64,000 bases of DNA, taken from contig JAFDVS010000026.1 of the NCBI GenBank assembly GCA_018268935.1, positions 124,001 through 188,000 on the forward strand, in the 5' to 3' direction. The DNA is from Acidobacteriota bacterium. Its GTDB lineage: Bacteria > Acidobacteriota > Terriglobia > Bryobacterales > Bryobacteraceae. A model generated the notes under the pieces. The model was not told the origin of the DNA. It did no database searches and worked only from the letters and a program-made list of their open reading frames with translations. Both the position numbers and the translations under genes were made by a program. This document shows, in pieces, positions 1 through 64,000 of the stretch; position 1 is the stretch's first letter; every line of letters starts with the position of its first letter.

Positions 1-1340
1 TCCAAGGAAGGAAGCAGCCCAAACAACAACGCGGAGAGAACCGCAAGAAGCAGCGATACCGCAAAGATTCTCCAGTCGGGCGAAACAGGGACGAAGTTCA
101 TCCCGAAGCGCGTAACCAACTGGAAAAGAAAACTCTGCAGCGACTGGAGAGAGCCGACAGCGAGCATGCTGGCGGCAACGGCTCCAATGACGGCAAGCAG
201 AAGCGCCTCTGTCATCAACTGACGGACCAAGCGCCACCGATTGGCGCCGATCGCGATACGAATGGCCAGTTCCCTCTGCCTGGAGGACGCGCCTGCCAGA
301 TACAGGCTGGCAAGGTTCGCACAGGCTACGACAAGCAATAGAACGAAAGGAAACGCCGCTATCCCGACCACAAGGCCGTTGGGCTCGTCGTCGCGAGAGA
401 CTACCTTGCGTGACTCGGCATTGAGAGCTTGGATTCTCTCATCCTCCGGAAGACCTTCACTCAACGATTGGATGCCGGCCGATAACCGGGCACGGGCTTG
501 CTCCAGGGGCACGCCGGGCTCCAGTATCCCGCCTACCTGCAAATCTTCTGGCAGTTGAGGAGCCGCTACCAGCGGCCGCAACGAATGCGGAATCCAGAAA
601 TCAGGGATAACCGCTTCCACCCCAGTGAAGGATTCCGGGGCAACACCGGAGATTGTGAAAAAGTTGGAGCCAAGCCGAACACGCCGTCCCACAATCTGCG
701 GATCACGATGGAAGAGCCGCTTCCATCCTGCATGGCTGAGCACGGCGCCGTCCGGGTTTGGTGTACCCACCAGAAGTGGAAAGAAGTTCTCGGAAACTAC
801 TTCCACAGCCGCGCGACGGATTCGTTCCTCCACCAGGGGAAGTGTGCTTCGTTCCAGAGAATAGAGCTGTGCCGCAGATGCAGCTTGGCCACGAAGTGCC
901 TCGTATTGCGGCTTCGAGAATCGAAAGATCCGCTCTTTCTTGTTGTTCTCACCGAGCAGATCAAAATGCCGGTCCGCGCCCTGAATAGGCAACGGTCGAA
1001 GCCCATACGCATTGACAAAGGCAAAGAAAGCGCTATTCGCACCCACGGCAACAGCCAGAAATAGAATGGCTGTGGCGGAAAGCCCCGGCTGCTTGCGCAG
1101 TATGCGGACGGCGAACTGCAAGTCGGCACGCAATTGATCGAGGAACGCTAGCCCCTTCGACTGCCGGCAGTCCTCGCGGTACGACGCCACGCTGCCAAAC
1201 TCCAATCGAGCCTTACGCATTGCTTCTTCGCGTGTGCATCCGCCGCGCATCAACCTTTCGGCGTGCTGTTCGATATGAAACTGCATCTCTTCATCGAGAG
1301 ACGAATGGGAACTTCCCTTGAACCATCTTGGCCACTTCAT
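1..1340 (-). CDS. ADOP-family ABC transporter permease (MacB/FtsX-like), C-terminus cut by the window edge
   Basis: The reverse strand is open from an ATG at 1340 to the window edge, giving 446 visible codons (MKWPRWFKGSSH...). The order fits acidobacterial duplicated orphan permeases: a soluble prefix of about 80 residues (DEEMQFHIEQHAERLMRGG), a membrane helix near residues 87-110 after LRKQPGLSATAIL, a MacB-type periplasmic domain, then the FtsX permease block near residue 358 (ELAIRIAIGANRWRLVRQL). The second half of the duplicated permease would lie outside the window. The start overlaps the padR stop by ATGA, so the two genes are translationally coupled, the usual PadR/ADOP pairing in this phylum. 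The transported substrate is unknown; such permeases are usually classed with efflux or stress-response exporters. Confidence 0.88.
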   Translation of the reverse strand, partial: MKWPRWFKGSSHSSLDEEMQFHIEQHAERLMRGGCTREEAMRKARLEFGSVASYREDCRQSKGLAFLDQLRADLQFAVRILRKQPGLSATAILFLAVAVGANSAFFAFVNAYGLRPLPIQGADRHFDLLGENNKKERIFRFSKPQYEALRGQAASAAQLYSLERSTLPLVEERIRRAAVEVVSENFFPLLVGTPNPDGAVLSHAGWKRLFHRDPQIVGRRVRLGSNFFTISGVAPESFTGVEAVIPDFWIPHSLRPLVAAPQLPEDLQVGGILEPGVPLEQARARLSAGIQSLSEGLPEDERIQALNAESRKVVSRDDEPNGLVVGIAAFPFVLLLVVACANLASLYLAGASSRQRELAIRIAIGANRWRLVRQLMTEALLLAVIGAVAASMLAVGSLQSLQSFLFQLVTRFGMNFVPVSPDWRIFAVSLLLAVLSALLFGLLPSL

Positions 1341-1681
1341 TCGATTCCCTCCGCGGTAGCGCGCAATGCGGCCGACATCGCCGTGACTATTCGCTCCCAG
1401 CCGGCGCTGTCATCCTTCAATCTCTTGCGTCCGGATGGCGTGAGGCTATAGAAACGTGCCTTGCGATTGTTCTCCGATACTCCCCATTCACCGGCGAGAA
1501 GACCTTGGTGTTCCAAACGGTGGAGCGCCGGATAGAGTGCTCCCTGTTCAATAGACAACGCACCCCCCGAGATCTGCTCGATGCGGAGGAGTATGCCATA
1601 GCCATGTTCCTGGGAAAGGGAGACAGCTTTGAGGATCAATAGATCCAGAGTGCCGGGCAGCACAGGGATTGGAGGTTCCAT
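1337..1681 (-). CDS. PadR-family transcriptional regulator
   Basis: 114 residues, the normal length for a short PadR protein. The N-terminal winged helix is clear: LPGTLDLLILKAVS, then HGYGILLRIEQIS, then LSIEQGALYPALHRLEHQGL, then a wing with KARFYSLTPSGRKRL. An AGGAAAG ribosome site lies just before the ATG. The stop overlaps the start of the ADOP permease (ATGA), so it most likely controls that permease. The upstream region holds an inverted repeat that could be its operator. Family assignment is firm; ligand and target are inferred only from position. Confidence 0.9.
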   Translation of the reverse strand: MEPPIPVLPGTLDLLILKAVSLSQEHGYGILLRIEQISGGALSIEQGALYPALHRLEHQGLLAGEWGVSENNRKARFYSLTPSGRKRLKDDSAGWERIVTAMSAALRATAEGIE

Positions 1682-1686
1682 AGTCT

Positions 1687-1706
1687 TTCCTAATCTTCTT
1701 AGGGAA
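1687..1706. promoter_or_regulatory. Imperfect inverted repeat before padR, possible autoregulatory operator
   Basis: TTCCTAA (1687-1693), five bases, then TTAGGGAA (1699-1706). The core CCTAA/TTAGG arms match exactly. The repeat sits a few bases before the padR start and overlaps its ribosome site, where a PadR dimer could block expression. A TAGTAT hexamer on the minus strand (1720 to 1715) could be the -10 box. This is inference from symmetry and position. Confidence 0.35.
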
Positions 1707-1760
1707 GAGAACGGATACTACGAGTTCGCGGTTCGAATTTTCTTTTATTTTTTTGAGGAA

Positions 1761-1836
<76 letters not shown>

Positions 1837-1855
1837 TCGACGGGTAGGAATCTCC

Positions 1856-1885
1856 ATTGTCTTACGAGCCAAGGGTGCATGTCAA
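1856..1885 (-). promoter_or_regulatory. Promoter of tRNA-Gly
   Basis: Read on the minus strand, a perfect -35 TTGACA (1885 to 1880) is followed after 18 bases by GACAAT (1861 to 1856), a 4/6 match to the -10 consensus. Transcription would begin near 1849, leaving a 5' leader of about 13 bases before the mature tRNA end at 1836. Confidence 0.6.
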
Positions 1886-2117
1886 TCCGTACGGGAAAGT
1901 GAGTTGTAGGCCTGCCGTCATTGCTACAGTTGTCGAACGAAACAGAATCGTAACTTGTTGAAAACATGGTTATTATATTTTGAGAAAGTTGTTGCTTCGA
2001 GACCCTGGGAACTGTGCTAGACTGATGATCCGCGGATGTGCCGATGGCTGTCAGCGCGCGGGTGAGGCCGCAGTGGTAACCATCGGATCCCTTCACAGAC
2101 AGTACGTTCGGTGTTTG

Positions 2118-2138
2118 TTTTCCACAGTATGTGGAAAA
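2118..2138. promoter_or_regulatory. Palindromic pair of DnaA-box-like 9-mers
   Basis: TTTTCCACA (2118-2126), three bases, then its exact complement TGTGGAAAA (2130-2138). Each arm differs at one base from the DnaA box TTATCCACA. The pair lies 44 bases before the dnaA start, so it could act in origin firing, dnaA autoregulation, or both. Confidence 0.55.
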
Positions 2139-2181
2139 CTTGTGGGAATCTTGTGGGTGGCATTTTTAGCGGGTGGAAGTA

Positions 2182-3507
2182 ATGAATTATTGGGAGCAGA
2201 TCAAGCAACAGCTTGCCGGGGAACTGAGCGTCGAAGCGTTTCAGAACTGGGTGAGTAAAACAACATTGGATCAGATGGAAGGCGAGACTCTGAAGGTCAA
2301 AGTTCCGAATGAGTTCTCCAAGGATTGGATGGAGGTGGAATACCGCGACAAGGTGCGGCACGCGATCGTGAATCTCGGCCTTCCCGTGCGCGATGTGATC
2401 TACCAGGTAGCTCCCATGAGCTACAGCATGGAACAGCCCCTGAAACGCGAAGAATTCGTTCCAGGGGTGGAGCCGTCGTTTGCCAACTCGACTGCTCAAC
2501 TCAACGCGAAGTTCACCTTCGACACCTTTGTCGTGGGCTCATGCAATCAGTTCGCTCATGCCGCTGCGAAGGCCGTCGCAGCTCGTCCGTCCAGCAGCTA
2601 CAATCCGCTGTTCATCTACGGCGGTGTGGGGATGGGCAAAACCCATCTCATGCACGCCATCGGCATGCAGTTGAACTACATGTATACCGGCATGCGCATC
2701 GTCTATACATCCAGCGAACGTTTCATGAATGAGATGATTCACTGCATCAAGACGGAGCGGATGCCGCAGTTCCAGCAGCACTATCGCACTGCGGATGTCC
2801 TACTGGTGGACGACATACAAATTCTCGGTGGGAAAGAACGCACCCAAGACGAGTTCTTCCACACCTTCAACACTCTCTACGAACACCAGAAGCAGATCGT
2901 CATTTCAAGCGACTCATCTCCCAAAAATATTCCAGGACTCGTTGAGCGCCTGCGCTCGCGCTTCGAATGGGGTCTCATGGTGGATGTTCAACCGCCGGAT
3001 CTCGAAACCAAGATGGCCATTCTCGACAAGAAGGCCGAGGCGGAAGGGATTCGACTCCCAGAAGACGTACGCATCTACATCGCCACCAAAACGAAGTCCA
3101 ATGTCCGCGAGCTGGAAGGCTCCCTGGTGAAGCTGATGGCCTACTCCACCATGACGGCGTCTCCCATCACCCTCTCCATGGCGCAGCAGATGTTAAAACA
3201 CCTGGTGCAGGGTAATGAGCGCCGGCTGAGCATCGATGGCATCCTGCGCGCTGTCGCCGACAAGTTCAACCTCCAGCCTTCCCAGCTGAAGCAGAAGACC
3301 AACGCCCATCAGATTTCCTATCCCAGGCAGATCGCCATGTACCTGGTGAAGGACCTGACGCAGGCCTCTCTGCCCGAAATCGGACGCGCCTTCGGCGGAA
3401 AACATCACACCACCGTACTGCACTCCATCCAGAAGATTGAGCAGCAGCGCCAGAAGGACCCCGATTTGAACAAGATCATACACAGCATAACTGATTCATT
3501 CAACTAG
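2182..3507 (+). CDS. dnaA: Chromosomal replication initiator protein DnaA
   Basis: DnaA binds DnaA boxes at the origin and opens the duplex. 441 residues from the ATG at 2182, chosen over an in-frame GTG at 2173 because GGGTGGA lies at ribosome-site distance and the protein then begins MNYWEQIKQQL. Domain I spans about 1-80. The AAA+ domain carries Walker A GGVGMGKTH (about 147-155) and Walker B LLVDDIQ (about 207). The C-terminal DNA-binding domain has the signature GRAFGGKHHTTV near 400. Domain II is short. dnaN follows 257 bases downstream on the same strand. Confidence 0.98.
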   Translation: MNYWEQIKQQLAGELSVEAFQNWVSKTTLDQMEGETLKVKVPNEFSKDWMEVEYRDKVRHAIVNLGLPVRDVIYQVAPMSYSMEQPLKREEFVPGVEPSFANSTAQLNAKFTFDTFVVGSCNQFAHAAAKAVAARPSSSYNPLFIYGGVGMGKTHLMHAIGMQLNYMYTGMRIVYTSSERFMNEMIHCIKTERMPQFQQHYRTADVLLVDDIQILGGKERTQDEFFHTFNTLYEHQKQIVISSDSSPKNIPGLVERLRSRFEWGLMVDVQPPDLETKMAILDKKAEAEGIRLPEDVRIYIATKTKSNVRELEGSLVKLMAYSTMTASPITLSMAQQMLKHLVQGNERRLSIDGILRAVADKFNLQPSQLKQKTNAHQISYPRQIAMYLVKDLTQASLPEIGRAFGGKHHTTVLHSIQKIEQQRQKDPDLNKIIHSITDSFN

Positions 3508-3764
3508 CCTTATATGCGTTTTCAACAGACTCCCCAAAGTGCCGCCATGTGGAAGCCTGCGGAAAACCTCCCCGTCCTCCGGAGTGTGGGAAATCGAAGC
3601 CTGATTTGCACACTCTTTGAAGACAGCAAGCTGTTTGGTTTTGTATAATTTAGAGAGAAACTCACATTTCCACAACCCCTACGGTTCCGGTTACACATGT
3701 ACTTCTTAAGTAAGACAACGCAATCATAGAGATACAGGGACGTAGGACAAGGCAGAACGACCAC
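3508..3764. other. dnaA-dnaN intergenic region with DnaA-box-like sites
   Basis: Holds TTTTCAACA (3519-3527), the same 9-mer that occurs reversed at 1956-1964, then TGTGGGAAA (3585-3593) and ATTTCCACA (3666-3674), all close to the DnaA box. A TATAAT hexamer at 3644-3649 is a possible dnaN -10 box, but no good -35 is placed for it. The 3600-3720 part is AT-richer than its surroundings. It could be a second part of a bipartite origin or only the dnaN promoter. Confidence 0.4.
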
Positions 3765-4880
3765 ATGGAATTTACAGTCAACAAAAGCGATCTGGTGCGC
3801 GAGCTGATGCTCTCGCAGGGAGTTGTGGAGAAGAAGACCACGATTCCGATTCTTTCGAACGTGCTGGTGGAAGCCGCCGGTGAAAAGGTCACGTTCACCG
3901 CGACGGATCTCGAGTTGGGCATCCGCTGCAGTTGCCCGGCCCGGGTGACGAAGGAAGGATCGGGAACAATCCCTGCCAGGAAGCTCTTGGACTATGTGCG
4001 CCTGTTGCCGGATGCCGACGTCCAAGTGAAGTTTCTCGATAACCACTGGGCAACGCTGGTTTGCGGACGTTCGCGGACGCGCATTGCCGGCATGTCCCGG
4101 GAGAGCTATCCGGCGCTGCCGGTAATGCCGGAAGTGATCGCCGAACTTCCGGTGGGCACCCTGGCGGCAATGATTTCGCGCACGATCTTCTCCATCTCCG
4201 CCGAGGAGTCGCGATTTACACTCAACGGCGCGCTGCTGCTGCTGAAGCCCGGCAGTGTCACCATGGTGGCCACCGACGGCCATCGCCTGGCGATGGTGGA
4301 AAAGCAGGAGTCCATCCCCGGCCTGGAGAGCCAATTCCGGGCATTGCTGCCGCGTAAGGCGATGGCCGAAGTGCTCAAAATGGCATCATCGGCGGAACCC
4401 GAAGCCTCGCTGAAGTTCAGCGGCGACGAGAACCACCTCTTCTTCCAACTCGGAGACCGGCTGTTGATCAGCCGCAAACTGACAGGCAACTTCCCCGACT
4501 TCGAACGGGTGCTTCCGAAGGAGCAGCCAAACGCTGTGACGATGCAGCGGGACGATCTGAGGGCGGCGCTGGAACGCGTCATGCAGTTCGCCGATGAGCG
4601 CTCCCATGCCATCCGCGTGAAATTTTCTCCGGGCGAAGCGAAGGTCTTCTCTTCGCTCTCCGATACGGGTGAGTCGGAAGAATTGATCAACGTCGAATAC
4701 GACGGCGCGGATATCGAAATCAGCTTCAACGCGCAATACCTGCTGGACTTCATGAGGGCGATCACCGAAGAGCAGGTGATGTTCCGGTTCAAAGAGGCCA
4801 ACAGCGCCGGCGAAATGCGCCCTGTGGCGTTGGAAGGTGGTTTCCTCTATCGCTACGTCGTCATGCCAATGAGAATCTGA
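3765..4880 (+). CDS. dnaN: DNA polymerase III subunit beta (sliding clamp)
   Basis: 371 residues, the usual clamp length, beginning MEFTVNKSDLVREL. Three repeated clamp domains are recognisable: IPILSNVLVEA and TDLELGI in the first, FSISAEESRFTLNG and TDGHRLA in the second, and an ending close to the family pattern LRYVVMPMRI (here YRYVVMPMRI). The homodimeric ring tethers the replicative polymerase to DNA. gyrB follows after 58 bases; recF, often between these two, is absent. Confidence 0.97.
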   Translation: MEFTVNKSDLVRELMLSQGVVEKKTTIPILSNVLVEAAGEKVTFTATDLELGIRCSCPARVTKEGSGTIPARKLLDYVRLLPDADVQVKFLDNHWATLVCGRSRTRIAGMSRESYPALPVMPEVIAELPVGTLAAMISRTIFSISAEESRFTLNGALLLLKPGSVTMVATDGHRLAMVEKQESIPGLESQFRALLPRKAMAEVLKMASSAEPEASLKFSGDENHLFFQLGDRLLISRKLTGNFPDFERVLPKEQPNAVTMQRDDLRAALERVMQFADERSHAIRVKFSPGEAKVFSSLSDTGESEELINVEYDGADIEISFNAQYLLDFMRAITEEQVMFRFKEANSAGEMRPVALEGGFLYRYVVMPMRI

Positions 4881-4902
4881 CGCGAACGGCGGGGTGCGGT
4901 AG

Positions 4903-7825
<2,923 letters not shown>

Positions 7826-7829
<4 letters not shown>

Positions 7830-8170
7830 GATTTCTGCTCCTTGAGTTGATCGAGGTAGCTGTCCAACTGATCGAGGCGCCGATCCCACAAAGCACGCTG
7901 CTTTTCCAGCCAGTTTGATGCCGCTCGCAGCGGTTTCGGGGCAAGTTGGTAGGTTCGCACCCGGCCGGATTTCCGCGAAGTCACCAACCCGCAATCCTCC
8001 AGCACACGTAGGTGTTGGAGAAAAGAGGGCAGTGCCATTGGGAAAGGCTGTGCTAATTCCGTTACAGCCGCCGGCCCGCTACTGAGGCGCTCGATGACCG
8101 CCCGCCGTGTAGGATCAGCCAGACCGTGAAAGACTGAGCTCAATTGCTGGGAGACCTGTTGGTTAGCCAC
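7826..8170 (-). CDS. ArsR-family (metal-independent, SdpR-like) winged-helix regulator
   Basis: 114 residues from a GTG start. The winged helix is typical: [16 protein letters not shown], then [25 protein letters not shown], then [16 protein letters not shown]. The cysteines of metal-sensing ArsR proteins are not present. This subgroup commonly sits with an AHSA1/SRPBCC gene, as here (ATGA overlap). No ribosome site precedes the GTG; instead a -10 box ends 8 bases before it, so the mRNA is probably leaderless. Inverted half-sites around the promoter suggest autoregulation. Confidence 0.9.
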
Positions 8171-8173
8171 TTG

Positions 8174-8219
8174 CCTAAGTATAGAGGCACGACGATGCTT
8201 AGGTCAATACCTAAGCATC
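8174..8219 (-). promoter_or_regulatory. arsR promoter embedded in a three-half-site operator
   Basis: On the minus strand the -35 TTGACC (8207 to 8202) and -10 TATACT (8183 to 8178) are 18 bases apart, and only 7 bases separate the -10 from the GTG at 8170. An 11-bp inverted repeat (GATGCTTAGGT 8194-8204, CAAT, ACCTAAGCATC 8209-8219) encloses the -35. A third half-site CCTAAGTAT (8174-8182) covers the -10. This fits repression of its own promoter by the ArsR product. It is read directly from the sequence; binding is inferred. Confidence 0.7.
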
Positions 8220-8229
8220 TGGACGGGGA

Positions 8230-9678
8230 TTACCGCCCCAACTGGCAGACTTCGTGCACCGCCCGCACCGCCTTCTCAAGACCATCGCGGCGAACAACAA
8301 TGGCGATCGTCAATTCCGAAGAACCTTGCGCGATGGCGATGATGTTCACGCTCTCCTGCGAGATCGCCGTGAAAATGCGACCCGCCATGCCTGTGGTGCC
8401 CCGCATGCCTTCGCCCACAATCGCCAGCAGACCGACGTTCTCATCCACCTCGAACGGCTTCAAATACCCATGCGCCAGTTCCAGAGCGAAGGTGGTTTCC
8501 AACGCGTCGGTAGCGCGCGCCAACTCATCGCGGCGAATGAGGAAGCAGAAGCTCTGCCGGTAGCTGGAGCTGGTGAGTGCCAGCACTTCAGCGTTGGATG
8601 CGGCGAGTGCTGCCAATGAGCGCGACATTACCTGCACTGCGTTCAACTCGGGATCCGCTGGGGCAATAGAGACGAGCGCTACATTGCCCATCGAAGTGAC
8701 AGCCCGCGGGCCCTGAGGCGCATCCACCTTTGGGGCAATCCGTGTTCCCGGCGCAGCGAGGTTGAAGCTGTTCTTGCTCCACACCGGAATGCCCTTCTCC
8801 ACCAGTGGGGCCAGTGTTCGTGGATGCAGTACCTTCGCGCCATTGTAAGCCAGTTCCGCTGCTTCGCTATAGGTAACTTCGGGTAACACAACGGCGGTCG
8901 GAACCAGGCGCGGGTCGGCCGTCATGATGCCGTCGACATCGGTCCAAATCCAAAGATCCGTGGCGTCCAGAACCGCAGCCAGAATAGAGGCCGAAAAATC
9001 GGACCCGCCGCGGCCAAGGGTTGTAGGACGCCCATCCATGGCGGCGCCATTGAACCCGGTAACGACCGGCAGAATGCCTTTCTCCAGCAGCGGTTCCAGA
9101 ACGGAAGCGGCCTTCTCCCGCGTCGGATCCATCAATGGTGTCGCGTTGCCGAACACAGCGTCGGTCACCACAACCTGCGCCGCATTCACCGCTTTGGCCG
9201 GTATACCGCATGCTTCGAGGTGCGCTGCCATGAGGAGAGCCGAAAGACGCTCGCCTACCGCCACCGCCTCATCCACAGAGCGTGGTGGACGCTCGCCAAG
9301 CATCTGCACGCCCTGCGCAATACGCCGGAAATCTCCGATGATGGAATGCAACTCCGACAACACGGCAGGCTGGCGATCTGTGGGGAGAAGCTCGCAGCAC
9401 GTGATGACATGCCGCTGCTCCAATTGCGCAAGATTTGTATCGAGCGCTGTGCTGTCACCAGCCTCGGCCTTTCGCAGTGTGTCGAGTAGCAAGTCGGTGA
9501 CCTTCGACATAGCGGAAACAACGATGGTGACAGGACGCTGTTTGTGTTGTTCGGCGCAGATCAGGCCGGCGGTGCGCATCCGCTCAGCGGAACCCATGCT
9601 GGTGCCGCCGAATTTCATGACGAGCAATTGCTGCAAGCGAGAATATCCTTTCGATCCGGGGGATGACTCCATTATCAC
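8230..9678 (-). CDS. lysC: Aspartate kinase, monofunctional
   Basis: Phosphorylates aspartate at the start of the lysine, threonine and methionine pathway. 482 residues from the GTG at 9678, which has AGGAGG four bases before it; an ATG two codons on is also possible. The kinase core shows VMKFGGTSMGS, VSAMSKVTDLLL, GRGGSDFSASILAA and WTDVDGIMTADPR. Two ACT domains follow, the second with VGEGMRGTTGMAGRIF. These C-terminal motifs resemble the ThrA/MetL branch, yet no homoserine dehydrogenase is fused. It diverges from cydA with about 50 bases between starts. Confidence 0.95.
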   Translation of the reverse strand: MIMESSPGSKGYSRLQQLLVMKFGGTSMGSAERMRTAGLICAEQHKQRPVTIVVSAMSKVTDLLLDTLRKAEAGDSTALDTNLAQLEQRHVITCCELLPTDRQPAVLSELHSIIGDFRRIAQGVQMLGERPPRSVDEAVAVGERLSALLMAAHLEACGIPAKAVNAAQVVVTDAVFGNATPLMDPTREKAASVLEPLLEKGILPVVTGFNGAAMDGRPTTLGRGGSDFSASILAAVLDATDLWIWTDVDGIMTADPRLVPTAVVLPEVTYSEAAELAYNGAKVLHPRTLAPLVEKGIPVWSKNSFNLAAPGTRIAPKVDAPQGPRAVTSMGNVALVSIAPADPELNAVQVMSRSLAALAASNAEVLALTSSSYRQSFCFLIRRDELARATDALETTFALELAHGYLKPFEVDENVGLLAIVGEGMRGTTGMAGRIFTAISQESVNIIAIAQGSSELTIAIVVRRDGLEKAVRAVHEVCQLGR

Positions 9679-9731
9679 ATCGCCTCCTATGTCACCATGA
9701 GAGTAACAATTGCACCGTATTGGGTTGGCCT

Positions 9732-11063
9732 ATGAATGAGGATGCACTTTTCTGGCACCGCCTGCAGTTTGCCTTCACAATTGTCTACCACTATCTCTTT
9801 CCCCAGTTGACGATGGGACTGGCCTTGCTCATTGTGATCATGAAGGGTCTCAGTCTAAGGCCCGGCGGCGACGCATGGGCTCTTGCCGCGCGATTCTGGA
9901 TTCGCGTGTTCGGTATCAACTTCGCCGTGGGCGTGGTGACAGGAATCCCAATGGAGTTCCAGTTCGGCACGAACTGGGGCTCGTTCACCCGCTATGCAGG
10001 GAATGTAGTCGGCCACACTCTGGCGATGGAAGGATTGTTCGCCTTCTTCCTCGAGTCGAGCTTCCTTAGCCTGCTGGTTTGGGGCGAGAAGCGGCTCAGC
10101 CCCCGCATGCACTTTCTTTCCGCCGTGGCTCTGTGGGCGGGAAGCTGGCTATCCGGCTATTTCATTGTCTGCACCAATGCCTTCATGCAACATCCCGTGG
10201 GGCATGCCACAGCCCAGGACGGGACACTGCGGCTGGTGAGCTTCTGGGAGTTTCTCTTCAATCCCTGGGCGCTGGCCCAATACGCGCATACGATGTCCGC
10301 GGCAGTGGTGACAGGCTCATTTGTAGTGGCTGCAGCCGGCGCCTTCTACACACTCCAAAGAACACATCTCGATCAGGCCAAACGCTTCCTGAGAGTGGGT
10401 ACATTCGCCGGCCTCGCTTCCAGCATGATTGTCGCCTTTCCCACTGGCGACATCCAAGCCAAATTGGTGGCGGAGTATCAGCCAGTCACACTCGCAGCAA
10501 TGGAAGGACGCTTTGAAACCGGACCTATGGCGGGCATTACGCTCATTGGCCAACCGAACGTGGCGGCGCGGCGACTGGACAATCCCATCGCCGTGCCGGG
10601 TATCCTCAGCTTTCTCGCCTACGGCGCGTTTCACCGCACGGTGAAAGGCCTCAATGAATTTCCCCAGGAGCAATGGCCCACGAATCTGGAGCTGCTCTAT
10701 TATTCGTTCCACGTGATGGCCGGCCTGGGAACACTGTTCATCGGCTTGATGGCCGGGGCCGCCCTGCTCAGTTGGCGCGGATGGCTGCATCAGGTGAAAC
10801 CTGTTTTGTGGGCGTTGCTGCTGGCGTTCCCGTTTCCCTATATCGCCAATACGGCGGGATGGATGACGGCGGAGCTAGGGAGGCAGCCCTGGCTGGTATA
10901 CGGGCTGTTTCGTACAGCGCAAGGAGCATCGCCTCAAGTGCACTCCGGCACTACCCTGTTCACCTTGATCGGCTTCACGGGGATGTACGCGTTGCTTGCA
11001 GTGCTCTTCCTTTTCCTCATCGGACGCGAGATCGCGCACGGACCGGAGGCAGATCATGTTTGA
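9732..11063 (+). CDS. cydA: Cytochrome bd-type quinol oxidase subunit I
   Basis: 443 residues, polytopic inner-membrane protein. The b558 and b595 ligand contexts are visible: FTIVYHYLFPQLTMGL (His20), NPWALAQYAHTM, and LLYYSFHVMAGLG with the conserved Met. The Q loop after FPTGDIQAKLVAEYQPVTLAAMEG is short, as in the CIO-type branch. ELGRQPWLVYGL is the conserved late motif. The start at 9732 gives MNEDALFWHRLQFAF. It reduces oxygen to water using quinol and supports low-oxygen respiration. cydB overlaps its end by 8 bases. Confidence 0.95.
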   Translation: MNEDALFWHRLQFAFTIVYHYLFPQLTMGLALLIVIMKGLSLRPGGDAWALAARFWIRVFGINFAVGVVTGIPMEFQFGTNWGSFTRYAGNVVGHTLAMEGLFAFFLESSFLSLLVWGEKRLSPRMHFLSAVALWAGSWLSGYFIVCTNAFMQHPVGHATAQDGTLRLVSFWEFLFNPWALAQYAHTMSAAVVTGSFVVAAAGAFYTLQRTHLDQAKRFLRVGTFAGLASSMIVAFPTGDIQAKLVAEYQPVTLAAMEGRFETGPMAGITLIGQPNVAARRLDNPIAVPGILSFLAYGAFHRTVKGLNEFPQEQWPTNLELLYYSFHVMAGLGTLFIGLMAGAALLSWRGWLHQVKPVLWALLLAFPFPYIANTAGWMTAELGRQPWLVYGLFRTAQGASPQVHSGTTLFTLIGFTGMYALLAVLFLFLIGREIAHGPEADHV

Positions 11064-12099
11064 GCTATGGTTCGCGATCGTCTGCGCCATGTTGGCCGCC
11101 TACGTTGTACTGGATGGCTACGACTTCGGCGCTGGAATTGTGCACCTCTTTGTGGCCCGCAACAATGAGGAGCGGCGCCAGGTGCTGGCGGCCATCGGCC
11201 CCTATTGGGACGGCAACGAGGTGTGGCTGTTGGCCGCGGGCGGTGCGCTCTTTGTAGCATTTCCCCGAGTGCTCTCCGCCGGCATTTCGGGCTTCTATTT
11301 CGCGATCTTCCTCGTGCTTTGGTGCTTGATTCTGCGCGGCATCGCCATCGAATTCCGAAGCCACCTGGCGGATCCTCTGTGGCGCGCCGCGTGGGACTTT
11401 CTGTTCGCCTTGGCGAGTATGCTTCTCGCTCTCTTCTTCGGCACGGCGCTCGGTAACTTGGTGCGGGGAGTGCCTCTCAACGATGCGGGGTGGTTTAGCC
11501 TTCCGCTTTTCACGACGTTCTCTCCTTCTGGAGTTGTGGGGATTCTCGATTGGTACACAATTGGAGCAGGGCTAATGGGCGTGGTCGCACTCGGCGCACA
11601 CGGCGCTGCGTTCCTCACCTGGCGCACCGATGGGGAAGTGCAGCGGCGCGCCCGCCTCGGGGCGAAGCACCTCTTCCGCGCCGCTGTGGGGTTGTGGCTG
11701 ATCCTGTTCTTCGAAACCCACAGACTGAATGACGTTCTCAGTGTGTTGGGACAACGCCCTTTGGGATGGCTGGGAGTGGCCCTGGCGCTCGGTGGCATTG
11801 CTGCGGTCCATCACGGGTTGGAGCGCGGCAAAGACCTGACCGCCTTTCTTGGAACCAGCGCTTTCCTTGCGGGGACACTGGTTGCTACCGCGGCCTGCCT
11901 CTTTCCCGTGATGCTCAAATCCATCGACAATCCAGCTCTCTCCATTACCGCATACACAGGTGGTGGGGATGAGGCAGGGCTGCGGCTCGCTTTACGATGG
12001 CTTGGCATTGGCCTCCCGCTGGCTATTGGCTACTTTGTGATGAACTTCCGGCTTCATCGCGGCAAAGCCGTTGCAGCGCGCGATGGCGAAGGCTATTGA
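11056..12099 (+). CDS. cydB: Cytochrome bd-type quinol oxidase subunit II
   Basis: 347 residues beginning MFELWFAIVCAMLAAYVVLDGYDFGAGI, the canonical CydB N-terminus. GPYWDGNEVWLLAAGG and FYFAIFLVLWCLILRGIAIEF are diagnostic. About eight membrane helices are evident. CCGGAGG gives a ribosome site before the ATG, which lies 8 bases inside the end of cydA. No small cydX-like gene follows; the 3' end overlaps the converging peptidase gene by 7 bases. Confidence 0.95.
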   Translation: MFELWFAIVCAMLAAYVVLDGYDFGAGIVHLFVARNNEERRQVLAAIGPYWDGNEVWLLAAGGALFVAFPRVLSAGISGFYFAIFLVLWCLILRGIAIEFRSHLADPLWRAAWDFLFALASMLLALFFGTALGNLVRGVPLNDAGWFSLPLFTTFSPSGVVGILDWYTIGAGLMGVVALGAHGAAFLTWRTDGEVQRRARLGAKHLFRAAVGLWLILFFETHRLNDVLSVLGQRPLGWLGVALALGGIAAVHHGLERGKDLTAFLGTSAFLAGTLVATAACLFPVMLKSIDNPALSITAYTGGGDEAGLRLALRWLGIGLPLAIGYFVMNFRLHRGKAVAARDGEGY

Positions 12100-13442
12100 T
12101 TCTCCGTAAGGAGCTTGAGGGCGCGACTCATTGCCGCATCGCGGCCCGCCGCCACATCTTCCTTCGCAAATGCCGGCACTGCGATATCGGGCGGAATGCC
12201 ATCGACGTCAAAAGTTTCTCCTTTCGGACTGCGATATACCGTGTTTGGCAAAGCGAAGGTCCATCCATTCGGCAGATGACGTTCCAGCGGATCGCAAAAC
12301 ACGCCCTGCGTGGCTTCTCCAATCACGTGAACTTTCGGTGTCCGGCCCCGTAGCGCCAACACCAGAACCTCCGCTGCGCTCATGGTGACTGGGCTGGTAA
12401 GCAGAATCACGGGGCCGGAAAATACGGATCTGCTCGATGGCTCGACGTATACAGGGTCGGCAGGCCGAGCCACGCCAACCGGAACGTGCGGCTCGATCGT
12501 GAAAGCGAGATAACGATACCGGCTCAGACGAGCCGCCATGGCGAGCGCGAGTTGATCTTCGCCTCCGAAGGAGAGACGGAGGTCGATGACCAAGGCGCGA
12601 AGCTTCGGGTTCGCAAACATTTCGTCAAAAGCCTCATCCAAAGCAGAGCGATCCTTGCCCCGCCTGGCGTATCCTCCGAAGGACAGAATGCGCAGGTAGC
12701 CCGCTCCGCTTTCCAACAGCAAATACTGAAGCTGCCCCCGGCAGTAACTCCTCAGCTTCGAACCCAAATAGGCTTTGTCAGTAATGGAGAACAGGGCATT
12801 CCGGCCTTCCTTCGCGAAGTACTCCACAGAGGCTCCTATGAGTCGCTCCGAACCCGAACGAAATGATGCTGCCGACTCCCGCTTAAGCGATGGTGCCTCG
12901 ATTCCGGTATGCAGATCGTAGAGGGAAGCCCGCATCGATTCGAGCGCATCGAACGTTTGCTGAGGCGTGGATTGGCGGTTGACTCTGGCGCGGTACTCCT
13001 CGATGGATTTCTTCCAATCCACGCGCCGGCGCTCAAACGAGATGTAGTGCTCCGTGAAGGTGCTGGCGAAGATCTCGAATACTGTTTGCGGAGTGTTGGT
13101 CGCGGGGGGATTGCAGTTGGAAGGCATGTTTGCGATGCGTTCCAACCTCACCTTGTAGAGGGCTCCGGGAGAATAGATCGACACTTGGCCGGCCGTACCG
13201 CCCGCGCTGACAGCCAGTATCCCGCCATCCGGCCGTCGAAAGCTCCGCTCAGCACCAGGCACAGGGCGCCGCGTGCGGAGTGCATCGAAGCTATGCACAC
13301 AGGTGGTCGAGGTAATCTCAAAGGCGGACAAACGCATGCCGTTGATTCTGTATAGATTGCCGAAGCCGATGCTGCGCCAGACCTCTTCTTCCGCAACGGC
13401 AGGCGCCGGCAAGAACAATGCGAACAAAAGCGCATAGATCAA
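12093..13442 (-). CDS. S41-family (tail-specific protease-like) secreted peptidase
   Basis: 449 residues if translation starts at TTG 13442, which overlaps the stop of the preceding gene as TTGA and leaves a signal peptide MIYALLFALFLPAPAVA. The C-terminal half is the S41 catalytic domain: LRALVIDLRLSFGGEDQLAL, GPVILLTSPVTMSAAEVLV with the likely nucleophile Ser355, then VHVIGEATQGVF and VDGIPPDIAVP. No PDZ domain is obvious. The N-terminal 120 residues match nothing I recognise. It is the last gene of a minus-strand run and converges on cydB. The start is the least certain part. Confidence 0.8.
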   Translation of the reverse strand: MIYALLFALFLPAPAVAEEEVWRSIGFGNLYRINGMRLSAFEITSTTCVHSFDALRTRRPVPGAERSFRRPDGGILAVSAGGTAGQVSIYSPGALYKVRLERIANMPSNCNPPATNTPQTVFEIFASTFTEHYISFERRRVDWKKSIEEYRARVNRQSTPQQTFDALESMRASLYDLHTGIEAPSLKRESAASFRSGSERLIGASVEYFAKEGRNALFSITDKAYLGSKLRSYCRGQLQYLLLESGAGYLRILSFGGYARRGKDRSALDEAFDEMFANPKLRALVIDLRLSFGGEDQLALAMAARLSRYRYLAFTIEPHVPVGVARPADPVYVEPSSRSVFSGPVILLTSPVTMSAAEVLVLALRGRTPKVHVIGEATQGVFCDPLERHLPNGWTFALPNTVYRSPKGETFDVDGIPPDIAVPAFAKEDVAAGRDAAMSRALKLLTENQ

Positions 13443-13963
13443 CGTGCGGCCCTCGACGGGCGTTTCACGCCGAGCAGGATGCGCGCCCGGGCGCGCATCG
13501 CGGGTGTGCCGTGAGTCAAGGCGTGCTCCAGATGGAGCATTGCCTCGTCGAGCAGCGAAGAATCCATCTGGGCAAGGTCGTACATCGTCTGCAACGAGAA
13601 TGTCCGAACGATGGAACTCTTGCTGCACAGCCACTGGCCGACGGTTTCAAAGGCTTCCCTTCGCTCCTCCGCTGTGAGCGGCAGCAGCGGTAGCATGAGG
13701 CAGACGTGTTCTCTCACTTCCCAATATTCAAATCGGGCGAGCATATCGAGAACGAACCGCTTGTAAGGGTGTATCAGGTGCGGCTGTGCCGAAGCCACAA
13801 ACTCCAGCGCGTCCGCCGCTCTGGAAATGAGCACACGATCTTGTGAGTCGAAGGCTTCCAGGAGTTCGGGAAGGAGTTCGGGGTGCGCGAGAACCCGTTT
13901 TGCGACAGCCTTCGAGTTCCCGAGTGATTGCCGGGTGCCACCGCGCAGGCGGTTGAGAAGCAT
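13439..13963 (-). CDS. HEAT-like alpha-helical repeat protein
   Basis: 174 residues, no signal peptide, mostly helical. Repeating amphipathic helices such as LLPELLEAFDSQDRVLISRAADALEFVAS, FEYWEVREHVCLMLPLLPL and SSIVRTFSLQTMYDLAQ look like HEAT or ARM repeats, which usually bind other proteins. No catalytic motif is seen. Its stop overlaps the presumed TTG start of the S41 peptidase, so the two are coupled. Function is unknown. Confidence 0.7.
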   Translation of the reverse strand: MLLNRLRGGTRQSLGNSKAVAKRVLAHPELLPELLEAFDSQDRVLISRAADALEFVASAQPHLIHPYKRFVLDMLARFEYWEVREHVCLMLPLLPLTAEERREAFETVGQWLCSKSSIVRTFSLQTMYDLAQMDSSLLDEAMLHLEHALTHGTPAMRARARILLGVKRPSRAAR

Positions 13964-13987
13964 CCCTTTCAGCGTAGCGCGAGGCCC

Positions 13988-14245
13988 CTAACCGAGTAAG
14001 GCGAGAACAGCGCCTGAGAGTTCGCCGCTTCCGAGGCGAGCGACCGGCCGTCCTTGTACGCGCAACTCCAGGCTTAGCCCCGCGCCAGTGAGTGCCTGAT
14101 GGAGCAACTGAGTGATCTCGCGCCGCTTCTGGCCATCGCTCCAAGGCTTCCACAGCTGCAAGGCGTCGTGCAGTGTCGGGAACTCCAGTACGATCTGCCG
14201 GCTGTCCCCCAGGTTGTCTCCCGTGATGGCAATTTCTTTCAGCAT
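13988..14245 (-). CDS. Small hypothetical protein (85 residues)
   Basis: Begins MLKEIAITGDNLGD and ends GELSGAVLALLG. It contains a helix LHDALQLWKPWSDGQKRREITQLLHQALT and beta-like LSLELRVQGRPVARLGSG. No membrane helix or known motif is recognised. It lies between the P450 (49 bases) and the HEAT-like gene (24 bases) on the same strand, so it is probably co-transcribed. No strong ribosome site precedes the ATG. Confidence 0.55.
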   Translation of the reverse strand: MLKEIAITGDNLGDSRQIVLEFPTLHDALQLWKPWSDGQKRREITQLLHQALTGAGLSLELRVQGRPVARLGSGELSGAVLALLG

Positions 14246-14294
14246 GAACGGTGGCTCTCGCCGAACATCTTATCGGCGGAAGCTGCGGGAAGGA

Positions 14295-15644
14295 TTACGG
14301 CACGCGAGACTCGATCCGCATTTTCATCCCGGATTTCGGACGCAAGGTTATCTGGGCCAACGGCTCAATGGTCTGCCCCGGGACAAGTTGAAGCCGCCAG
14401 CGCCGCCCAATAGCGGCCAAAGCCAGCACGCCTTCCATCCAGGCGAAGCGCTCGCCGATACAGATCCGCGAGCCGCCACCAAATGGGTAGTACACGAACT
14501 TGTTTCGTTCTGCTTCTTTGTCAGCCACAAACCGCTGGGGACGAAATTCAAGCGGTTCGGGCCAGTAGCGTGGATCACGATGAGTGATATATGGGCTCAT
14601 CAGAACGATGTTGTTCTTGGGGACGCGGTAGCCGCCGAGAGAGATCTCACGCGTTGTCATTCGCCCAATGGCCCACGCGGGAGGAAACAGGCGCATGGAC
14701 TCGGCGAATACCCCTCGCGTGTAGCGAAGTTGAGGGAGGTCGTCGAACTGCGGTTCGCGTGCGCCCAGGACGCTATCAATTTCGTCGTGAAACGCCGCTT
14801 CGGCCGTAGGGTTCTGCGACAACAGATACCAGGCCCATGTGAGTGCGTTGGCCGTTGTCTCATGACCGGCGAGAAACAGCGTCAGCGCTTCATCGCGAAC
14901 CTGCTTGTCAGTCATCCCGCCGGTGCCCGCTTCTTCGTCCTGGGCCAGAATCAGCATCGACAACAGATCGCCCGTGTCGAGTCCGGACGCACGGCGCTCC
15001 TCGATCAGGCGATAGATGATGCCATCCAACTGCGATTTGGCCTTCTGGAACCGCTTCGTGGCCGGAAGCGGCAGCTTCACCAGCAAATCGCTGAATGGAA
15101 GCAGCGCCAATTGGAACAGGCCGAGGACGGCTGCCATCGACTCCCCGATTGCGTCCGCGTCGGCATCGACATCGGCGCTGAACAAGGTGCGGGCGACTAT
15201 GGCCAGAGTCATCCTGGCCATTTCCTGGTGCATGTCACGCGTTTCGCCCTGCGTCCAAGAGCAGGCTGTCCGAGTGGCGAGTTGCGACATGGAGGCGCCG
15301 TAACCGGTGAGGCGATCGCGATGAAAGGCGGGTTGCACCAAACGGCGCTGACGCAAATGGTGCTCCCCCTCGCTGGTCAACAGACCTTCTCCCAGCAGGA
15401 TCTTCGAGCGCTGCAGAATGCGGCTCTTGAGGAAGTTGGGCTGTTGATTGACAAGGACCTCTTTGATCAGGTCCGGGTGATTGACAAAGTACAGGTCCTG
15501 GTTGCCCAGCCGGAAATAGCACAGGTCAGGGTACTGCTCCGCCATTCGCGCGAGGAATAAAAGTGGATTGCGGCGAAAGGCTGCTAGGTGCCCAAGGATC
15601 AGCGGATTCTTCGGCCCATGAGGCCGGGCATTTGGGCCTGGCAC
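14295..15644 (-). CDS. Cytochrome P450
   Basis: 449 residues from a GTG start, soluble (no membrane anchor). The I-helix oxygen motif AGHETT is at 259-264, the K-helix ExxR is ESMR (315-318), and the heme loop FGGGSRICIG carries the thiolate ligand Cys395. The proline-rich entry is PGPNARPHGPKNPLILGHL. The pattern resembles bacterial enzymes of the CYP4/CYP102-like clan that hydroxylate fatty or aliphatic compounds, but the substrate cannot be read from sequence. No ferredoxin or reductase gene is nearby. It starts 6 bases after the stop of the copper monooxygenase gene, so both oxygenases are probably co-expressed. Confidence 0.93.
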   Translation of the reverse strand: MPGPNARPHGPKNPLILGHLAAFRRNPLLFLARMAEQYPDLCYFRLGNQDLYFVNHPDLIKEVLVNQQPNFLKSRILQRSKILLGEGLLTSEGEHHLRQRRLVQPAFHRDRLTGYGASMSQLATRTACSWTQGETRDMHQEMARMTLAIVARTLFSADVDADADAIGESMAAVLGLFQLALLPFSDLLVKLPLPATKRFQKAKSQLDGIIYRLIEERRASGLDTGDLLSMLILAQDEEAGTGGMTDKQVRDEALTLFLAGHETTANALTWAWYLLSQNPTAEAAFHDEIDSVLGAREPQFDDLPQLRYTRGVFAESMRLFPPAWAIGRMTTREISLGGYRVPKNNIVLMSPYITHRDPRYWPEPLEFRPQRFVADKEAERNKFVYYPFGGGSRICIGERFAWMEGVLALAAIGRRWRLQLVPGQTIEPLAQITLRPKSGMKMRIESRVP

Positions 15645-15650
15645 GCCGGG

Positions 15651-16919
15651 TTATGGTTTGGAGGAAGAGAACGGCAGCAGGTTCTCCCGATCCAACGTCA
15701 CGCCCAGAAACGTGATGCACATTTCGTCTTCTGTACCTTCGCCCCAACGCACCGGCTTGAGCGGGTTGTTGGGATTGCGCGGGTTGCCTTCCGAGTTGTC
15801 GAAGCGGCACGACATCTTCAGGTTGGTGAAAGCAGAAATCGGAACCTGTTCTTTGTAGTTGTAGAATCCCTGCCAGTTGAAGTCCCAATCGTTGATGTAA
15901 ATGAGAGGCCTCGCCTCTTTGCCGAACTCCTGTGCGTCGAGGCGGATCTGGCGCCCCAGTTTGTGCATATGGGGAAACACCTGCACAACCTTGGCATCTA
16001 GCAACGGAGGCACAACAAACTCCGCTTTCACCTCGTAATCGGCATTGCCTGGTGGAATCTCGAACCGTTCATTGAGGATGGGAATGTAGAATAGCCTCCG
16101 CTCAACCTTCTCTTTCGACAGGTAGAGGCCAACCCGGGTTGTATCTTCGCCAGTGCGCCCCACCGGGTAGTAGTGAACCTGCATCACCAGCCGCCCGTTC
16201 TTCGGGATTTGAATGGCGATACCTTCCGGAAGAGGACGCGGGATGGTGCCCGGCGCCCAGCCGCCGAGCATGCTGTTGAACGAAATGTCGAACTTTGGCC
16301 CCCCGAAGCAGGTGTAGCCCGGTCCTTCCTCTTCCGCATCGAGCTTCGAGGATTGATTCCTCTCGTCGATATACATGATCACGTGGTGCACAATGCGGCG
16401 GTCGCCGGGGATCACGTCAACCGCTTTGACGTAGGCGGTTTCTTCGAATGGATTGGAGACAACGAAGCAGCGGTAAACATCCTTGCCGCGCGCCGGAGTG
16501 TAGGGTTCCGCCATTTGAACAACCAGATCCGGTTGGCCCAGTGCCCACTCCCCGGTCTGGGGTCGCGGTTCAGGCAGCTCTTCGGGATTCCCCTGGGGCG
16601 CACCGGCGTTCACCCAGGAAATCAGGGTTTGGCGCTCTTCGGTGGTCAGATTATAGGATTCACGGAACTCGCCGTAGCCCTCCACAGGCTTCCACGGGGG
16701 CATGATCTTCTCGGAAACTACCCGTTTGATATCGTCTGCCCACGTCTGCGCATCCTCATAAGAGGTGAGCGTGAAGGGGGCAATGTTGTTCGGAACGTGG
16801 CAGAGCTGGCACTTTTCCTGGAGGATGCGAGAGACCTCTTTGGAGTAAGTGGGCTGTGCCTGTGCAACGGAAACAACTGTGAGCAAAGATGTTAGCAGCA
16901 TCCATCGGACGGTGTTCAT
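15651..16919 (-). CDS. Copper type II (PHM/DBM-like) monooxygenase with N-terminal cytochrome c motif
   Basis: 422 residues from ATG 16919, preceded by AAAGGA. A signal peptide (about 1-21) is followed by a CQLCH heme-binding site (37-41) in a short cytochrome c-like domain. The remainder matches the two-copper ascorbate-dependent monooxygenase fold. All expected ligands can be placed: His178-His179 (IVHHVIM), His249 (MQVHYY), His317 and His319 (FPHMHKLG), and Met400 (EDEMC). Such enzymes hydroxylate carbon using two electrons; here the heme may supply them. Periplasmic or extracellular. The substrate is unknown. Confidence 0.85.
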   Translation of the reverse strand: MNTVRWMLLTSLLTVVSVAQAQPTYSKEVSRILQEKCQLCHVPNNIAPFTLTSYEDAQTWADDIKRVVSEKIMPPWKPVEGYGEFRESYNLTTEERQTLISWVNAGAPQGNPEELPEPRPQTGEWALGQPDLVVQMAEPYTPARGKDVYRCFVVSNPFEETAYVKAVDVIPGDRRIVHHVIMYIDERNQSSKLDAEEEGPGYTCFGGPKFDISFNSMLGGWAPGTIPRPLPEGIAIQIPKNGRLVMQVHYYPVGRTGEDTTRVGLYLSKEKVERRLFYIPILNERFEIPPGNADYEVKAEFVVPPLLDAKVVQVFPHMHKLGRQIRLDAQEFGKEARPLIYINDWDFNWQGFYNYKEQVPISAFTNLKMSCRFDNSEGNPRNPNNPLKPVRWGEGTEDEMCITFLGVTLDRENLLPFSSSKP

Positions 16920-17027
16920 ATAGCCGGCAAATCCTTTTATCAATGTATCATGGACGCTAGAAGCCATACGCTGGATACAGAAAGTTGCTCGGTTGGGCTA
17001 TGGTGGAAGTAGGAAGCGGGTAACCAA

Positions 17028-17270
17028 ATGGCCAGAGGTTGGGAATCGAAAGATGTCGAATCGCAGCAGGACTTGGCCGAGCAACGGGAACGGGAGCGAG
17101 AGCAACCACCGCTGAGCGCGGAGGAAAAGGAAAAGCTGGCCCGGCGGGAAAGTCTGCATCTGGACGAGACTCGGCTGCTGCGGGATCTGGACAAGGCACG
17201 TCACCCCCGGCACCGGGAGCAGGTTGAGGCAGCGCTCGAACACATCCGGCGGAAGCTGTCGGAAGTCTGA
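17028..17270 (+). CDS. Small charged hypothetical protein (80 residues)
   Basis: Rich in Glu, Arg and Lys, predicted all-helical and cytoplasmic: DLAEQREREREQPPLSAEEKEKLARR, then LDETRLLRDLDKARHPRHREQVEAALEHIRRKL. A strong purine-rich ribosome site (GGAAGCGG) precedes the ATG. It diverges from the copper monooxygenase and converges on the quinoprotein gene 9 bases away. No known family is recognised. Confidence 0.65.
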   Translation: MARGWESKDVESQQDLAEQREREREQPPLSAEEKEKLARRESLHLDETRLLRDLDKARHPRHREQVEAALEHIRRKLSEV

Positions 17271-17279
17271 TCCCGGAAC

Positions 17280-18842
17280 CTATGGAAGCGCGAACGTAAA
17301 CACCGCCGCTTTGCTCATAATGGCAACGTATTGTTTGCCCCGCACCGAGTAAGTCATCGGGCCGGCGCGGATAGCTCCACCTGTGTTGAAATGCCAAAGC
17401 ACCTTGCCTGTCCCGGCATCGGCGGCGAGGAACTGGCCCTCTCGTGAGGAAAAAAACACCAGGCCGCCGGCCGTCGTCATCGCTCCGGCGTGATTCACTT
17501 CCTGCACACCCTCAAAGGCGTACTCCCAACGCACCTTGCCCGTTGCCAGTTCCACCGCCCGGAAGTACTGTTGAGGCTGCTGGGTTTCCAAATCGATAGT
17601 GGGCCCGGTAGGGAAATAGATGCCGCAGGAATCTCGGGCCGTGAGGTACATCAGGCCGGTTTGCGGGTTGTAGGCCGGGGGCTGCCAGTTCGTGCCACCG
17701 TGTACATCCGGGCAGACCCTGGCGCCTTTGGCATTGGGAATTGCAGTGGCACGAGGGATGGCGCGCCCCTCCGATGTGAACTCTTTCGCCCATGTTGCCT
17801 TGGCGAAAGGCGTCGCGCGAAGGAACCGCCCGCTGGTGCGATCGACTACATAGAGATAGCCGTTACGATTGGCCTGCACCAACAGCTTGCGCGGAGTGCC
17901 CTGCCAAAGTGCATCGATCAGGACCGGAGTCTCGTTGCTGTCCCAATCCCACACATCGTGCGGAGTGAACTGGTAGTGCCAGACGCGTTCTCCGCTGGCA
18001 GGGCGCAGCGCAACCACGGAGTTCGAAAACAGATTGTCGCCCTTGCGGTCACTACCGTCGAAGTCTTTCGGGCCTGGATTGCCAGTCGGCCAATAGACTA
18101 GGTTAAGGTCGGGATCATGTGTGCCGGAGGTCCACGTCGCTGCGCCACCCACTTTCCAAACATCGGTGGCAGGCCAGGAATCGGCGTGAGGCTCCCCCGG
18201 CGCAGGTATGGTGAACCAGCGCCACGAGAGCTTACCTGTTTCCACCTCATAGGCATCCAGGTGGCCGCGGAGTTGGCCCGTGTCACCTCCCCTCTCCCCC
18301 AAGAGCACGCGGCTTCCTAGAATCAGTGGTGCACCCGTAGTGCCGAAGCACGGCAGCCCTTCTCGCACGTTCGATTGCCACACTAAGCTGCCATTGCGTG
18401 CATCAATGCCCAACAACCGGCAATCGCTGGTGGCCATGAAGACCCGAGTTCCGGATATGGCCATGCCGCGATTCCAGTTCGCACCCTGTCGCGGCGGCTG
18501 AGACGGGTCCCCGGATTCGGTGCTTACGGCGGGCTTGTGCAGATAGTTCCAAAGCACACGGCCGGTGCGCGCATCGAGGGCATAGGCCTCTTCCCCACCT
18601 ACCGTGAAGTACATGATGCCGTCGCGTACCAGCGGAGTTGCCTCGGAACGAGTAGGAAGACGAGTGATCTGAAACACCCATTCGGCTTTCATTTGAGCAA
18701 CGTTCGCCCGAGTGATCTGCGCCAATGGGCTGAAGCGCCGGCCCGTGTTGTCCCGATCGTAGGTGAGCCAGTCGTTGGGATTGGCGTAGCGCGGGTCAAT
18801 GGTCTGTGCCGACAGTGTAAGCGTGAGTGCGAGAAAGAGCAT
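17280..18842 (-). CDS. PQQ-dependent dehydrogenase (quinoprotein, eight-bladed propeller)
   Basis: 520 residues with a short signal peptide (MLFLALTLTLSAQ). Propeller repeats are obvious: YALDARTGRVLWNY, LLGIDARNGSLVWQ, AYEVETGKLSWRW, VALRPASGERVWHYQ, YVVDRTSGRFLRATP, AVELATGKVRWEYAF and FLAADAGTGKVLWHF. TPHDVWDWDSNE holds the likely catalytic Asp. It would oxidise an alcohol or sugar in the periplasm and pass electrons to cytochrome c. The vicinal disulfide cysteines of methanol and ethanol dehydrogenases are not evident. The diheme cytochrome gene ends 6 bases before its start. Confidence 0.9.
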   Translation of the reverse strand: MLFLALTLTLSAQTIDPRYANPNDWLTYDRDNTGRRFSPLAQITRANVAQMKAEWVFQITRLPTRSEATPLVRDGIMYFTVGGEEAYALDARTGRVLWNYLHKPAVSTESGDPSQPPRQGANWNRGMAISGTRVFMATSDCRLLGIDARNGSLVWQSNVREGLPCFGTTGAPLILGSRVLLGERGGDTGQLRGHLDAYEVETGKLSWRWFTIPAPGEPHADSWPATDVWKVGGAATWTSGTHDPDLNLVYWPTGNPGPKDFDGSDRKGDNLFSNSVVALRPASGERVWHYQFTPHDVWDWDSNETPVLIDALWQGTPRKLLVQANRNGYLYVVDRTSGRFLRATPFAKATWAKEFTSEGRAIPRATAIPNAKGARVCPDVHGGTNWQPPAYNPQTGLMYLTARDSCGIYFPTGPTIDLETQQPQQYFRAVELATGKVRWEYAFEGVQEVNHAGAMTTAGGLVFFSSREGQFLAADAGTGKVLWHFNTGGAIRAGPMTYSVRGKQYVAIMSKAAVFTFALP

Positions 18843-18848
18843 GGAGAT

Positions 18849-19613
18849 TCAGTAGTTGAAAAAGGTGACAGGAAACTTCAGGATCGGCGCGCGCTGGCGG
18901 TGAAGGAAGGCCACAAGGTTCTGCAGTTGCTCCGGTGACAAGCCGGTGGTGGCTGGCATCAGAGAGTGGGACAGCCGCTCAATTTTCGAGGCTTCGGCAT
19001 GATCAATCAGGGCATACTCACCATCCTGCCGCAGCACCTGGTAGGAGAAGTTGTCATGATTGCGCAGCGTTCCTCCCATGGATTGACCCGTGCGAAGGGT
19101 TATACGCACTGCCGAATACCCTTCGGCGATCTCCGCTGACGGGTTGACGATGGATTCGCGAATCTTCTCTGCCGGCATGCGCAAACCGAGGCTCGAAAGG
19201 TCCGGCCCAAGCACGCCCCCCTTGCCGCTGACCATGTGACAACCGCGGCATCCGGCCTGCTCGAAAACATGCTCCCCCGCCGCGACATCGCCAGGAACGG
19301 GTGGACCGAGTCCCGGCCGGGTGTGCGAGTACACATACGCCACTATCTGCCAGAGTTGCTCCTCAGGCAGGCGGAAAGGGATCATCTCGGTGTTCGGGCG
19401 GCCTTTCGAGAGCAGGCTGAAAAAGTTCCTTGGCGGCCCGCCCACCACCATGCGCGAATGAAACAGGTTCGGACCTTCCCCACCCCTGAGATTGGGTCCG
19501 TGGCACCCCGCACAGGTATTGCGATACAGCACCTCGCCCTTCGCGATGGCTGCCGGGTCGGAAGGAAGTTGACCCCACAAGATGGCCGGCAGTAGAGCAA
19601 GGAGGAATCGCAT
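18849..19613 (-). CDS. Secreted diheme cytochrome c
   Basis: 254 residues from ATG 19613 with signal peptide MRFLLALLPAILWGQ. Two class I cytochrome c domains carry heme sites CAGCH (34-38) and CRGCH (122-126); axial Met candidates lie in TEMIPF and HSLMPATTG. The second domain holds an insertion with SIVNPSAEIAEGYSAVRITLRTGQ, known from cytochromes paired with quinoproteins and PVC-type oxidases. It is the probable electron acceptor of the adjacent quinoprotein. A TACAAT hexamer on the minus strand (19628 to 19623) lies 9 bases before the ATG. Confidence 0.9.
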   Translation of the reverse strand: MRFLLALLPAILWGQLPSDPAAIAKGEVLYRNTCAGCHGPNLRGGEGPNLFHSRMVVGGPPRNFFSLLSKGRPNTEMIPFRLPEEQLWQIVAYVYSHTRPGLGPPVPGDVAAGEHVFEQAGCRGCHMVSGKGGVLGPDLSSLGLRMPAEKIRESIVNPSAEIAEGYSAVRITLRTGQSMGGTLRNHDNFSYQVLRQDGEYALIDHAEASKIERLSHSLMPATTGLSPEQLQNLVAFLHRQRAPILKFPVTFFNY

Positions 19614-19673
19614 GTACCGGAGATTGTATATCGGGCTTGCCACCTCGCGCCGCGATGTGGTGGGCTGATCAGT

Positions 19674-21047
19674 ATGCGTCTGTTTCTATTCTTCATCGCG
19701 ATCACCTTGCCGGCAGCAGAGAAGGCAGATTGGATCTGGAGCGCGGGACACGTCATCACCATGGATAGAGAGCGTCGCGTTATCGCGGACGGAGCGATCG
19801 CGATCCAAGGCGACCGCATCGTTGGAGTAGGCACACGCAGCGAGATCGATGCCAGATTCAAGGCGGCAAAGCGGATCGACCGCCGCGATGCGGTAATTGC
19901 TCCCGGGCTGATCGACACACACACCCACGCTCCGATGTCGTTGTTTCGCGGATTGGCCGATGATCGCCGGCTGCAGGAGTGGCTGGAGAAATTCATCTTC
20001 CCCGCCGAAGCGAAGAATGTCGACGCGGAGTTTGTCCGTTGGGGAACCAGGCTCGCTTGCTTGGAGATGGTGCTGAGCGGCACCACAACCTACACCGACA
20101 TGTACTACTTCGAGGAAGTGATCGCCGAGGAAACGAAGGCCGCTGGTTTGCGCGGGGTGTTAGGACAGACGGTCATCGGCTTTCCGGTCCCCGATGCCAA
20201 GACTCCGCAGGAAGGCCTTGCGCGCACGGAGCGATTCCTCCAGCGCTTTCAGAATGATCCCCTGATTGTGCCGGCTCCAGCGCCGCATGCCGTCTACACA
20301 ACGCCCGATGACGTCCTTCGCGGTGCCCGGGCACTGGCGAATAAGTATAAGGTGCCGATGCTCATCCATCTCTCCGAGACAAAACGCGAAAACGAGGAAT
20401 CGAAGGCGAAGCGCGGCATGACACCAACTCAGTTGTTGGAATCACTGGGAGCATTGGAAGGCCGCACGCTGGGCGCGCATGGCGTCTGGCTGGAAGACGG
20501 AGATCTGGACATTCTGAAACGGCGCGGTGTCGGACTGGCGCATTGCCCATCAAGCAATTCGAAACTGGCCAGTGGCGTTGCCCGTGTGCCACGCATCCTC
20601 GAACTCGGCATCGCCATGGGGCTCGGCACAGATGGGTTCGCGGGGAGCAACAATGACGCAAATCTATTCGAGGAAATGGACCTTGCCGCAAAGATGCAGA
20701 AAGTGTCATCACTCAATCCCGAGTTGCTGCCGGCCCGGCAGGCCCTCGAAATGGCCACCGTCATAGGGGCTAAGGCACTCGGCCTGGAAAAACAGATTGG
20801 TTCACTTGAGAACGGAAAGCGCGCGGACGTAATCCTGGTGCGCACGGATGCACCCCATGCCGTGCCCATGTATGACGTGGTTTCGCAGATGGTCTATGCA
20901 CTGAAGGGCCAGGACGTCAACGATGTGATGGTGAACGGAAAGCTGATTGTGAAGGACCGCAAAGTGCTGACGCTCGATGCAGCGAAGATACTGGCCAAAG
21001 CCAGGGAATACCGCCAAAGAGTGGCGCAAAGCGTCGGGATTCGGTAG
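19674..21047 (+). CDS. Exported amidohydrolase of the MTA/SAH deaminase-like branch
   Basis: 457 residues with signal peptide MRLFLFFIAITLPAAE. Metal-dependent amidohydrolase motifs are complete: PGLIDTHTHAP (His83, His85), APAPHAVYTTPDD, MLIHLSETKRENEES, LGAHGVWL, LAHCPSSNSKLASG and LGTDGFAGSNND. The HCPxSN motif with the HLSE and GTDG blocks points to the SsnA/TrzN/MtaD branch that deaminates or dechlorinates nitrogen heterocycles. Export is unusual for nucleoside deaminases, which are mostly cytoplasmic. The exact substrate is open. Confidence 0.87.
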   Translation: MRLFLFFIAITLPAAEKADWIWSAGHVITMDRERRVIADGAIAIQGDRIVGVGTRSEIDARFKAAKRIDRRDAVIAPGLIDTHTHAPMSLFRGLADDRRLQEWLEKFIFPAEAKNVDAEFVRWGTRLACLEMVLSGTTTYTDMYYFEEVIAEETKAAGLRGVLGQTVIGFPVPDAKTPQEGLARTERFLQRFQNDPLIVPAPAPHAVYTTPDDVLRGARALANKYKVPMLIHLSETKRENEESKAKRGMTPTQLLESLGALEGRTLGAHGVWLEDGDLDILKRRGVGLAHCPSSNSKLASGVARVPRILELGIAMGLGTDGFAGSNNDANLFEEMDLAAKMQKVSSLNPELLPARQALEMATVIGAKALGLEKQIGSLENGKRADVILVRTDAPHAVPMYDVVSQMVYALKGQDVNDVMVNGKLIVKDRKVLTLDAAKILAKAREYRQRVAQSVGIR

Positions 21048-21211
21048 TTCCCTATCCCCTTCAGTAATCGGCCTATCCCACTCTAACCCTCTACGTACCC
21101 CCAACATTAAAAACGGAATCCAATCTGAGACAGTACCTTCCGTAATGGAACTATCTCGTTGTAGCTCGAAAACAATCTTCGACGCATTTGTAATCTACAC
21201 GGGAGAGAACC

Positions 21212-21904
21212 ATGCGGTTAATAAAGGCTTGTCTGCTTGGAGTTGGAGTGGTTGCGCTGGCGGCTGGGCCGGCGATGGGAGCAATCTTCACGGATCGTGC
21301 GACATGGGAAGCGGCGCTTGCCAGTCGGCAGGACATCAGCTTCAATGGCTTATCTGGATTCATGTTCAATACAGGTGCATTGGGGTCTGGGGGAGACACT
21401 GTGTCCTTCATCCCGGTGAATGCGTCTTGGATTGAGGTCCGCGATAGCAACACCCCATCCTGCGACATCAGGTGTATTATGGCCAACACCACCAGTATCG
21501 ACGGTGGTTTGCTCGGTGCGCTGGCGCTGACTACGAACACGGCCGTCGGATTCAACGTATTCACTGTCGACAATAGGGGATATAACGTAACGATCCGGAT
21601 CTACAACGTAGGTAGTTCGACGCCGGATTACACCACCACGATTCCTACTGTCACTGGAAACACACCGGTCTTCTTCGGCTACACAGGTACGGTCGGAATC
21701 AAGCAAGTCGAGATCCTGACGACGCCGGGAACCGGCGATGTCGCGCTCGACAATTTCTCCTACGGCATCACCGGCCCCGAAGGGCCACCTCCCCCCACTG
21801 ACACTCCGGAAGTCCCCACACTCGGCTACGTGGGCATTGGATTTCTGGCAGTGCTACTCGGCTCAAACCGCAAGGTGCGTCTTCCTGGACGGTCGCGCAG
21901 GTAA
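21212..21904 (+). CDS. Secreted protein with PEP-CTERM-like sorting tail
   Basis: 230 residues: signal peptide MRLIKACLLGVGVVALAAGPAMG, a beta-rich body with IFTDRATWEAAL and VALDNFSYGITG typical of PEP-CTERM cargo, a Pro-rich spacer, then VPTLGYVGIGFLAVLL and a basic end (NRKVRLPGRSRR). The last part has the three-part layout recognised by exosortases (motif, hydrophobic helix, Arg-rich tail), although the motif is PEVP rather than PEP. GGGAGAG supplies a ribosome site. It would be anchored and then released at the outer surface. No exosortase gene is in the window. Confidence 0.8.
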   Translation: MRLIKACLLGVGVVALAAGPAMGAIFTDRATWEAALASRQDISFNGLSGFMFNTGALGSGGDTVSFIPVNASWIEVRDSNTPSCDIRCIMANTTSIDGGLLGALALTTNTAVGFNVFTVDNRGYNVTIRIYNVGSSTPDYTTTIPTVTGNTPVFFGYTGTVGIKQVEILTTPGTGDVALDNFSYGITGPEGPPPPTDTPEVPTLGYVGIGFLAVLLGSNRKVRLPGRSRR

Positions 21905-21937
21905 CCACCCGCTCCCGTGGAGACGAGGAACCATAAC

Positions 21938-22381
21938 ATGAAAACGCTCATCCTGGGGCTGGTGCTGGCATCGGCCCCCCTTTTGGCGACGCCGGTACAG
22001 AATTGTCTGTTCTGCTTCGCTGGGATGGATTTCAGCAACTATGTTCACCCCATTACGGTGGAGAACACTCCGGATTGGGCGCAAGTGCCGAACGCCCGCG
22101 CGTGGTACGAACTGGAGCTTGGCGTCATGACCGGCCAGTGGGAAGGAATGATGCTGGTACTGCGCGGGTTGCTGTTTATGGACGAGCGCCCGCGTCTGTA
22201 TGCATGGCTTGACCTGGTGCCCATCGGGACGCAAGGCTCGGAGGAGTTGCCGGGCGGTGATACGCCTGAACCGGCAGCTTGGCTGCTCGTCGCGGTGGGC
22301 CTGGGGGCCATCAGTCTGCATCGACGGCGAAGTCGTGCTGACGGCGGTGGTGCGGGCCGTCGAAGTTCTTCGTCGACTTGA
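21938..22381 (+). CDS. Small PEP-CTERM protein
   Basis: 147 residues from ATG 21938 (GAGGAACC ribosome site): signal peptide MKTLILGLVLASAPLLATP, a short body of about 90 residues with two Cys (NCLFCFAG), then the sorting tail TPEPAAWLLVAVGLGAIS and HRRR. A further 15 residues past the usual Arg end run antisense into the aldo/keto reductase gene, giving a 71-base tail-to-tail overlap. It lies 33 bases after another PEP-CTERM-type gene, so the two are probably co-transcribed. Confidence 0.78.
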   Translation: MKTLILGLVLASAPLLATPVQNCLFCFAGMDFSNYVHPITVENTPDWAQVPNARAWYELELGVMTGQWEGMMLVLRGLLFMDERPRLYAWLDLVPIGTQGSEELPGGDTPEPAAWLLVAVGLGAISLHRRRSRADGGGAGRRSSSST

Positions 22382-23324
22382 ACAGTTCGTGCCGCCCGTC
22401 GCCTGCAACATCTTTCACCTTGGCGAGCAGTTGCTGTTTGGCCTGCGATGTCATGGGTTGGAAACCGCGGGCGAGGGCGATGTCCGCCTTGAGATGCTCC
22501 ATAGTGTTGATGCCCATCACTTGCACGGTGATGGGGAGACTCAAGCAATAGCGGTAGCATTCCTCCGCGGTCATCTTGACATGGCTGAGGAGTCGCCCCT
22601 GCGGATAGCCGCCGGCGAGTCCTTTCATACCGATCACGCCGACGTTCTTCTTTAAACAAACGGGCACGACTTCATTCTGGAAACTGCGGTAGCTATGGTC
22701 CAGCACGTTGATCGGCATCTGCGCCGTGTCCCAATTGTGCGGCTTCGACAGCATCTTCAGATGAATCTTCGGATCCTTGTGGCCGGTGAACCCGATGAAG
22801 CGCACCTTCCCCGCTTTTTGTGCCTCGAGCGCCGCTTTGAGACCACCCTTCTCAAAGACCCAATCGGGGTCGTTATCGTAGACCATTTCGTGGAACTGCC
22901 AGAGGTCGAGACGGTCTGTCTTCAGGCGGCGGAGACTGTCATCCAGGTTCTTCAGTGAGCCCTTGTAATCGCGCTCGCAGTTCTTAGTCATGAGGAACAC
23001 CTTGTCGCGCTTGCCTCCGGAGAGGGCCTCGCCCATGACGGTTTCCGCGCCGCCATCCTGGTAGTCCCACGCGTTGTCGAAGAAGTTGATTCCCTCGTCG
23101 ATGGCTGCATGCATAATGCGCACCGCTTCCTTCTTATCCGGCACAGCGCCGATGTGCCAGCCGCCGATGCCGATGATGGAAACGCGTACTCCGGTGCGGC
23201 CCAGGACGCGAGTGGGAATGCCTGTTGCGGAAGCGGGAGACGTCTGTGCAATCACCTGCTCAGCGAGAGCGGCTGCGCTCAGCGCACCGGTGATAAAGTG
23301 CCGGCGGGATTCTCGTGTAGCCAT
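22311..23324 (-). CDS. Aldo/keto reductase with Tat-like signal
   Basis: 337 residues from ATG 23324; longer in-frame starts would precede the Tat-like leader TRESRRHFITGALSAAAL. The AKR barrel is clear: TGVRVSIIGIGGW, INFFDNAWDYQDGG with catalytic Asp and Tyr, FLMTKNCERD with Lys, and DLWQFHEM with His. NADPH-dependent reduction of an aldehyde or ketone is expected. Export would be unusual for a nicotinamide enzyme; the twin-arginine leader is common in acidobacterial paralogues. The substrate is unknown. Confidence 0.9.
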   Translation of the reverse strand: MATRESRRHFITGALSAAALAEQVIAQTSPASATGIPTRVLGRTGVRVSIIGIGGWHIGAVPDKKEAVRIMHAAIDEGINFFDNAWDYQDGGAETVMGEALSGGKRDKVFLMTKNCERDYKGSLKNLDDSLRRLKTDRLDLWQFHEMVYDNDPDWVFEKGGLKAALEAQKAGKVRFIGFTGHKDPKIHLKMLSKPHNWDTAQMPINVLDHSYRSFQNEVVPVCLKKNVGVIGMKGLAGGYPQGRLLSHVKMTAEECYRYCLSLPITVQVMGINTMEHLKADIALARGFQPMTSQAKQQLLAKVKDVAGDGRHELFKSTKNFDGPHHRRQHDFAVDAD

Positions 23325-23364
23325 GGCCGCTATTGTGTAACGGAAGCGGACGCAGAGACAAGTA

Positions 23365-23715
23365 TCACGGCCGGGCGATTCCGTGCCGCTCCAGCATCTG
23401 GACTGCCTGCGCATCACCGTTTTCCTCGCCAAGCAAGGCATGCTTCCACGCGGAACGGTAATCGCCTTTGACCGCGTAAAGCTCGGCCAAAGCGATATGC
23501 GCAGGTGCGTACGATGCGTCGAGTGATGCCGCGTGCAACAACAGAGCCAGGCCTTCCTCCGGCTTGTACTGCATGCGCCTCAGTTGTGCCAGATTGTAGA
23601 AAGGCGCGGCACAGCCTGGCTCACGCGCGATCCATTCGAGCTGTTCCTGCTCGTTGCGGATGGTCTCGTGATCGAGCGAAAACTGAATGAGCCTGTCCCA
23701 AACGTCCTGATTCAT
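23365..23715 (-). CDS. Small TPR-like protein
   Basis: 116 residues, no signal peptide. Two tetratricopeptide-like helical pairs are visible: PFYNLAQLRRMQYKPEEGLALLLHAASLDASY and PAHIALAELYAVKGDYRSAWKHALLGEENG. The start overlaps the stop of the glycerate kinase gene (ATGA), so it is the last gene of the SDR-aroK-glycerate kinase run. Probably a protein-binding scaffold; partner unknown. Confidence 0.75.
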   Translation of the reverse strand: MNQDVWDRLIQFSLDHETIRNEQEQLEWIAREPGCAAPFYNLAQLRRMQYKPEEGLALLLHAASLDASYAPAHIALAELYAVKGDYRSAWKHALLGEENGDAQAVQMLERHGIARP

Positions 23716-25022
23716 TTCCCCACCATCACGAAGCGTACGTCCATCACATTGGTATTTGTCGGGCCGGTCCGAATCAGATCACCCAGCCGGTCAAAGAATT
23801 CGTAGGAATTGTTCTTGGCGAGGAACTCGGCGGCGTTCAGCCCCTGGGTTCGGGCACGCGCTAGCGTGGTTCCATCGCACCACGCGCCGGCAGCGTCCGT
23901 AGGCCCGTCCGTTCCATCGGTTCCAGCGCTCAGCAGCAGGACGTTCTTCATTCCATCAACATCCAGCGCGGCGGCGAGGGCGAATTCCTGATTGCGGCCT
24001 CCCTTGCCATCGCCGCGTAATGTGACCGTAGTTTCTCCGCCCGAAATGATGCAGGCAGGCGCCCGCAAGGGCTCGCCCGAAGTGCGGATTTCGCGGGCAA
24101 TGGCGGCATGCATCCGGGCCACGTCCCTCGTTTCTCCCTCTATCGTTGTGGAGAGCACCATTGTGCGGTACCCCAGTGCCTTGGCCTTCCCTTTGGCCGC
24201 ATCCACAGCGAGACGGTTGCTGCCGACAATGAGGTTCTGCGTTCGCTCCAGAGATTTTGGCGTTTCAGGAACTTTCCCTGCGGCGCCCTCCTCCAACCGG
24301 TTCCGCACCGAGGCCGGCGCCTGGCGGAGCAGGCCGTATTTATTGAGGATGGCGATCGCGTCCCGGAAAGTGGATTGATCCGGCGCGGCCGGGCCGCTGC
24401 CGATGACATCAAGATTGTCTCCGATGACATCGGAAAGCATGAGTGTGATCACGGTGGCCGGAAACGCGAGCCGCGCGAGTTGTCCGCCTTTCAATGTGGA
24501 AAGATGCTTGCGCACCGCGTTCATCTCATGGATATTCGCGCCGCAGGCAAGCAGCAGCTTCGTGGTGGCTTGCTTCTCGGCCAGTGTGATGCCCTCGGCC
24601 GGCGCCGGCATCAGAGCGGAAGCGCCTCCGCTCACCACGCAAAGTACCAGATCCTTCTCGCCTGCCCCAGCAGCCACTTGCGCGATGCGCTGCGAACCCT
24701 TCACCCCCGCTTCGTCCGGCACGGGGTGGCCGCATTCGTTGATCTCCACGCGCTTGAGTGGCGCGGTATGCCCGTATTTCACGTTCACTAAGCCGCCAGT
24801 GATGCGTTTCCCCAGCAGTTTCTCCAGAGCCAGAGCCATGGTGGCTCCCGCTTTACCGCCTCCGAGCACAAAAATTCGCTCGTATTTCGAAAGCTTATAG
24901 CGCGTCCTTCCGGCGATGAGCGTGTCACCCGAGAGACGCAAATGCCGGAGCACAGCTTCCACCGGGTCGGCAGCGCGGAAGGCTGCTTTCATGATCGCCA
25001 AAGCATCGTTGCGAAGACTCAT
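23712..25022 (-). CDS. Glycerate 2-kinase (GckA/TtuD, MOFRL family)
   Basis: 436 residues. The N-terminal DUF4147 domain begins RNDALAIMKAAFRAADP and has VLGGGKAGATMALALE, VVSGGASALMPAP, NAVRKHLSTLKGGQLA and SDVIGDNLDVIGSGP. The C-terminal MOFRL domain has ISGGETTVTLRGDGKGGRNQEFAL and GTDGTDGPTDAAGAW. It phosphorylates D-glycerate to 2-phosphoglycerate, feeding glycolysis from serine, glyoxylate or tartrate breakdown. It starts 3 bases after the end of aroK. Confidence 0.93.
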   Translation of the reverse strand: MSLRNDALAIMKAAFRAADPVEAVLRHLRLSGDTLIAGRTRYKLSKYERIFVLGGGKAGATMALALEKLLGKRITGGLVNVKYGHTAPLKRVEINECGHPVPDEAGVKGSQRIAQVAAGAGEKDLVLCVVSGGASALMPAPAEGITLAEKQATTKLLLACGANIHEMNAVRKHLSTLKGGQLARLAFPATVITLMLSDVIGDNLDVIGSGPAAPDQSTFRDAIAILNKYGLLRQAPASVRNRLEEGAAGKVPETPKSLERTQNLIVGSNRLAVDAAKGKAKALGYRTMVLSTTIEGETRDVARMHAAIAREIRTSGEPLRAPACIISGGETTVTLRGDGKGGRNQEFALAAALDVDGMKNVLLLSAGTDGTDGPTDAAGAWCDGTTLARARTQGLNAAEFLAKNNSYEFFDRLGDLIRTGPTNTNVMDVRFVMVGK

Positions 25023-25025
25023 GAG

Positions 25026-25556
25026 TTAAAACACTCCAGGAAGATCCATGATCGCGCGAACGGTGGCGGCAGCGTCATCGCCCACAATGGGAACGCGGTA
25101 ATCAGACAGAGCGTAGAGCGCCCGGCGCTCTTCATATAGTCTGCGGAAGCCTGCGGGGTCTTTGGCCAAGGGACGATGCTCGAACCCCGCCACCCTCCGC
25201 TCAAGCAGGTCAAACGGGCAGTCCAGCCAGATAGTGATGCCCGCCTTCTCCAGGATGAGGCGGTTCTGTTCCTGCACGAATGCGCCTCCACCGAGTGCGA
25301 GTACCAGAGGTCGGAAATCCCGAACCTCATTCACCCTCACTGCCAGGCACTCGTGCTCGATGCGGCGGAACTCCGGCTCGCCTCGTTCGGAGAAAATCCG
25401 CGTGATGGGCATTTGCTCGCGCGCCTCGATATCGTCATCAAGGTCGACGAACCGCCACCCCAACTCCTCGGCCAGCAACTGGCCCACTGTGCTCTTACCT
25501 GAGCCCATGAATCCCACCAGGTAAACACCCGGCGCGCGACGCAGCTTTACGATCAT
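25026..25556 (-). CDS. aroK: Shikimate kinase
   Basis: 176 residues, normal length. P-loop [11 protein letters not shown], substrate-binding [23 protein letters not shown], the GGGAF loop and the lid RPLAKDP are all present. It phosphorylates shikimate in the pathway to chorismate. No other aro gene is nearby. The start overlaps the preceding SDR stop as ATGA and the glycerate kinase follows after 3 bases. Confidence 0.94.
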
Positions 25557-26338
25557 GATGTCTTGAGTCCACGGAAATAAATATCCTCAAGCCGGCGGTC
25601 AATCCAATTCGGAAACAACCTTTCGAGGATGACAAAGGCCCATCCACTCGCCGGAGTGACAATGGTCCGGGCACGGCGTTCCATTCCCTTCACAATGTCT
25701 CTGGCACAGCGTTCGGGCGTGATCTTGAACATTTTGGTGCGGCGGACGTGTTCGGGAGGTTGCCCCGACAGAACGTGATCCTGGAAGGCGGTGGAAACAT
25801 AGCCGGGGCAAACAGTAATGGTGTGTATGCCGTCGCGGCGCAGTTCCATGCGCAGCCCGTCAGTGAGTGAACCCAACGCGTACTTCGAAGCGGAGTATAA
25901 CGTCAGCCACGGCAAAGTCACCTTGCCGGCAATAGAAGCGACGTTTACGATCATCCCTTCGCGGCGCGCGCGCATGCCCGGAACAACCAAATGGATCATC
26001 TCCAACGGGGCGAAAAAATTCAGTTCGTACATCCGCCGTACCTCATCCATGGGGGCTTGCCAGGATGGGGCATAGAGCCCGGCTCCGGCATTGTTGATGA
26101 GAATGTCAATGTGGCCGAAATGGGAAATGGCGTTATGCACGGCACGTTCGCGATCCTTGGCCTTCGTGAGGTCGGCCGGCACGGCTAAATCATCAGAGCC
26201 GGCAACCGCGCGCAGCTTGGCTTCCGACCGCGCAACCAATGCAAGCCGCGCACCGCGTTCGCGCAACGCATGCGCGCAGGCGGCGCCGATCCCTTCCGAT
26301 GCGCCCGTTATCATTACGATTTTTCCAGTAAATCCCAT
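25553..26338 (-). CDS. Short-chain dehydrogenase/reductase
   Basis: 261 residues from ATG 26338 ([16 protein letters not shown]). Classical SDR features: [10 protein letters not shown] nucleotide loop, NNAGAG, catalytic Ser in NVASIAG, and [11 protein letters not shown] with the Tyr-Lys pair. The C-terminal segment [18 protein letters not shown] resembles membrane-associated members acting on lipids. An upstream ATG at 26365 is out of frame; one at 26362 is in frame but has no better ribosome site. First gene of the SDR-aroK-kinase-TPR run. Confidence 0.9.
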
Positions 26339-26362
26339 TGCTTGCGGCCCGGGCAAGAAAGC

Positions 26363-26374
26363 CATAATAGTAAC
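26363..26374 (+). promoter_or_regulatory. Candidate leaderless promoter element of the LON-domain gene
   Basis: CATAAT (26363-26368) ends six bases before the ATG at 26375, and no ribosome site is present. On the other strand TATTAT (26369 to 26364) overlaps it and could serve the divergent SDR gene. No clear -35 is seen. Confidence 0.4.
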
Positions 26375-27007
26375 ATGCACGACGAGGTGCTGCCTTTGTT
26401 TCCGCTTCCGCTAGTGCTGTTTCCACGCACTCCCCTCCCCTTGCACATCTTTGAAGAGCGCTACAAGAAGATGATCGGCGATGCGATCGCGTTTCAAAGC
26501 GAATTCGGCGTCGTCCTGGCCAAGGAGAACGGGATCGCAAACATGGGGTGCACGGCAATCGTGGAATCCGTCGAAAAGCGCTATCCCGACGGGAGAATGG
26601 ACATCATGTCCCGCGGCCGGCGGCGCTTCGAGATTCTGGAACTGGTTGAGGGCGAGGAGTACTTGCGCGGCAAGGTTCGATACTTCGACGATGCCATGGA
26701 GTTGGAAAAACCAGAAGAACTGTCCCGAAGTGTGGTGGCTTCGTTTCGGGCCGTGTGCCGCGATACCAGGCAGAGCCTCGATTTTGAACCCGACTGGAAC
26801 GATTCCCAGCTCAGCTTTCAACTGGCACAGATAGTGGCCGATGCCGATTTCCGGCAGCAACTGCTGGCGTTGCACACCGAGCAGGAGCGCCTCCAGCGTC
26901 TCGCCGGATACCTGCCCATGCATGTGCAGCGCTTCCGGGTAAATGAGGCCATCCGCGAACGCGCACCGCAAAACGGTCACAGCAAACATCTCCCCTTGGA
27001 CGAATGA
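26375..27007 (+). CDS. LON substrate-binding (N-terminal) domain protein
   Basis: 210 residues beginning MHDEVLPLFPLPLVLFPRTPLPLHIFEERYK, the classic LON N-domain opening. It lacks the AAA+ and peptidase parts of Lon; stand-alone LON-domain proteins of about 200 residues are common in many bacteria, but their role is unclear. FGVVLAKENG, MDIMSRGRRRFEIL and the helical C-terminal half fit the fold. It overlaps the following HAD gene by ATGA. Confidence 0.9.
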   Translation: MHDEVLPLFPLPLVLFPRTPLPLHIFEERYKKMIGDAIAFQSEFGVVLAKENGIANMGCTAIVESVEKRYPDGRMDIMSRGRRRFEILELVEGEEYLRGKVRYFDDAMELEKPEELSRSVVASFRAVCRDTRQSLDFEPDWNDSQLSFQLAQIVADADFRQQLLALHTEQERLQRLAGYLPMHVQRFRVNEAIRERAPQNGHSKHLPLDE

Positions 27008-27693
27008 AACGCTCCGGACAGCATCTGCTCATCGATGCCGATGACACGCTCTGGGAAAACAACATCTACTTCGAGCGTGCGTTTCACCGGTTCTGCGACT
27101 TCCTCGCCCACTCGACGTTGAATCGGGAGCAGGTGCGGGCAGCCCTCGATGAGATCGAATTAGTGAACATCCAACTGCACGGCTATGGAGCCGCCAATTT
27201 CGGCCGCAATATGGTGGAGTGTTACCACCACCTGGTGGAACGCGAGATTCAAACCAGGGACGCCGAGTTCATCACCGGGATCGCCAGGGAAATCATGCAG
27301 CATCCCTTGGAGATCATTGAGCAGGTGCCGGAGACCCTTGCCTACCTCGCCGGCCGTCACGATTTGCTGCTGGTGACCAAGGGCAATGAGGAAGAGCAGC
27401 GCAACAAAGTGGAAGCTTCCGGCCTCCGCATCTATTTTCGTGAGATTGTGGTGCTGCGGGAAAAAGATCCGCCCGCATACACCAAGGTGGTGCGCGAGTA
27501 TGAATTGGACGTTGCACGCAGTTGGATGATCGGCAACTCTCCCAAGTCGGACATCAACCCGGCGCTCGCCGCCGGATTACATGCAGTATACGTGCCGCAC
27601 CCGCGAACCTGGCATCTCGAGCGGGAGCCTGTTCCCGATCGCGATAGACTCCTCCAACTCGAAAGTTTCGCCGCTTTGCGCGTCTATTTCTGA
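27004..27693 (+). CDS. HAD-family hydrolase
   Basis: 229 residues. Motif I is LLIDADDTLW with nucleophile Asp11 and acid Asp13; motif II LLLVTKGN; motif III Lys in the REKDPPAYTKV region; motif IV WMIGNSPKSDINPALAAG. The helical cap (about 20-95) is type C1, as in phosphoglycolate phosphatase and YjjG-like nucleotidases. It is translationally coupled to the LON-domain gene. The substrate is not determined. Confidence 0.88.
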   Translation: MKRSGQHLLIDADDTLWENNIYFERAFHRFCDFLAHSTLNREQVRAALDEIELVNIQLHGYGAANFGRNMVECYHHLVEREIQTRDAEFITGIAREIMQHPLEIIEQVPETLAYLAGRHDLLLVTKGNEEEQRNKVEASGLRIYFREIVVLREKDPPAYTKVVREYELDVARSWMIGNSPKSDINPALAAGLHAVYVPHPRTWHLEREPVPDRDRLLQLESFAALRVYF

Positions 27694-28883
27694 GACCCGG
27701 TGAACAAGGAGCCAGGGCGAGTGAATTTCTCCGAGCCTGGGATAATGATCCAATTGGAGGGCACCGTAGAGACTACCTCTCCTCCCTCCACGGGATCCTC
27801 CGGCTGGGGGATATCGCTCGTGGTGCGAAAAACCACATCCCACTCCGATGTTTGGCGTAGAAACAGGTGGGTGCGCTGGCCCGCCGCGGCACTGGTCTCC
27901 CCTTCCCCTGTGCCCTGGAACCAGGGATACCAATCCCCACCGTCCACAATCTTGAAAGGTTCGGTCCAACCTTTGGGATCGCTTAAATCGGCGTTCATCG
28001 TGAGGTAGACACCTTCTTGTGGCCAGTCAATCTCGCAGCAGGAGCGGCTGAGCAGCACGACATAGGTTTGCAGATACGTGTTCCAGTGAATGGAAGGCCC
28101 CCAAAACGCATCCGTGTTCTCCTCCGCCCAACTCACATGGGCTGGAAAAACAGGCGTCGTACGCCCGCTCAGCCCGGGTTCCAGCCAATAGCCGTCGAAG
28201 TACTTCCAAACTGCGCCAACGGGTTGTTCAAGGTACACATATGGCATCCGGGCGATGGATACGCCCTGGCCGGAAACCTCGCCCCCATAGGAGCCAAACA
28301 GGAAGTAGACCCACTCCTTCTCCTGGTCCACAATCACCGAGAAGTCGCCATACCCGCCCGCGAAGTAACCGTTCTGTGCATGGCAGTTAACCGGAGCGCT
28401 AGAGCGGAGGATAATCCCGAGGTCATGGAAGCTGCGGCCGCCATCCGTGGAAACCATGGCCCCAATCTCCGGAGTAGTGAATGATGTCCCAGGACAAACC
28501 CCAATCACTTCGTGGTGATACCACGCATACAGCTTTCCGTTCTCCCCCTGCCACACAGACTCAATCCACATCGGAAAGTGGCGATCGGAATCCACGCGGA
28601 TCTCCATGCTCGAGAGCAGATTGAAATCTTTGTCAAAGACGTTCAGAGAAGGGTGGCTGGTGGAGCTGAAGGTGTGAAGCAGGTCATTCTGCCAGAAAGA
28701 TGGGGTGTTGGAGTCAATCAACACGGGAAGCGACTTTGGATTATCGCTTGGAACAAACTCAAGCCAAACCTGCGCCGAGGCGGCAGTGCAGGTCGCTATG
28801 CCGATAGCCCAGCAGAAGCCGACCGCTCGAGCCAGAGAACCCAAAACAGAGTTGATAACGCTCACAAGCATGAATCCTTGCAT
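27684..28883 (-). CDS. Secreted protein of unknown function, possible beta-propeller
   Basis: About 399 residues from ATG 28883; GTG 28895 and ATG 28871 are alternative starts. A hydrophobic leader ends near ATCTAASAQ. The mature part is rich in Trp and aromatic residues with sialidase-like Asp-box features (VSTDGGRSFHDLG) and repeated blade-like strands (VDQEKEWVYFLFGSYGG, HWNTYLQTYVVLLSRSC), suggesting a five-bladed propeller or glycosidase-like fold. It ends antisense to the HAD gene with a 10-base overlap. No operon partner is seen. Confidence 0.68.
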   Translation of the reverse strand: MQGFMLVSVINSVLGSLARAVGFCWAIGIATCTAASAQVWLEFVPSDNPKSLPVLIDSNTPSFWQNDLLHTFSSTSHPSLNVFDKDFNLLSSMEIRVDSDRHFPMWIESVWQGENGKLYAWYHHEVIGVCPGTSFTTPEIGAMVSTDGGRSFHDLGIILRSSAPVNCHAQNGYFAGGYGDFSVIVDQEKEWVYFLFGSYGGEVSGQGVSIARMPYVYLEQPVGAVWKYFDGYWLEPGLSGRTTPVFPAHVSWAEENTDAFWGPSIHWNTYLQTYVVLLSRSCCEIDWPQEGVYLTMNADLSDPKGWTEPFKIVDGGDWYPWFQGTGEGETSAAAGQRTHLFLRQTSEWDVVFRTTSDIPQPEDPVEGGEVVSTVPSNWIIIPGSEKFTRPGSLFTGSQK

Positions 28884-29047
28884 CTGAATTACCACTCTCT
28901 TGCAGGCTTGGAAGAAAGAGGCGTGAGGAAGCGAACCACAGTGGGGAGTAGGTTACAAGAAAGGACGGTTCAAGAGTGGAAAAAATTACGGTCAAAAATT
29001 TAATTCTTTTGTGAATCCCGCCGATGAGCCAGACAAAGGAGAAGAGC

Positions 29048-29284
29048 ATGGATATTCGACAGGCTGGCCTGGATGGCCTCCGGCGCGCCGAAGCCAGCTT
29101 CGAAAAAAGTGCCGCGCGTGTCGCCCAAATCTCCACCGCCCTTACCGGCGTACCCCATGACTATGTCGATCTCAGCACCGAAGCCGTGGCCATGATGGAA
29201 GCCTCCCACGCATTTCAAGCAAACCTCAAATCAATCGAAACCGCGGACGAATTGACCCAGTCCAGCCTCGATATCCTGGGATAG
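29048..29284 (+). CDS. Flagellar-rod-like mini-protein (D0 helices only)
   Basis: 78 residues from ATG 29048 with AAAGGAG at ideal distance. The N-terminal helix (IRQAGLDGLRRAEASFEKSAARVAQIS) resembles the SGLxAAxxxLxxxANNIAN helix of FlgB/FlgC/FlgG proteins. The C-terminal helix (VDLSTEAVAMMEASHAFQAN, then LKSIETADEL) is a clear match to the rod and hook C-terminal motif. The middle beta domains of true rod proteins are absent, leaving only the paired D0 helices. No other flagellar gene is in the window. It could polymerise or coil like a rod subunit. Confidence 0.75.
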   Translation: MDIRQAGLDGLRRAEASFEKSAARVAQISTALTGVPHDYVDLSTEAVAMMEASHAFQANLKSIETADELTQSSLDILG

Positions 29285-29302
29285 AAATACCCCAGCCCCT
29301 CG

Positions 29303-30442
29303 TCACCTCCCAGCCAAACGCCATTGCCGCACCCCAAACGGCTCAATTCGCTCCTCCCTCGTCCATCCCCCCATCCGTAACGTCGCCTCCACTGGATTCT
29401 TGTCCGCATTCACCGCAATCACCATCAGCCCTCCGCCCGATGGCTTGGCAATCCATTCAATCCCGCGGTCCAGTGAATGCCCCGTGTCGTGATAGGTGAT
29501 CTCCAATGGAGCCTTCACCGGCGCCGCCGCCAATTCCGCTGCCATCCCCTTCAGCTCCCGCGCCGTTGCGGCAATGCTCTCCCACAGACCCGATTCTGGC
29601 GGTGTGCGATATAGCCCCCACCACAACAACCCCGTCGCGCCATGCACAATTGCCTGATACGCCATGAAACGTGTTTCCCCCAGTGTTGGGTAGCGGACCA
29701 TCTTCGGATCCCGATCCTTCTCCCGCAGCATCTCCCACGAAAAGCCCTGCAACACCATCCACACGCCGCGTGCAGCGCCTGCCACCTGCCGCATCTTGTC
29801 GGTGTAAGGCCCGATCTGCGAGATCGACGTGTTCAGTAGATCGCCCTGCATGCCATCCGCCCACAGCGCGTACTGCGGCCGTATGCCATATGGGATGACC
29901 GGATAGACGTCCGTAGCAATCAAGTCGCCGCCGGGATTGTAGCTGGCCAGCGTGCTCACCAGGTTCGTCGGCGAGTGATTCAGATACAGCGGACGCGCCG
30001 GATCAAGCGACTTCACCAGTTTGTAGGTTGCGTGGATGACCTCAGGTTTCACTCGCACTTCGCGCGGCCTGTTCCACACAAACGACGGTTCGTCTTCCGT
30101 CTCCCAGAACAGAATCTCCGGGCGCTGCTTCCATTCCCCCAGCAACTGCCGGATGCGTGTCTCGTCTTGTGTAGTGCGAAGCGAGCCCACCGTGGCCCAG
30201 GTGTGCATGCCATGAGTGCGGGCTGCCTCCAGTTGTTCCGCCTTTAAGGGAGCATGCACGAACAGAAAGCCCGCATCGGCGGCCCTTTTCCACGCATTGG
30301 CGCCCTGCGGCAATTGATACAGCCCAAGGGCGAACGTGCGAGTGCCATTCAGCACCAGCATGCCGTCGGTATCGACACGTACCGATGGGGGTGCGGCCAA
30401 GGCCTGCAGTGCCGCTCCCGCCAGAAAACTTCTTCGTTTCAT
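29303..30442 (-). CDS. Secreted TIM-barrel glycosidase-like protein
   Basis: 379 residues with a Tat-like leader MKRRSFLAGAALQALA. The pattern of a (beta/alpha)8 glycosidase-like fold is suggested: FALGLYQLPQGANAWKRAADAGF, ILFWETEDEPSFVWNRP with acidic residues, PLYLNHSPTN, DVYPVIPYG and TGLLWWGLY, followed by a C-terminal beta domain. I do not recognise a numbered GH family. Last gene of the glycan operon; its start overlaps the preceding stop as ATGA. Confidence 0.75.
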   Translation of the reverse strand: MKRRSFLAGAALQALAAPPSVRVDTDGMLVLNGTRTFALGLYQLPQGANAWKRAADAGFLFVHAPLKAEQLEAARTHGMHTWATVGSLRTTQDETRIRQLLGEWKQRPEILFWETEDEPSFVWNRPREVRVKPEVIHATYKLVKSLDPARPLYLNHSPTNLVSTLASYNPGGDLIATDVYPVIPYGIRPQYALWADGMQGDLLNTSISQIGPYTDKMRQVAGAARGVWMVLQGFSWEMLREKDRDPKMVRYPTLGETRFMAYQAIVHGATGLLWWGLYRTPPESGLWESIAATARELKGMAAELAAAPVKAPLEITYHDTGHSLDRGIEWIAKPSGGGLMVIAVNADKNPVEATLRMGGWTREERIEPFGVRQWRLAGR

Positions 30443-32493
30443 TGCTGCTCCAGGATGAGGCGGCCCTCCACGTCGCGCCCAACACGGAACGGATGCCACA
30501 CCACCGTGCTACGGCCGCTTGTGTCCACCGTGGCTGCGCGCACCTTATACGAGCCCGGCCGTGTCAGCGAAAAGGTGACCTCGGCTGTGCCACCGGCAGC
30601 ATTCAATGAGGAGCGTGGTTTCAACCGGTCCGGGAGCAGCGGCGCCTGATCCACCTCCTCCGGCCCATGAACTTCCCACGCCACCAGCGCATTCCGGTAA
30701 ACACCTTCGCTGTCCGCCCCGAAGGTGTAGAAGACCTTGGAGGTCGTTTCCTCCACTCTCCCCGTGGCAGTCACCGCAATAGCCTCGCTGCCGGCCTGCG
30801 CGGATAACGTCACTGTCAGCCGTGGTGGTGCGCCCTTCCCGTTGCGGCGTTCTACCTTGCCGTCTTCCTGCACACGAATAACACTCGAATAGCCCGAGTA
30901 ATCCAGCTTCGGAAGGTCCCACAGCAGATCGAAAGGCTCACCCGCGCGGAACAAGCGCTCCACCTCCGCGAAGAAACGGCTCATTACATCGCGATACCGC
31001 ACACCCCGGCGATTGATGCGCTCCAGATGCAGTTCGTTGATACCCCACAGATTGCCCTTGCCGGTCTGGACATGACCCAGATCATAGCCGGGCGGCAGTA
31101 ACACCGCTGTGGTGGCCGCTTTACGAAGGGCCATCCAATCCCCCCGCGGATGCGCACGCTCATGCTCCCGCAGGTGCCGGGACAAAGCGAGCACCTCGTG
31201 GAACGGTACGCAAGCCAGTTGGTAGTTGTCCCAAAAGAAGAAGCGCGTGGCGCCAAGGTCATAAGCATGCGTCAGCCAGAAAGGTGCGTCGCTGCGATCG
31301 ACAGCGCCATATATGCTCACTCCCCATTGCTTGGAGGTGACGCGCGCCGCGCCGCGCAGAAATCCGAACAATAGGGACGTCAGCGCCTTGGGATCATCGG
31401 GCGGAAACTGCACGCCATAAGTCATGTCGATCTCCGGCAGCGTGCGGCGCGTTCCAATGCGCCCCGGCGGTTCGAATACGAAGGCATTCGGTACTTGCGG
31501 ATCTTGCGAAAGCTGCCACGCCGCGGTACTCACCATCGTCTCCCAGCTATAAAGGTTCTGCTGCGCGAAGTTCATGTCGCCGGTGTCGATATCGGTGCGT
31601 GCGCGCAAGCTCTTCATCAGAGTCCAAGGTGCGCCGTCCTGCAGCACGTGCGCGAAGTGCCGGCTGAACTCATCAAGCATCACCTGCGGAGACAGCGCCT
31701 TCCGGTAAGCCGCGTCCTTGGCCAGCCGGGGCCGCACCACATGATCGCGTGTGCCCACGGCGGGCTCATCCAGGAACAGCGCCGGCCCGATGTAATTCGC
31801 CCGGTACAGGATCTCCGGATAAGGAGCTTCGCGTAGATTGCCCCAGAAGAACAACCCGAGTTCATCGGCCCATTGCCATTGCTTGTCGTCGACGCGCACC
31901 ACCGTGATGCCGGCTTCGTGCATGTGGCGATAGTCCTCACGAGTGAGCGGAATCAGTTCGTAATCCGACCCGTCATAGCGGCGGGTCTCATCCTTCTGAC
32001 GGCTATTGCTCGCCTGGCCCAGGAAAAGGTCCGGCCTGAGCTCGATCGTTTCCACATCGGCAGGAGGAGCGGCAACCAGGTCGCCACCCGTTCGTACACG
32101 GCGGTAATCATGCCCCAGATAGTGAATCGTCTCCGGCAGGGACAGAACCGGCAGCCGAAGTTGCTCCCAGCCACCATGTGACGGAAGCACGGCGGCAAGG
32201 GTCAAGGCATCGCGATACTCACGGGGGCGCGCCAGGCGCGAGTCCTGGAACAGGTACCGCTTCACGTTGGCGCGGGAAGGCTCACCCGCACTGTGCATCC
32301 AAATGGTGTAGCGATCGCCGTTATGCTTGGTAGCTGCCAGTGAGATCCAGCGTAGCCCTTGGCTTTCCGGGCCGATCGACAACGCCACGGACTGCACCGA
32401 AGAAGGCTTTGTGGCCGCAGCACTGCGTTCGTAGTGAGCAACCTGGCTCAAAGCAGGATGTGCCGCGAAGAGCAGGGCAAGGGCAAGCAACAT
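30439..32493 (-). CDS. Large secreted protein, glycosidase-like, family not recognised
   Basis: 684 residues with signal peptide MLLALALLFAAHPALSQ. An N-terminal beta-sandwich-like part (about 20-170) precedes a barrel-like centre (EAGITVVRVDDKQWQWADELGLF, ILYRANYIGPALFLDEPAVG, PEIDMTYGVQFPPDDPKAL, LGATRFFFWDNYQ) and an Ig-like C-terminal end. The LDEP motif recalls catalytic acidic residues, but no catalytic assignment is made. It lies 8 bases after the GH106-like gene and overlaps the next gene by ATGA. Confidence 0.72.
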   Translation of the reverse strand: MLLALALLFAAHPALSQVAHYERSAAATKPSSVQSVALSIGPESQGLRWISLAATKHNGDRYTIWMHSAGEPSRANVKRYLFQDSRLARPREYRDALTLAAVLPSHGGWEQLRLPVLSLPETIHYLGHDYRRVRTGGDLVAAPPADVETIELRPDLFLGQASNSRQKDETRRYDGSDYELIPLTREDYRHMHEAGITVVRVDDKQWQWADELGLFFWGNLREAPYPEILYRANYIGPALFLDEPAVGTRDHVVRPRLAKDAAYRKALSPQVMLDEFSRHFAHVLQDGAPWTLMKSLRARTDIDTGDMNFAQQNLYSWETMVSTAAWQLSQDPQVPNAFVFEPPGRIGTRRTLPEIDMTYGVQFPPDDPKALTSLLFGFLRGAARVTSKQWGVSIYGAVDRSDAPFWLTHAYDLGATRFFFWDNYQLACVPFHEVLALSRHLREHERAHPRGDWMALRKAATTAVLLPPGYDLGHVQTGKGNLWGINELHLERINRRGVRYRDVMSRFFAEVERLFRAGEPFDLLWDLPKLDYSGYSSVIRVQEDGKVERRNGKGAPPRLTVTLSAQAGSEAIAVTATGRVEETTSKVFYTFGADSEGVYRNALVAWEVHGPEEVDQAPLLPDRLKPRSSLNAAGGTAEVTFSLTRPGSYKVRAATVDTSGRSTVVWHPFRVGRDVEGRLILEQQ

Positions 32494-32501
32494 GCTTACG
32501 A

Positions 32502-35465
32502 TTATCGCCCGCTGCCCCCCACCAGCTCGAACGAATCAAACAACCCGAAATCCTCAATGTCGTACTTTTCCCCGGGTGGCTGCTCAGCGGGCGCTGTGCG
32601 CATCATGTGGGGCCCGGCGAAGCCCTTGCGGATGTTGCCGTGGTGCGGGCCATAGACATTCTTCAACGACCCGTGCACCCGCACCTCAATGTCGTTCTGC
32701 CCCTGATGCAGAAGCTTCGAAACATCCAGTTCATACGGTTGCCAGGCAATGATGCCCGCCTCTGCACCGTTGACACGAACCTCGGCCACAGTGCCGAACC
32801 ACCGGCCAAGTTTCACCATGTAGGCTCCCGAAGGATTCGCCACTTCAAAACTGCGCCGGTAAGCCACTGGTTCGCCATACATGGCCAGCCCCTGCTGCTT
32901 CCAACTGCCGGCCTGCAGTTGCTGTGGTGGAACCAGGCGCCATCCGGCGCTAGCCGGCTTTACGCTGAACTCGCCCCGCAGAATCACGGGCTCCAACTCA
33001 GCGAATACCGACATCGGGTTCGCCGCCACCGTGACTGTATTGCGTCCGGCCCGCACCTGCTTCCCGATGGCGTAGACAGCAAAGTCGCGGTCTGTCCACC
33101 AGACCCCAGGGAGCGCTGCTACAGGCGTGCCGTTGATCCTTACTTTGAAAATCGCCGGGCGCTCCACGACAGCTTGCAGCGACGAAACATCCAATCCCTC
33201 AGCGACCTCAAACGAGAACGACGCGCTAAACCCCGAACCCGGAGGAAACGAATTACGCTCCACAATCTTCGACTGGAACTGCACCGCGGTGTGCCAGGGG
33301 TTTCCTTCCGGGAACCCGTAGTGCTGGAAGATGGCGTCGCTCGCCTTGAAGAAATAGACCCCGCGCATTTGCTTATCGGCGAAGGAAACGTCGCAGTAAT
33401 CCAACTTCACGGTGTTCGGCGCGATTCTCCGCACTTCCATTGGACCGGCCGGCTTCACCTCTCCGCCCGCCAGTATCGGTTTCTCCGGCGCACTGGTGCG
33501 CTTCGTGGCAAACAGCAGCAGACTCCCGCCGGGCGCAAGCTGAAACTCCGCCCCATGCCTCTGAACGCTTCCGTCGAAGGCGTTGAGCGCTTCGTATGCC
33601 CCGGCCTGAATCTTCATGCGGCCGGAGGCCTTGTTCTCCAGGCTCGGATTCGCCACAAAAAGAATCTCGCCATCGTCCACTATGCGCCGCATGAGGTAGA
33701 ACTCACCACTAGTGGTTTCCACAGGAGCCGCGGGGAACATGGAAACATCCACCCCCTCAGCGCGCCGCCAGAGGCTCGGATACTTCGCTGCCAAATCACC
33801 GATCGTAGTGCACTCCACACCGTCCACGCGCGAGGGCGGCGCCACGAAAGATATCACACGGCCGCCGCCCTTCAGATACGCTTCCAGCAGCTTCGCCGTT
33901 GGCGCATCCAGGTTCTCCGTTCCCGGGGGCAGGACGAAGAGCGTGTAGCTCCGTTCCCCCACGACGAACGCTGTACCCTTCACCGAACCATGAGCACGGA
34001 GAATATTCTCACTGGCCAGGTCATACCCGATGTGCTGCTTCGAAAGCGCGGTGACGAAGCTCTGGAAGCTGTCTCCGATTTCCTTCAATCGCGGCTCCGA
34101 ACCAGTGACAGCGGCGTAAGACCACGCAGAAGTCGTAGGTTCCAGCACCAGCACGGAGTTCACTTCGCGTCCCGTACTTAATGCCAGCGACAGCCGCTCG
34201 AAATAGCGGCCCAGCGCGCCGTAGTGCGGCCACCACGAAGCATGATAAGAGAACGACTGTGGATAGTCGTACTTGCGCACGCCAAGCATGGTCTGGAAAG
34301 ACAGGTGCTGATCGAGGAAGTTCACGCCAAGCGCGTATTCCCAATCGCCTAACCGCTTCATGTCCTCGAAACGCAGGCTCCAGCCCCCGCCGCCGTAGGT
34401 TTCACTCAACGTGCGCCGCCGCCCCAGTTGATTCGCCACGCTAGCCAGTTCCTTCACAGACCGTACATTGCCGAACTGAGCGTTCACGTCTTCGGCGTAC
34501 TGATTGAACAGCATGTCGATGCCCGGCATCTGGTGCCAGGCGTACATCGCCATGTTGTCCGGGCCATGCTGCGGATTCGGCCAGCCGTGCTCCCAATAGT
34601 GGCCCGTCCAGGTGAGTTTCTTCTTCTCCGTATAGGCGTGCCACGGCTTCGACCAGCGGTCGATGAAGAGTTCCAGCAGCAGCCCGTAATAGTTGTGGCG
34701 CACTTTGCGCCAGTCGCCGCTCTGCTCAAAGAGCGACATCAGGTTCGGACGCAAATCGTAACCCCAGCGCTTTTCGAATTGCTCAAACAGGTCAGGGGTC
34801 CAGCGCATCGATTTGGGAACCGGCGCGATGATGTTCGGCTCATCGGTGAAGATGCCGGGTACGCGCCTGCCAAAGTCCCGGCCAATGGCGCGTTCATAGC
34901 CTTTCATCGTGGTCTCGATAAATTTCTCCGTCACACCTGGCTTGATCAAATCGACATAGGGGAAGCCGGCGTTCCAGGAACGCACGGGATAGCTGGCCCG
35001 CTCGAAGCAATTGTCAGCCAGCCGCACAACGCACTCCGCGCTCTCATCGGCCTTCAGCCGCCGCATGATCAGCCCTTGCCCCTGGTTATACGATTCAGGG
35101 CTCGTGGCCGGTACGTTGCCTCCCGCAAACCCGCTGGGATAGGAATTCTCGTCATACAGCCAGACGTGCATCCCCCGCCGTTCGCCCGCGTCCACTGTGT
35201 GGCGCACCAGCCGGAACCATTCTTCGGTCAGGTAAGGAGTAATGAGGCCAGGACGCGGATGGATGAATAGGCCGCGAACACGTTGCGAATTGAGATCGTC
35301 CAGCATGCGGTCAATAGCCGGCTCGGTCACTCCGCCGTTCCACACAAGCAGCGGCGCGCTGGAGTACGCAACGGGTGGATCGTGGAAAAGCCTCTTCATG
35401 CTTGCGCCACTGTCGGGCGGCGCGGCCATCGCGATGGCCGCAAGAAAGAGCAACAGCAGGTGCAT
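32502..35465 (-). CDS. Secreted GH106-like glycoside hydrolase (alpha-L-rhamnosidase type)
   Basis: 987 residues, signal peptide MHLLLLFLAAIAMAAP. The catalytic barrel opening (GVTEPAIDRMLDDLNSQRVRGLFIHPR) and HVWLYDENSYPSGFAGG are typical of GH106 and related large enzymes; FTDEPNI marks a likely catalytic region. C-terminal beta domains include a jelly-roll sugar-binding region (VAYRRSFEVANPSGAYMVKL, AEVRVNGAEAGI). GH106 members release L-rhamnose from plant and exopolysaccharide glycans; this substrate is inferred. Its start overlaps the isomerase stop by one base (TGATG). Confidence 0.8.
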   Translation of the reverse strand: MHLLLLFLAAIAMAAPPDSGASMKRLFHDPPVAYSSAPLLVWNGGVTEPAIDRMLDDLNSQRVRGLFIHPRPGLITPYLTEEWFRLVRHTVDAGERRGMHVWLYDENSYPSGFAGGNVPATSPESYNQGQGLIMRRLKADESAECVVRLADNCFERASYPVRSWNAGFPYVDLIKPGVTEKFIETTMKGYERAIGRDFGRRVPGIFTDEPNIIAPVPKSMRWTPDLFEQFEKRWGYDLRPNLMSLFEQSGDWRKVRHNYYGLLLELFIDRWSKPWHAYTEKKKLTWTGHYWEHGWPNPQHGPDNMAMYAWHQMPGIDMLFNQYAEDVNAQFGNVRSVKELASVANQLGRRRTLSETYGGGGWSLRFEDMKRLGDWEYALGVNFLDQHLSFQTMLGVRKYDYPQSFSYHASWWPHYGALGRYFERLSLALSTGREVNSVLVLEPTTSAWSYAAVTGSEPRLKEIGDSFQSFVTALSKQHIGYDLASENILRAHGSVKGTAFVVGERSYTLFVLPPGTENLDAPTAKLLEAYLKGGGRVISFVAPPSRVDGVECTTIGDLAAKYPSLWRRAEGVDVSMFPAAPVETTSGEFYLMRRIVDDGEILFVANPSLENKASGRMKIQAGAYEALNAFDGSVQRHGAEFQLAPGGSLLLFATKRTSAPEKPILAGGEVKPAGPMEVRRIAPNTVKLDYCDVSFADKQMRGVYFFKASDAIFQHYGFPEGNPWHTAVQFQSKIVERNSFPPGSGFSASFSFEVAEGLDVSSLQAVVERPAIFKVRINGTPVAALPGVWWTDRDFAVYAIGKQVRAGRNTVTVAANPMSVFAELEPVILRGEFSVKPASAGWRLVPPQQLQAGSWKQQGLAMYGEPVAYRRSFEVANPSGAYMVKLGRWFGTVAEVRVNGAEAGIIAWQPYELDVSKLLHQGQNDIEVRVHGSLKNVYGPHHGNIRKGFAGPHMMRTAPAEQPPGEKYDIEDFGLFDSFELVGGSGR

Positions 35466-36871
35466 CAGGTCACCTCAATCAATGGAATTGCGGAAAGCTC
35501 ACTGAACTTGCGAAGGGAAGATCGCAAGTGTCCAATGCCAAGGGCGCAATGATGCGTCGGGCCTTGTTCGCACCAGGCATTGACGAACTGGCGCGGGCCC
35601 TGGGGAAACTTCAACCGGGAATTCGTGTTGCCGATGCGCAATGTCGGCCCGGGAATGGACTCCCCTTCGGCGGCGATCATCCGCAGCGAGCCTTCTGCCG
35701 TCTGCGTCATTCCGAGTATGGATACGGGCCCGTGTTTGACGTGAAACTCAATGCTCACTCCACTGCCGCGCTTCCCGTGATAGAGGCCCAATCCACGCAA
35801 CACCGGCTTCCGCGCGCTGATGGCCAGATGCCCCGGCCCGTCGTGCCCCATCAGCACAAAGTCCTCGCGCAGATCCATGGCATAGAACTCGGTGAACGAG
35901 CCCCCGGCGCCCAAGCGGTCGAGGATGAACATGGCGAGGCAGGTCTTGAGGTCGCCTTCCCCGCTGGCCGGAATTCCCCCCGCGGTCAGTAGCGAGTTGC
36001 CTAGAATCATCCCCGCGCCCAGTTGCTCATACCGGTTTCCATCCAGACCACGGTAGTAATAAGTGAGCCCCTGCAGGTCAAATTGTTCCACCAGCCGGTC
36101 GAGTCCCGCCGCCACACGAGCTGCCCACTCCAGATCCGCGTCCGGGACATTCTCAAAGTGGAAAGTGTCTCTGGCGACGGCCGTCTTCGCCTCCACCTCT
36201 GTACTTGTCACTGCGTGGACGCAGGCATCGAGATCACACATCTCCAGCACTTCGATGTGCGCGCCGGTCTGCGCCGTGACCATCGTAAAGTCGGAGTACA
36301 TGTCGAGCATCCCCGGATAGGTATGCCCCAGGAACCCAATGCGGCTCGTGCGCAGCGATCTGCGGACCGCGGCAGCCTTTACCCACTCTTCAATCTCGCC
36401 CCAGGCGATCGCATCATCCCGCAGCGAGCCCGAAACAACTCGAAACTGCACACGCGCCCTAGCGAACGCATTCGAGATCTCCGGCACGCAACACGTGGAG
36501 CAGTTCGCAAGCCACTCCCCCGTATCCGTGTTCTCGTAGTCGAGTGCGGAGGAAGGCTGCAGATTGAGCACCAGCACCGGCACGTGCGCGTGTTGCACGA
36601 TGGGCAGCACCTGCGACGAAGTAGCGTAGGTACCCACATAGCAAATGAGCAGATCAAGCGTGGAGGCAGCCAGGCGTTCTCCCGCTTTGGCAGCGGCAGG
36701 GGCTGTATCTACCAGCCCTACGGAAACGACATCGGCTCCCATCGCGGCGAGCCGCGCTTCCACTTCGCGTTGGTAACCCTCCAGCCGTTCCTTCAGTCCG
36801 GGGAATTGCGGCCAATAGGCGGCCAGCCCAATCCCGAACACGCCGACCCGGCCGGGCCGAGTTGCGGGCAT
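35465..36871 (-). CDS. L-fucose/L-arabinose isomerase-family protein
   Basis: 468 residues from ATG 36871. The three-domain isomerase layout fits: N-terminal VGVFGIGLAAYWPQFPGL and ICYVGTYATSSQVLPIVQ, a middle domain with IGFLGHTYPGMLDMYSDFT, and a C-terminal domain with metal-site candidates in PASGEGDLKT and VLMGHDGPGH. It would interconvert an aldose and a ketose released by the adjacent glycosidases. TAGAAT on the minus strand (36887 to 36882) lies ten bases before the start with no ribosome site. First gene of the glycan operon. Confidence 0.85.
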   Translation of the reverse strand: MPATRPGRVGVFGIGLAAYWPQFPGLKERLEGYQREVEARLAAMGADVVSVGLVDTAPAAAKAGERLAASTLDLLICYVGTYATSSQVLPIVQHAHVPVLVLNLQPSSALDYENTDTGEWLANCSTCCVPEISNAFARARVQFRVVSGSLRDDAIAWGEIEEWVKAAAVRRSLRTSRIGFLGHTYPGMLDMYSDFTMVTAQTGAHIEVLEMCDLDACVHAVTSTEVEAKTAVARDTFHFENVPDADLEWAARVAAGLDRLVEQFDLQGLTYYYRGLDGNRYEQLGAGMILGNSLLTAGGIPASGEGDLKTCLAMFILDRLGAGGSFTEFYAMDLREDFVLMGHDGPGHLAISARKPVLRGLGLYHGKRGSGVSIEFHVKHGPVSILGMTQTAEGSLRMIAAEGESIPGPTLRIGNTNSRLKFPQGPRQFVNAWCEQGPTHHCALGIGHLRSSLRKFSELSAIPLIEVT

Positions 36872-36912
36872 TTCGCTTCTGATTCTAGCGGAATCGGAAG
36901 GTGCGCAGTGCG

Positions 36913-37362
36913 CTACTCGCAGGAAATCCGTTTGTAAGGGAATTCCTCGTGCTTCTCTTTCCCCTTCTCGACACCTTCGATGCGCGCAAACAGGCCTCCC
37001 TGCACCTTGCGATAGATGACGCGCTGCGGGAAGTCGTGAGTGGGATTCTCGAACACCACCTCCGAGTCCGTCATCTTCAGTAAAGGGAAAGCCGTGGCGC
37101 CCTTCGTCCCGATACGGGCGAAGTAGGTGAGCTTGCCATTCTCCACTCCGATCCGCTGAAACTCCGTGAACAGCGTCTTTCCATTGCGGATCGTGCGCCC
37201 CATGCCCAGCAGCGACTCCCCGGCCGGTTTCGTCCACATCTCTTCGATTGAGAAGGTCCCGCTCGGATTCCGCATTTCCCAGCAGCCGGCAAACCAGCCG
37301 AGCGATTGCACATCGGATTCGGCCCAGGCAAATGGGGCCAGCAGGAGCAGCAGCATCTTCAT
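36913..37362 (-). CDS. Small secreted DUF6265-like protein
   Basis: 149 residues with signal peptide MKMLLLLLAPFAWA. The body is a lipocalin-like beta barrel of the kind in DUF6265: LGWFAGCWEMRNPSGTFSIEEMWTKPAG, LLGMGRTIRNGKTLFTEFQRI, and VVFENPTHDFPQRVIYRKV. It probably binds a small hydrophobic molecule. It begins 5 bases after the AraC-like gene on the same strand. The family name is from memory of the WxxGxW and NPxHDFPQ motifs. Confidence 0.78.
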   Translation of the reverse strand: MKMLLLLLAPFAWAESDVQSLGWFAGCWEMRNPSGTFSIEEMWTKPAGESLLGMGRTIRNGKTLFTEFQRIGVENGKLTYFARIGTKGATAFPLLKMTDSEVVFENPTHDFPQRVIYRKVQGGLFARIEGVEKGKEKHEEFPYKRISCE

Positions 37363-37367
37363 GAAGA

Positions 37368-38090
37368 TCAGACTACGCCTTCCGCGTCCACGGCGTCTTG
37401 GAAAAAAAGGACATGCGACTGATCCCGCAGCCAGACGGAAGGAGTAACCCCAGCGAACTGGCGGCAATCGCGAATGAGATGGGCCTGGTCGTAGTAACCG
37501 CAACTCAAAGCGACTTCTGCCAGCGGGATGCTCCCCATCAACTGCAGCGAGCGCTGAAAACGCTGGATCCGGTCGAGTAGCTTCGGTGAAATGCCAACCG
37601 CGGCTTCGAACCGCCGCCGGTACTGGCGCGGGCTCAGATGGTGCGATGGCAAAGCTGTGCACGGCCGGAGTTCCAGCAGCAGCTTGTTCAACAGTGCGAT
37701 CCGGTCCACAGCGTTACCAAGCTGCTCAAACAATCGCCTTGCCGTGCCCGCCCAAACATCGTCCAGCGATACAATTTGTCCCGCTACCTCCTGTTGAGGA
37801 AAGCGCAGGAAGGCCGCGCTTCCACCCGGACGAAAGCGAATCCCCAGCACATCGCAGTGCGAAGAAGGCTCCAACACCAGAGGCTCCCACACCTGTCCCG
37901 CAAGCAGCATCTTCGCCTGCCTGCGTCCGCCATGCCCGAACGGTTCAGCAAAATGAAACACCATCTCCATGGAACCGTCAGGGAAAACCCGCTGCGGCTC
38001 TGGAGTTCCAGCAATCCGCCCGTGCAGCGTCCAAAAGCACCGAATGAACGGACGCAACTCCAGGCAGGGCTCTACTTCGCAATACTGCAT
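37368..38090 (-). CDS. AraC-family transcriptional regulator
   Basis: 240 residues. The N-terminal DUF6597-like sensor begins YCEVEPCLELRPFIRCFWTLHG and has VFPDGSMEMVFHFAEPF. The C-terminal double helix-turn-helix has LSPRQYRRRFEAAVGISPKLLDRIQRFQ and MGSIPLAEVALSCGYYDQAHLIRDCRQFAGVTP. It starts 6 bases after the Anbu gene and is followed by a small secreted protein, so it may be co-transcribed with the ATP-grasp module. Its targets and inducer are unknown. Confidence 0.9.
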   Translation of the reverse strand: MQYCEVEPCLELRPFIRCFWTLHGRIAGTPEPQRVFPDGSMEMVFHFAEPFGHGGRRQAKMLLAGQVWEPLVLEPSSHCDVLGIRFRPGGSAAFLRFPQQEVAGQIVSLDDVWAGTARRLFEQLGNAVDRIALLNKLLLELRPCTALPSHHLSPRQYRRRFEAAVGISPKLLDRIQRFQRSLQLMGSIPLAEVALSCGYYDQAHLIRDCRQFAGVTPSVWLRDQSHVLFFQDAVDAEGVV

Positions 38091-38096
38091 GGCAAA

Positions 38097-38837
38097 CTAC
38101 GGAGGCTCGCTTTGAGACAGCTTGGCGAACGCGGCCTCCACCTTCTCAGTGGGTAGTTCCTGCACCGATTTGCGCAGCCGTTCCTGCCACCAGTTGGAGA
38201 TCTCGCGTAAGTCCGGCTCGTGATAACGATGCTCCAATACCTGGAACGAGCCCTTCGGGTAGAGCATCACGTCAATCGGAAAATCGACATCCGCCGCGCA
38301 GACACGTGAAGAATCAAAAGACAGGATCCCCAGCTTGAAGGCATACTGCAGCGAGTCCTGATAGTGCAGTGAGCGCGCCAGGATCGGCTTCCCATACCCG
38401 GAGTTGCCGATGATTTCGTAAGGCGTCTCCACCGCCACCTCCACCCAGTTTCCTTCCGGATAGACGAGGAAAAGCTTGTGCGTCCGGTCAAATCCGCACT
38501 GCCCCCCGATGATGGCGTGAAGATTGAACCGCAGCCCCGATTCGCTCAGCATCGCCTTCTCTTCTTTTGCCACTTTGCGGATCTCGCCGGCGAATACATC
38601 CACCGCCCGGAACATCCGGTCAAATGGCTTCTCCCGCACCGCGAGAATTTCTTCGAAGTTGGCGATCACTTTGTCCCGCACGCTGCGCAGGCCCGATGTC
38701 ATCACGAACATCGCTTGCGTATCGGTTTGGTGTACCCAGGTCTTCTTGCTGATTCGAGTTTCGTGGCCGGTGAGGATGCGCGTATCGGCAATCGCGATGA
38801 GCCCCTCTTCAACCTGGATTCCGAGGCAATAGGTCAT
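38097..38837 (-). CDS. Anbu-type proteasome-like peptidase
   Basis: 246 residues from ATG 38837. After Met removal the N-terminal Thr becomes the nucleophile (TYCLGIQVEEGLIAIADTR, Asp17), with Lys30/31 in RISKKTW. This is the ancestral-beta-subunit (Anbu) branch of Ntn hydrolases related to HslV, which assembles into open rings and lacks its own unfoldase. Anbu genes usually sit with ATP-grasp, Alpha-E and transglutaminase genes; here the first two lie directly upstream but no transglutaminase is found. Confidence 0.92.
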   Translation of the reverse strand: MTYCLGIQVEEGLIAIADTRILTGHETRISKKTWVHQTDTQAMFVMTSGLRSVRDKVIANFEEILAVREKPFDRMFRAVDVFAGEIRKVAKEEKAMLSESGLRFNLHAIIGGQCGFDRTHKLFLVYPEGNWVEVAVETPYEIIGNSGYGKPILARSLHYQDSLQYAFKLGILSFDSSRVCAADVDFPIDVMLYPKGSFQVLEHRYHEPDLREISNWWQERLRKSVQELPTEKVEAAFAKLSQSEPP

Positions 38838-38868
38838 AAGAACGATTCGTGTACCAGAGTATAACCCG

Positions 38869-39855
38869 CTAAGCGGAGGCCGCATCGGAAAGCGGCCGCA
38901 TGGCGAAGAAGGTCGAAAAAACGCATTCGTCGATCAAGTTTAGCTTAGTCTGCAGCCCGTCCAGAAACTCGTGCAGACCCCCGGCAATGATATCGGCCAC
39001 GGAGGCATAGTTCAACTCCGCACGAAGTTGGCCCAGATGCTGTTCGGCAGGGTTTGAGAATCCGCCCAGCGGTGTTCCCGTGATGGCATGCAAAGCAATC
39101 CCCGATTCCACCAGGCAATGCCGTACCGACCGGGGAAATTCTCCATCCAGAAGCAGAAACTCGGCGATCCGGTCGGGCTGGATTCGGCCAAACCGTTTGC
39201 GGTACATCTCAAAAGCCGAAACCGACCGCAGCACGGCGCTCCATTGCACATCGTCGATGCTCGTGCCGACATCCTCCACCTTCGGTAGCAGCAGGAAGTA
39301 TTTCACGTCGATGATCCGCGACGTCTTGTCACCACGCTCCAGCATCCGGCCAAGCCGTATGAAATTCCACGCTTCGTTGTGGGACATCGTGGAGTCCGTG
39401 ATGCCCTGAAACAGATGGCTGCCGAGTTTGATGGCGGCGAACAGATCATGAGCCGAGTGCGCGGCCCTGTTGCGCGCTCCTTCATCCATGATCATCAGGT
39501 ACAGCTTGTTGGCTTGTTCCCACATCTCCGACGATATCGTGTCGCGCACCGTGCGGGCATTCTCCCGCGCGGCTCGCAGGCACGACAGGATCGAGTTCGG
39601 ATTCTCCGGATCAAAGGTGAGAAACTCGATCACATTCTCGCGAGTCGGATCGCCATAACGCTTCTCAAAGGCTGCCGAATCCCCCGTCGTATCGATGATG
39701 GGCCGCCACTGCTCGGACAGATCAACCTCAGAGCCTCCCAGCATCAAATGCAAGTTCACATCGACAAAGCGGGCCACATTCTCCGCACGCTCAATATAGC
39801 GGCCCATCCAGTACACGGATTCGGCCACACGGCTCAACAGCGGACGCCGGTTCAT
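38869..39855 (-). CDS. Alpha-E domain protein
   Basis: 328 residues from ATG 39855, all helical. The start [34 protein letters not shown] is diagnostic of the Alpha-E family. Further helices carry [30 protein letters not shown] and [26 protein letters not shown]. The family occurs with circularly permuted ATP-grasp enzymes in predicted peptide-synthesis or tagging operons, but its biochemical role is not settled. It overlaps the ATP-grasp gene (ATGA) and precedes Anbu by 31 bases. Confidence 0.93.
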
Positions 39856-41300
39856 GCGCGTCCTCCCGCGGCGGCCAGCACCCACGTATCCTTGCTGCCA
39901 CCTCCCTGCGAGGAGTTCACCACCAGCGAACCCTTGCGCAACGCTACCCGCGTCAACCCGCCAGGTAAAACAAAAATCTCTTTCCCGTACAGAATGTAGG
40001 GCCGCAAATCGACGTGCCGCCCTTCCGCATGCCCATCCACAATGGTCGGAACTCGTGATAGCGACAGCGTCGGCTGCGCGATGTAGTTCCGCGGATTCGC
40101 CTCAATCCTCCGTGCGAAATCCTCCCGGTCCGCGGCACTGGCGTGCGGCCCCACCAGCATCCCGTATCCCCCCGATTCGTTGGCTGCCTTCACTACCAGT
40201 TTGTCCAGGTTCGCCAGCACGTGCTGCCGGTCCGTATCACGCCAGCAGAGATACGTGGGCACGTTCGGAATGATGGCATCTTCGCGCAGATAATACTTGA
40301 TCATGTCGGGGACGTAAGCGTAAATCACCTTATCGTCCGCCACACCGTTTCCGGGAGCGTTGGCGAGCGCGACACGCCCCGATTTGTACACTTCCAGTAG
40401 CCCCGGCACACCCAACAGCGAATCTGGACGGAATGCCTTCGGATCCATGAAATCATCGTCAATTCGCCGGTAGATCACGTCCACCCGCTCGAAGCCCCTG
40501 GTGGTGCGCATCAGGACGTAGCCGCCGCTCACCACCAGGTCGCGTCCTTCTACCAGCGGCACCCCCATCTGCTGTGCCAGAAAACTATGCTCAAAATAAG
40601 CCGAATTGTAAATGCCCGGAGTCAACACCACCACCCTCGGGTTTGAGTTGCTCATGGGAGCCAGTGATTCCAACATCTCCAGCAGCCGGCTGGGATATTC
40701 ATCGACGGACCGCACCGCCATCCCTTCAAACAACTTCGGGAAGGTGCTCTTCATCACGTTGCGGTTCTCCAGCACGTACGAGACCCCGGAAGGTACGCGG
40801 AGATTATCCTCCAGCACGTACAGCACTCCGTCGCCACCACGCACCAGATCGGTGCCCGTCACATGGCACCACACACCGTGTGGCGGATTGAGCCCGATGC
40901 ACTGCGGCCGTAAAGACTTGGCCGAGTCAATCACTTCCCGCGGGATCACGCCGTCCTTAAGAATCTTCTGATCGTGGTAGACGTCATCAATAAAGAGGTT
41001 GAGCGCGTAAATACGTTGCTTCAACCCCTTCTCCAACTGAACCCATTCCTGCGGCGGGACAATGCGGGGGATGAGGTCGAATGGGAAAATGCGTTCCGTA
41101 CCGCCGGAATCGCCATACACATTGAATGTGATTCCCATGTGCAGCAACAGCCGCTCCGCGGAAGCCTGACGGAGGAGTAGTTCTTGCTGGCTCATCGAAG
41201 TGATCGTGTCCACCAGCAGCTTCGCGCTATCCCGAGGTACACCGGCATCAGTGAACATCTCGTCATAGAAACCATCTGTTGTGTAGCTGTCAAACAGCAT
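39852..41300 (-). CDS. Circularly permuted ATP-grasp type 2 protein
   Basis: 482 residues from ATG 41300, chosen because GGAGGAG lies at the right distance; an upstream in-frame start lacks one. Motifs of the DUF404/DUF407 fusion are present: [90 protein letters not shown] and the C-terminal [24 protein letters not shown]-grasp enzymes join carboxylates to amines, so it may ligate amino acids or peptides to a target. First gene of the module with Alpha-E and Anbu. Confidence 0.93.
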
Positions 41301-41396
41301 GACTCCTCCAACTGGCAATCTCTATCATGGCGCAGCCATCACGGCACAAGCATACGAAAGATTTTATGGGACGGATCAACATTACTAATCGATGGC

Positions 41397-41402
41397 GATA
41401 AT
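41397..41402 (+). promoter_or_regulatory. Candidate -10 hexamer that favours an internal start
   Basis: GATAAT lies seven bases before the ATG at 41410. No ribosome site precedes any of the three close ATGs (41392, 41401, 41410). A start at 41410 gives the cleanest signal peptide, so a leaderless start here is plausible. Weak by itself. Confidence 0.3.
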
Positions 41403-41409
41403 GATCATT

Positions 41410-43068
41410 ATGAGTTTGCGGCTACTGCTTGTAGTAACTTTGGCGCTGGAGATGCAAGGAGCGGTTATGGCAGATCTCATCCTTCGCAATGGCAAAATAT
41501 GGACCGTGAATCGCCGTCAGCCTCTAGCCCAGGCCGTCGCTGTCCACCAGGGCCGCATCCTGGCTGTCGGCAGTAATGCAGAGATCGACGCGCTGCGCGG
41601 CAAGGATACACAAGTCGTGGACCTCAAGGGCCGGTTGATGCTCCCCGGCTTCCACGATTCCCATGTCCACTTCTACACAGGAGGAACGCGGCTCGCTGGT
41701 GTCCAACTACGAGACGCCGCCACACCGGAGGAGTTTCGCCGCCGCATTGCGGCATTTGCCGCCAAACAACCGAAGAAGCGCTGGATCACGGGTGGCGATT
41801 GGGACCATGAGAACTTCCCCTCCGCACAACTGCCCGTCAAGGATTGGATTGACGCCGTCACCCCCGATCATCCCGTGTTTGTCAACCGGCTCGATGGCCA
41901 CATGGCGCTCGCCAACTCCGTTGCGCTGCGCCTCGCCGGTGTCACACGGGACTCGAAGGATCCGCCCGGCGGCGCCATCGTACGTGATGCGATGGGCAAC
42001 CCCACCGGGGTCCTCAAGGACTCCGCCATGGATGCCGTATTCCGCGTCATTCCCGAACCCGCGGCCGCCGAGATTGAAGAAGGTTTACGCGCCGCGATGC
42101 GCTACGCCAATTCCCGCGGAGTCACCAGCGTAACCGATGTCTCCGCCTCGCCCGAAGTACTGCGCGTCTACCAAAGCCTTTTGGCGCACGGTGCACTCAC
42201 TGTGCGCGTCTATGGTTTGCAGCCGCTATCCCGCTGGCAGAGATTGGCAGCCACCGGAATCACCGCAGGCTTCGGTGGCGAGTATTTGCGCATCGGCGGC
42301 CTTAAGGGTTTCTCCGACGGGTCGCTGGGATCCACCACCGCCTGGTTCTTCGAGCCTTACTCTGATGCTCCCGAAACATCCGGATTGCCCGGTGAAGATC
42401 TCATCCCCATCACCAGGATGCGTGACAACCTTCTCGGAGCTGATGCCGCCGGCCTTCAGTTAGCCATCCATGCTATCGGTGACCGGGCTAATGAAACCAT
42501 GCTCAGCCTCTTCGACGAGGTGATCCGCAAGAACGGCCCGCGCGACCGGCGGTTCCGCATCGAACATGCACAACACCTGCGTTTTGCCGACATGCCCCGT
42601 TTCGCCAAACTGGGCGTGATTGCCTCCATGCAGCCCTATCACGCCATCGATGACGGGCGCTGGGCTGACAAACGAATTGGAGCAGAGAGAGCCAAAGGCA
42701 CCTACGCCTTCCGCAGCCTCATTGATGCCGGAGCAACTCTGGCCTTTGGTTCGGATTGGTTCGTCGCTCCCATCGACCCCCTGCTCGGCATTTATGCCGC
42801 CGCAACCCGCCGCACGCTCGATGGAAAACGCCCCGGTGGCTGGGTCCCGGAACAGAAGATCACTGTGGCGGAAGCCATTGAAGCATATACGCTTGGCTCT
42901 GCCAAAGCCAGTTTCGAGGAACCCGTAAAAGGGACCATTGAATCCGGTAAGTACGCCGACTTCGTAGTCCTTCAGGAAGATATTCTCAACATCCCGGTGG
43001 AGAGGATTGATAAGGTAGTAGTGGGACTGACAATTATCGGAGGCCGTATAGTCCACGCGTTCCGGTGA
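41410..43068 (+). CDS. Secreted YtcJ-like amidohydrolase (Amidohydro_3)
   Basis: 552 residues from ATG 41410 with signal peptide [17 protein letters not shown]. Metal and substrate motifs of the YtcJ branch are complete: [96 protein letters not shown] and [15 protein letters not shown]. Members hydrolyse amide or formyl bonds of unknown compounds. Two shorter-lying ATGs upstream (41392, 41401) are alternatives. It diverges from the ATP-grasp module. Confidence 0.9.
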
Positions 43069-43117
43069 ATGGGTGGTATTAAGATTTTCGCCTGAACTGC
43101 CGATGGATAAATGAGGT

Positions 43118-43411
43118 ATGGTAGGGCAGTACGAAGATAGCGAAGTCTTGTTGACTCAATTCAACAAGCTCATTGCGGAACTGCTGAAGGGCAGCATCGG
43201 GCGCAATACTTTCCGCCCTTGGGAAATCGAGATTCTTCTCGACATCGAAACATGTAATCTCCGCGATGGCAACAAGAAGGAAACACTGCGCCGGTACCAA
43301 AGGTCCGTCCAGCGCCAGATGGAGAAGGGCGCACCTAGCCCCATGAAGCTCTCCCAGTACCTCGACGGCCTGAAGGCGAAACGCGAAGCCGCCGCGTTGC
43401 GCACCGAATAA
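43118..43411 (+). CDS. Small hypothetical protein (97 residues)
   Basis: Hydrophilic, helical, no signal peptide: MVGQYEDSEVLLTQFNKLIAELLKG, then RPWEIEILLDIETC, then KKETLRRYQRSVQRQMEKGA and SQYLDGLKAKREAA. A GAGG sequence lies just before the ATG. The composition suggests a nucleic-acid or ribosome-associated helper, but there is no recognised motif. It lies 70 bases before the YggX-like gene on the same strand. Confidence 0.6.
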   Translation: MVGQYEDSEVLLTQFNKLIAELLKGSIGRNTFRPWEIEILLDIETCNLRDGNKKETLRRYQRSVQRQMEKGAPSPMKLSQYLDGLKAKREAAALRTE

Positions 43412-43480
43412 CACTCACTCGCTACCCAACGCCTGCTATCCTGGAATTCTACATACCTAAAATACACAGGAGAGTACAGT

Positions 43481-43807
43481 ATGGGTTGCGGCAGTGGTTT
43501 CGTTGCACCAAAGATGGAAGATCCTAACGCCCGGAAGGTCTTCTGCGTTAAGTTTCAGCGCGAAATGGTCGGCCTGAGCGAAGTGCCGTTTGAGGGGCAC
43601 CCGCTCGGTCAAAAGATCTACGAGAGCGTTTCCAAGGAAGCGTGGAAAATGTGGGTCGAACACATGAAGATGCTTATGAACGAGTATCGCTTGAATCTTG
43701 GCACCCGCGAAGCTCAGGAGTTCTTGCTCAAGCAAATGGAACAGTATTTCTTCGGTGAAGGCGCGGCTCTTCCTCCGGGGTACCTGCCAGGGGACGCAAA
43801 GCACTAA
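43481..43807 (+). CDS. yggX: Fe(2+)-trafficking-like protein (YggX family)
   Basis: 108 residues, slightly longer than the usual 90 because of a leader (MGCGSGFVAPKMEDPN). The family core is clear: ARKVFCVKFQREMVGL with the conserved Cys22, then PLGQKIYESVSKEAWKMWVEHMKMLMNEYRLN. YggX supports iron-sulfur cluster protection under oxidative stress. AGGAGAG provides the ribosome site and TAAAAT (43458-43463) is a possible -10. Confidence 0.85.
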   Translation: MGCGSGFVAPKMEDPNARKVFCVKFQREMVGLSEVPFEGHPLGQKIYESVSKEAWKMWVEHMKMLMNEYRLNLGTREAQEFLLKQMEQYFFGEGAALPPGYLPGDAKH

Positions 43808-43944
43808 TCAAAACGTTGGCGTGCGGGAGATTGCGCTCGTCAGTCTCCCTAACCTGCCTGCCGTCCGTGTTGCCCTGCTCGAAGCACACCTCACAACACC
43901 TACCGTTGCCTTCGGTTCACTAATTGTTCTGGGGTAAGAAGGAG

Positions 43945-44018
43945 TGGCTGGGAGGCAGGGACTCGAACCCCGATACGCAGATCCAGAGTCTGCAGTCTTA
44001 CCATTAGACGACCTCCCA
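43945..44018 (-). tRNA. tRNA-Gln(CTG)
   Basis: Minus-strand cloverleaf: acceptor TGGGAGG/CCTCCCA, D arm GTCT/AGAC, anticodon stem GCAGA/TCTGC with loop CTCTGGA and anticodon CTG, and T arm CGGGG/CCCTG around TTCGAGT. Discriminator G, as usual for glutamine, and an encoded CCA. 74 bases. Confidence 0.95.
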
Positions 44019-44032
44019 ACGGGTTCCTCTCC

Positions 44033-44038
44033 ATTGTA
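44033..44038 (-). promoter_or_regulatory. -10 box of tRNA-Gln
   Basis: TACAAT on the minus strand is followed by GGAGAGG, so transcription would begin near 44026. The tRNA-Gly promoter has the similar string ACAATGGAGA at the same place. The -35 is uncertain: TTGTAA lies 15 bases away and TTGCTT 19. Confidence 0.5.
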
Positions 44039-44188
44039 GCATTCCCACCCCGATTACAAGCAACATTCCCCTCAGTCCGACCCCCCCTCGCGTTTAATTT
44101 GAAACCGATTTACAATAGTGAGCATCGATTCAGACATCCTTGTCGACTAACGGGTCTTTTCCACCACAAAAATTTTGAGGAGGGGTCT

Positions 44189-47100
44189 ATGCAACGTACG
44201 GTTGCTATACTCTTTGCCTTCGTTTGGGCTGCATACCTGCCAGCCCAAGTCACTTCCGGAGAGATTCTGGGTACTGTTCAGGATCAAAGCGGAGGAATCG
44301 TTGGTGATGCCAAAATCACAGTGCGCAGTCTCGAAACCAACGCCGCGCGTGATGCTGCGTCTTCCGCGGAAGGTCGTTTCCGCATCCCTGCACTTCCACC
44401 GGGCGCTTACGAACTGATCGTCGAAAAGCAAGGCTTCGCCCGCTATGTCCAAGGTCCGATCACGCTACGCTTGAACCAAAGCGCCGATCTCAACGTGAAG
44501 CTTCAGGTCTCCGGCGTCGCGGAAACCGTCACAATTACCTCCGACGCCGGTCTCGTTAACACAACTAACGCCGAAATAGGTGTAAATTTCGATTCCCGCC
44601 GCATCAGCGAGGTGCCACTCGCACCAAGCCGGAATATTCTCAATCTGGCCTTGAATGTGGCCGGAGTTAGCCAGGTCTCCACCGGCCAGTCCAGCTTCGC
44701 CAGTGGCGGCAACGGCGGAACCGACAGCAGCCCCAACTTCTCGGTCAACGGCATGCGTCTCCGTTCCAATAACTTCATGGTGGACGGCCAGGATTCGAAC
44801 GATCCCAGCGTCACCGGCTTGAGCCAGGGAATCAATAATCCCGATATCGTTGCCGAGTTCCGGCTCATCACCAACCAGTTCCTCCCCGAGTACGGGCGAG
44901 CTGCCGGTTCGGTCGTGAACATCATCACCAAGAGTGGCACGAATCAGTACCATGGCAGCGCCTTCTGGTTCCATAACAGCAACCCGCTCAATTCGCGCTC
45001 CAATACCGAGGAGCGGGCCTTCCCCAAAGCCCCCTGGCGCATCAACAATCAGTTTGGCGGAACTTTCGGAGGCCCAGTGCTTGTCCCAGGGGCCTACAAT
45101 GGCAAGGACAAGACGTTCTTCTTCGCATCCATCCAGCGCTGGACGGACCGGCGCCTCGGCAGTGGAAGCACCTTGAATGGTGCACCCACTGAAGCCGGAC
45201 GCAGCGCCTTGCAACGCGTAGCGTCCCGCCCAACCGTAAAAGCCCTCCTCGATTTCGTTCCCGTTGCTCAGGAACCCATTCCCCAAACCGCCTCCTACAA
45301 TTTCGGCGGCCAGACCACCGTGGTTCCACTTGGCCGTCTGACTGGCGCTACCACAAACACATTCAATGACTGGCAATGGTCGAACCGCGTGGATCACCGC
45401 TTCAATGACAAGCACCAAATCGGTGCGCGCTACCTCTACGACGATGGAGTCAACGACGGTGGCGGCCAGGCGACCCCGCCCGGAAACACAACGCTGGTTC
45501 CCACACGCCGCCAATCCGCCACAGCCTACTGGACACAAACCCTCTCACCGACGGTCTTCGGAGAACTCCGAACCTCGTTCTCGCGATTCGCTTCTGTCAC
45601 TACCGCGGCCGACCCGCGTTCGGAAACCATTCCTTCCATCGAAGTACCCGAGATCGGCCTCACCGGCTTCAACGCCGATGCCACGCGCACCGCCATCGGC
45701 CTCGCTGTCAATCTGCCGCAATTCCGGCGCAACAACCTGTATCAACTCCAGTACACACTGGGCTGGCTCAAAGGCGCCCATTCCATGAAGTACGGCATCG
45801 ATTTCCGCCGCCAGGATGTCGTCAGCTTCTTCGTCCCCACCATTCGCGGACGCCTCGTTTACAACACCCTTCAGGACCTGGTGGACGACGTCGCCCAGGT
45901 CGCCACCATCAATGGCGCTCTGCCGGGCGGCCAGACGAATCAGTACTACCGGTTCAACGACTACTTCTTCTTCCTTCAGGACGAGTGGCGCATCAATTCC
46001 CGCCTCACACTGAGCTACGGCGTGCGCTACGAGTCCTCCGGCAATCCGATGTACAATCTCCGCGATTTGAATGCCCCCATCGTCACTGCGGCCGGTGGGG
46101 ACGAACGGTACCGCCTGGCGCCCATCCCGCCCCGGGACAACAACAACTGGGCCCCCCGATTCGGCTTCAACTACCGGTTGCGCAACAGCATGGTGCTTCG
46201 CGGTGGCTACTCGCGTACCTATGACTTCGCCTTCATTAACATCGGCCTCAACGTCGGTAGCGCGTTCCCGTTCCTGAACGCGGTCACACTGCCTGCGCGG
46301 ACAACAAATGCCTTCAACGCGTTGCGCGACGCCGTGGCCCGGCCAAGCATTCCCGATCCGAATGCACTCACCCGCACCATCGTCGACAGCAACTTCCGCT
46401 CTCCCTACGCGGAGCAGTTCTCCGTGCAACTGCAGCAGTCCTTCGCCAAAGACTGGGCCGTGAGCCTCGGATGGGTCGGAACCAAGGGAACTGCATTGTT
46501 CCAGACCGTTGACGGTAACCCCATGCTTCCCGGAACGAACGGCACCCGACGTGTCGATCCCACAATTGGAGTCCGGCGACTGCGTGCCAACACTGCCAGT
46601 TCCATCTATCATTCAATGCAACTCTCCGTGGAGCGCCGCCTTACCCGCGACTTCACCATGGGGGCTCACTACACCTGGAGCACTTTCATCGACAGTGCCT
46701 CGGAAATCTTCAACCCCGCAGTCAGCGGCGACGTGGCTGTGTCCCAGGACTCGTTCAACCGGACGTCTGACCGCGGACGCTCCACTTACGACAGGCCTCA
46801 ACGCCTCACCACAACCTTCGTCTACGAACTTCCGTTCATGCGGGCTCAAAAAGGTCTACCTGGGCGCATTTTGGGTGGCTGGCAGGTGAACGGGTTCCTC
46901 ACTCTGCAATCGGGCGCCCCATTCACCGCCTTGGCTGGCATTGATCCCGGATTCCGTCTCTCCGGTATCGACGGACTCGTGGGAAGTGCCATCCGGCCAA
47001 ATCTGGCCGGCAGCCAGGCAATCTCTCAGATGAAGGTCGCCGAAATCCAGGCATTCAACACCCCCACCCTGATCGCGAATTCGCGCAATAGCCTCTTCAC

Positions 47101-47368
47101 CAATGTCACTGCCGCGAACCCGCTTGGCTCAGCCGGCCGGAATATTCTCCGTTCCGACGGCATCGGCAACTTTGACTTCGGCGCCTTTAAAAACGTCAAG
47201 GTCTACGAACAGCATCGTGTACAGTTCCGTGCCGAGTTCTTCAACCTCACCAATACCAGGAACTTCGGTATTCCCGAATCGCGAATCAATTCCGCGAACT
47301 TCCTCAATGAATGGGGAACCAACGGCGGTAATCGGCGCATTACCATGGGCCTCCGCTACGTCTTCTAA
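44189..47368 (+). CDS. Oar-like TonB-dependent receptor with N-terminal carboxypeptidase-regulatory domain
   Basis: 1059 residues from ATG 44189 (GAGGAGGGG ribosome site). Signal peptide MQRTVAILFAFVWAAYLPAQ, then an Ig-like CarboxypepD_reg domain (GEILGTVQDQSGGIVGDAKITV, YELIVEKQGFARY), a plug domain (RRISEVPLAPSRNILNLALN, MVDGQDSNDPS, GRAAGSVVNIITKSGTNQYHGSAF) and a long beta barrel ending ITMGLRYVF, with a terminal aromatic suited to BAM insertion. Such very large acidobacterial receptors import oligosaccharides or other polymers; the ligand is unknown. A second copy begins at 63024. Confidence 0.92.
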   Translation: MQRTVAILFAFVWAAYLPAQVTSGEILGTVQDQSGGIVGDAKITVRSLETNAARDAASSAEGRFRIPALPPGAYELIVEKQGFARYVQGPITLRLNQSADLNVKLQVSGVAETVTITSDAGLVNTTNAEIGVNFDSRRISEVPLAPSRNILNLALNVAGVSQVSTGQSSFASGGNGGTDSSPNFSVNGMRLRSNNFMVDGQDSNDPSVTGLSQGINNPDIVAEFRLITNQFLPEYGRAAGSVVNIITKSGTNQYHGSAFWFHNSNPLNSRSNTEERAFPKAPWRINNQFGGTFGGPVLVPGAYNGKDKTFFFASIQRWTDRRLGSGSTLNGAPTEAGRSALQRVASRPTVKALLDFVPVAQEPIPQTASYNFGGQTTVVPLGRLTGATTNTFNDWQWSNRVDHRFNDKHQIGARYLYDDGVNDGGGQATPPGNTTLVPTRRQSATAYWTQTLSPTVFGELRTSFSRFASVTTAADPRSETIPSIEVPEIGLTGFNADATRTAIGLAVNLPQFRRNNLYQLQYTLGWLKGAHSMKYGIDFRRQDVVSFFVPTIRGRLVYNTLQDLVDDVAQVATINGALPGGQTNQYYRFNDYFFFLQDEWRINSRLTLSYGVRYESSGNPMYNLRDLNAPIVTAAGGDERYRLAPIPPRDNNNWAPRFGFNYRLRNSMVLRGGYSRTYDFAFINIGLNVGSAFPFLNAVTLPARTTNAFNALRDAVARPSIPDPNALTRTIVDSNFRSPYAEQFSVQLQQSFAKDWAVSLGWVGTKGTALFQTVDGNPMLPGTNGTRRVDPTIGVRRLRANTASSIYHSMQLSVERRLTRDFTMGAHYTWSTFIDSASEIFNPAVSGDVAVSQDSFNRTSDRGRSTYDRPQRLTTTFVYELPFMRAQKGLPGRILGGWQVNGFLTLQSGAPFTALAGIDPGFRLSGIDGLVGSAIRPNLAGSQAISQMKVAEIQAFNTPTLIANSRNSLFTNVTAANPLGSAGRNILRSDGIGNFDFGAFKNVKVYEQHRVQFRAEFFNLTNTRNFGIPESRINSANFLNEWGTNGGNRRITMGLRYVF

Positions 47369-47376
47369 ACCGCATC

Positions 47377-47413
47377 AGCCCAGGGTGGGAGAAGCCCAAT
47401 CTCCCACCCGGCT
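47377..47413 (+). terminator. Hairpin after the Oar-like receptor gene
   Basis: A perfect 10-bp stem GGGTGGGAGA/TCTCCCACCC (47383-47392, 47400-47409) with loop AGCCCAA, extended outward by AGCC/GGCT past a two-base bulge. It begins 9 bases after the stop codon. Only a few T follow (TTGATATTTGAT), so termination strength is uncertain. Confidence 0.65.
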
Positions 47414-47574
47414 TGATATTTGATAAGCGGATAATAAGATCCGGTTATGGCTCTTCTACATACCCTCATATTCCCCGCTCTACCCCCCGCAAGTTCTACA
47501 TCAGCTTTAGCCTTGGTTACGGTACGCTTTACCTAGCAGTCCCCGTTTCTCCCCGCCGGAAGGAAATTTAGTTC

Positions 47575-49371
47575 ATGCTTGGTCTCACATCTCGAAAATC
47601 GATTATCTATAAAACAGTTACCTTTCTGACAATCTGGGGAGGCTTGGCGGAAGCTGCCCTCAATGTTCAACTCTCCACTACCTCTGGCCCTAATCTCCCC
47701 GTCGGTACACGGCTCCAGTTTCAAGCCTCCGTTACCCCTCCCACTTCAGGCCTTTGGTATCGCTTCCGCGTCAAACCGGCAGGTGGCAGCTTTAGCGTCA
47801 TCAAGGACTTCGATCCCTACTCGAATGGGGCATTCGCCTGGGCCCCCATGGAAGAAGGCGCCTGGGACATCGAAGTCACCGCAAAGAACCCATCCAACCA
47901 AGACACCGGTGCTGCGACTGTTACATACAACGTGGTCTCTCAAATCACTGCCGGCGCTCCGGTGGTGAGCTCGGTGTCAACGAATACACTCATGGCATTG
48001 TTCAGCGTCCCCGCATGTACCGCGGGCAACGTCAGCGTGACTTTCTGGCCTACCGCCAATGCCGCCGACGTCACTTCCACTCGCTCACTGCCCTGCAAGC
48101 CTGGAAAGAGCCTCAACTTCCTCATCGCCGGAATGCTGCCGTCCACCGAATACACCATGCGCCACCGAACCGTGTCGGGCTGGACAACCACGAACGGTCC
48201 CTCGTTGACATTCACCACTGGGGCCCTTCCAGGCGGCATCACGAATTCGTCCGTCCCATCCCCAGCTAATCCGGCGACTAGCCAATTGGACAAGGTTGTG
48301 CTCGAAGTTGGTCTGGTGCCTGCCCAGTGCATCGCACGAAACCTAAGCGGGGTCCCGATCTGGTATTACAACACGGCTGCTAACGGCCCCTTGTTCTACT
48401 GCCTCCGCCCGGTCCTTGGTGGCACAATGTTGCTGATCCCGCAGCCTTCGCCTTCCTTGACGCAATTGATCATCCAGGAAGTCGATCTGGCTGGTAACCT
48501 CCTCCGTGAAACGAATGCCCAGCGGGTGAGCGAGCAATTGGTAGCAATGGGCAAGCAGCCCATCACCGGCATCCATCACGACGCCACGCGCTTACCCAAC
48601 GGAAACACAGCCATGATTGTGTCAAGGGAGAAGGTGGTCGGTACACGGAGAATGGTTGGAGATGGCATCGTCGTCCTGGATCGCGACTTCCAGGTGCTGT
48701 GGTCTTTCGACACGTTTGAGAAGCTCGATACCAACCGCGCCGCGGTTGCGGGTGAGCTCTGCACCGGCTCCGGCCAGGGTGGGTGCCCGCCGTTCAGCCT
48801 GCTGGCCCCAACTGAGGATTGGACGCATGCGAACTCGGTCTCCTACACCGACGATGGGAACCTCATCATGTCATTACGCCATCAGGATTGGGTCATCAAG
48901 ATTCGATATGCAAATGGTGCAGGAAACGGCGACGTGATTTGGAAACTGGGCCCGCAGGGGGACATTACCCTCACAAATCCCGGTGTCAGTTCGTTCCCGT
49001 TCCAATCTCACCAGCATTATGCCATTCAGAAGGGAAACCGCCTCTGGCTCTACGACAACGGGAACACGCGCGTAGGCCTCTTGGGCGGGAATTCGCGGGG
49101 TCAAGTCTATGTCCTCAACGAAGCAACGAAAACGGCAACATTGGAACTGAATGCCGACCTCGGTTTCTACACAGCCGCGTTGGGTAGTGCGCAACGCTTG
49201 GCCAACGGGAACTACGCATTTGGCGGAGGCGACTTCGTCAATACCCTAGGTAAGCATATTGAAGTCGTGCCCAATCCCCTTCCTGCCGGAACCCTGAACT
49301 ATATTTCCCAGGTCGGGAACATCTGGTACCGGGCCCTCCGCATGCGCGACATGTACACCTATTTGGACTAG
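47575..49371 (+). CDS. Secreted arylsulfotransferase (ASST-like)
   Basis: 598 residues with leader about 1-28 and a GGAAGGAAAT ribosome site. An N-terminal Ig/Fn3-like part (about 30-215) precedes a propeller with ASST motifs: GIHHDATRLPNGNTAMIVS, VVLDRDFQVLWSFDTFEKL, DWTHANSVSYTDDGNLIMS and FPFQSHQHYA. ASST moves sulfate from an aryl sulfate donor to a phenolic acceptor through a histidine intermediate. No dedicated DsbA/DsbB pair is adjacent. A PEP-CTERM gene follows after 15 bases. Confidence 0.85.
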   Translation: MLGLTSRKSIIYKTVTFLTIWGGLAEAALNVQLSTTSGPNLPVGTRLQFQASVTPPTSGLWYRFRVKPAGGSFSVIKDFDPYSNGAFAWAPMEEGAWDIEVTAKNPSNQDTGAATVTYNVVSQITAGAPVVSSVSTNTLMALFSVPACTAGNVSVTFWPTANAADVTSTRSLPCKPGKSLNFLIAGMLPSTEYTMRHRTVSGWTTTNGPSLTFTTGALPGGITNSSVPSPANPATSQLDKVVLEVGLVPAQCIARNLSGVPIWYYNTAANGPLFYCLRPVLGGTMLLIPQPSPSLTQLIIQEVDLAGNLLRETNAQRVSEQLVAMGKQPITGIHHDATRLPNGNTAMIVSREKVVGTRRMVGDGIVVLDRDFQVLWSFDTFEKLDTNRAAVAGELCTGSGQGGCPPFSLLAPTEDWTHANSVSYTDDGNLIMSLRHQDWVIKIRYANGAGNGDVIWKLGPQGDITLTNPGVSSFPFQSHQHYAIQKGNRLWLYDNGNTRVGLLGGNSRGQVYVLNEATKTATLELNADLGFYTAALGSAQRLANGNYAFGGGDFVNTLGKHIEVVPNPLPAGTLNYISQVGNIWYRALRMRDMYTYLD

Positions 49372-49386
49372 AGGAGACCTCCCCAC

Positions 49387-49983
49387 ATGAAATCAATCCT
49401 TTTGAGCTGCCTGCTCGCGCTTCTTGCTACTTCCTCGGAAGCTGCTGTACTGATAACTTTCGACGAACTCCCAACACAGCCGGTCGACGGGGTCCTCGTC
49501 GAAGGTGTTGCCTTCCAATTCACAGTTGGCGGTTCTCCGTCCACCGACGCCGTTTTCAACAGCGACTTGCCCGTGACAACGGTCAACCTCGATGACAAAG
49601 TGCTGTCCGGCCCTGTCGCCGGTTTGCTCACCTTTCAATTCTCGGCGCCGGTAATCGCCTTCCAGTTTGGGCTACTGTTGAATACGTTCGATCCCGAACA
49701 ACCCGCGGCCATTGTCTCGCTACTGGACACTAGCCTGCAACCAGCCGGCGATATCCCCTTGGACACAAATCCTCTCCTGCTTTTCTCAGAGGGTCTGTTC
49801 AGCTACTCAGGGCCGGCGATCTCGCAAGCGCAGATCGCCTTCTCTGGCTCCACCGCCGCTGACCTCTTCGCCATCGACAATCTGGAGTACACCCTCGAAG
49901 CCGACGTACCCGAAACCGGAACCCTGCTCCTCTGCGGTTTGGGCATGTTGGGGCTCGGCGTCGCCAGGTTCCGCCACAAGTAA
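49387..49983 (+). CDS. PEP-CTERM protein
   Basis: 198 residues: signal peptide MKSILLSCLLALLATSSEA, a beta-rich body starting VLITFDELPTQPVDG, then the sorting tail VPETGTLLLCGLGMLGLG and RFRHK. GAGGAG supplies the ribosome site. The tail has the classic PEP-CTERM order, with VPETG as the motif. It lies 15 bases after the arylsulfotransferase gene and is likely co-transcribed. Confidence 0.85.
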   Translation: MKSILLSCLLALLATSSEAAVLITFDELPTQPVDGVLVEGVAFQFTVGGSPSTDAVFNSDLPVTTVNLDDKVLSGPVAGLLTFQFSAPVIAFQFGLLLNTFDPEQPAAIVSLLDTSLQPAGDIPLDTNPLLLFSEGLFSYSGPAISQAQIAFSGSTAADLFAIDNLEYTLEADVPETGTLLLCGLGMLGLGVARFRHK

Positions 49984-50025
49984 CCTTACGGGGACAAGAG
50001 GGGCAGTTTGTGAGAGACTTCGAAA

Positions 50026-50430
50026 ATGAAGTTCTCCCGCCGTCAACTGCCCTTTCTTGCTCCCGCCTTGGCGCAGGCGCAAACCGCAACCCTCGGCTCG
50101 AAAGTCTACAAGTTCGAAGATCTACCCGTGCGGCAGAACGGGGAGAACAAATCCCGCGCCATCCTCAACGGGAAAACGGTCCGCGACTATCCCATTGAGA
50201 TCCACATGACTGAGCTTGCACCTGGGCTCATGCCCCACGCCGCGCACCAACACGCTCACGCGGAGATGGTCATGATCCAGGAAGGCACACTCGAAATCAC
50301 CATCACCGGAAAGGTAACAGTGGCCGGCTCAGGCTCAGTGGTGTACGTCGCCCCCAACGAAATGCACGGCTGGAAAAACGTCGGCAGCGGCCGCGCACGC
50401 TACTTCGTGATGGCGCTGGGCCGCGCCTGA
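50026..50430 (+). CDS. Secreted cupin-domain protein
   Basis: 134 residues with a twin-Arg leader MKFSRRQLPFLAPALAQAQ. Cupin motif 1 is seen as PHAAHQHAHAEMVMIQEG (several metal-binding His, Glu) and motif 2 as VVYVAPNEMHGWKN. It is a single-domain cupin of unknown activity. Its 3' end meets the recA stop with no gap (50430/50431). Confidence 0.85.
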   Translation: MKFSRRQLPFLAPALAQAQTATLGSKVYKFEDLPVRQNGENKSRAILNGKTVRDYPIEIHMTELAPGLMPHAAHQHAHAEMVMIQEGTLEITITGKVTVAGSGSVVYVAPNEMHGWKNVGSGRARYFVMALGRA

Positions 50431-51465
50431 TCAGTCGCCGGCGCGGGCCGCATGCGCTGGCTCGCCCATGGCGATCCCCATCTTCCGCCTCAATTCTCCT
50501 TCGATCGTGCCGAATGCCTCGCTGTGCTCCTTGAGGAACGTCCGCGCATTCTCCCTTCCCTGGCCGATTCGCTCTCCGCGGAAGCTGTACCACGAACCCG
50601 TCTTTTCAATGACATTGTTCGATACACCCAAATCCAGCAGGTCGCCCTCGCGCGAGATGCCCTCACCGTAAAGCAGATCCGCTTCCACCTCCCGGAACGG
50701 AGGCGCCAGCTTGTTCTTCACAACCTTGATCTTGGTCCGATTGCCCACGACGGTTTCGCCGTCCTTGATCGCCGCCATCTTGCGCACCTCAATGCGCATG
50801 CTGGAGTAGAACTTGAGTGCCTTACCGCCAGTCGTGGTCTCCGGGTTGCCGAACATCACACCGATCTTTTCCCGCACCTGGTTGATGAACAACAGGCATG
50901 TCTGCGTCCGCGCGGTCACGCCCGTCAGTTTCCGTAAGGCTTGCGACATCAGCCTCGCATGAAGCCCGACGTGATTGTCGCCCATCTCGCCCTCCAACTC
51001 AGCCTTCGGCACCAGCGCCGCCACCGAGTCGACAACAATCGCATCCACAGCTCCAGAGGCCACCAGTGCATTCGTGATCTCCAGAGCCTGTTCTCCGCAG
51101 TCCGGCTGCGACACCAGAAGATTGTCGACATCCACCCCAAGCCGCCTGGCATAGGTGGGATCCAGAGCATGTTCCGCATCGACAAACGCCGCCGTCCCAC
51201 CCATTTTCTGAGCCTGTGCAATCAACTGCAGCGCGATGGTCGTCTTGCCCGAAGACTCCGGGCCAAACACCTCCACCACTCGCCCGCGTGGGAATCCGCC
51301 AATGCCGAGAGCGGCATCGAGCGATATCGAGCCTGTCGGGATCACCGGCACGGCAATCGCTTCCGTTGAACCTAGGCGCTGCACCGCCCCTTTACCGAAC
51401 TGCTTCTCCAGGGAAAGCAATGCCTGGTCAATCGCCTTGCGCCGTTCCTTCACATCCAACGTCAT
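50431..51465 (-). CDS. recA: Recombinase A
   Basis: 344 residues, normal length. ATP-binding [71 protein letters not shown] and the C-terminal [24 protein letters not shown] are all canonical. It forms filaments on single-stranded DNA, drives strand exchange and induces LexA self-cleavage. AAGGAG precedes the ATG. recX is upstream on the same strand, separated by 87 bases. Confidence 0.98.
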
Positions 51466-51479
51466 CAGGAAAACTCCTT

Positions 51480-51498
51480 ACGCATGGTAGGTGTGCGT
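51480..51498 (-). promoter_or_regulatory. Inverted repeat between recX and recA
   Basis: ACGCA (51480-51484), nine bases, then TGCGT (51494-51498), immediately before the recA ribosome site. It could form a small hairpin or be a repressor site. It does not match the LexA boxes of proteobacteria or firmicutes. Weak. Confidence 0.25.
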
Positions 51499-51552
51499 TA
51501 GGAGGAAAGAATCTCACCCGATGCGCATGCCCCCTCTGGAATTCTCGCCTGA

Positions 51553-52086
51553 TCACTCCCCCTGGGAGTCCAGCGCATCCAGCGTTTCAGCATCCTTGCC
51601 ATGCCGCTTCAGCACCCGCATGGAATTCCCATGTGTGAACCCCGCCCCCCGCAGCTTCCGATACGCCGACGCCAGCCCCTTCGGTTCTGCCAGCACCTCA
51701 ACCAACGGGGTCCGCCGGTACTTCCGGGCGAGAAACTGCTCGATTAGCTCCACCTCGTCGGTCGCGGCGAACGTCTGGTTCACCGCCTTCTCCGCTACCG
51801 CCGGCGCCACTCGCTTCGAACGGAGGTCGGATAGCACTCGTGCCTTCCCGAATCCTTCATTCTCCAGCCGTCGCGTAGCATACATCTCGGCATACTGCTT
51901 ATCGTTGAGATAGCCGTAGTCTTTGAGTTTGGCGATCACCCCGTCCACGTCGCCAACCTTCTCCGCCTTGCGCTTCAGCTTCTCGCGCAACTCGCCGGTA
52001 GACATCGCCCGTCCACCTAGGATCTTCAATGCATAGTCGAAAAGGGCGGCGTCATTTAGTAACTTCACGGGCCTGCGTGGTGTCAC
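51553..52086 (-). CDS. recX: Regulatory protein RecX
   Basis: 177 residues from a GTG start. Three-helix RecX repeats: LFDYALKILGGRAMSTGELREKLKRKA, VIAKLKDYGYLNDKQYAEMYATRRLENEGFG, and VEVLAEPKGLASAYRKLRGAGF. RecX limits RecA filament growth. Here it lies upstream of recA rather than after it. It diverges from the YtxH gene. Confidence 0.92.
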   Translation of the reverse strand: MTPRRPVKLLNDAALFDYALKILGGRAMSTGELREKLKRKAEKVGDVDGVIAKLKDYGYLNDKQYAEMYATRRLENEGFGKARVLSDLRSKRVAPAVAEKAVNQTFAATDEVELIEQFLARKYRRTPLVEVLAEPKGLASAYRKLRGAGFTHGNSMRVLKRHGKDAETLDALDSQGE

Positions 52087-52147
52087 TGATTCAGAGACTA
52101 CCAGATTCCTCGCGATGGTACACTAGGGGCAGCAAAGGAAATGAACA

Positions 52148-52447
52148 ATGGATGAAGATAAAAAGCTTTCGTACTTCTGTCTCGGACTCGGCATCGGAGT
52201 AGCCGTCGGGATCCTTTTCGCGCCGAAGTCCGGCGAAGAAACCCGCGACATCATCCGCTCGAAGGCCGGCGAAGGCAAAGACTATCTCCGCCGCCGTGGC
52301 GAAGAAATGCGCGATCGCGCCGAAGACCTCGTCGAACGGGGCAAGAGTGCCGTCCAGCGCCAGAAAGAGCAATTGAATGCCGCTGTGGACGCCGGCAGAC
52401 AAGCCTATCGTGAGTCCGTCAGTTCCAACGCCGGCTCGGAATCGTAA
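52148..52447 (+). CDS. YtxH-domain protein
   Basis: 99 residues. N-terminal membrane helix LSYFCLGLGIGVAVGILFAPKSGEETR is the YtxH signature, followed by a charged coiled coil (KDYLRRRGEEMRDRAEDLVERGKSAVQRQKEQ). General stress-associated, inner-membrane anchored. AAGGAA precedes the ATG. It starts a run with a coiled-coil membrane protein and a PHP phosphatase. Confidence 0.85.
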   Translation: MDEDKKLSYFCLGLGIGVAVGILFAPKSGEETRDIIRSKAGEGKDYLRRRGEEMRDRAEDLVERGKSAVQRQKEQLNAAVDAGRQAYRESVSSNAGSES

Positions 52448-52456
52448 GATACACGC

Positions 52457-52963
52457 ATGAATCAGGATTCGGTGGTCCTTCTCCTCACTGTGTTTGTGGG
52501 GCTGGTGGCAATCAGCCAGTTGGCAACAGCCATCGCGCTCATTATGCTCCAGAAACGCTTTCGCGCCATGCAGGATCAAGTCACCGCCTTTGTTCCCAAA
52601 ACGGAGGCGGTGCTCGAGTCCGCGCGCGTGACTCTGGAGCAGAGCCGCAGGCAAATCCAGGAAGTGACATCCAAGGCCAATGATGTCCTCGACCTCACCC
52701 GTACTCAACTCAACACCGTAGATGATCTCCTCAGAGACGTCACCGGACGCGCTCGCACGCAACTCGATCGCGTCGAACTCGTGTTGGATGATACCCTCGG
52801 GCGCGTTCACCAGACCGTCACCACCGTGCACACCGGTGTGATGAAGCCGCTCAAGGAAATCAGCGGTATCTCCGCTGGCATCCGCGCCGCCATCGGCCAA
52901 TTGGTGAAAGGCGGAAGGCCCAGCGTGGCCCAAGCCACTCAGGACGAGGAGATGTTTATCTGA
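52457..52963 (+). CDS. Membrane-anchored coiled-coil protein (DUF948-like)
   Basis: 168 residues: one N-terminal membrane helix (VVLLLTVFVGLVAISQLATAIALIML) and a long helical tail with heptads (VPKTEAVLESARVTLEQSRRQIQEVTSKANDVLDL, RVELVLDDTLGRVHQTVTTVHTGVM). The pattern resembles DUF948 proteins that pair with YtxH proteins. Its TGA stop overlaps the presumed CTG start of the next gene. Confidence 0.75.
   Translation: MNQDSVVLLLTVFVGLVAISQLATAIALIMLQKRFRAMQDQVTAFVPKTEAVLESARVTLEQSRRQIQEVTSKANDVLDLTRTQLNTVDDLLRDVTGRARTQLDRVELVLDDTLGRVHQTVTTVHTGVMKPLKEISGISAGIRAAIGQLVKGGRPSVAQATQDEEMFI
52946..52962 (+). promoter_or_regulatory. Ribosome site and CTG start of the CpsB-like gene
   Basis: GAGGAG (52946-52951), an 8-base spacer and CTG (52960-52962). 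The CTG overlaps the preceding TGA as CTGA, matching the overlap style used elsewhere in the window. No ATG, GTG or TTG in this frame lies near the site, and starting later would remove the conserved metal-binding HxH. Confidence 0.6.
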
Positions 52964-53721
52964 TCGACATCCACAGCCACATCCTCTATGGGCTGGACGA
53001 CGGTTCCAAAAGCCTGGAGGAAAGCGTGGCGATGTTGCGCATGGCGGCTGATTCCGGGACGACGGACATAGTCGCCACCCCCCATGCCGATCTCCAGTAC
53101 ACCTTCCAGCCGGATCTCATCCGGCAACGCGTGGAAGAGCTCACAGCGGCCACTGGCGGCAATCCCCGCATCCATGAGGGTTGTGACTTCCACCTCACCT
53201 TCGACAATATTCAGGATGCCATTGCCAATCCCGCCAAATACACCATCGGACACAAGGCCTACCTGATGGTCGAATTCTCCGACATGATCATTTTCCAGAA
53301 CACCACCGAGGTGTTCGAACGCATGCGCGCCGCCGGAATCCTTCCCGTAATCACCCACCCGGAGCGCAATCAACTGCTCCAGCAGCGCCTGCCCGCCCTC
53401 GAACGCTGGGTCCAGGAGGGTTGCTACCTTCAAGTGACTGGCCAGTCGCTCTTGGGCCGGTTCGGCAAGACCGCACGTGCCTTCTCCATCGAGCTTCTAA
53501 AACGAAATCTCGTGCACTTCATCGCCAGCGATGGCCACGACACCAAACATCGCCCGCCCGTGTTGAACGATTCTTTTGACTGGACGAAGCAGGAGTTTGG
53601 CGAAGACCTCGCCAGGCGCCTATTCTTCGATAACCCCAGAGCCGTAATCGAAGGCCTTCCGCTTCCCTCCACAGCCCACGCGGAAATTCCTTCCCGCAAG
53701 TGGTACCAATTCTGGAGCTGA
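52960..53721 (+). CDS. CpsB/CapC-like tyrosine phosphatase (PHP domain)
   Basis: 253 residues if translation starts at CTG 52960, giving (M)IDIHSHILYGLDDG, the family's conserved opening with metal-binding His5 and His7. Starting at the later GTG 53026 would remove it. Further PHP motifs: DIVATPHADLQYTF, HEGCDFHL, LVEFSD, LPVITHPERN, ASDGHDTKHRPP. Such enzymes dephosphorylate tyrosine kinases of capsule synthesis, using manganese. No kinase or capsule gene is next to it. It overlaps the coiled-coil gene by CTGA. Confidence 0.85.
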   Translation: MIDIHSHILYGLDDGSKSLEESVAMLRMAADSGTTDIVATPHADLQYTFQPDLIRQRVEELTAATGGNPRIHEGCDFHLTFDNIQDAIANPAKYTIGHKAYLMVEFSDMIIFQNTTEVFERMRAAGILPVITHPERNQLLQQRLPALERWVQEGCYLQVTGQSLLGRFGKTARAFSIELLKRNLVHFIASDGHDTKHRPPVLNDSFDWTKQEFGEDLARRLFFDNPRAVIEGLPLPSTAHAEIPSRKWYQFWS

Positions 53722-53741
53722 AATCCGTCTACATTGGAAGT

Positions 53742-54575
53742 ATGAGGCGGCTGTTCCCGATGCTGGTGTGCGCATCCTCTCTCCTGGCGCAGGATGCACT
53801 CGAGATTGTGCGCCGTTCCGTGGCCCACGATCAGGCCAACTGGGAGCGCGCCAAAAACTACACCTACATCATCCGCTCTACGATGCGTGAGCGCGATTCG
53901 AACGGTGGCATCCGCAAGGTGGAAAGCGAAGCCGAGGAGATCGTCATCCTCTACGGGGAGCCCTACGAGAAGAAGATCGAGAAAGACGGCAAACCGCTCC
54001 CCGCCGATGACCAGCGCAAAGAGCAGCAGAAGTTCGACAAGGAAATGGCTAAGCGCCAGAATGAGTCCGCCGAACAGCGCCGCAAACGCGTCGAATCGTT
54101 CGACAAGAAGCGCCGCGAACAGCGCGAATTCGCCCGAGAAATCCCCGAGGCTTACAACTTCAAGCTCGTCGGCGAAGAAACGATTGGCGGGCGCAAAGCC
54201 TGGGTCCTCGACGCTACGCCACGCCCCGAATACCAACCGCGCAACTCCCGCGCCGCCATGCTGAAGAAATTCCGCGGCCGCATGTGGATCGATCAGAAGG
54301 AATACCAGTGGGTGCGCATGGACGGTGAGGTCATCGACACCGTCTCCTGGGGTCTCTTCCTCGCCCGCCTGGCCAAAGGCTCCCGAATCTTCTTCGAACA
54401 GGTCCGAGTCAACGACGAAGTCTGGATGCCCAAAATGGTGAAAGTCGATCTCGACGCCCGCATTGCCCTTCTGAAACGCTACCAGGGCAACATCGACCTC
54501 CAATTCACCGATTTCCGCAAATTCCAGACCGACTCACGCATCGTATCCACTGCCGAACTCAATAAAACCCCCTAG
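53742..54575 (+). CDS. Secreted LolA-like protein of unknown function
   Basis: 277 residues, signal peptide MRRLFPMLVCASSLLAQ. A charged Lys/Arg/Glu-rich segment (about 70-135, EKDGKPLPADDQRKEQQKFDKE) splits a fold whose end (FRGRMWIDQKEYQWVRMDGEV, FEQVRVNDEVWMPKMVKVDL) resembles outer-membrane lipoprotein-sorting proteins with an unclosed barrel. TACATT lies six bases before the ATG and overlaps GGAAG. Conserved-looking but its role is unknown. Confidence 0.72.
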   Translation: MRRLFPMLVCASSLLAQDALEIVRRSVAHDQANWERAKNYTYIIRSTMRERDSNGGIRKVESEAEEIVILYGEPYEKKIEKDGKPLPADDQRKEQQKFDKEMAKRQNESAEQRRKRVESFDKKRREQREFAREIPEAYNFKLVGEETIGGRKAWVLDATPRPEYQPRNSRAAMLKKFRGRMWIDQKEYQWVRMDGEVIDTVSWGLFLARLAKGSRIFFEQVRVNDEVWMPKMVKVDLDARIALLKRYQGNIDLQFTDFRKFQTDSRIVSTAELNKTP

Positions 54576-54642
54576 GCCCCTGCGCCTGAATTGCCTGAGC
54601 CTTTCCGGAAGCCGGAGAATAGCCGATCCGTGCCGCCACTTC

Positions 54643-54657
54643 TTTCATGACATGAAA
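54643..54657. promoter_or_regulatory. Perfect 15-base palindrome in the gap before a secreted-protein gene
   Basis: TTTCATG A CATGAAA in an otherwise empty 204-base gap. The next start is 123 bases downstream (54780). A dimeric regulator site is plausible; a chance palindrome is possible. The gap also has a small TCCGG/CCGGA hairpin (54604-54616). Confidence 0.35.
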
Positions 54658-54779
54658 ATCGTCCTCTGGCTCTGAAAATATCTGTTCCGTCGATCTTCCT
54701 GCACTGTCTGAATGAACAAGAAGCAACGTGCTCCCCGTGGATGCTTCAAGACTCAAAATTCAGTCGAGGTAATAAGAAG

Positions 54780-55175
54780 ATGACGATGAACACACGTTTC
54801 CTGGTAGCCGCCCTGGGCATGGCTTCCCTTTTTTCCACGGGCGCATTCGCGGATTGCCGCAAGCGAGCCAATCTGACAGCCGCGCCTGGCAGCGCAGGTC
54901 TGGATGTCAGTGGCCAGGCCGAAGTCCGCGATCAGGGCGGTCGGCAAAAGTTCAAGGTTTCTATGGATGCCCGTGTCGCCAACGGCACTACCTTCATCGT
55001 GATGGCAAATGGCGCCGCCGCAGGCACCATCACCATCGTCGCCGGTGATGGCGAACTCGAACTGAAGAACTACGACGGCGGAACTCTGCCTGCTGCCGTC
55101 AACCCCGTTTGCACGGTTGGCCCCGTGGTGATCACCAACTCCACCGGCACCCCTGTGCTCTCCGGATCCTTCTAG
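54780..55175 (+). CDS. Small secreted protein of unknown function
   Basis: 131 residues from ATG 54780 (ATG 54786 also possible) with signal peptide MNTRFLVAALGMASLFSTGAFA. The mature part is beta-rich (LTAAPGSAGLDVSGQAEVRD, GTITIVAGDGELELKNYDGG) and holds two Cys (DCRKR, NPVCTV) that could form a disulfide. No family is recognised. It stands alone. Confidence 0.65.
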   Translation: MTMNTRFLVAALGMASLFSTGAFADCRKRANLTAAPGSAGLDVSGQAEVRDQGGRQKFKVSMDARVANGTTFIVMANGAAAGTITIVAGDGELELKNYDGGTLPAAVNPVCTVGPVVITNSTGTPVLSGSF

Positions 55176-55260
55176 TTTTTCGCGTGGGCGCTCCCCGCCT
55201 GCGTATGCAACTACGGGGAGACTTGCGTGGGAGAAACCCGCGCGGAACCCCTTCGCCTCG

Positions 55261-55289
55261 GCAGGCAGAACCGCATGTGGTTCGCCTGC
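55261..55289 (+). terminator. Stem-loop between the small secreted gene and xdhC
   Basis: GCAGGC and GAACC (55261-55266, 55268-55272) pair with GGTTCGCCTGC (55279-55289); one A is bulged and the loop is GCATGT. It begins about 85 bases after the previous stop and lies 15 bases before the TATAAT of the next gene. There is no T run, so it may be regulatory rather than an intrinsic terminator. Confidence 0.35.
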
Positions 55290-55303
55290 CGGTGCGCGGG
55301 CGG

Positions 55304-55309
55304 TATAAT
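55304..55309 (+). promoter_or_regulatory. -10 box close to the xdhC start
   Basis: A consensus TATAAT ends ten bases before the ATG at 55320, implying a leader of three to four bases. The -35 region at 17-base spacing is TTCGCC, a poor match. Confidence 0.5.
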
Positions 55310-55319
55310 TGACAGTGGA

Positions 55320-56156
55320 ATGGACGTCTACGAGGAACTGGTGCGCCTACGGCGATCGGGGCAAAAGTGTGCCATCGCCACCATTGTCCAGGTCAACGGT
55401 TCCATCCCCAGTTATCAAAGCGCTAAACTCCTGGTCCGTGAGGATGGCAGCATGGTCGGCACCATCGGTGGCGGCTGTGTCGAAGCCGAGGTTTGGAACG
55501 CCGCCCGCGAAGTGATGGAAACCGAAAAGCCGCGCCACCTCACCTTCTCCCTCGGTCAGGATGCCGCCTACGACAACGGCCTTATCTGCGGCGGCCAGTT
55601 GAACGTTTTCGTTGAACCCGTGCTTCCCCAGCCTTTCGCCATCATCTTCGGCGCTGGCCACATCTCCAAAAGCCTCAGCAAAGTGGCCAACCTCGCCGGC
55701 TTCGCCACCGTCATCGTCGACAATCGGGACACCTTCGCTAACCAGGAACGCTTCCCGGAAGCCGACCAGATCTTCGCCGAAGAGTACGAAGATGTATTCC
55801 CCAAACTGCAGGTGAACGAGTGCACCTATCTGGTCATCGTCACCCGCGGCCATCGCGACGACATGCGTGTGCTCCGCTGGGCTGTCTCCACCAATGCCCG
55901 CTACATCGCCATGATTGGCAGCAAGCGCAAAACCATCGGCGTCATTAAAGAACTGGAGAAGGAAGGCATCCCCCGCGAAGCCTTCGAGAAAATCTTTGCC
56001 CCTATGGGCTTCGATATCGGCGCCATTACTCCCGAAGAGATCGCCGTCTCCGTAGTGGCTGAAATGATCGCCACCCGCCGCGCTCCCGAATCAAACTGGC
56101 GCAGCCTGTCGAAGTCCCTTTTCGCCAACGAAACTACGCGGGCTCTCCTCAAGTGA
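55320..56156 (+). CDS. xdhC: XdhC/CoxF-family molybdoenzyme maturation factor
   Basis: 278 residues from ATG 55320. N-terminal XdhC domain (ATIVQVNGSIPSYQSAKLLV, MVGTIGGGCVEAEVW) and C-terminal Rossmann domain (AIIFGAGHISKSLSKVANLAGFATVIVDNR, TYLVIVTRGHRDD, MIGSKRKT). It binds molybdenum cofactor and assists sulfuration and insertion into xanthine- or CO-dehydrogenase-type enzymes. No such enzyme is in the window. It overlaps the MocA-like gene by GTGA. Confidence 0.9.
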   Translation: MDVYEELVRLRRSGQKCAIATIVQVNGSIPSYQSAKLLVREDGSMVGTIGGGCVEAEVWNAAREVMETEKPRHLTFSLGQDAAYDNGLICGGQLNVFVEPVLPQPFAIIFGAGHISKSLSKVANLAGFATVIVDNRDTFANQERFPEADQIFAEEYEDVFPKLQVNECTYLVIVTRGHRDDMRVLRWAVSTNARYIAMIGSKRKTIGVIKELEKEGIPREAFEKIFAPMGFDIGAITPEEIAVSVVAEMIATRRAPESNWRSLSKSLFANETTRALLK

Positions 56157-56740
56157 ATTGCTGCGCAATCATCCTCGCCGCCGGCGCCAGCCGCCGGATG
56201 GGCCGTGCAAAGGCGTTGCTCGCCTGGGAAGGTGAAACATTCCTCGATCGCCTCATCGGCGTGATGGGCAAAGCGTGCGGCAATGTAATCGTGGTCCTTG
56301 GCCACCGTGCCGCTGAGATCCGCGCAGGTCTCCAGCGCGACGCCACGTTCGTCACTAATCCACACCCGGATCGTGGCCAATTGAGCTCGCTGCAATGCGC
56401 CTTGACAGCGCTACCGGCCTCCTGTGACGCCTTTCTATTCACTCCCGTGGACTACCCTGCCATTGCCCCCAACACCGTGTCCAGCCTGCTGGCAGCCCTT
56501 GCCGCCGCCCCGGAATCGACCATCGCCATTCCTCGCCACGACGGCCGCCGCGGCCATCCCGTAGCCTGCCGCTCCCAATTGGCTCAGGCGTTTCTCTCCT
56601 TGCCCGCCACTGCCAAAGCCAGCGACGTCATCCACACCCACACTTCCGATACCCTTTACCTCGATGTTCCCGACGCGGGCATCCTCACCGATATCGACGA
56701 TCCGCAAGCCTACGAAGCCTTGCTCGCCTCCCGCGCATGA
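56153..56740 (+). CDS. mocA: MocA-like NTP:molybdopterin nucleotidyltransferase
   Basis: 195 residues from GTG 56153, which overlaps the xdhC stop. The MobA/MocA family shows NTP site ILAAGASRRMGRAKALL, VVLGHRAAEIR, FTPVDYPAIAP and RHDGRRGHPVACRSQL. It transfers CMP or GMP to molybdopterin, making the dinucleotide cofactor used by xanthine-dehydrogenase-type enzymes, so it works with XdhC. It overlaps the AsmA-like gene by ATGA. Confidence 0.88.
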   Translation: MNCCAIILAAGASRRMGRAKALLAWEGETFLDRLIGVMGKACGNVIVVLGHRAAEIRAGLQRDATFVTNPHPDRGQLSSLQCALTALPASCDAFLFTPVDYPAIAPNTVSSLLAALAAAPESTIAIPRHDGRRGHPVACRSQLAQAFLSLPATAKASDVIHTHTSDTLYLDVPDAGILTDIDDPQAYEALLASRA

Positions 56741-59061
56741 AACGCAAGATCCTACTTGGCATCCTCTTCCTGGCGCTGGGAGCCGTCGCCGTTACCCCCT
56801 TCCTCAAAGCCGATCATCACCGCGGGCGCATCCAACAGGCCTTGGAAAGCGCTCTCCATCGCCGCGTGGAAATTCTTGGCAAAGTGACCTACAGTCTCTG
56901 GAACGGCCCCGGCTTCTCCATCGCCGACGTCGTCATTCACGAAGATCCCGCCGTCGGCATGGAGCCCTTCGCTTATGTCGCCGTGCTCGATGCGCGTATC
57001 GATGTGCTAGCTGCCCTCCAGGGCCGTTGGGAAGTGAACAGCATTCTCCTCGATGAGCCTAGGGTCAATGTCGTCAAGCGAGAAACCGGCGCATGGAATG
57101 TCCGCCCTTTCCTGGTACGTCCACCTTCCGGCATTCAGGCTAAGCTCCCGGTGATCCGCGTCCGCAGCGGCCGCATCAATCTCCGCTTCGGCGATACAAA
57201 ATCCGCGCTCTATCTGACCAACGCGGAAGTCGACATTTCCGCCTCCGGTGGCTCTGCCATCGATGTCCGCTTCTCCGCCGAACCAGCTCGTACCGACCGC
57301 ATCGCCCAAGGCTTCGGTACCCTCGAAGGCCGCGGCCAATACCGCTGGTCTGCGGGAAGCCCAAGCGAACTCGACTTCGATCTGGAGCTCGAACGTAGCG
57401 CCCTCACCGAAGCTGTAACGCTGCTTGGCGGGCCAGGAGCCGGCATGCGCGGCTTCATTGCCAGCAAGGCCAAAGTCAAAGGCCCGCTCAGTGCCCTCCG
57501 GATCGAAGGTAGCGCACGCCTGGAAGAAGTCCAGCGTTTCGGCCTGCTCAGCACGGGATCCGGCAATTGGCCCATCCAGTACAAAGGTACATTCGACTTT
57601 CCCGCCGGCGAACTCGATTTGGTCACCAGCAATCAAGCCAGGTCCGTGCCCTTCCGAATCCGGTTGCGTGCGCACTCCCTCCTCAACAATCCTTCCTGGG
57701 GGGCCATTGCGGAGTTCAGCCAATTGCCTGTCGGCGATCTGCGCGAGTTGTTCCAGCACATGGATGTCAGCCTCCCCTCGCGTGTCTCACTCGATGGCAA
57801 GCTCAGCGGTGTCCTCGGCTATTCTCGCAACTACGGGCTGCAAGGCGTCCTCGAAATGCCCGAAGCCAGTGTCAAAAGCGGTGACTCTGTGGTTGCCGCC
57901 CGTGGGATGCGATTCACCATCGACGGCCAGGCCTTCCGTCTCTCCCCCACAACCATCGATCTCGGGGAAGGGCGCACCGCCGAGGTCGAAGGCGCCTACA
58001 ACCCGTCCGCGCAGTCCCTGGTTTGGCGCACGCAATCTCCCACACCGGTGACCGCGTTCCTTGCCACGCAGCGGCAATTGCTCGGACAGGCCGAAATCCC
58101 TCTGCTCGACCGGCTCGAAGGCGGGGAGTGGCAGGGAACCGTTGGCTACACCAAGGCCGGTGACCAGCCAGACACCTGGAACGGCTCGTTCACTTTGACC
58201 AAGTCCAGGATTCCTGTACAGGGTCTTTCCGCGCCCCTCCAAGTGGAGTCTGCACGTGTTTCCATCCTCGTCAACCGGCTTCAAATAGAAGCCATCAATG
58301 GAACTGTGGAGGGCCTCGTTTTTGCGGCCAGCTTCCGTCAGGGACCATCCCGCGCCCGCCCCGATCGGCTCCAAATTACCATTGAACAGGCGGAAGTCGC
58401 CGCACTCGAACAAGTATTCCTCCCTTCCCTCAAGCGCACTTCAGGGATCCTCGGCAGGCTCTCCCTCCGCAATCAGACGGCGCCTGAATGGCTTCGCAAT
58501 CGCCACCTGCAGGCCGCGATCCAGATCGCCGATCTCCGCGCCGGCGAAACCCGGCTTGGCCAACTCCGCACCACTGCGCTTTGGGATGGCTTGCAGGTTG
58601 ACCTCGAAGACCTCCAGTGGCAGCGTGAAGAAGCCTCCGCCTCCGGTTCTGCTCGAATCTCACTGGCGCGCCTTGAGCCCCAATACACCGTGAATGCCGA
58701 GATCAAAAACCTCCCCTGGCGTGGCGGAACTATCGGCGCCGAAACTGCGATTGAAACCAGCGGCACCGGCCTCGCCCTCGTGCGCAATGCCAAGTCTTCA
58801 GGCAAGTTTCAGGCGCGCTCCCTCGACTTCTCGCCTGAAAACGATTTCCTCACCGTTTCCGGAACCTATGAGTATTCCTCCCCGCGCGGGTTGCCCCTAT
58901 TGAAACTCCAGGCCATCGAAGCCAACTCCAATGGCGAGGTCTACACCGGACAAGGCGCCAGTGAGAGCGATGGCAAACTCTCCGTGGAACTGGCAGCAGG
59001 CCGAAAGCGCACAAAAATGACAGGCCAATTGTGGCCCTTCCAGCTCGACGTCGCCCGCTAA
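56737..59061 (+). CDS. AsmA-like membrane-anchored protein
   Basis: 774 residues. One N-terminal membrane helix (KILLGILFLALGAVAVTPFL) and a long periplasmic part with AsmA features: IQQALESALHRRVEILGKVTYSLWNGPGFSIADVVI at the start and repeated beta strands of a lipid-groove fold (LPVIRVRSGRINLRFGDTK, FQLDVAR at the end). The family moves phospholipids between membranes or supports outer-membrane assembly. Coupled to mocA by ATGA, which is unexpected for a lipid protein. It converges on the cyclophilin gene. Confidence 0.82.
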   Translation: MKRKILLGILFLALGAVAVTPFLKADHHRGRIQQALESALHRRVEILGKVTYSLWNGPGFSIADVVIHEDPAVGMEPFAYVAVLDARIDVLAALQGRWEVNSILLDEPRVNVVKRETGAWNVRPFLVRPPSGIQAKLPVIRVRSGRINLRFGDTKSALYLTNAEVDISASGGSAIDVRFSAEPARTDRIAQGFGTLEGRGQYRWSAGSPSELDFDLELERSALTEAVTLLGGPGAGMRGFIASKAKVKGPLSALRIEGSARLEEVQRFGLLSTGSGNWPIQYKGTFDFPAGELDLVTSNQARSVPFRIRLRAHSLLNNPSWGAIAEFSQLPVGDLRELFQHMDVSLPSRVSLDGKLSGVLGYSRNYGLQGVLEMPEASVKSGDSVVAARGMRFTIDGQAFRLSPTTIDLGEGRTAEVEGAYNPSAQSLVWRTQSPTPVTAFLATQRQLLGQAEIPLLDRLEGGEWQGTVGYTKAGDQPDTWNGSFTLTKSRIPVQGLSAPLQVESARVSILVNRLQIEAINGTVEGLVFAASFRQGPSRARPDRLQITIEQAEVAALEQVFLPSLKRTSGILGRLSLRNQTAPEWLRNRHLQAAIQIADLRAGETRLGQLRTTALWDGLQVDLEDLQWQREEASASGSARISLARLEPQYTVNAEIKNLPWRGGTIGAETAIETSGTGLALVRNAKSSGKFQARSLDFSPENDFLTVSGTYEYSSPRGLPLLKLQAIEANSNGEVYTGQGASESDGKLSVELAAGRKRTKMTGQLWPFQLDVAR

Positions 59062-59064
59062 CTG

Positions 59065-59895
59065 CTACTTCTTTGTGGGAGCTGCAGCCGGTGCCTTCGT
59101 CGCCGCCGCAGGCGTAGCGGCCTTCTTCGTCGGAGTCGCTGCCGGTGTCTTCTTCGCAGGTACCGGCCGCCGTACCGGCGCGCCTTCGGGAGCATTCGGT
59201 GGCGCCGGGCCCACGCGCTCAAACGTGATCTTCACAATCTTCACTGGCGTGGCCGGCTTGTTCTGAGCTCCAGTGGGAACCCTCGCGATCTGCCCCACCA
59301 GCTCCACATTCTCCGTCACCTGACCAAAGATCGAATGCTTCCCATCCAAATGCGGCGTTGGCACTTCCGTAATGAAAAACTGCGAGCTGTTGGTGTTCGG
59401 CTGCCCGATGTTCGCCGCCCCAAACCGCCCCGGACGGTCGTACTTCAAATCGGGGCTGAATTCGTCCGGCACCGAGAAGCCGACATTGCCTGCCCCGCTC
59501 CCGGTCGGATCACCGGCCTGAATCATGAACCCCGGAATCACTCGATGAAACGTCACCCCGGGATACAGCGGCCGACGTACCATCTGATTCACGTTCTCAT
59601 CGAACCACTGCTTCCGCCCTAGGCTCAATTCCACGAACGTACGTACAGTCTGCGGCGCCACCTTCTCGAACAACTCGAACTTCAGCGTGCCCATCGAAGT
59701 CACCATCGTTCCGTATAACCCCGGTGGGCGATTGTCCACAGGCTTCGGTGCGGCCGTCGCTTCGGGCTTCGCTGCAGCAGGCTTTGGCGCGGCGGCAGGC
59801 TTCACTGGGGCAGCCTTCGGCGGCGGAACAGCCGATTTCGTGGCCTGCGAGAACAAGGGCAACGCGCAAAAAGCCAGAGCAACGATGGTACGCAT
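59065..59895 (-). CDS. Secreted cyclophilin-type peptidyl-prolyl isomerase with Ala/Pro/Lys-rich tails
   Basis: 276 residues: signal peptide MRTIVALAFCALPLFSQ, a Pro/Ala/Lys linker (about 18-52), the cyclophilin domain (GTMVTSMGTLKFELFEKVAP, VTFHRVIPGFMIQAGDPTGSG, SSQFFITEVPTPHLDGKHSIFGQV) and a 45-residue KKTPAATPTKKAATP-like tail. Active-site Arg, Phe and Gln are present in FHRVIPGFMIQ. It assists protein folding in the periplasm. The flanking low-complexity tails are unusual. Confidence 0.9.
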   Translation of the reverse strand: MRTIVALAFCALPLFSQATKSAVPPPKAAPVKPAAAPKPAAAKPEATAAPKPVDNRPPGLYGTMVTSMGTLKFELFEKVAPQTVRTFVELSLGRKQWFDENVNQMVRRPLYPGVTFHRVIPGFMIQAGDPTGSGAGNVGFSVPDEFSPDLKYDRPGRFGAANIGQPNTNSSQFFITEVPTPHLDGKHSIFGQVTENVELVGQIARVPTGAQNKPATPVKIVKITFERVGPAPPNAPEGAPVRRPVPAKKTPAATPTKKAATPAAATKAPAAAPTKK

Positions 59896-59903
59896 GACCT
59901 CAA

Positions 59904-59911
59904 ATTATACT
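59904..59911. promoter_or_regulatory. Overlapping divergent -10 boxes for cyclophilin and 5'-nucleotidase
   Basis: On the plus strand TATACT (59906-59911) ends five bases before the GTG start at 59917. On the minus strand TATAAT (59909 to 59904) ends eight bases before the ATG at 59895. The two hexamers share four bases, so both genes would start from one bidirectional element, and both messages would have almost no leader. Confidence 0.55.
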
Positions 59912-59916
59912 GAAAA

Positions 59917-61632
59917 GTGTCACTCCGAAGCCTGTTTTTGCTCCTCTGCGGCGCGGTCGCCTTCGCACAACCCGTGCGCATCTCCCTGCTCGTAACCACT
60001 GACCTGCACGGAAACATCCTCCCCTACGACTACTTCACCGCGCGCCCCGCCGAGCGCGGTCTGGCCAAGATCGCCACCCTCATCCACGAAGAACGCAAGC
60101 GCAATCCCAACACCCTCCTCATCGATTGCGGTGACACCATCCAGGGCGCGCCGCTCGAAGCTGTTTACCAGCAGTGGATGCGCACCGGTAAGCTACCCGC
60201 CGGGCTTTCCTTTGAAGGCCAGCCCCTCCGGCACGACCCCATGATGCTCGCCATGAACGCCCTCGGCTTCGATGCCATGGCAGTCGGCAACCACGAATAC
60301 AACTTCGGCTTGAAAAACCTCGCCTCCGCCCGCCGCGATGCCAAATTCCCCTGGCTCAGCGCCAACACCGTCGTTCCCAAGCAGTCCATGGAGCCCTTCG
60401 CTCCCTACATCCTGAAAACCATGGCCGGAGTCAAAGTGGCCATCATCGGCTTCACCACGCCTGCCGTCCCCACCTGGGAGAAGCCGGAAAATTACAAAGG
60501 CCTGCGTTTCCTCGATGGCGTCGAATCCCTCACCAAAACCGTGGCCGAACTCCAGGCCAAGCACAAGCCGGATCTCATCGTCGTCGCCTCCCATGCCGGC
60601 CTCGACCGCGATCTCAAAACCGGTGCCGTGCGCATCGGCGAAACCGGCTTCGAAAACCCTGTTGTGCAAATCGCTCAGAAAGTCCCCGGCATAGATGCTA
60701 TCGTCTACGGCCACTCGCACCAACAACTGGCCGAAGCGACCCTCAACGGTGTCCTCCTCCATCAGCCCAAAAATTGGGGCATCTCTCTCGGGCGCGTCGA
60801 CTTCGAACTGGAAAAAGACGGTCCCCGTTGGAAAGTCCTGTCCAAAACAGCGAAGCTCATTCCTGTTTCCAAAGACACACAGCCCGACCCCGAAATCATG
60901 GCCATCGCCAAGCCCTATCACGAACTCACAGAGCGTTACCTCAACATGCCCGTCACCGAGTCACCCGCCGATCTCGACGCAGCATTCGGCCGCGTCGAAG
61001 ACACCGCCGTCGTCGATGCCGTCCAGACCGTCCAACTCCATTACACGAAAGCCGACGTGTCCCTCACCGCCCTCTTCAATCCGCGCGTCCGCTTCCCCAA
61101 GGGCAACGTCACCGTACGCCAAGTCGCCGCTCTCTACCTATACGACAACGAACTCTACGTTATCGAAGGCAACGGCAAAATGCTCCGCCAGGCGCTCGAA
61201 AACGCCGCCCGCTACTACCGCACTTGCCCTGATTCCTCTTGCGCCACCGGGGAACTGATCAATCGCAACGTCATCGGCTTCAATTACGACATGGCGCAAG
61301 GCGTCGAATACGACATCGATCTCACCCAGCCCGAAGGCCAGCGCATCCGCAATCTCCGCTTCCGAGGCAAGCCGCTCGAAGATACACAACCGCTTCGCAT
61401 CGCCGTCAACAACTACCGCGCCGGAGGCAGCGCCGGCTACGACATGTTCCGCCAAGGCCGCATTCTCTGGAAGTCCGGCGAAGAGATCCGCAACTTGATC
61501 GTCGAATACTACACGCAACACAAACTGCTCCCAGCCAAACCGGACGGCAATTGGAAAGTGATCCCCGAAACCGCCCGCCAGCGCCTCCACGAAGAGGCCC
61601 GCGCCGAAGCAGCCCGCACCTCCACCTTCTAA
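59917..61632 (+). CDS. Secreted 5'-nucleotidase/2',3'-cyclic phosphodiesterase (UshA/CpdB type)
   Basis: 571 residues from GTG 59917, signal peptide MSLRSLFLLLCGAVAFAQ. The metallophosphatase domain has TTDLHGNILPYD, LIDCGDTIQGAP, AVGNHEYNFG, VVASHAGLDRD and VYGHSHQQ. The C-terminal 5_nucleotid_C domain has DAVQTVQLHYTKADVSLTALF and NNYRAGGSAGYDMF. It frees phosphate and nucleosides from extracellular nucleotides. No ribosome site, leaderless start likely. A sulfatase gene follows after 14 bases. Confidence 0.93.
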   Translation: MSLRSLFLLLCGAVAFAQPVRISLLVTTDLHGNILPYDYFTARPAERGLAKIATLIHEERKRNPNTLLIDCGDTIQGAPLEAVYQQWMRTGKLPAGLSFEGQPLRHDPMMLAMNALGFDAMAVGNHEYNFGLKNLASARRDAKFPWLSANTVVPKQSMEPFAPYILKTMAGVKVAIIGFTTPAVPTWEKPENYKGLRFLDGVESLTKTVAELQAKHKPDLIVVASHAGLDRDLKTGAVRIGETGFENPVVQIAQKVPGIDAIVYGHSHQQLAEATLNGVLLHQPKNWGISLGRVDFELEKDGPRWKVLSKTAKLIPVSKDTQPDPEIMAIAKPYHELTERYLNMPVTESPADLDAAFGRVEDTAVVDAVQTVQLHYTKADVSLTALFNPRVRFPKGNVTVRQVAALYLYDNELYVIEGNGKMLRQALENAARYYRTCPDSSCATGELINRNVIGFNYDMAQGVEYDIDLTQPEGQRIRNLRFRGKPLEDTQPLRIAVNNYRAGGSAGYDMFRQGRILWKSGEEIRNLIVEYYTQHKLLPAKPDGNWKVIPETARQRLHEEARAEAARTSTF

Positions 61633-61646
61633 AGAGGCACCCCACT

Positions 61647-63005
61647 ATGCATCGCAGAACGTTCCTAGCCACACTCGGAGCAGCCATCCCAAAGGCCAGC
61701 GCTCAGGCCCGCCGCCCTAATCTCGTCCTGTTCCTCTCCGACGACCACGGCTACTTCGATTCCCCGCTCTACGGAAGCAAAGTCGTCCGCACTCCGGCTC
61801 TCGAAGAAATCGCCGCCGAAGGCATGGTGTTCACTCATGCCTTCACCACTTCCCCCTGCTGCGTACCCTCCCGAGCCTCGCTCATGAGTTCCTTGCACAA
61901 TGTCCGCAACGGCATCATCGGCAATCACCAGGACATGAAGCTCGGCATCCGCACCATGCCGTCTTACCTCAAGGCCCTCGGCTATCGCGTCGCGCACTTC
62001 GGCAAGAGCCACTTCCAGCCCAAGGAAAACTACGACTGGGAATGGACCCCCAGCAACATCAACGGTGGCGGTCCTCTCAACCAGGATCTCGACACAGCCG
62101 AAGTGGAAAAGTGGCTCGCCGCGCGCACGGACACCACCCAGCCCGTCGCGCTTTTCATCAATTGCCACAGCCCGCACGTCTTCTGGGAGCAGAACAGCGG
62201 CTACGACCCTGCCAACGTGGAACTGCCCCCCACCTTCGTCGACACGCCCCTAACCCGGCAGTGGCGCTGCCGCTACTACACCGACATCACAAAGATGGAT
62301 ACACAACTCAAAGCCGTGCGCACAAGCATCAAACGCCATCTCCCGAAAAACACGCTCTTCCTTTACACTTCCGATAACGGCTCGCAGTGGCCCTTCGCCA
62401 AATGGAATCTCTACGACGCGGGCCTGCGCATGCCATTCGTCATCTCCTGGCCGGAAGTTGTCCCCAAAGGCGCGCGTAGCAATGCCCTCATCAGCTTCCT
62501 CGATATTCTTCCCACCTTCGTCGAGTTCGCCGGCGGCAAACCTCCCGCCGGGATCGACGGCAAGTCATTCGCAGCCGTGCTCCAGGGCAAGACAAAGCAA
62601 CACCGCACCGAAGTCTTCGCCCTCCATACCGGTGACAAGGACATGAACGTCTACCCGCACCGTTGCATCCGCACGCAGCGCTTCAAATACATCCTCAACC
62701 TGCACCCCGAATTCAAATACACCACCCACATCGACCGTGCCGGCGATCGCGACGGCAAAGGCTACTTCGACTCCTGGGTCGAAAAAGCAAATACAGACGC
62801 CAAAGCCGCGGCCATCGTCAAACGCTACCACCAGCGCCCTGCCGAGGAACTCTACGACACAGAGCAGGACCCGCACGAGATGCACAACCTCGCCTCCGAC
62901 CCGCGCTACGCCAAGACACTCGCCGATCTGCGCGCCCGCCTCAAAGCCTGGATGAAGGAACTCGGCGACGACGGGCCGGTGCAAGGCAAGCCGCAACTCC
63001 TGTAA
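61647..63005 (+). CDS. Secreted sulfatase (formylglycine-dependent)
   Basis: 452 residues from ATG 61647 (AAAGAGG ribosome site) with a Tat-like leader MHRRTFLATLGAAIPKASAQ. Sulfatase motifs: NLVLFLSDDHGY (metal Asp-Asp), TSPCCVPSRASLMS with CxPSR whose Cys72 would become formylglycine, FGKSHFQP, FLYTSDNGSQWPFAKWNLYDAG and LYDTEQDPHEMHNLA. It hydrolyses sulfate esters, probably of polysaccharides. The maturation enzyme is not in the window. It is probably co-transcribed with the 5'-nucleotidase. Confidence 0.93.
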   Translation: MHRRTFLATLGAAIPKASAQARRPNLVLFLSDDHGYFDSPLYGSKVVRTPALEEIAAEGMVFTHAFTTSPCCVPSRASLMSSLHNVRNGIIGNHQDMKLGIRTMPSYLKALGYRVAHFGKSHFQPKENYDWEWTPSNINGGGPLNQDLDTAEVEKWLAARTDTTQPVALFINCHSPHVFWEQNSGYDPANVELPPTFVDTPLTRQWRCRYYTDITKMDTQLKAVRTSIKRHLPKNTLFLYTSDNGSQWPFAKWNLYDAGLRMPFVISWPEVVPKGARSNALISFLDILPTFVEFAGGKPPAGIDGKSFAAVLQGKTKQHRTEVFALHTGDKDMNVYPHRCIRTQRFKYILNLHPEFKYTTHIDRAGDRDGKGYFDSWVEKANTDAKAAAIVKRYHQRPAEELYDTEQDPHEMHNLASDPRYAKTLADLRARLKAWMKELGDDGPVQGKPQLL

Positions 63006-63011
63006 GGCTTA

Positions 63012-63017
63012 TATAAT
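63012..63017 (+). promoter_or_regulatory. -10 box of the second Oar-like receptor
   Basis: Consensus TATAAT ends six bases before the ATG at 63024, with no ribosome site in between. This suggests a leaderless transcript. No -35 could be placed; that region lies in the end of the sulfatase gene. Confidence 0.55.
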
Positions 63018-63023
63018 CAGCGC

Positions 63024-64000
63024 ATGTTGCGCACCCTCGTCTCGCTGCTGCTCTGTTCGTCAACTTACCTCTTTGGCCAGGCCCAAAGCGGCACCATCGT
63101 GGGAACCATCACGGACCCCGTGGGCGCCGTAATCTCCGGTGCCAAAATCACCCTCGTCAATGAAGGCACTAACTTCACCCGCGCCGTCAACACCAACGAA
63201 AGCGGCCAGTACGTCGCCTATTCCGTCCCCACCGGCGGTTACGCCGTCACCGTCGAACACTCCGGCTTTCAAAAACTCGTGCGCAGCGGCATTCAACTCA
63301 CCGCCGCCGACACACTCCGCATCGATCTTCAACTCACCGTAGGCAGTGTGCAGGAAACCGTGGAAGTGAAGGAATCCACGCCGCTCCTCCAATCCCAAAC
63401 CGCCGTCGTCTCCTCCCTGGTCAGCAATCAACAAATGGTCGAAATGCCGCTCAACGGCCGCACGTTCACTGCTCTCCTCAAACTCAGCCCCGGCGCGACC
63501 ACTGGTTCCAGCAGCAACCTCACCTCGTCCCCCTACGCCATGCGCGGCGACGTCAACATCAGCGTCAACGGCTCCAGCGCCCAGAACAACAGCTACCTCA
63601 TCGACGGCATGGTGAATCGCAACCTCTGGTTAAGCACGCTGGTCATGGTCCCCACCATTGACTCCATTCAGGAAGTCCGCATGCTCACCAGCAACTACTC
63701 CGCCGAATACGGAGCCGCCGCCGGTGCCGTCACCATCGTCCAAAGTAAATCCGGCTCCAACCAGATTCGCGGCAGCCTCTACGAGTTCCTCCGCAACGAC
63801 AAGCTCGACGCCAACACCTTCTTCAACAACCGCCTCGGCGCCCGCAAGCCCGCTTTCCGCCGCAATGAATTCGGTGGAACCATCGGCGGCCCCATCCGCC
63901 GCGACCGCACCTTCTTCTTCGCCGACTACCAGGGCATCCGAGTCCGTCAACCGAAAACCATCATCTCCACCGTGCCCACTCTCGCCCAGCGGCAAATGGT
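63024..64000 (+). CDS. Oar-like TonB-dependent receptor, C-terminus cut by the window edge
   Basis: 325 codons are visible, open to the edge. Signal peptide MLRTLVSLLLCSSTYLFGQ, a CarboxypepD_reg domain (GTIVGTITDPVGAVISGAKITL, GYAVTVEHSGFQKL), then a plug (NQQMVEMPLNGRTFTALLKL, YLIDGMVNRNLW, IQEVRMLTSNYSAEYG, GAVTIVQSKSGSNQIRGSLYEF) and the first barrel strands (NEFGGTIGGPIRRDRTFFFADY). A paralogue of the receptor at 44.2 kb. The neighbouring sulfatase suggests uptake of a sulfated glycan, an inference from position only. Confidence 0.9.
   Translation, partial: MLRTLVSLLLCSSTYLFGQAQSGTIVGTITDPVGAVISGAKITLVNEGTNFTRAVNTNESGQYVAYSVPTGGYAVTVEHSGFQKLVRSGIQLTAADTLRIDLQLTVGSVQETVEVKESTPLLQSQTAVVSSLVSNQQMVEMPLNGRTFTALLKLSPGATTGSSSNLTSSPYAMRGDVNISVNGSSAQNNSYLIDGMVNRNLWLSTLVMVPTIDSIQEVRMLTSNYSAEYGAAAGAVTIVQSKSGSNQIRGSLYEFLRNDKLDANTFFNNRLGARKPAFRRNEFGGTIGGPIRRDRTFFFADYQGIRVRQPKTIISTVPTLAQRQM

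Follow-up and report, generated by a model that had tools for sequence, protein, structure and literature searches.

A probable leaderless, autorepressed ArsR-AHSA1 operon with a predicted operator centred on the arsR start codon

Described gene pairs and leaderless repressors

Pairs of small, overlapping genes encoding an ArsR-type regulator without the usual metal motif and an AHSA1-family protein have been described as ArsR-COG3832 modules, several to a genome (Makarova et al. 2009, PMC2701414), for which a resistance role was rated likelier than a toxin-antitoxin role. The layout of promoter and operator is not treated in the portions of that article available to us, and 'leaderless', 'palindrom' and 'start codon' do not occur in its text. 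As far as the available sections of the source go, the AcuR-AcuI-DddL operon of Rhodobacter sphaeroides has its autorepressor gene first, an inverted repeat over the promoter and a leaderless transcript, with the 5' end placed at the AUG by 5' RACE; Shine-Dalgarno (SD) sequences precede its later genes only, the layout occurs in several lineages and the authors regard leaderless transcripts as unusual in Gram-negative bacteria (PMC3017554). The repressors lambda cI and Tn1721 tetR, which belong to other protein families, are likewise made from leaderless mRNA (cited in the consulted parts of PMC3017554 and PMC3848588). Within the ArsR family, the consulted part of the report on Rv2034 (PMC3338718) describes a self-repressing protein whose gene is followed by one for a polyketide-cyclase-like domain and whose palindrome is CCGTAAGT-N4-ACTTACGG.

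The arsR locus, its promoter and its repeats

The window, meaning the whole stretch of DNA that was analysed, comprises 64,000 nucleotides of an Acidobacteriota genome (GCA_018268935.1). On its minus strand, an aspartokinase gene is followed by a 59-bp gap, arsR and an AHSA1/SRPBCC gene (Table 1), and positions 8171-8229 make up the entire interval from the lysC-like stop (8230) to the arsR GTG. As in the ArsR-COG3832 modules, arsR is directly followed by the AHSA1-family gene (PF08327), with an ATGA overlap; as in the AcuR operon, the predicted operators (O1 and O2) lie over the promoter, and AAGGAG precedes the AHSA1 gene, with none before arsR. Six ArsR homologues are encoded in the genome, and tblastn of the 3.2-3.3 kb around each of the other five gave no SRPBCC match.

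Table 1. Positions of genes, promoter elements and repeats in the window
Feature	Positions	Strand	Basis or remark
lysC-like aspartokinase gene, upstream of arsR	8230..9678	-	ORF; Pfam AA_kinase and ACT domains; context only
O1, perfect 11-bp inverted repeat, loop ATTG, half-sites CTTAGG/CCTAAG, covers the -35	8194..8219	.	genome-unique
-35, TTGACC	8202..8207	-	orthologues have TTGACC or near, 16-18 nt from the -10
-10, TATACT, 7 nt ahead of the start codon	8178..8183	-	7-nt gap in 56/175 homologues
O2, imperfect palindrome TTAGGCAA/GTGGCTAA; right arm = codons 1-3	8163..8178	.	6/9 pairs, core 4/5; dyad-0 peak in homologues
GTG start codon and putative transcription start	8168..8170	-	7 nt past the -10; orthologues have GTG/ATG in the same place
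arsR, winged-helix repressor, 114 aa	7826..8170	-	HTH_20 and HTH_5 above cut-off; model pLDDT 92.4
Recognition helix, codons 47-59, including Q52	7994..8032	-	helix 47-59 in model; residue/half-site association
AAGGAG, likely ribosome site of the AHSA1 gene	7838..7843	-	sequence reading
AHSA1/SRPBCC gene, 163 aa; ATGA overlap with the arsR stop	7338..7829	-	PF08327, E 1.2e-28

The arsR product exceeds the cut-offs of three ArsR-type winged-helix profiles (HTH_20, 43.2 bits, cut-off 27; HTH_5, 34.5, cut-off 22; NF033788, 77.6, cut-off 55), and its predicted model (mean pLDDT 92.4) has the winged-helix order of helices and strands, with residues 47-59 helical. Assignment to the SdpR autorepressors (NF033789) was rejected, at 53.4 bits against a cut-off of 100. 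The usual metal-binding motif of ArsR/SmtB regulators is a cysteine motif of the ELCVCDL type. No such motif occurs in the 114-aa protein, whose one Cys, C60, is Ala in homologous loci L003 and L013; a metal-sensor reading was rejected on this absence, and since there is no recognisable metal site, ArsR is used here as a family name.

A sequence-only reading of the interval had placed the -35 inside an 11-bp inverted repeat and the GTG exactly seven bases past the -10. Both statements hold: the repeat is perfect at 8194-8219 on the minus strand, and TATACT ends at 8178 with the GTG beginning at 8170, so that seven nucleotides (8177-8171) separate the two, behind a -35/-10 spacer of 18 nt. The match to the promoter consensus is not significant by itself (2 found, 1.2 expected in 4 kb) and was discarded as uninformative when taken alone.

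Read along the minus strand, O1 consists of GATGCTTAGGT (8219-8209), ATTG (8208-8205) and ACCTAAGCATC (8204-8194), that is, of 11-nt arms that are 100% complementary and spaced by 4 nt. The 26-mer occurs once in the 9.0-Mb genome, and CTTAGGN6CCTAAG with at most one mismatch is found at two places in it, exactly here and once elsewhere; written backwards, the same pattern is found 52 times per strand, against the two places forward. O1 is one of two perfect inverted repeats in the window with arms of at least 11 and a loop of at most 10, the other being a G+C-rich palindrome of 22 bp (11 + 11, no loop) at 13478-13499.

RNA of this stretch is predicted to form a strong fold (-23.3 kcal/mol, z -5.23), which would suit O1 as a terminator or processing hairpin ending lysC. 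We rejected that role as highly improbable: a scan shows no terminator-like site here, O1 contains the -35 and has half-sites in common with O2, and it is not tied to lysC. Specifically, among the fetched loci (some with little upstream DNA, L011 most of all), those with a lysC-like gene upstream of arsR are all copies of the window locus, and the repeats therefore belong with arsR.

The -10 does lie within a third half-site, as the sequence-only reading had it, but this half-site is the left arm of the imperfect palindrome O2, whose dyad falls between 8171 and 8170, directly before the GTG; the three half-sites of that reading become four, in two palindromes. Both arms of O1 and the left arm of O2 have CCTAA, and the right arm of O2 has GCTAA. 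On the further argument that their similarity makes chance unlikely, O1 is genome-unique, and the O2 of the window, at 6/9 pairs, is, like the 7-nt gap, weak when taken alone, becomes credible through its relatives and is not counted among the loci with at least 7/9 pairs given below.

Recurrence of the layout in homologous loci

Protein searches for homologues covered relatives of the window genome (30 loci and 40 further places, best first, two skipped), named genomes, 20 of 492 plasmid records (chosen by rank and variety), genomes harbouring L002-L004 and draws from the groups of those genomes. Start codons were assigned by a rule that ignores both the -10 and the palindrome. Set 1 comprises 99 of 104 loci, window included (the rule gave no start for L008, L032, L040, L042 and L085, which were dropped); set 2, fetched after set 1, comprises 52 of 54 (L135 and L167 dropped); and set 3, for which the prediction was recorded beforehand, comprises 26 of 26. 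Duplicates (L001, L045, L111, L112 and L113) were removed. Two loci, L048 and L050, come from a DNA pattern search and not from the protein search: the window-type pattern with at most one mismatch has seven matches in 396 genomes of the phylum, namely the window, these two and four lacking an arsR match (L044, L046, L047 and L049). Both were excluded from the synonymous-codon comparison and from the arm-match and -10 counts, and included in the set 1 scan, the O1/O2 half-site comparison, the tree and the residue table.

In set 1, palindromes of at least 7/9 pairs have their dyad on the first base of the start codon at 28 loci, against at most five at any of 90 other offsets, and among the 64 SRPBCC-linked loci 28 have a -10 gap of seven, as do 3 of the 35 others, with other gaps in at most four and three, respectively. 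The same dyad and gap recur at 16 and 13 loci of set 2 (other offsets and gaps, at most three and three) and at 10 and 14 loci of set 3 (at most two and three). Apart from the pattern-derived loci, the 7-nt gap is present in 42 of 149 homologues plus the 14 of 26 in set 3. Among loci without a detected SRPBCC partner, the dyad is found in 2/35 in set 1 and in 6/11 in set 2. The latter count led us to reject SRPBCC linkage as the deciding factor, as the partner is evidently not required. Carriers of the 7-nt gap together with a palindrome of at least 6/9 include Kovacikia (a cyanobacterium), Devosia, Rhizobium rhododendri, Diaphorobacter, Burkholderia arboris and Pseudonocardia, and the palindrome is present and the -10 absent in the archaeal Natrinema locus; the layout is found in related genes across several phyla.

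Many of these loci are closely related, and GTTCAG is common to 13 of the 60 loci with the dyad at offset 0. Built from 147 rows and 100 columns, the tree has poor resolution and shows 22 changes of O2 and 24 of the -10 layout; it therefore fits a single or a repeated origin alike.

Other arrangements were seen as well. Spaced GGTTAT-like repeats lie about the arsR start codon, in place of the dyad, at L028, L056, L057, L063, L137, L140 and L147. At L014, L020, L025, L029, L030, L039 (a paralogue in the genome of the window) and L052, arsR seems to come directly after a gene with an AHSA1-tail-like end and has no promoter or operator at its start, a different operon type. In 4 of the 20 plasmid records (L100, L101, L103 and L105), a dihydrofolate reductase family gene adjoins the ArsR-SRPBCC pair.

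The arms of O2 match each other as expected of a DNA site. In 42 loci picked by the -10 alone, the left arm matches its own right arm at 5.14 of 6 positions and at 3.39 when arms are swapped between loci (0 of 5000 permutations); the mean match in the 107 loci without that -10 is 2.21. Upstream repeats also resemble the O2 half-site of their own locus more closely than that of other loci (8.25 versus 7.37; 0 of 5000 permutations; 60 loci with the dyad at offset 0, close kin kept in); O1 and O2 have lineage-specific half-sites in common. Furthermore, codons 2-4 (GCT AAC CAA in the window) have 26/26 synonymous matches in five loci of at least 67% identity, against 312/727 (43%) in the rest of the gene, a level that none of 93 other three-codon windows equals. 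In ten loci of at least 60% identity the counts are 47/47 and 1211/2855, in a comparison that counts same-residue pairs only and to which L119-L121, which lack O2, contribute little. Because this coding stretch is both synonymously constrained and symmetric with DNA that is presumably untranscribed, it is best read as a predicted operator.

For the most part, the orthologous loci show the conservation that the sequence-only reading requires. Of the five nearest protein-found loci (L010-L013 and L091; 67-75% identity to the window), L010, L011, L013 and L091 have the 7-nt gap, L012 (69%) has no good -10 at that distance, and an O2 core of 4/5 or 5/5 accompanies the gap in four of the five. The window, L010 and L013 have a clear O1; in L011, L050 and L091 it is weaker or reduced to a half, and L012 shows none. 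The distance between O1 and O2 is 34-36 bp in the window, L010, L013, L050, L092, L093, L107 and L124, and differs elsewhere.

At greater distance, O2 is absent from seven homologues of 57-67% identity among the alphaproteobacterial draws (L119, L120, L121, L170, L173, L175 and L192) and present in others of that range, such as L171, L177 and L174. Five of the seven have an O1-like repeat; at L120, which seems to have a leader, its arms are lengthened to CCAATACTTAGGTC/GACCTAAGTATTGG. A -10-like hexamer still lies 6-7 nt ahead of the ATG in L121 and L126. These loci would suit a gene that is leaderless and autorepressed through O1 alone, with O2 decayed in the window and its -10/GTG region unbound, as would the 6/9 pairing of O2 here and a right arm that departs from the half-site expected with Q52. 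The synonymous preservation of codons 2-4, which extends to the window, and the O2 cores and gaps of its nearest relatives weigh against repression through O1 alone, which we consider unlikely, although it is the most serious of the alternatives.

In the window, no SD-like 4-mer occurs at -20 to -5 before the GTG, in agreement with the earlier description of arsR as free of a ribosome site. Such 4-mers precede 1 of 42 arsR genes of the layout, 11 of 107 other arsR genes and 22 of 41 second genes. An ordinary leadered gene, transcribed from further upstream or by read-through from lysC and translated from the GTG or from a TTG at codon 10, would be compatible with the position of lysC upstream on the same strand with no recognised terminator, and L119 and L120 look leadered. 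We nevertheless deem it quite improbable for the window, given the missing SD-like 4-mer, a -10 fixed at 7 nt across the sets, and a reading frame that near orthologues preserve from a GTG or ATG in the same place, with codon-sized length changes after it. A GTG as leaderless start has mixed precedent: in the available parts of the sources, the 171 leaderless starts mapped in S. meliloti are all AUG, partly through the definition used for the map, and non-AUG leaderless codons are cited as inefficient in E. coli (PMC3616915), and GUG makes up 29% of leaderless starts in P. acnes (PMC3848588). Comparison supports the leaderless, self-repressing unit proposed in the sequence-only reading, for which we infer the start point, binding and repression.

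Where the residue aligned with Q52 is Q, the base after the start codon is C in 16 of 18 loci; where it is K or R, the base is G in 37 of the 38 loci having C or G, and one more K locus has A. The predicted base was found in set 3 for Q (7/7) and K (4/4), and one locus with L has C. The extension of the rule to R was rejected, as G was predicted and A was found twice and T once (0/3 in set 3). The window, with Q52 and G, is one of the two exceptional Q loci. These associations are suggestive of a half-site that varies with the ArsR recognition helix; the residue and base traits change only 4 and 6 times in the tree, and an independent-pairs test would need more. The same small numbers leave some room for palindromes that serve a regulator other than this ArsR; we find this very hard to credit, as half-sites vary with the helix of ArsR, changes in O1 and O2 go together and the genome has no second copy of the exact O1. 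Since the right arm of O2 (GCTAA) deviates from the CCTAA half-site associated with Q52, O1 is expected to be the stronger here: the window probably has a strong site in O1 and a weak one in O2.

Proposed regulation and comparison with known systems

We think it fairly likely that the two genes form a leaderless operon that ArsR itself represses at two operators. With TTGACC-N18-TATACT as its promoter, RNA polymerase would start at or beside the G of the GTG; the arsR mRNA would have no leader and be translated from its 5' end, and the AHSA1 gene would use its own ribosome site. An ArsR dimer would bind O1 over the -35, plus O2 with its dyad at the start point and start codon, and the bound protein would block polymerase entry and the melted start region until a signal of some kind releases it. 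The right arm of O2 would double as codons 1-3, and the first residues of the protein would therefore be set in part by the DNA site.

We lean, if only slightly, towards a more general reading, in which the homologues represent a widespread class of autorepressors. Their operator would be partly coding, with its dyad where transcription and translation both begin; the conserved N-terminal codons would be maintained for the DNA site and not for the protein, and the recognition helix would reveal the half-site (CCTAA or CTTAA for Q; GCTAA, GTTCAG or GTTGAA for K). If so, a protein sequence could suffice to predict the operator of many an uncharacterised ArsR-AHSA1 module; such gene pairs are frequent and have received little study. 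From a constant arrangement of -10, 7-nt gap and start codon at the dyad, one could derive the start point, start codon and operator of every such gene and correct gene starts. The layout would also supply naturally occurring data on DNA reading by ArsR recognition helices, link leaderless translation with self-repression, Gram-negative bacteria included, and amount to a compact self-regulating switch that is directly testable.

The closest solved relative by sequence is PDB 3f6o, of the ArsR family (E 7.1e-32). It shares MALPSF in the recognition helix and has K in place of Q52, for which the association predicts G, not C, beside the start codon. Among the matches listed in the open PMC literature (titles and abstract openings), we found no description of an ArsR operator centred on a start codon. 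According to the available parts of the two reports, AcuR differs from the window in belonging to the TetR family and in having its operator, TAATAGAC-N6-GTCTATTA, upstream, where it overlaps the promoter and is not centred on the start codon (PMC3017554), and the footprint of Rv2034 spans -30 to +3 on the coding strand, counted from the start codon, which puts its palindrome upstream of that codon (PMC3338718). The gene pair and autorepression by an ArsR-family protein are already known, and among the matches listed the start-codon-centred layout appears to be new.
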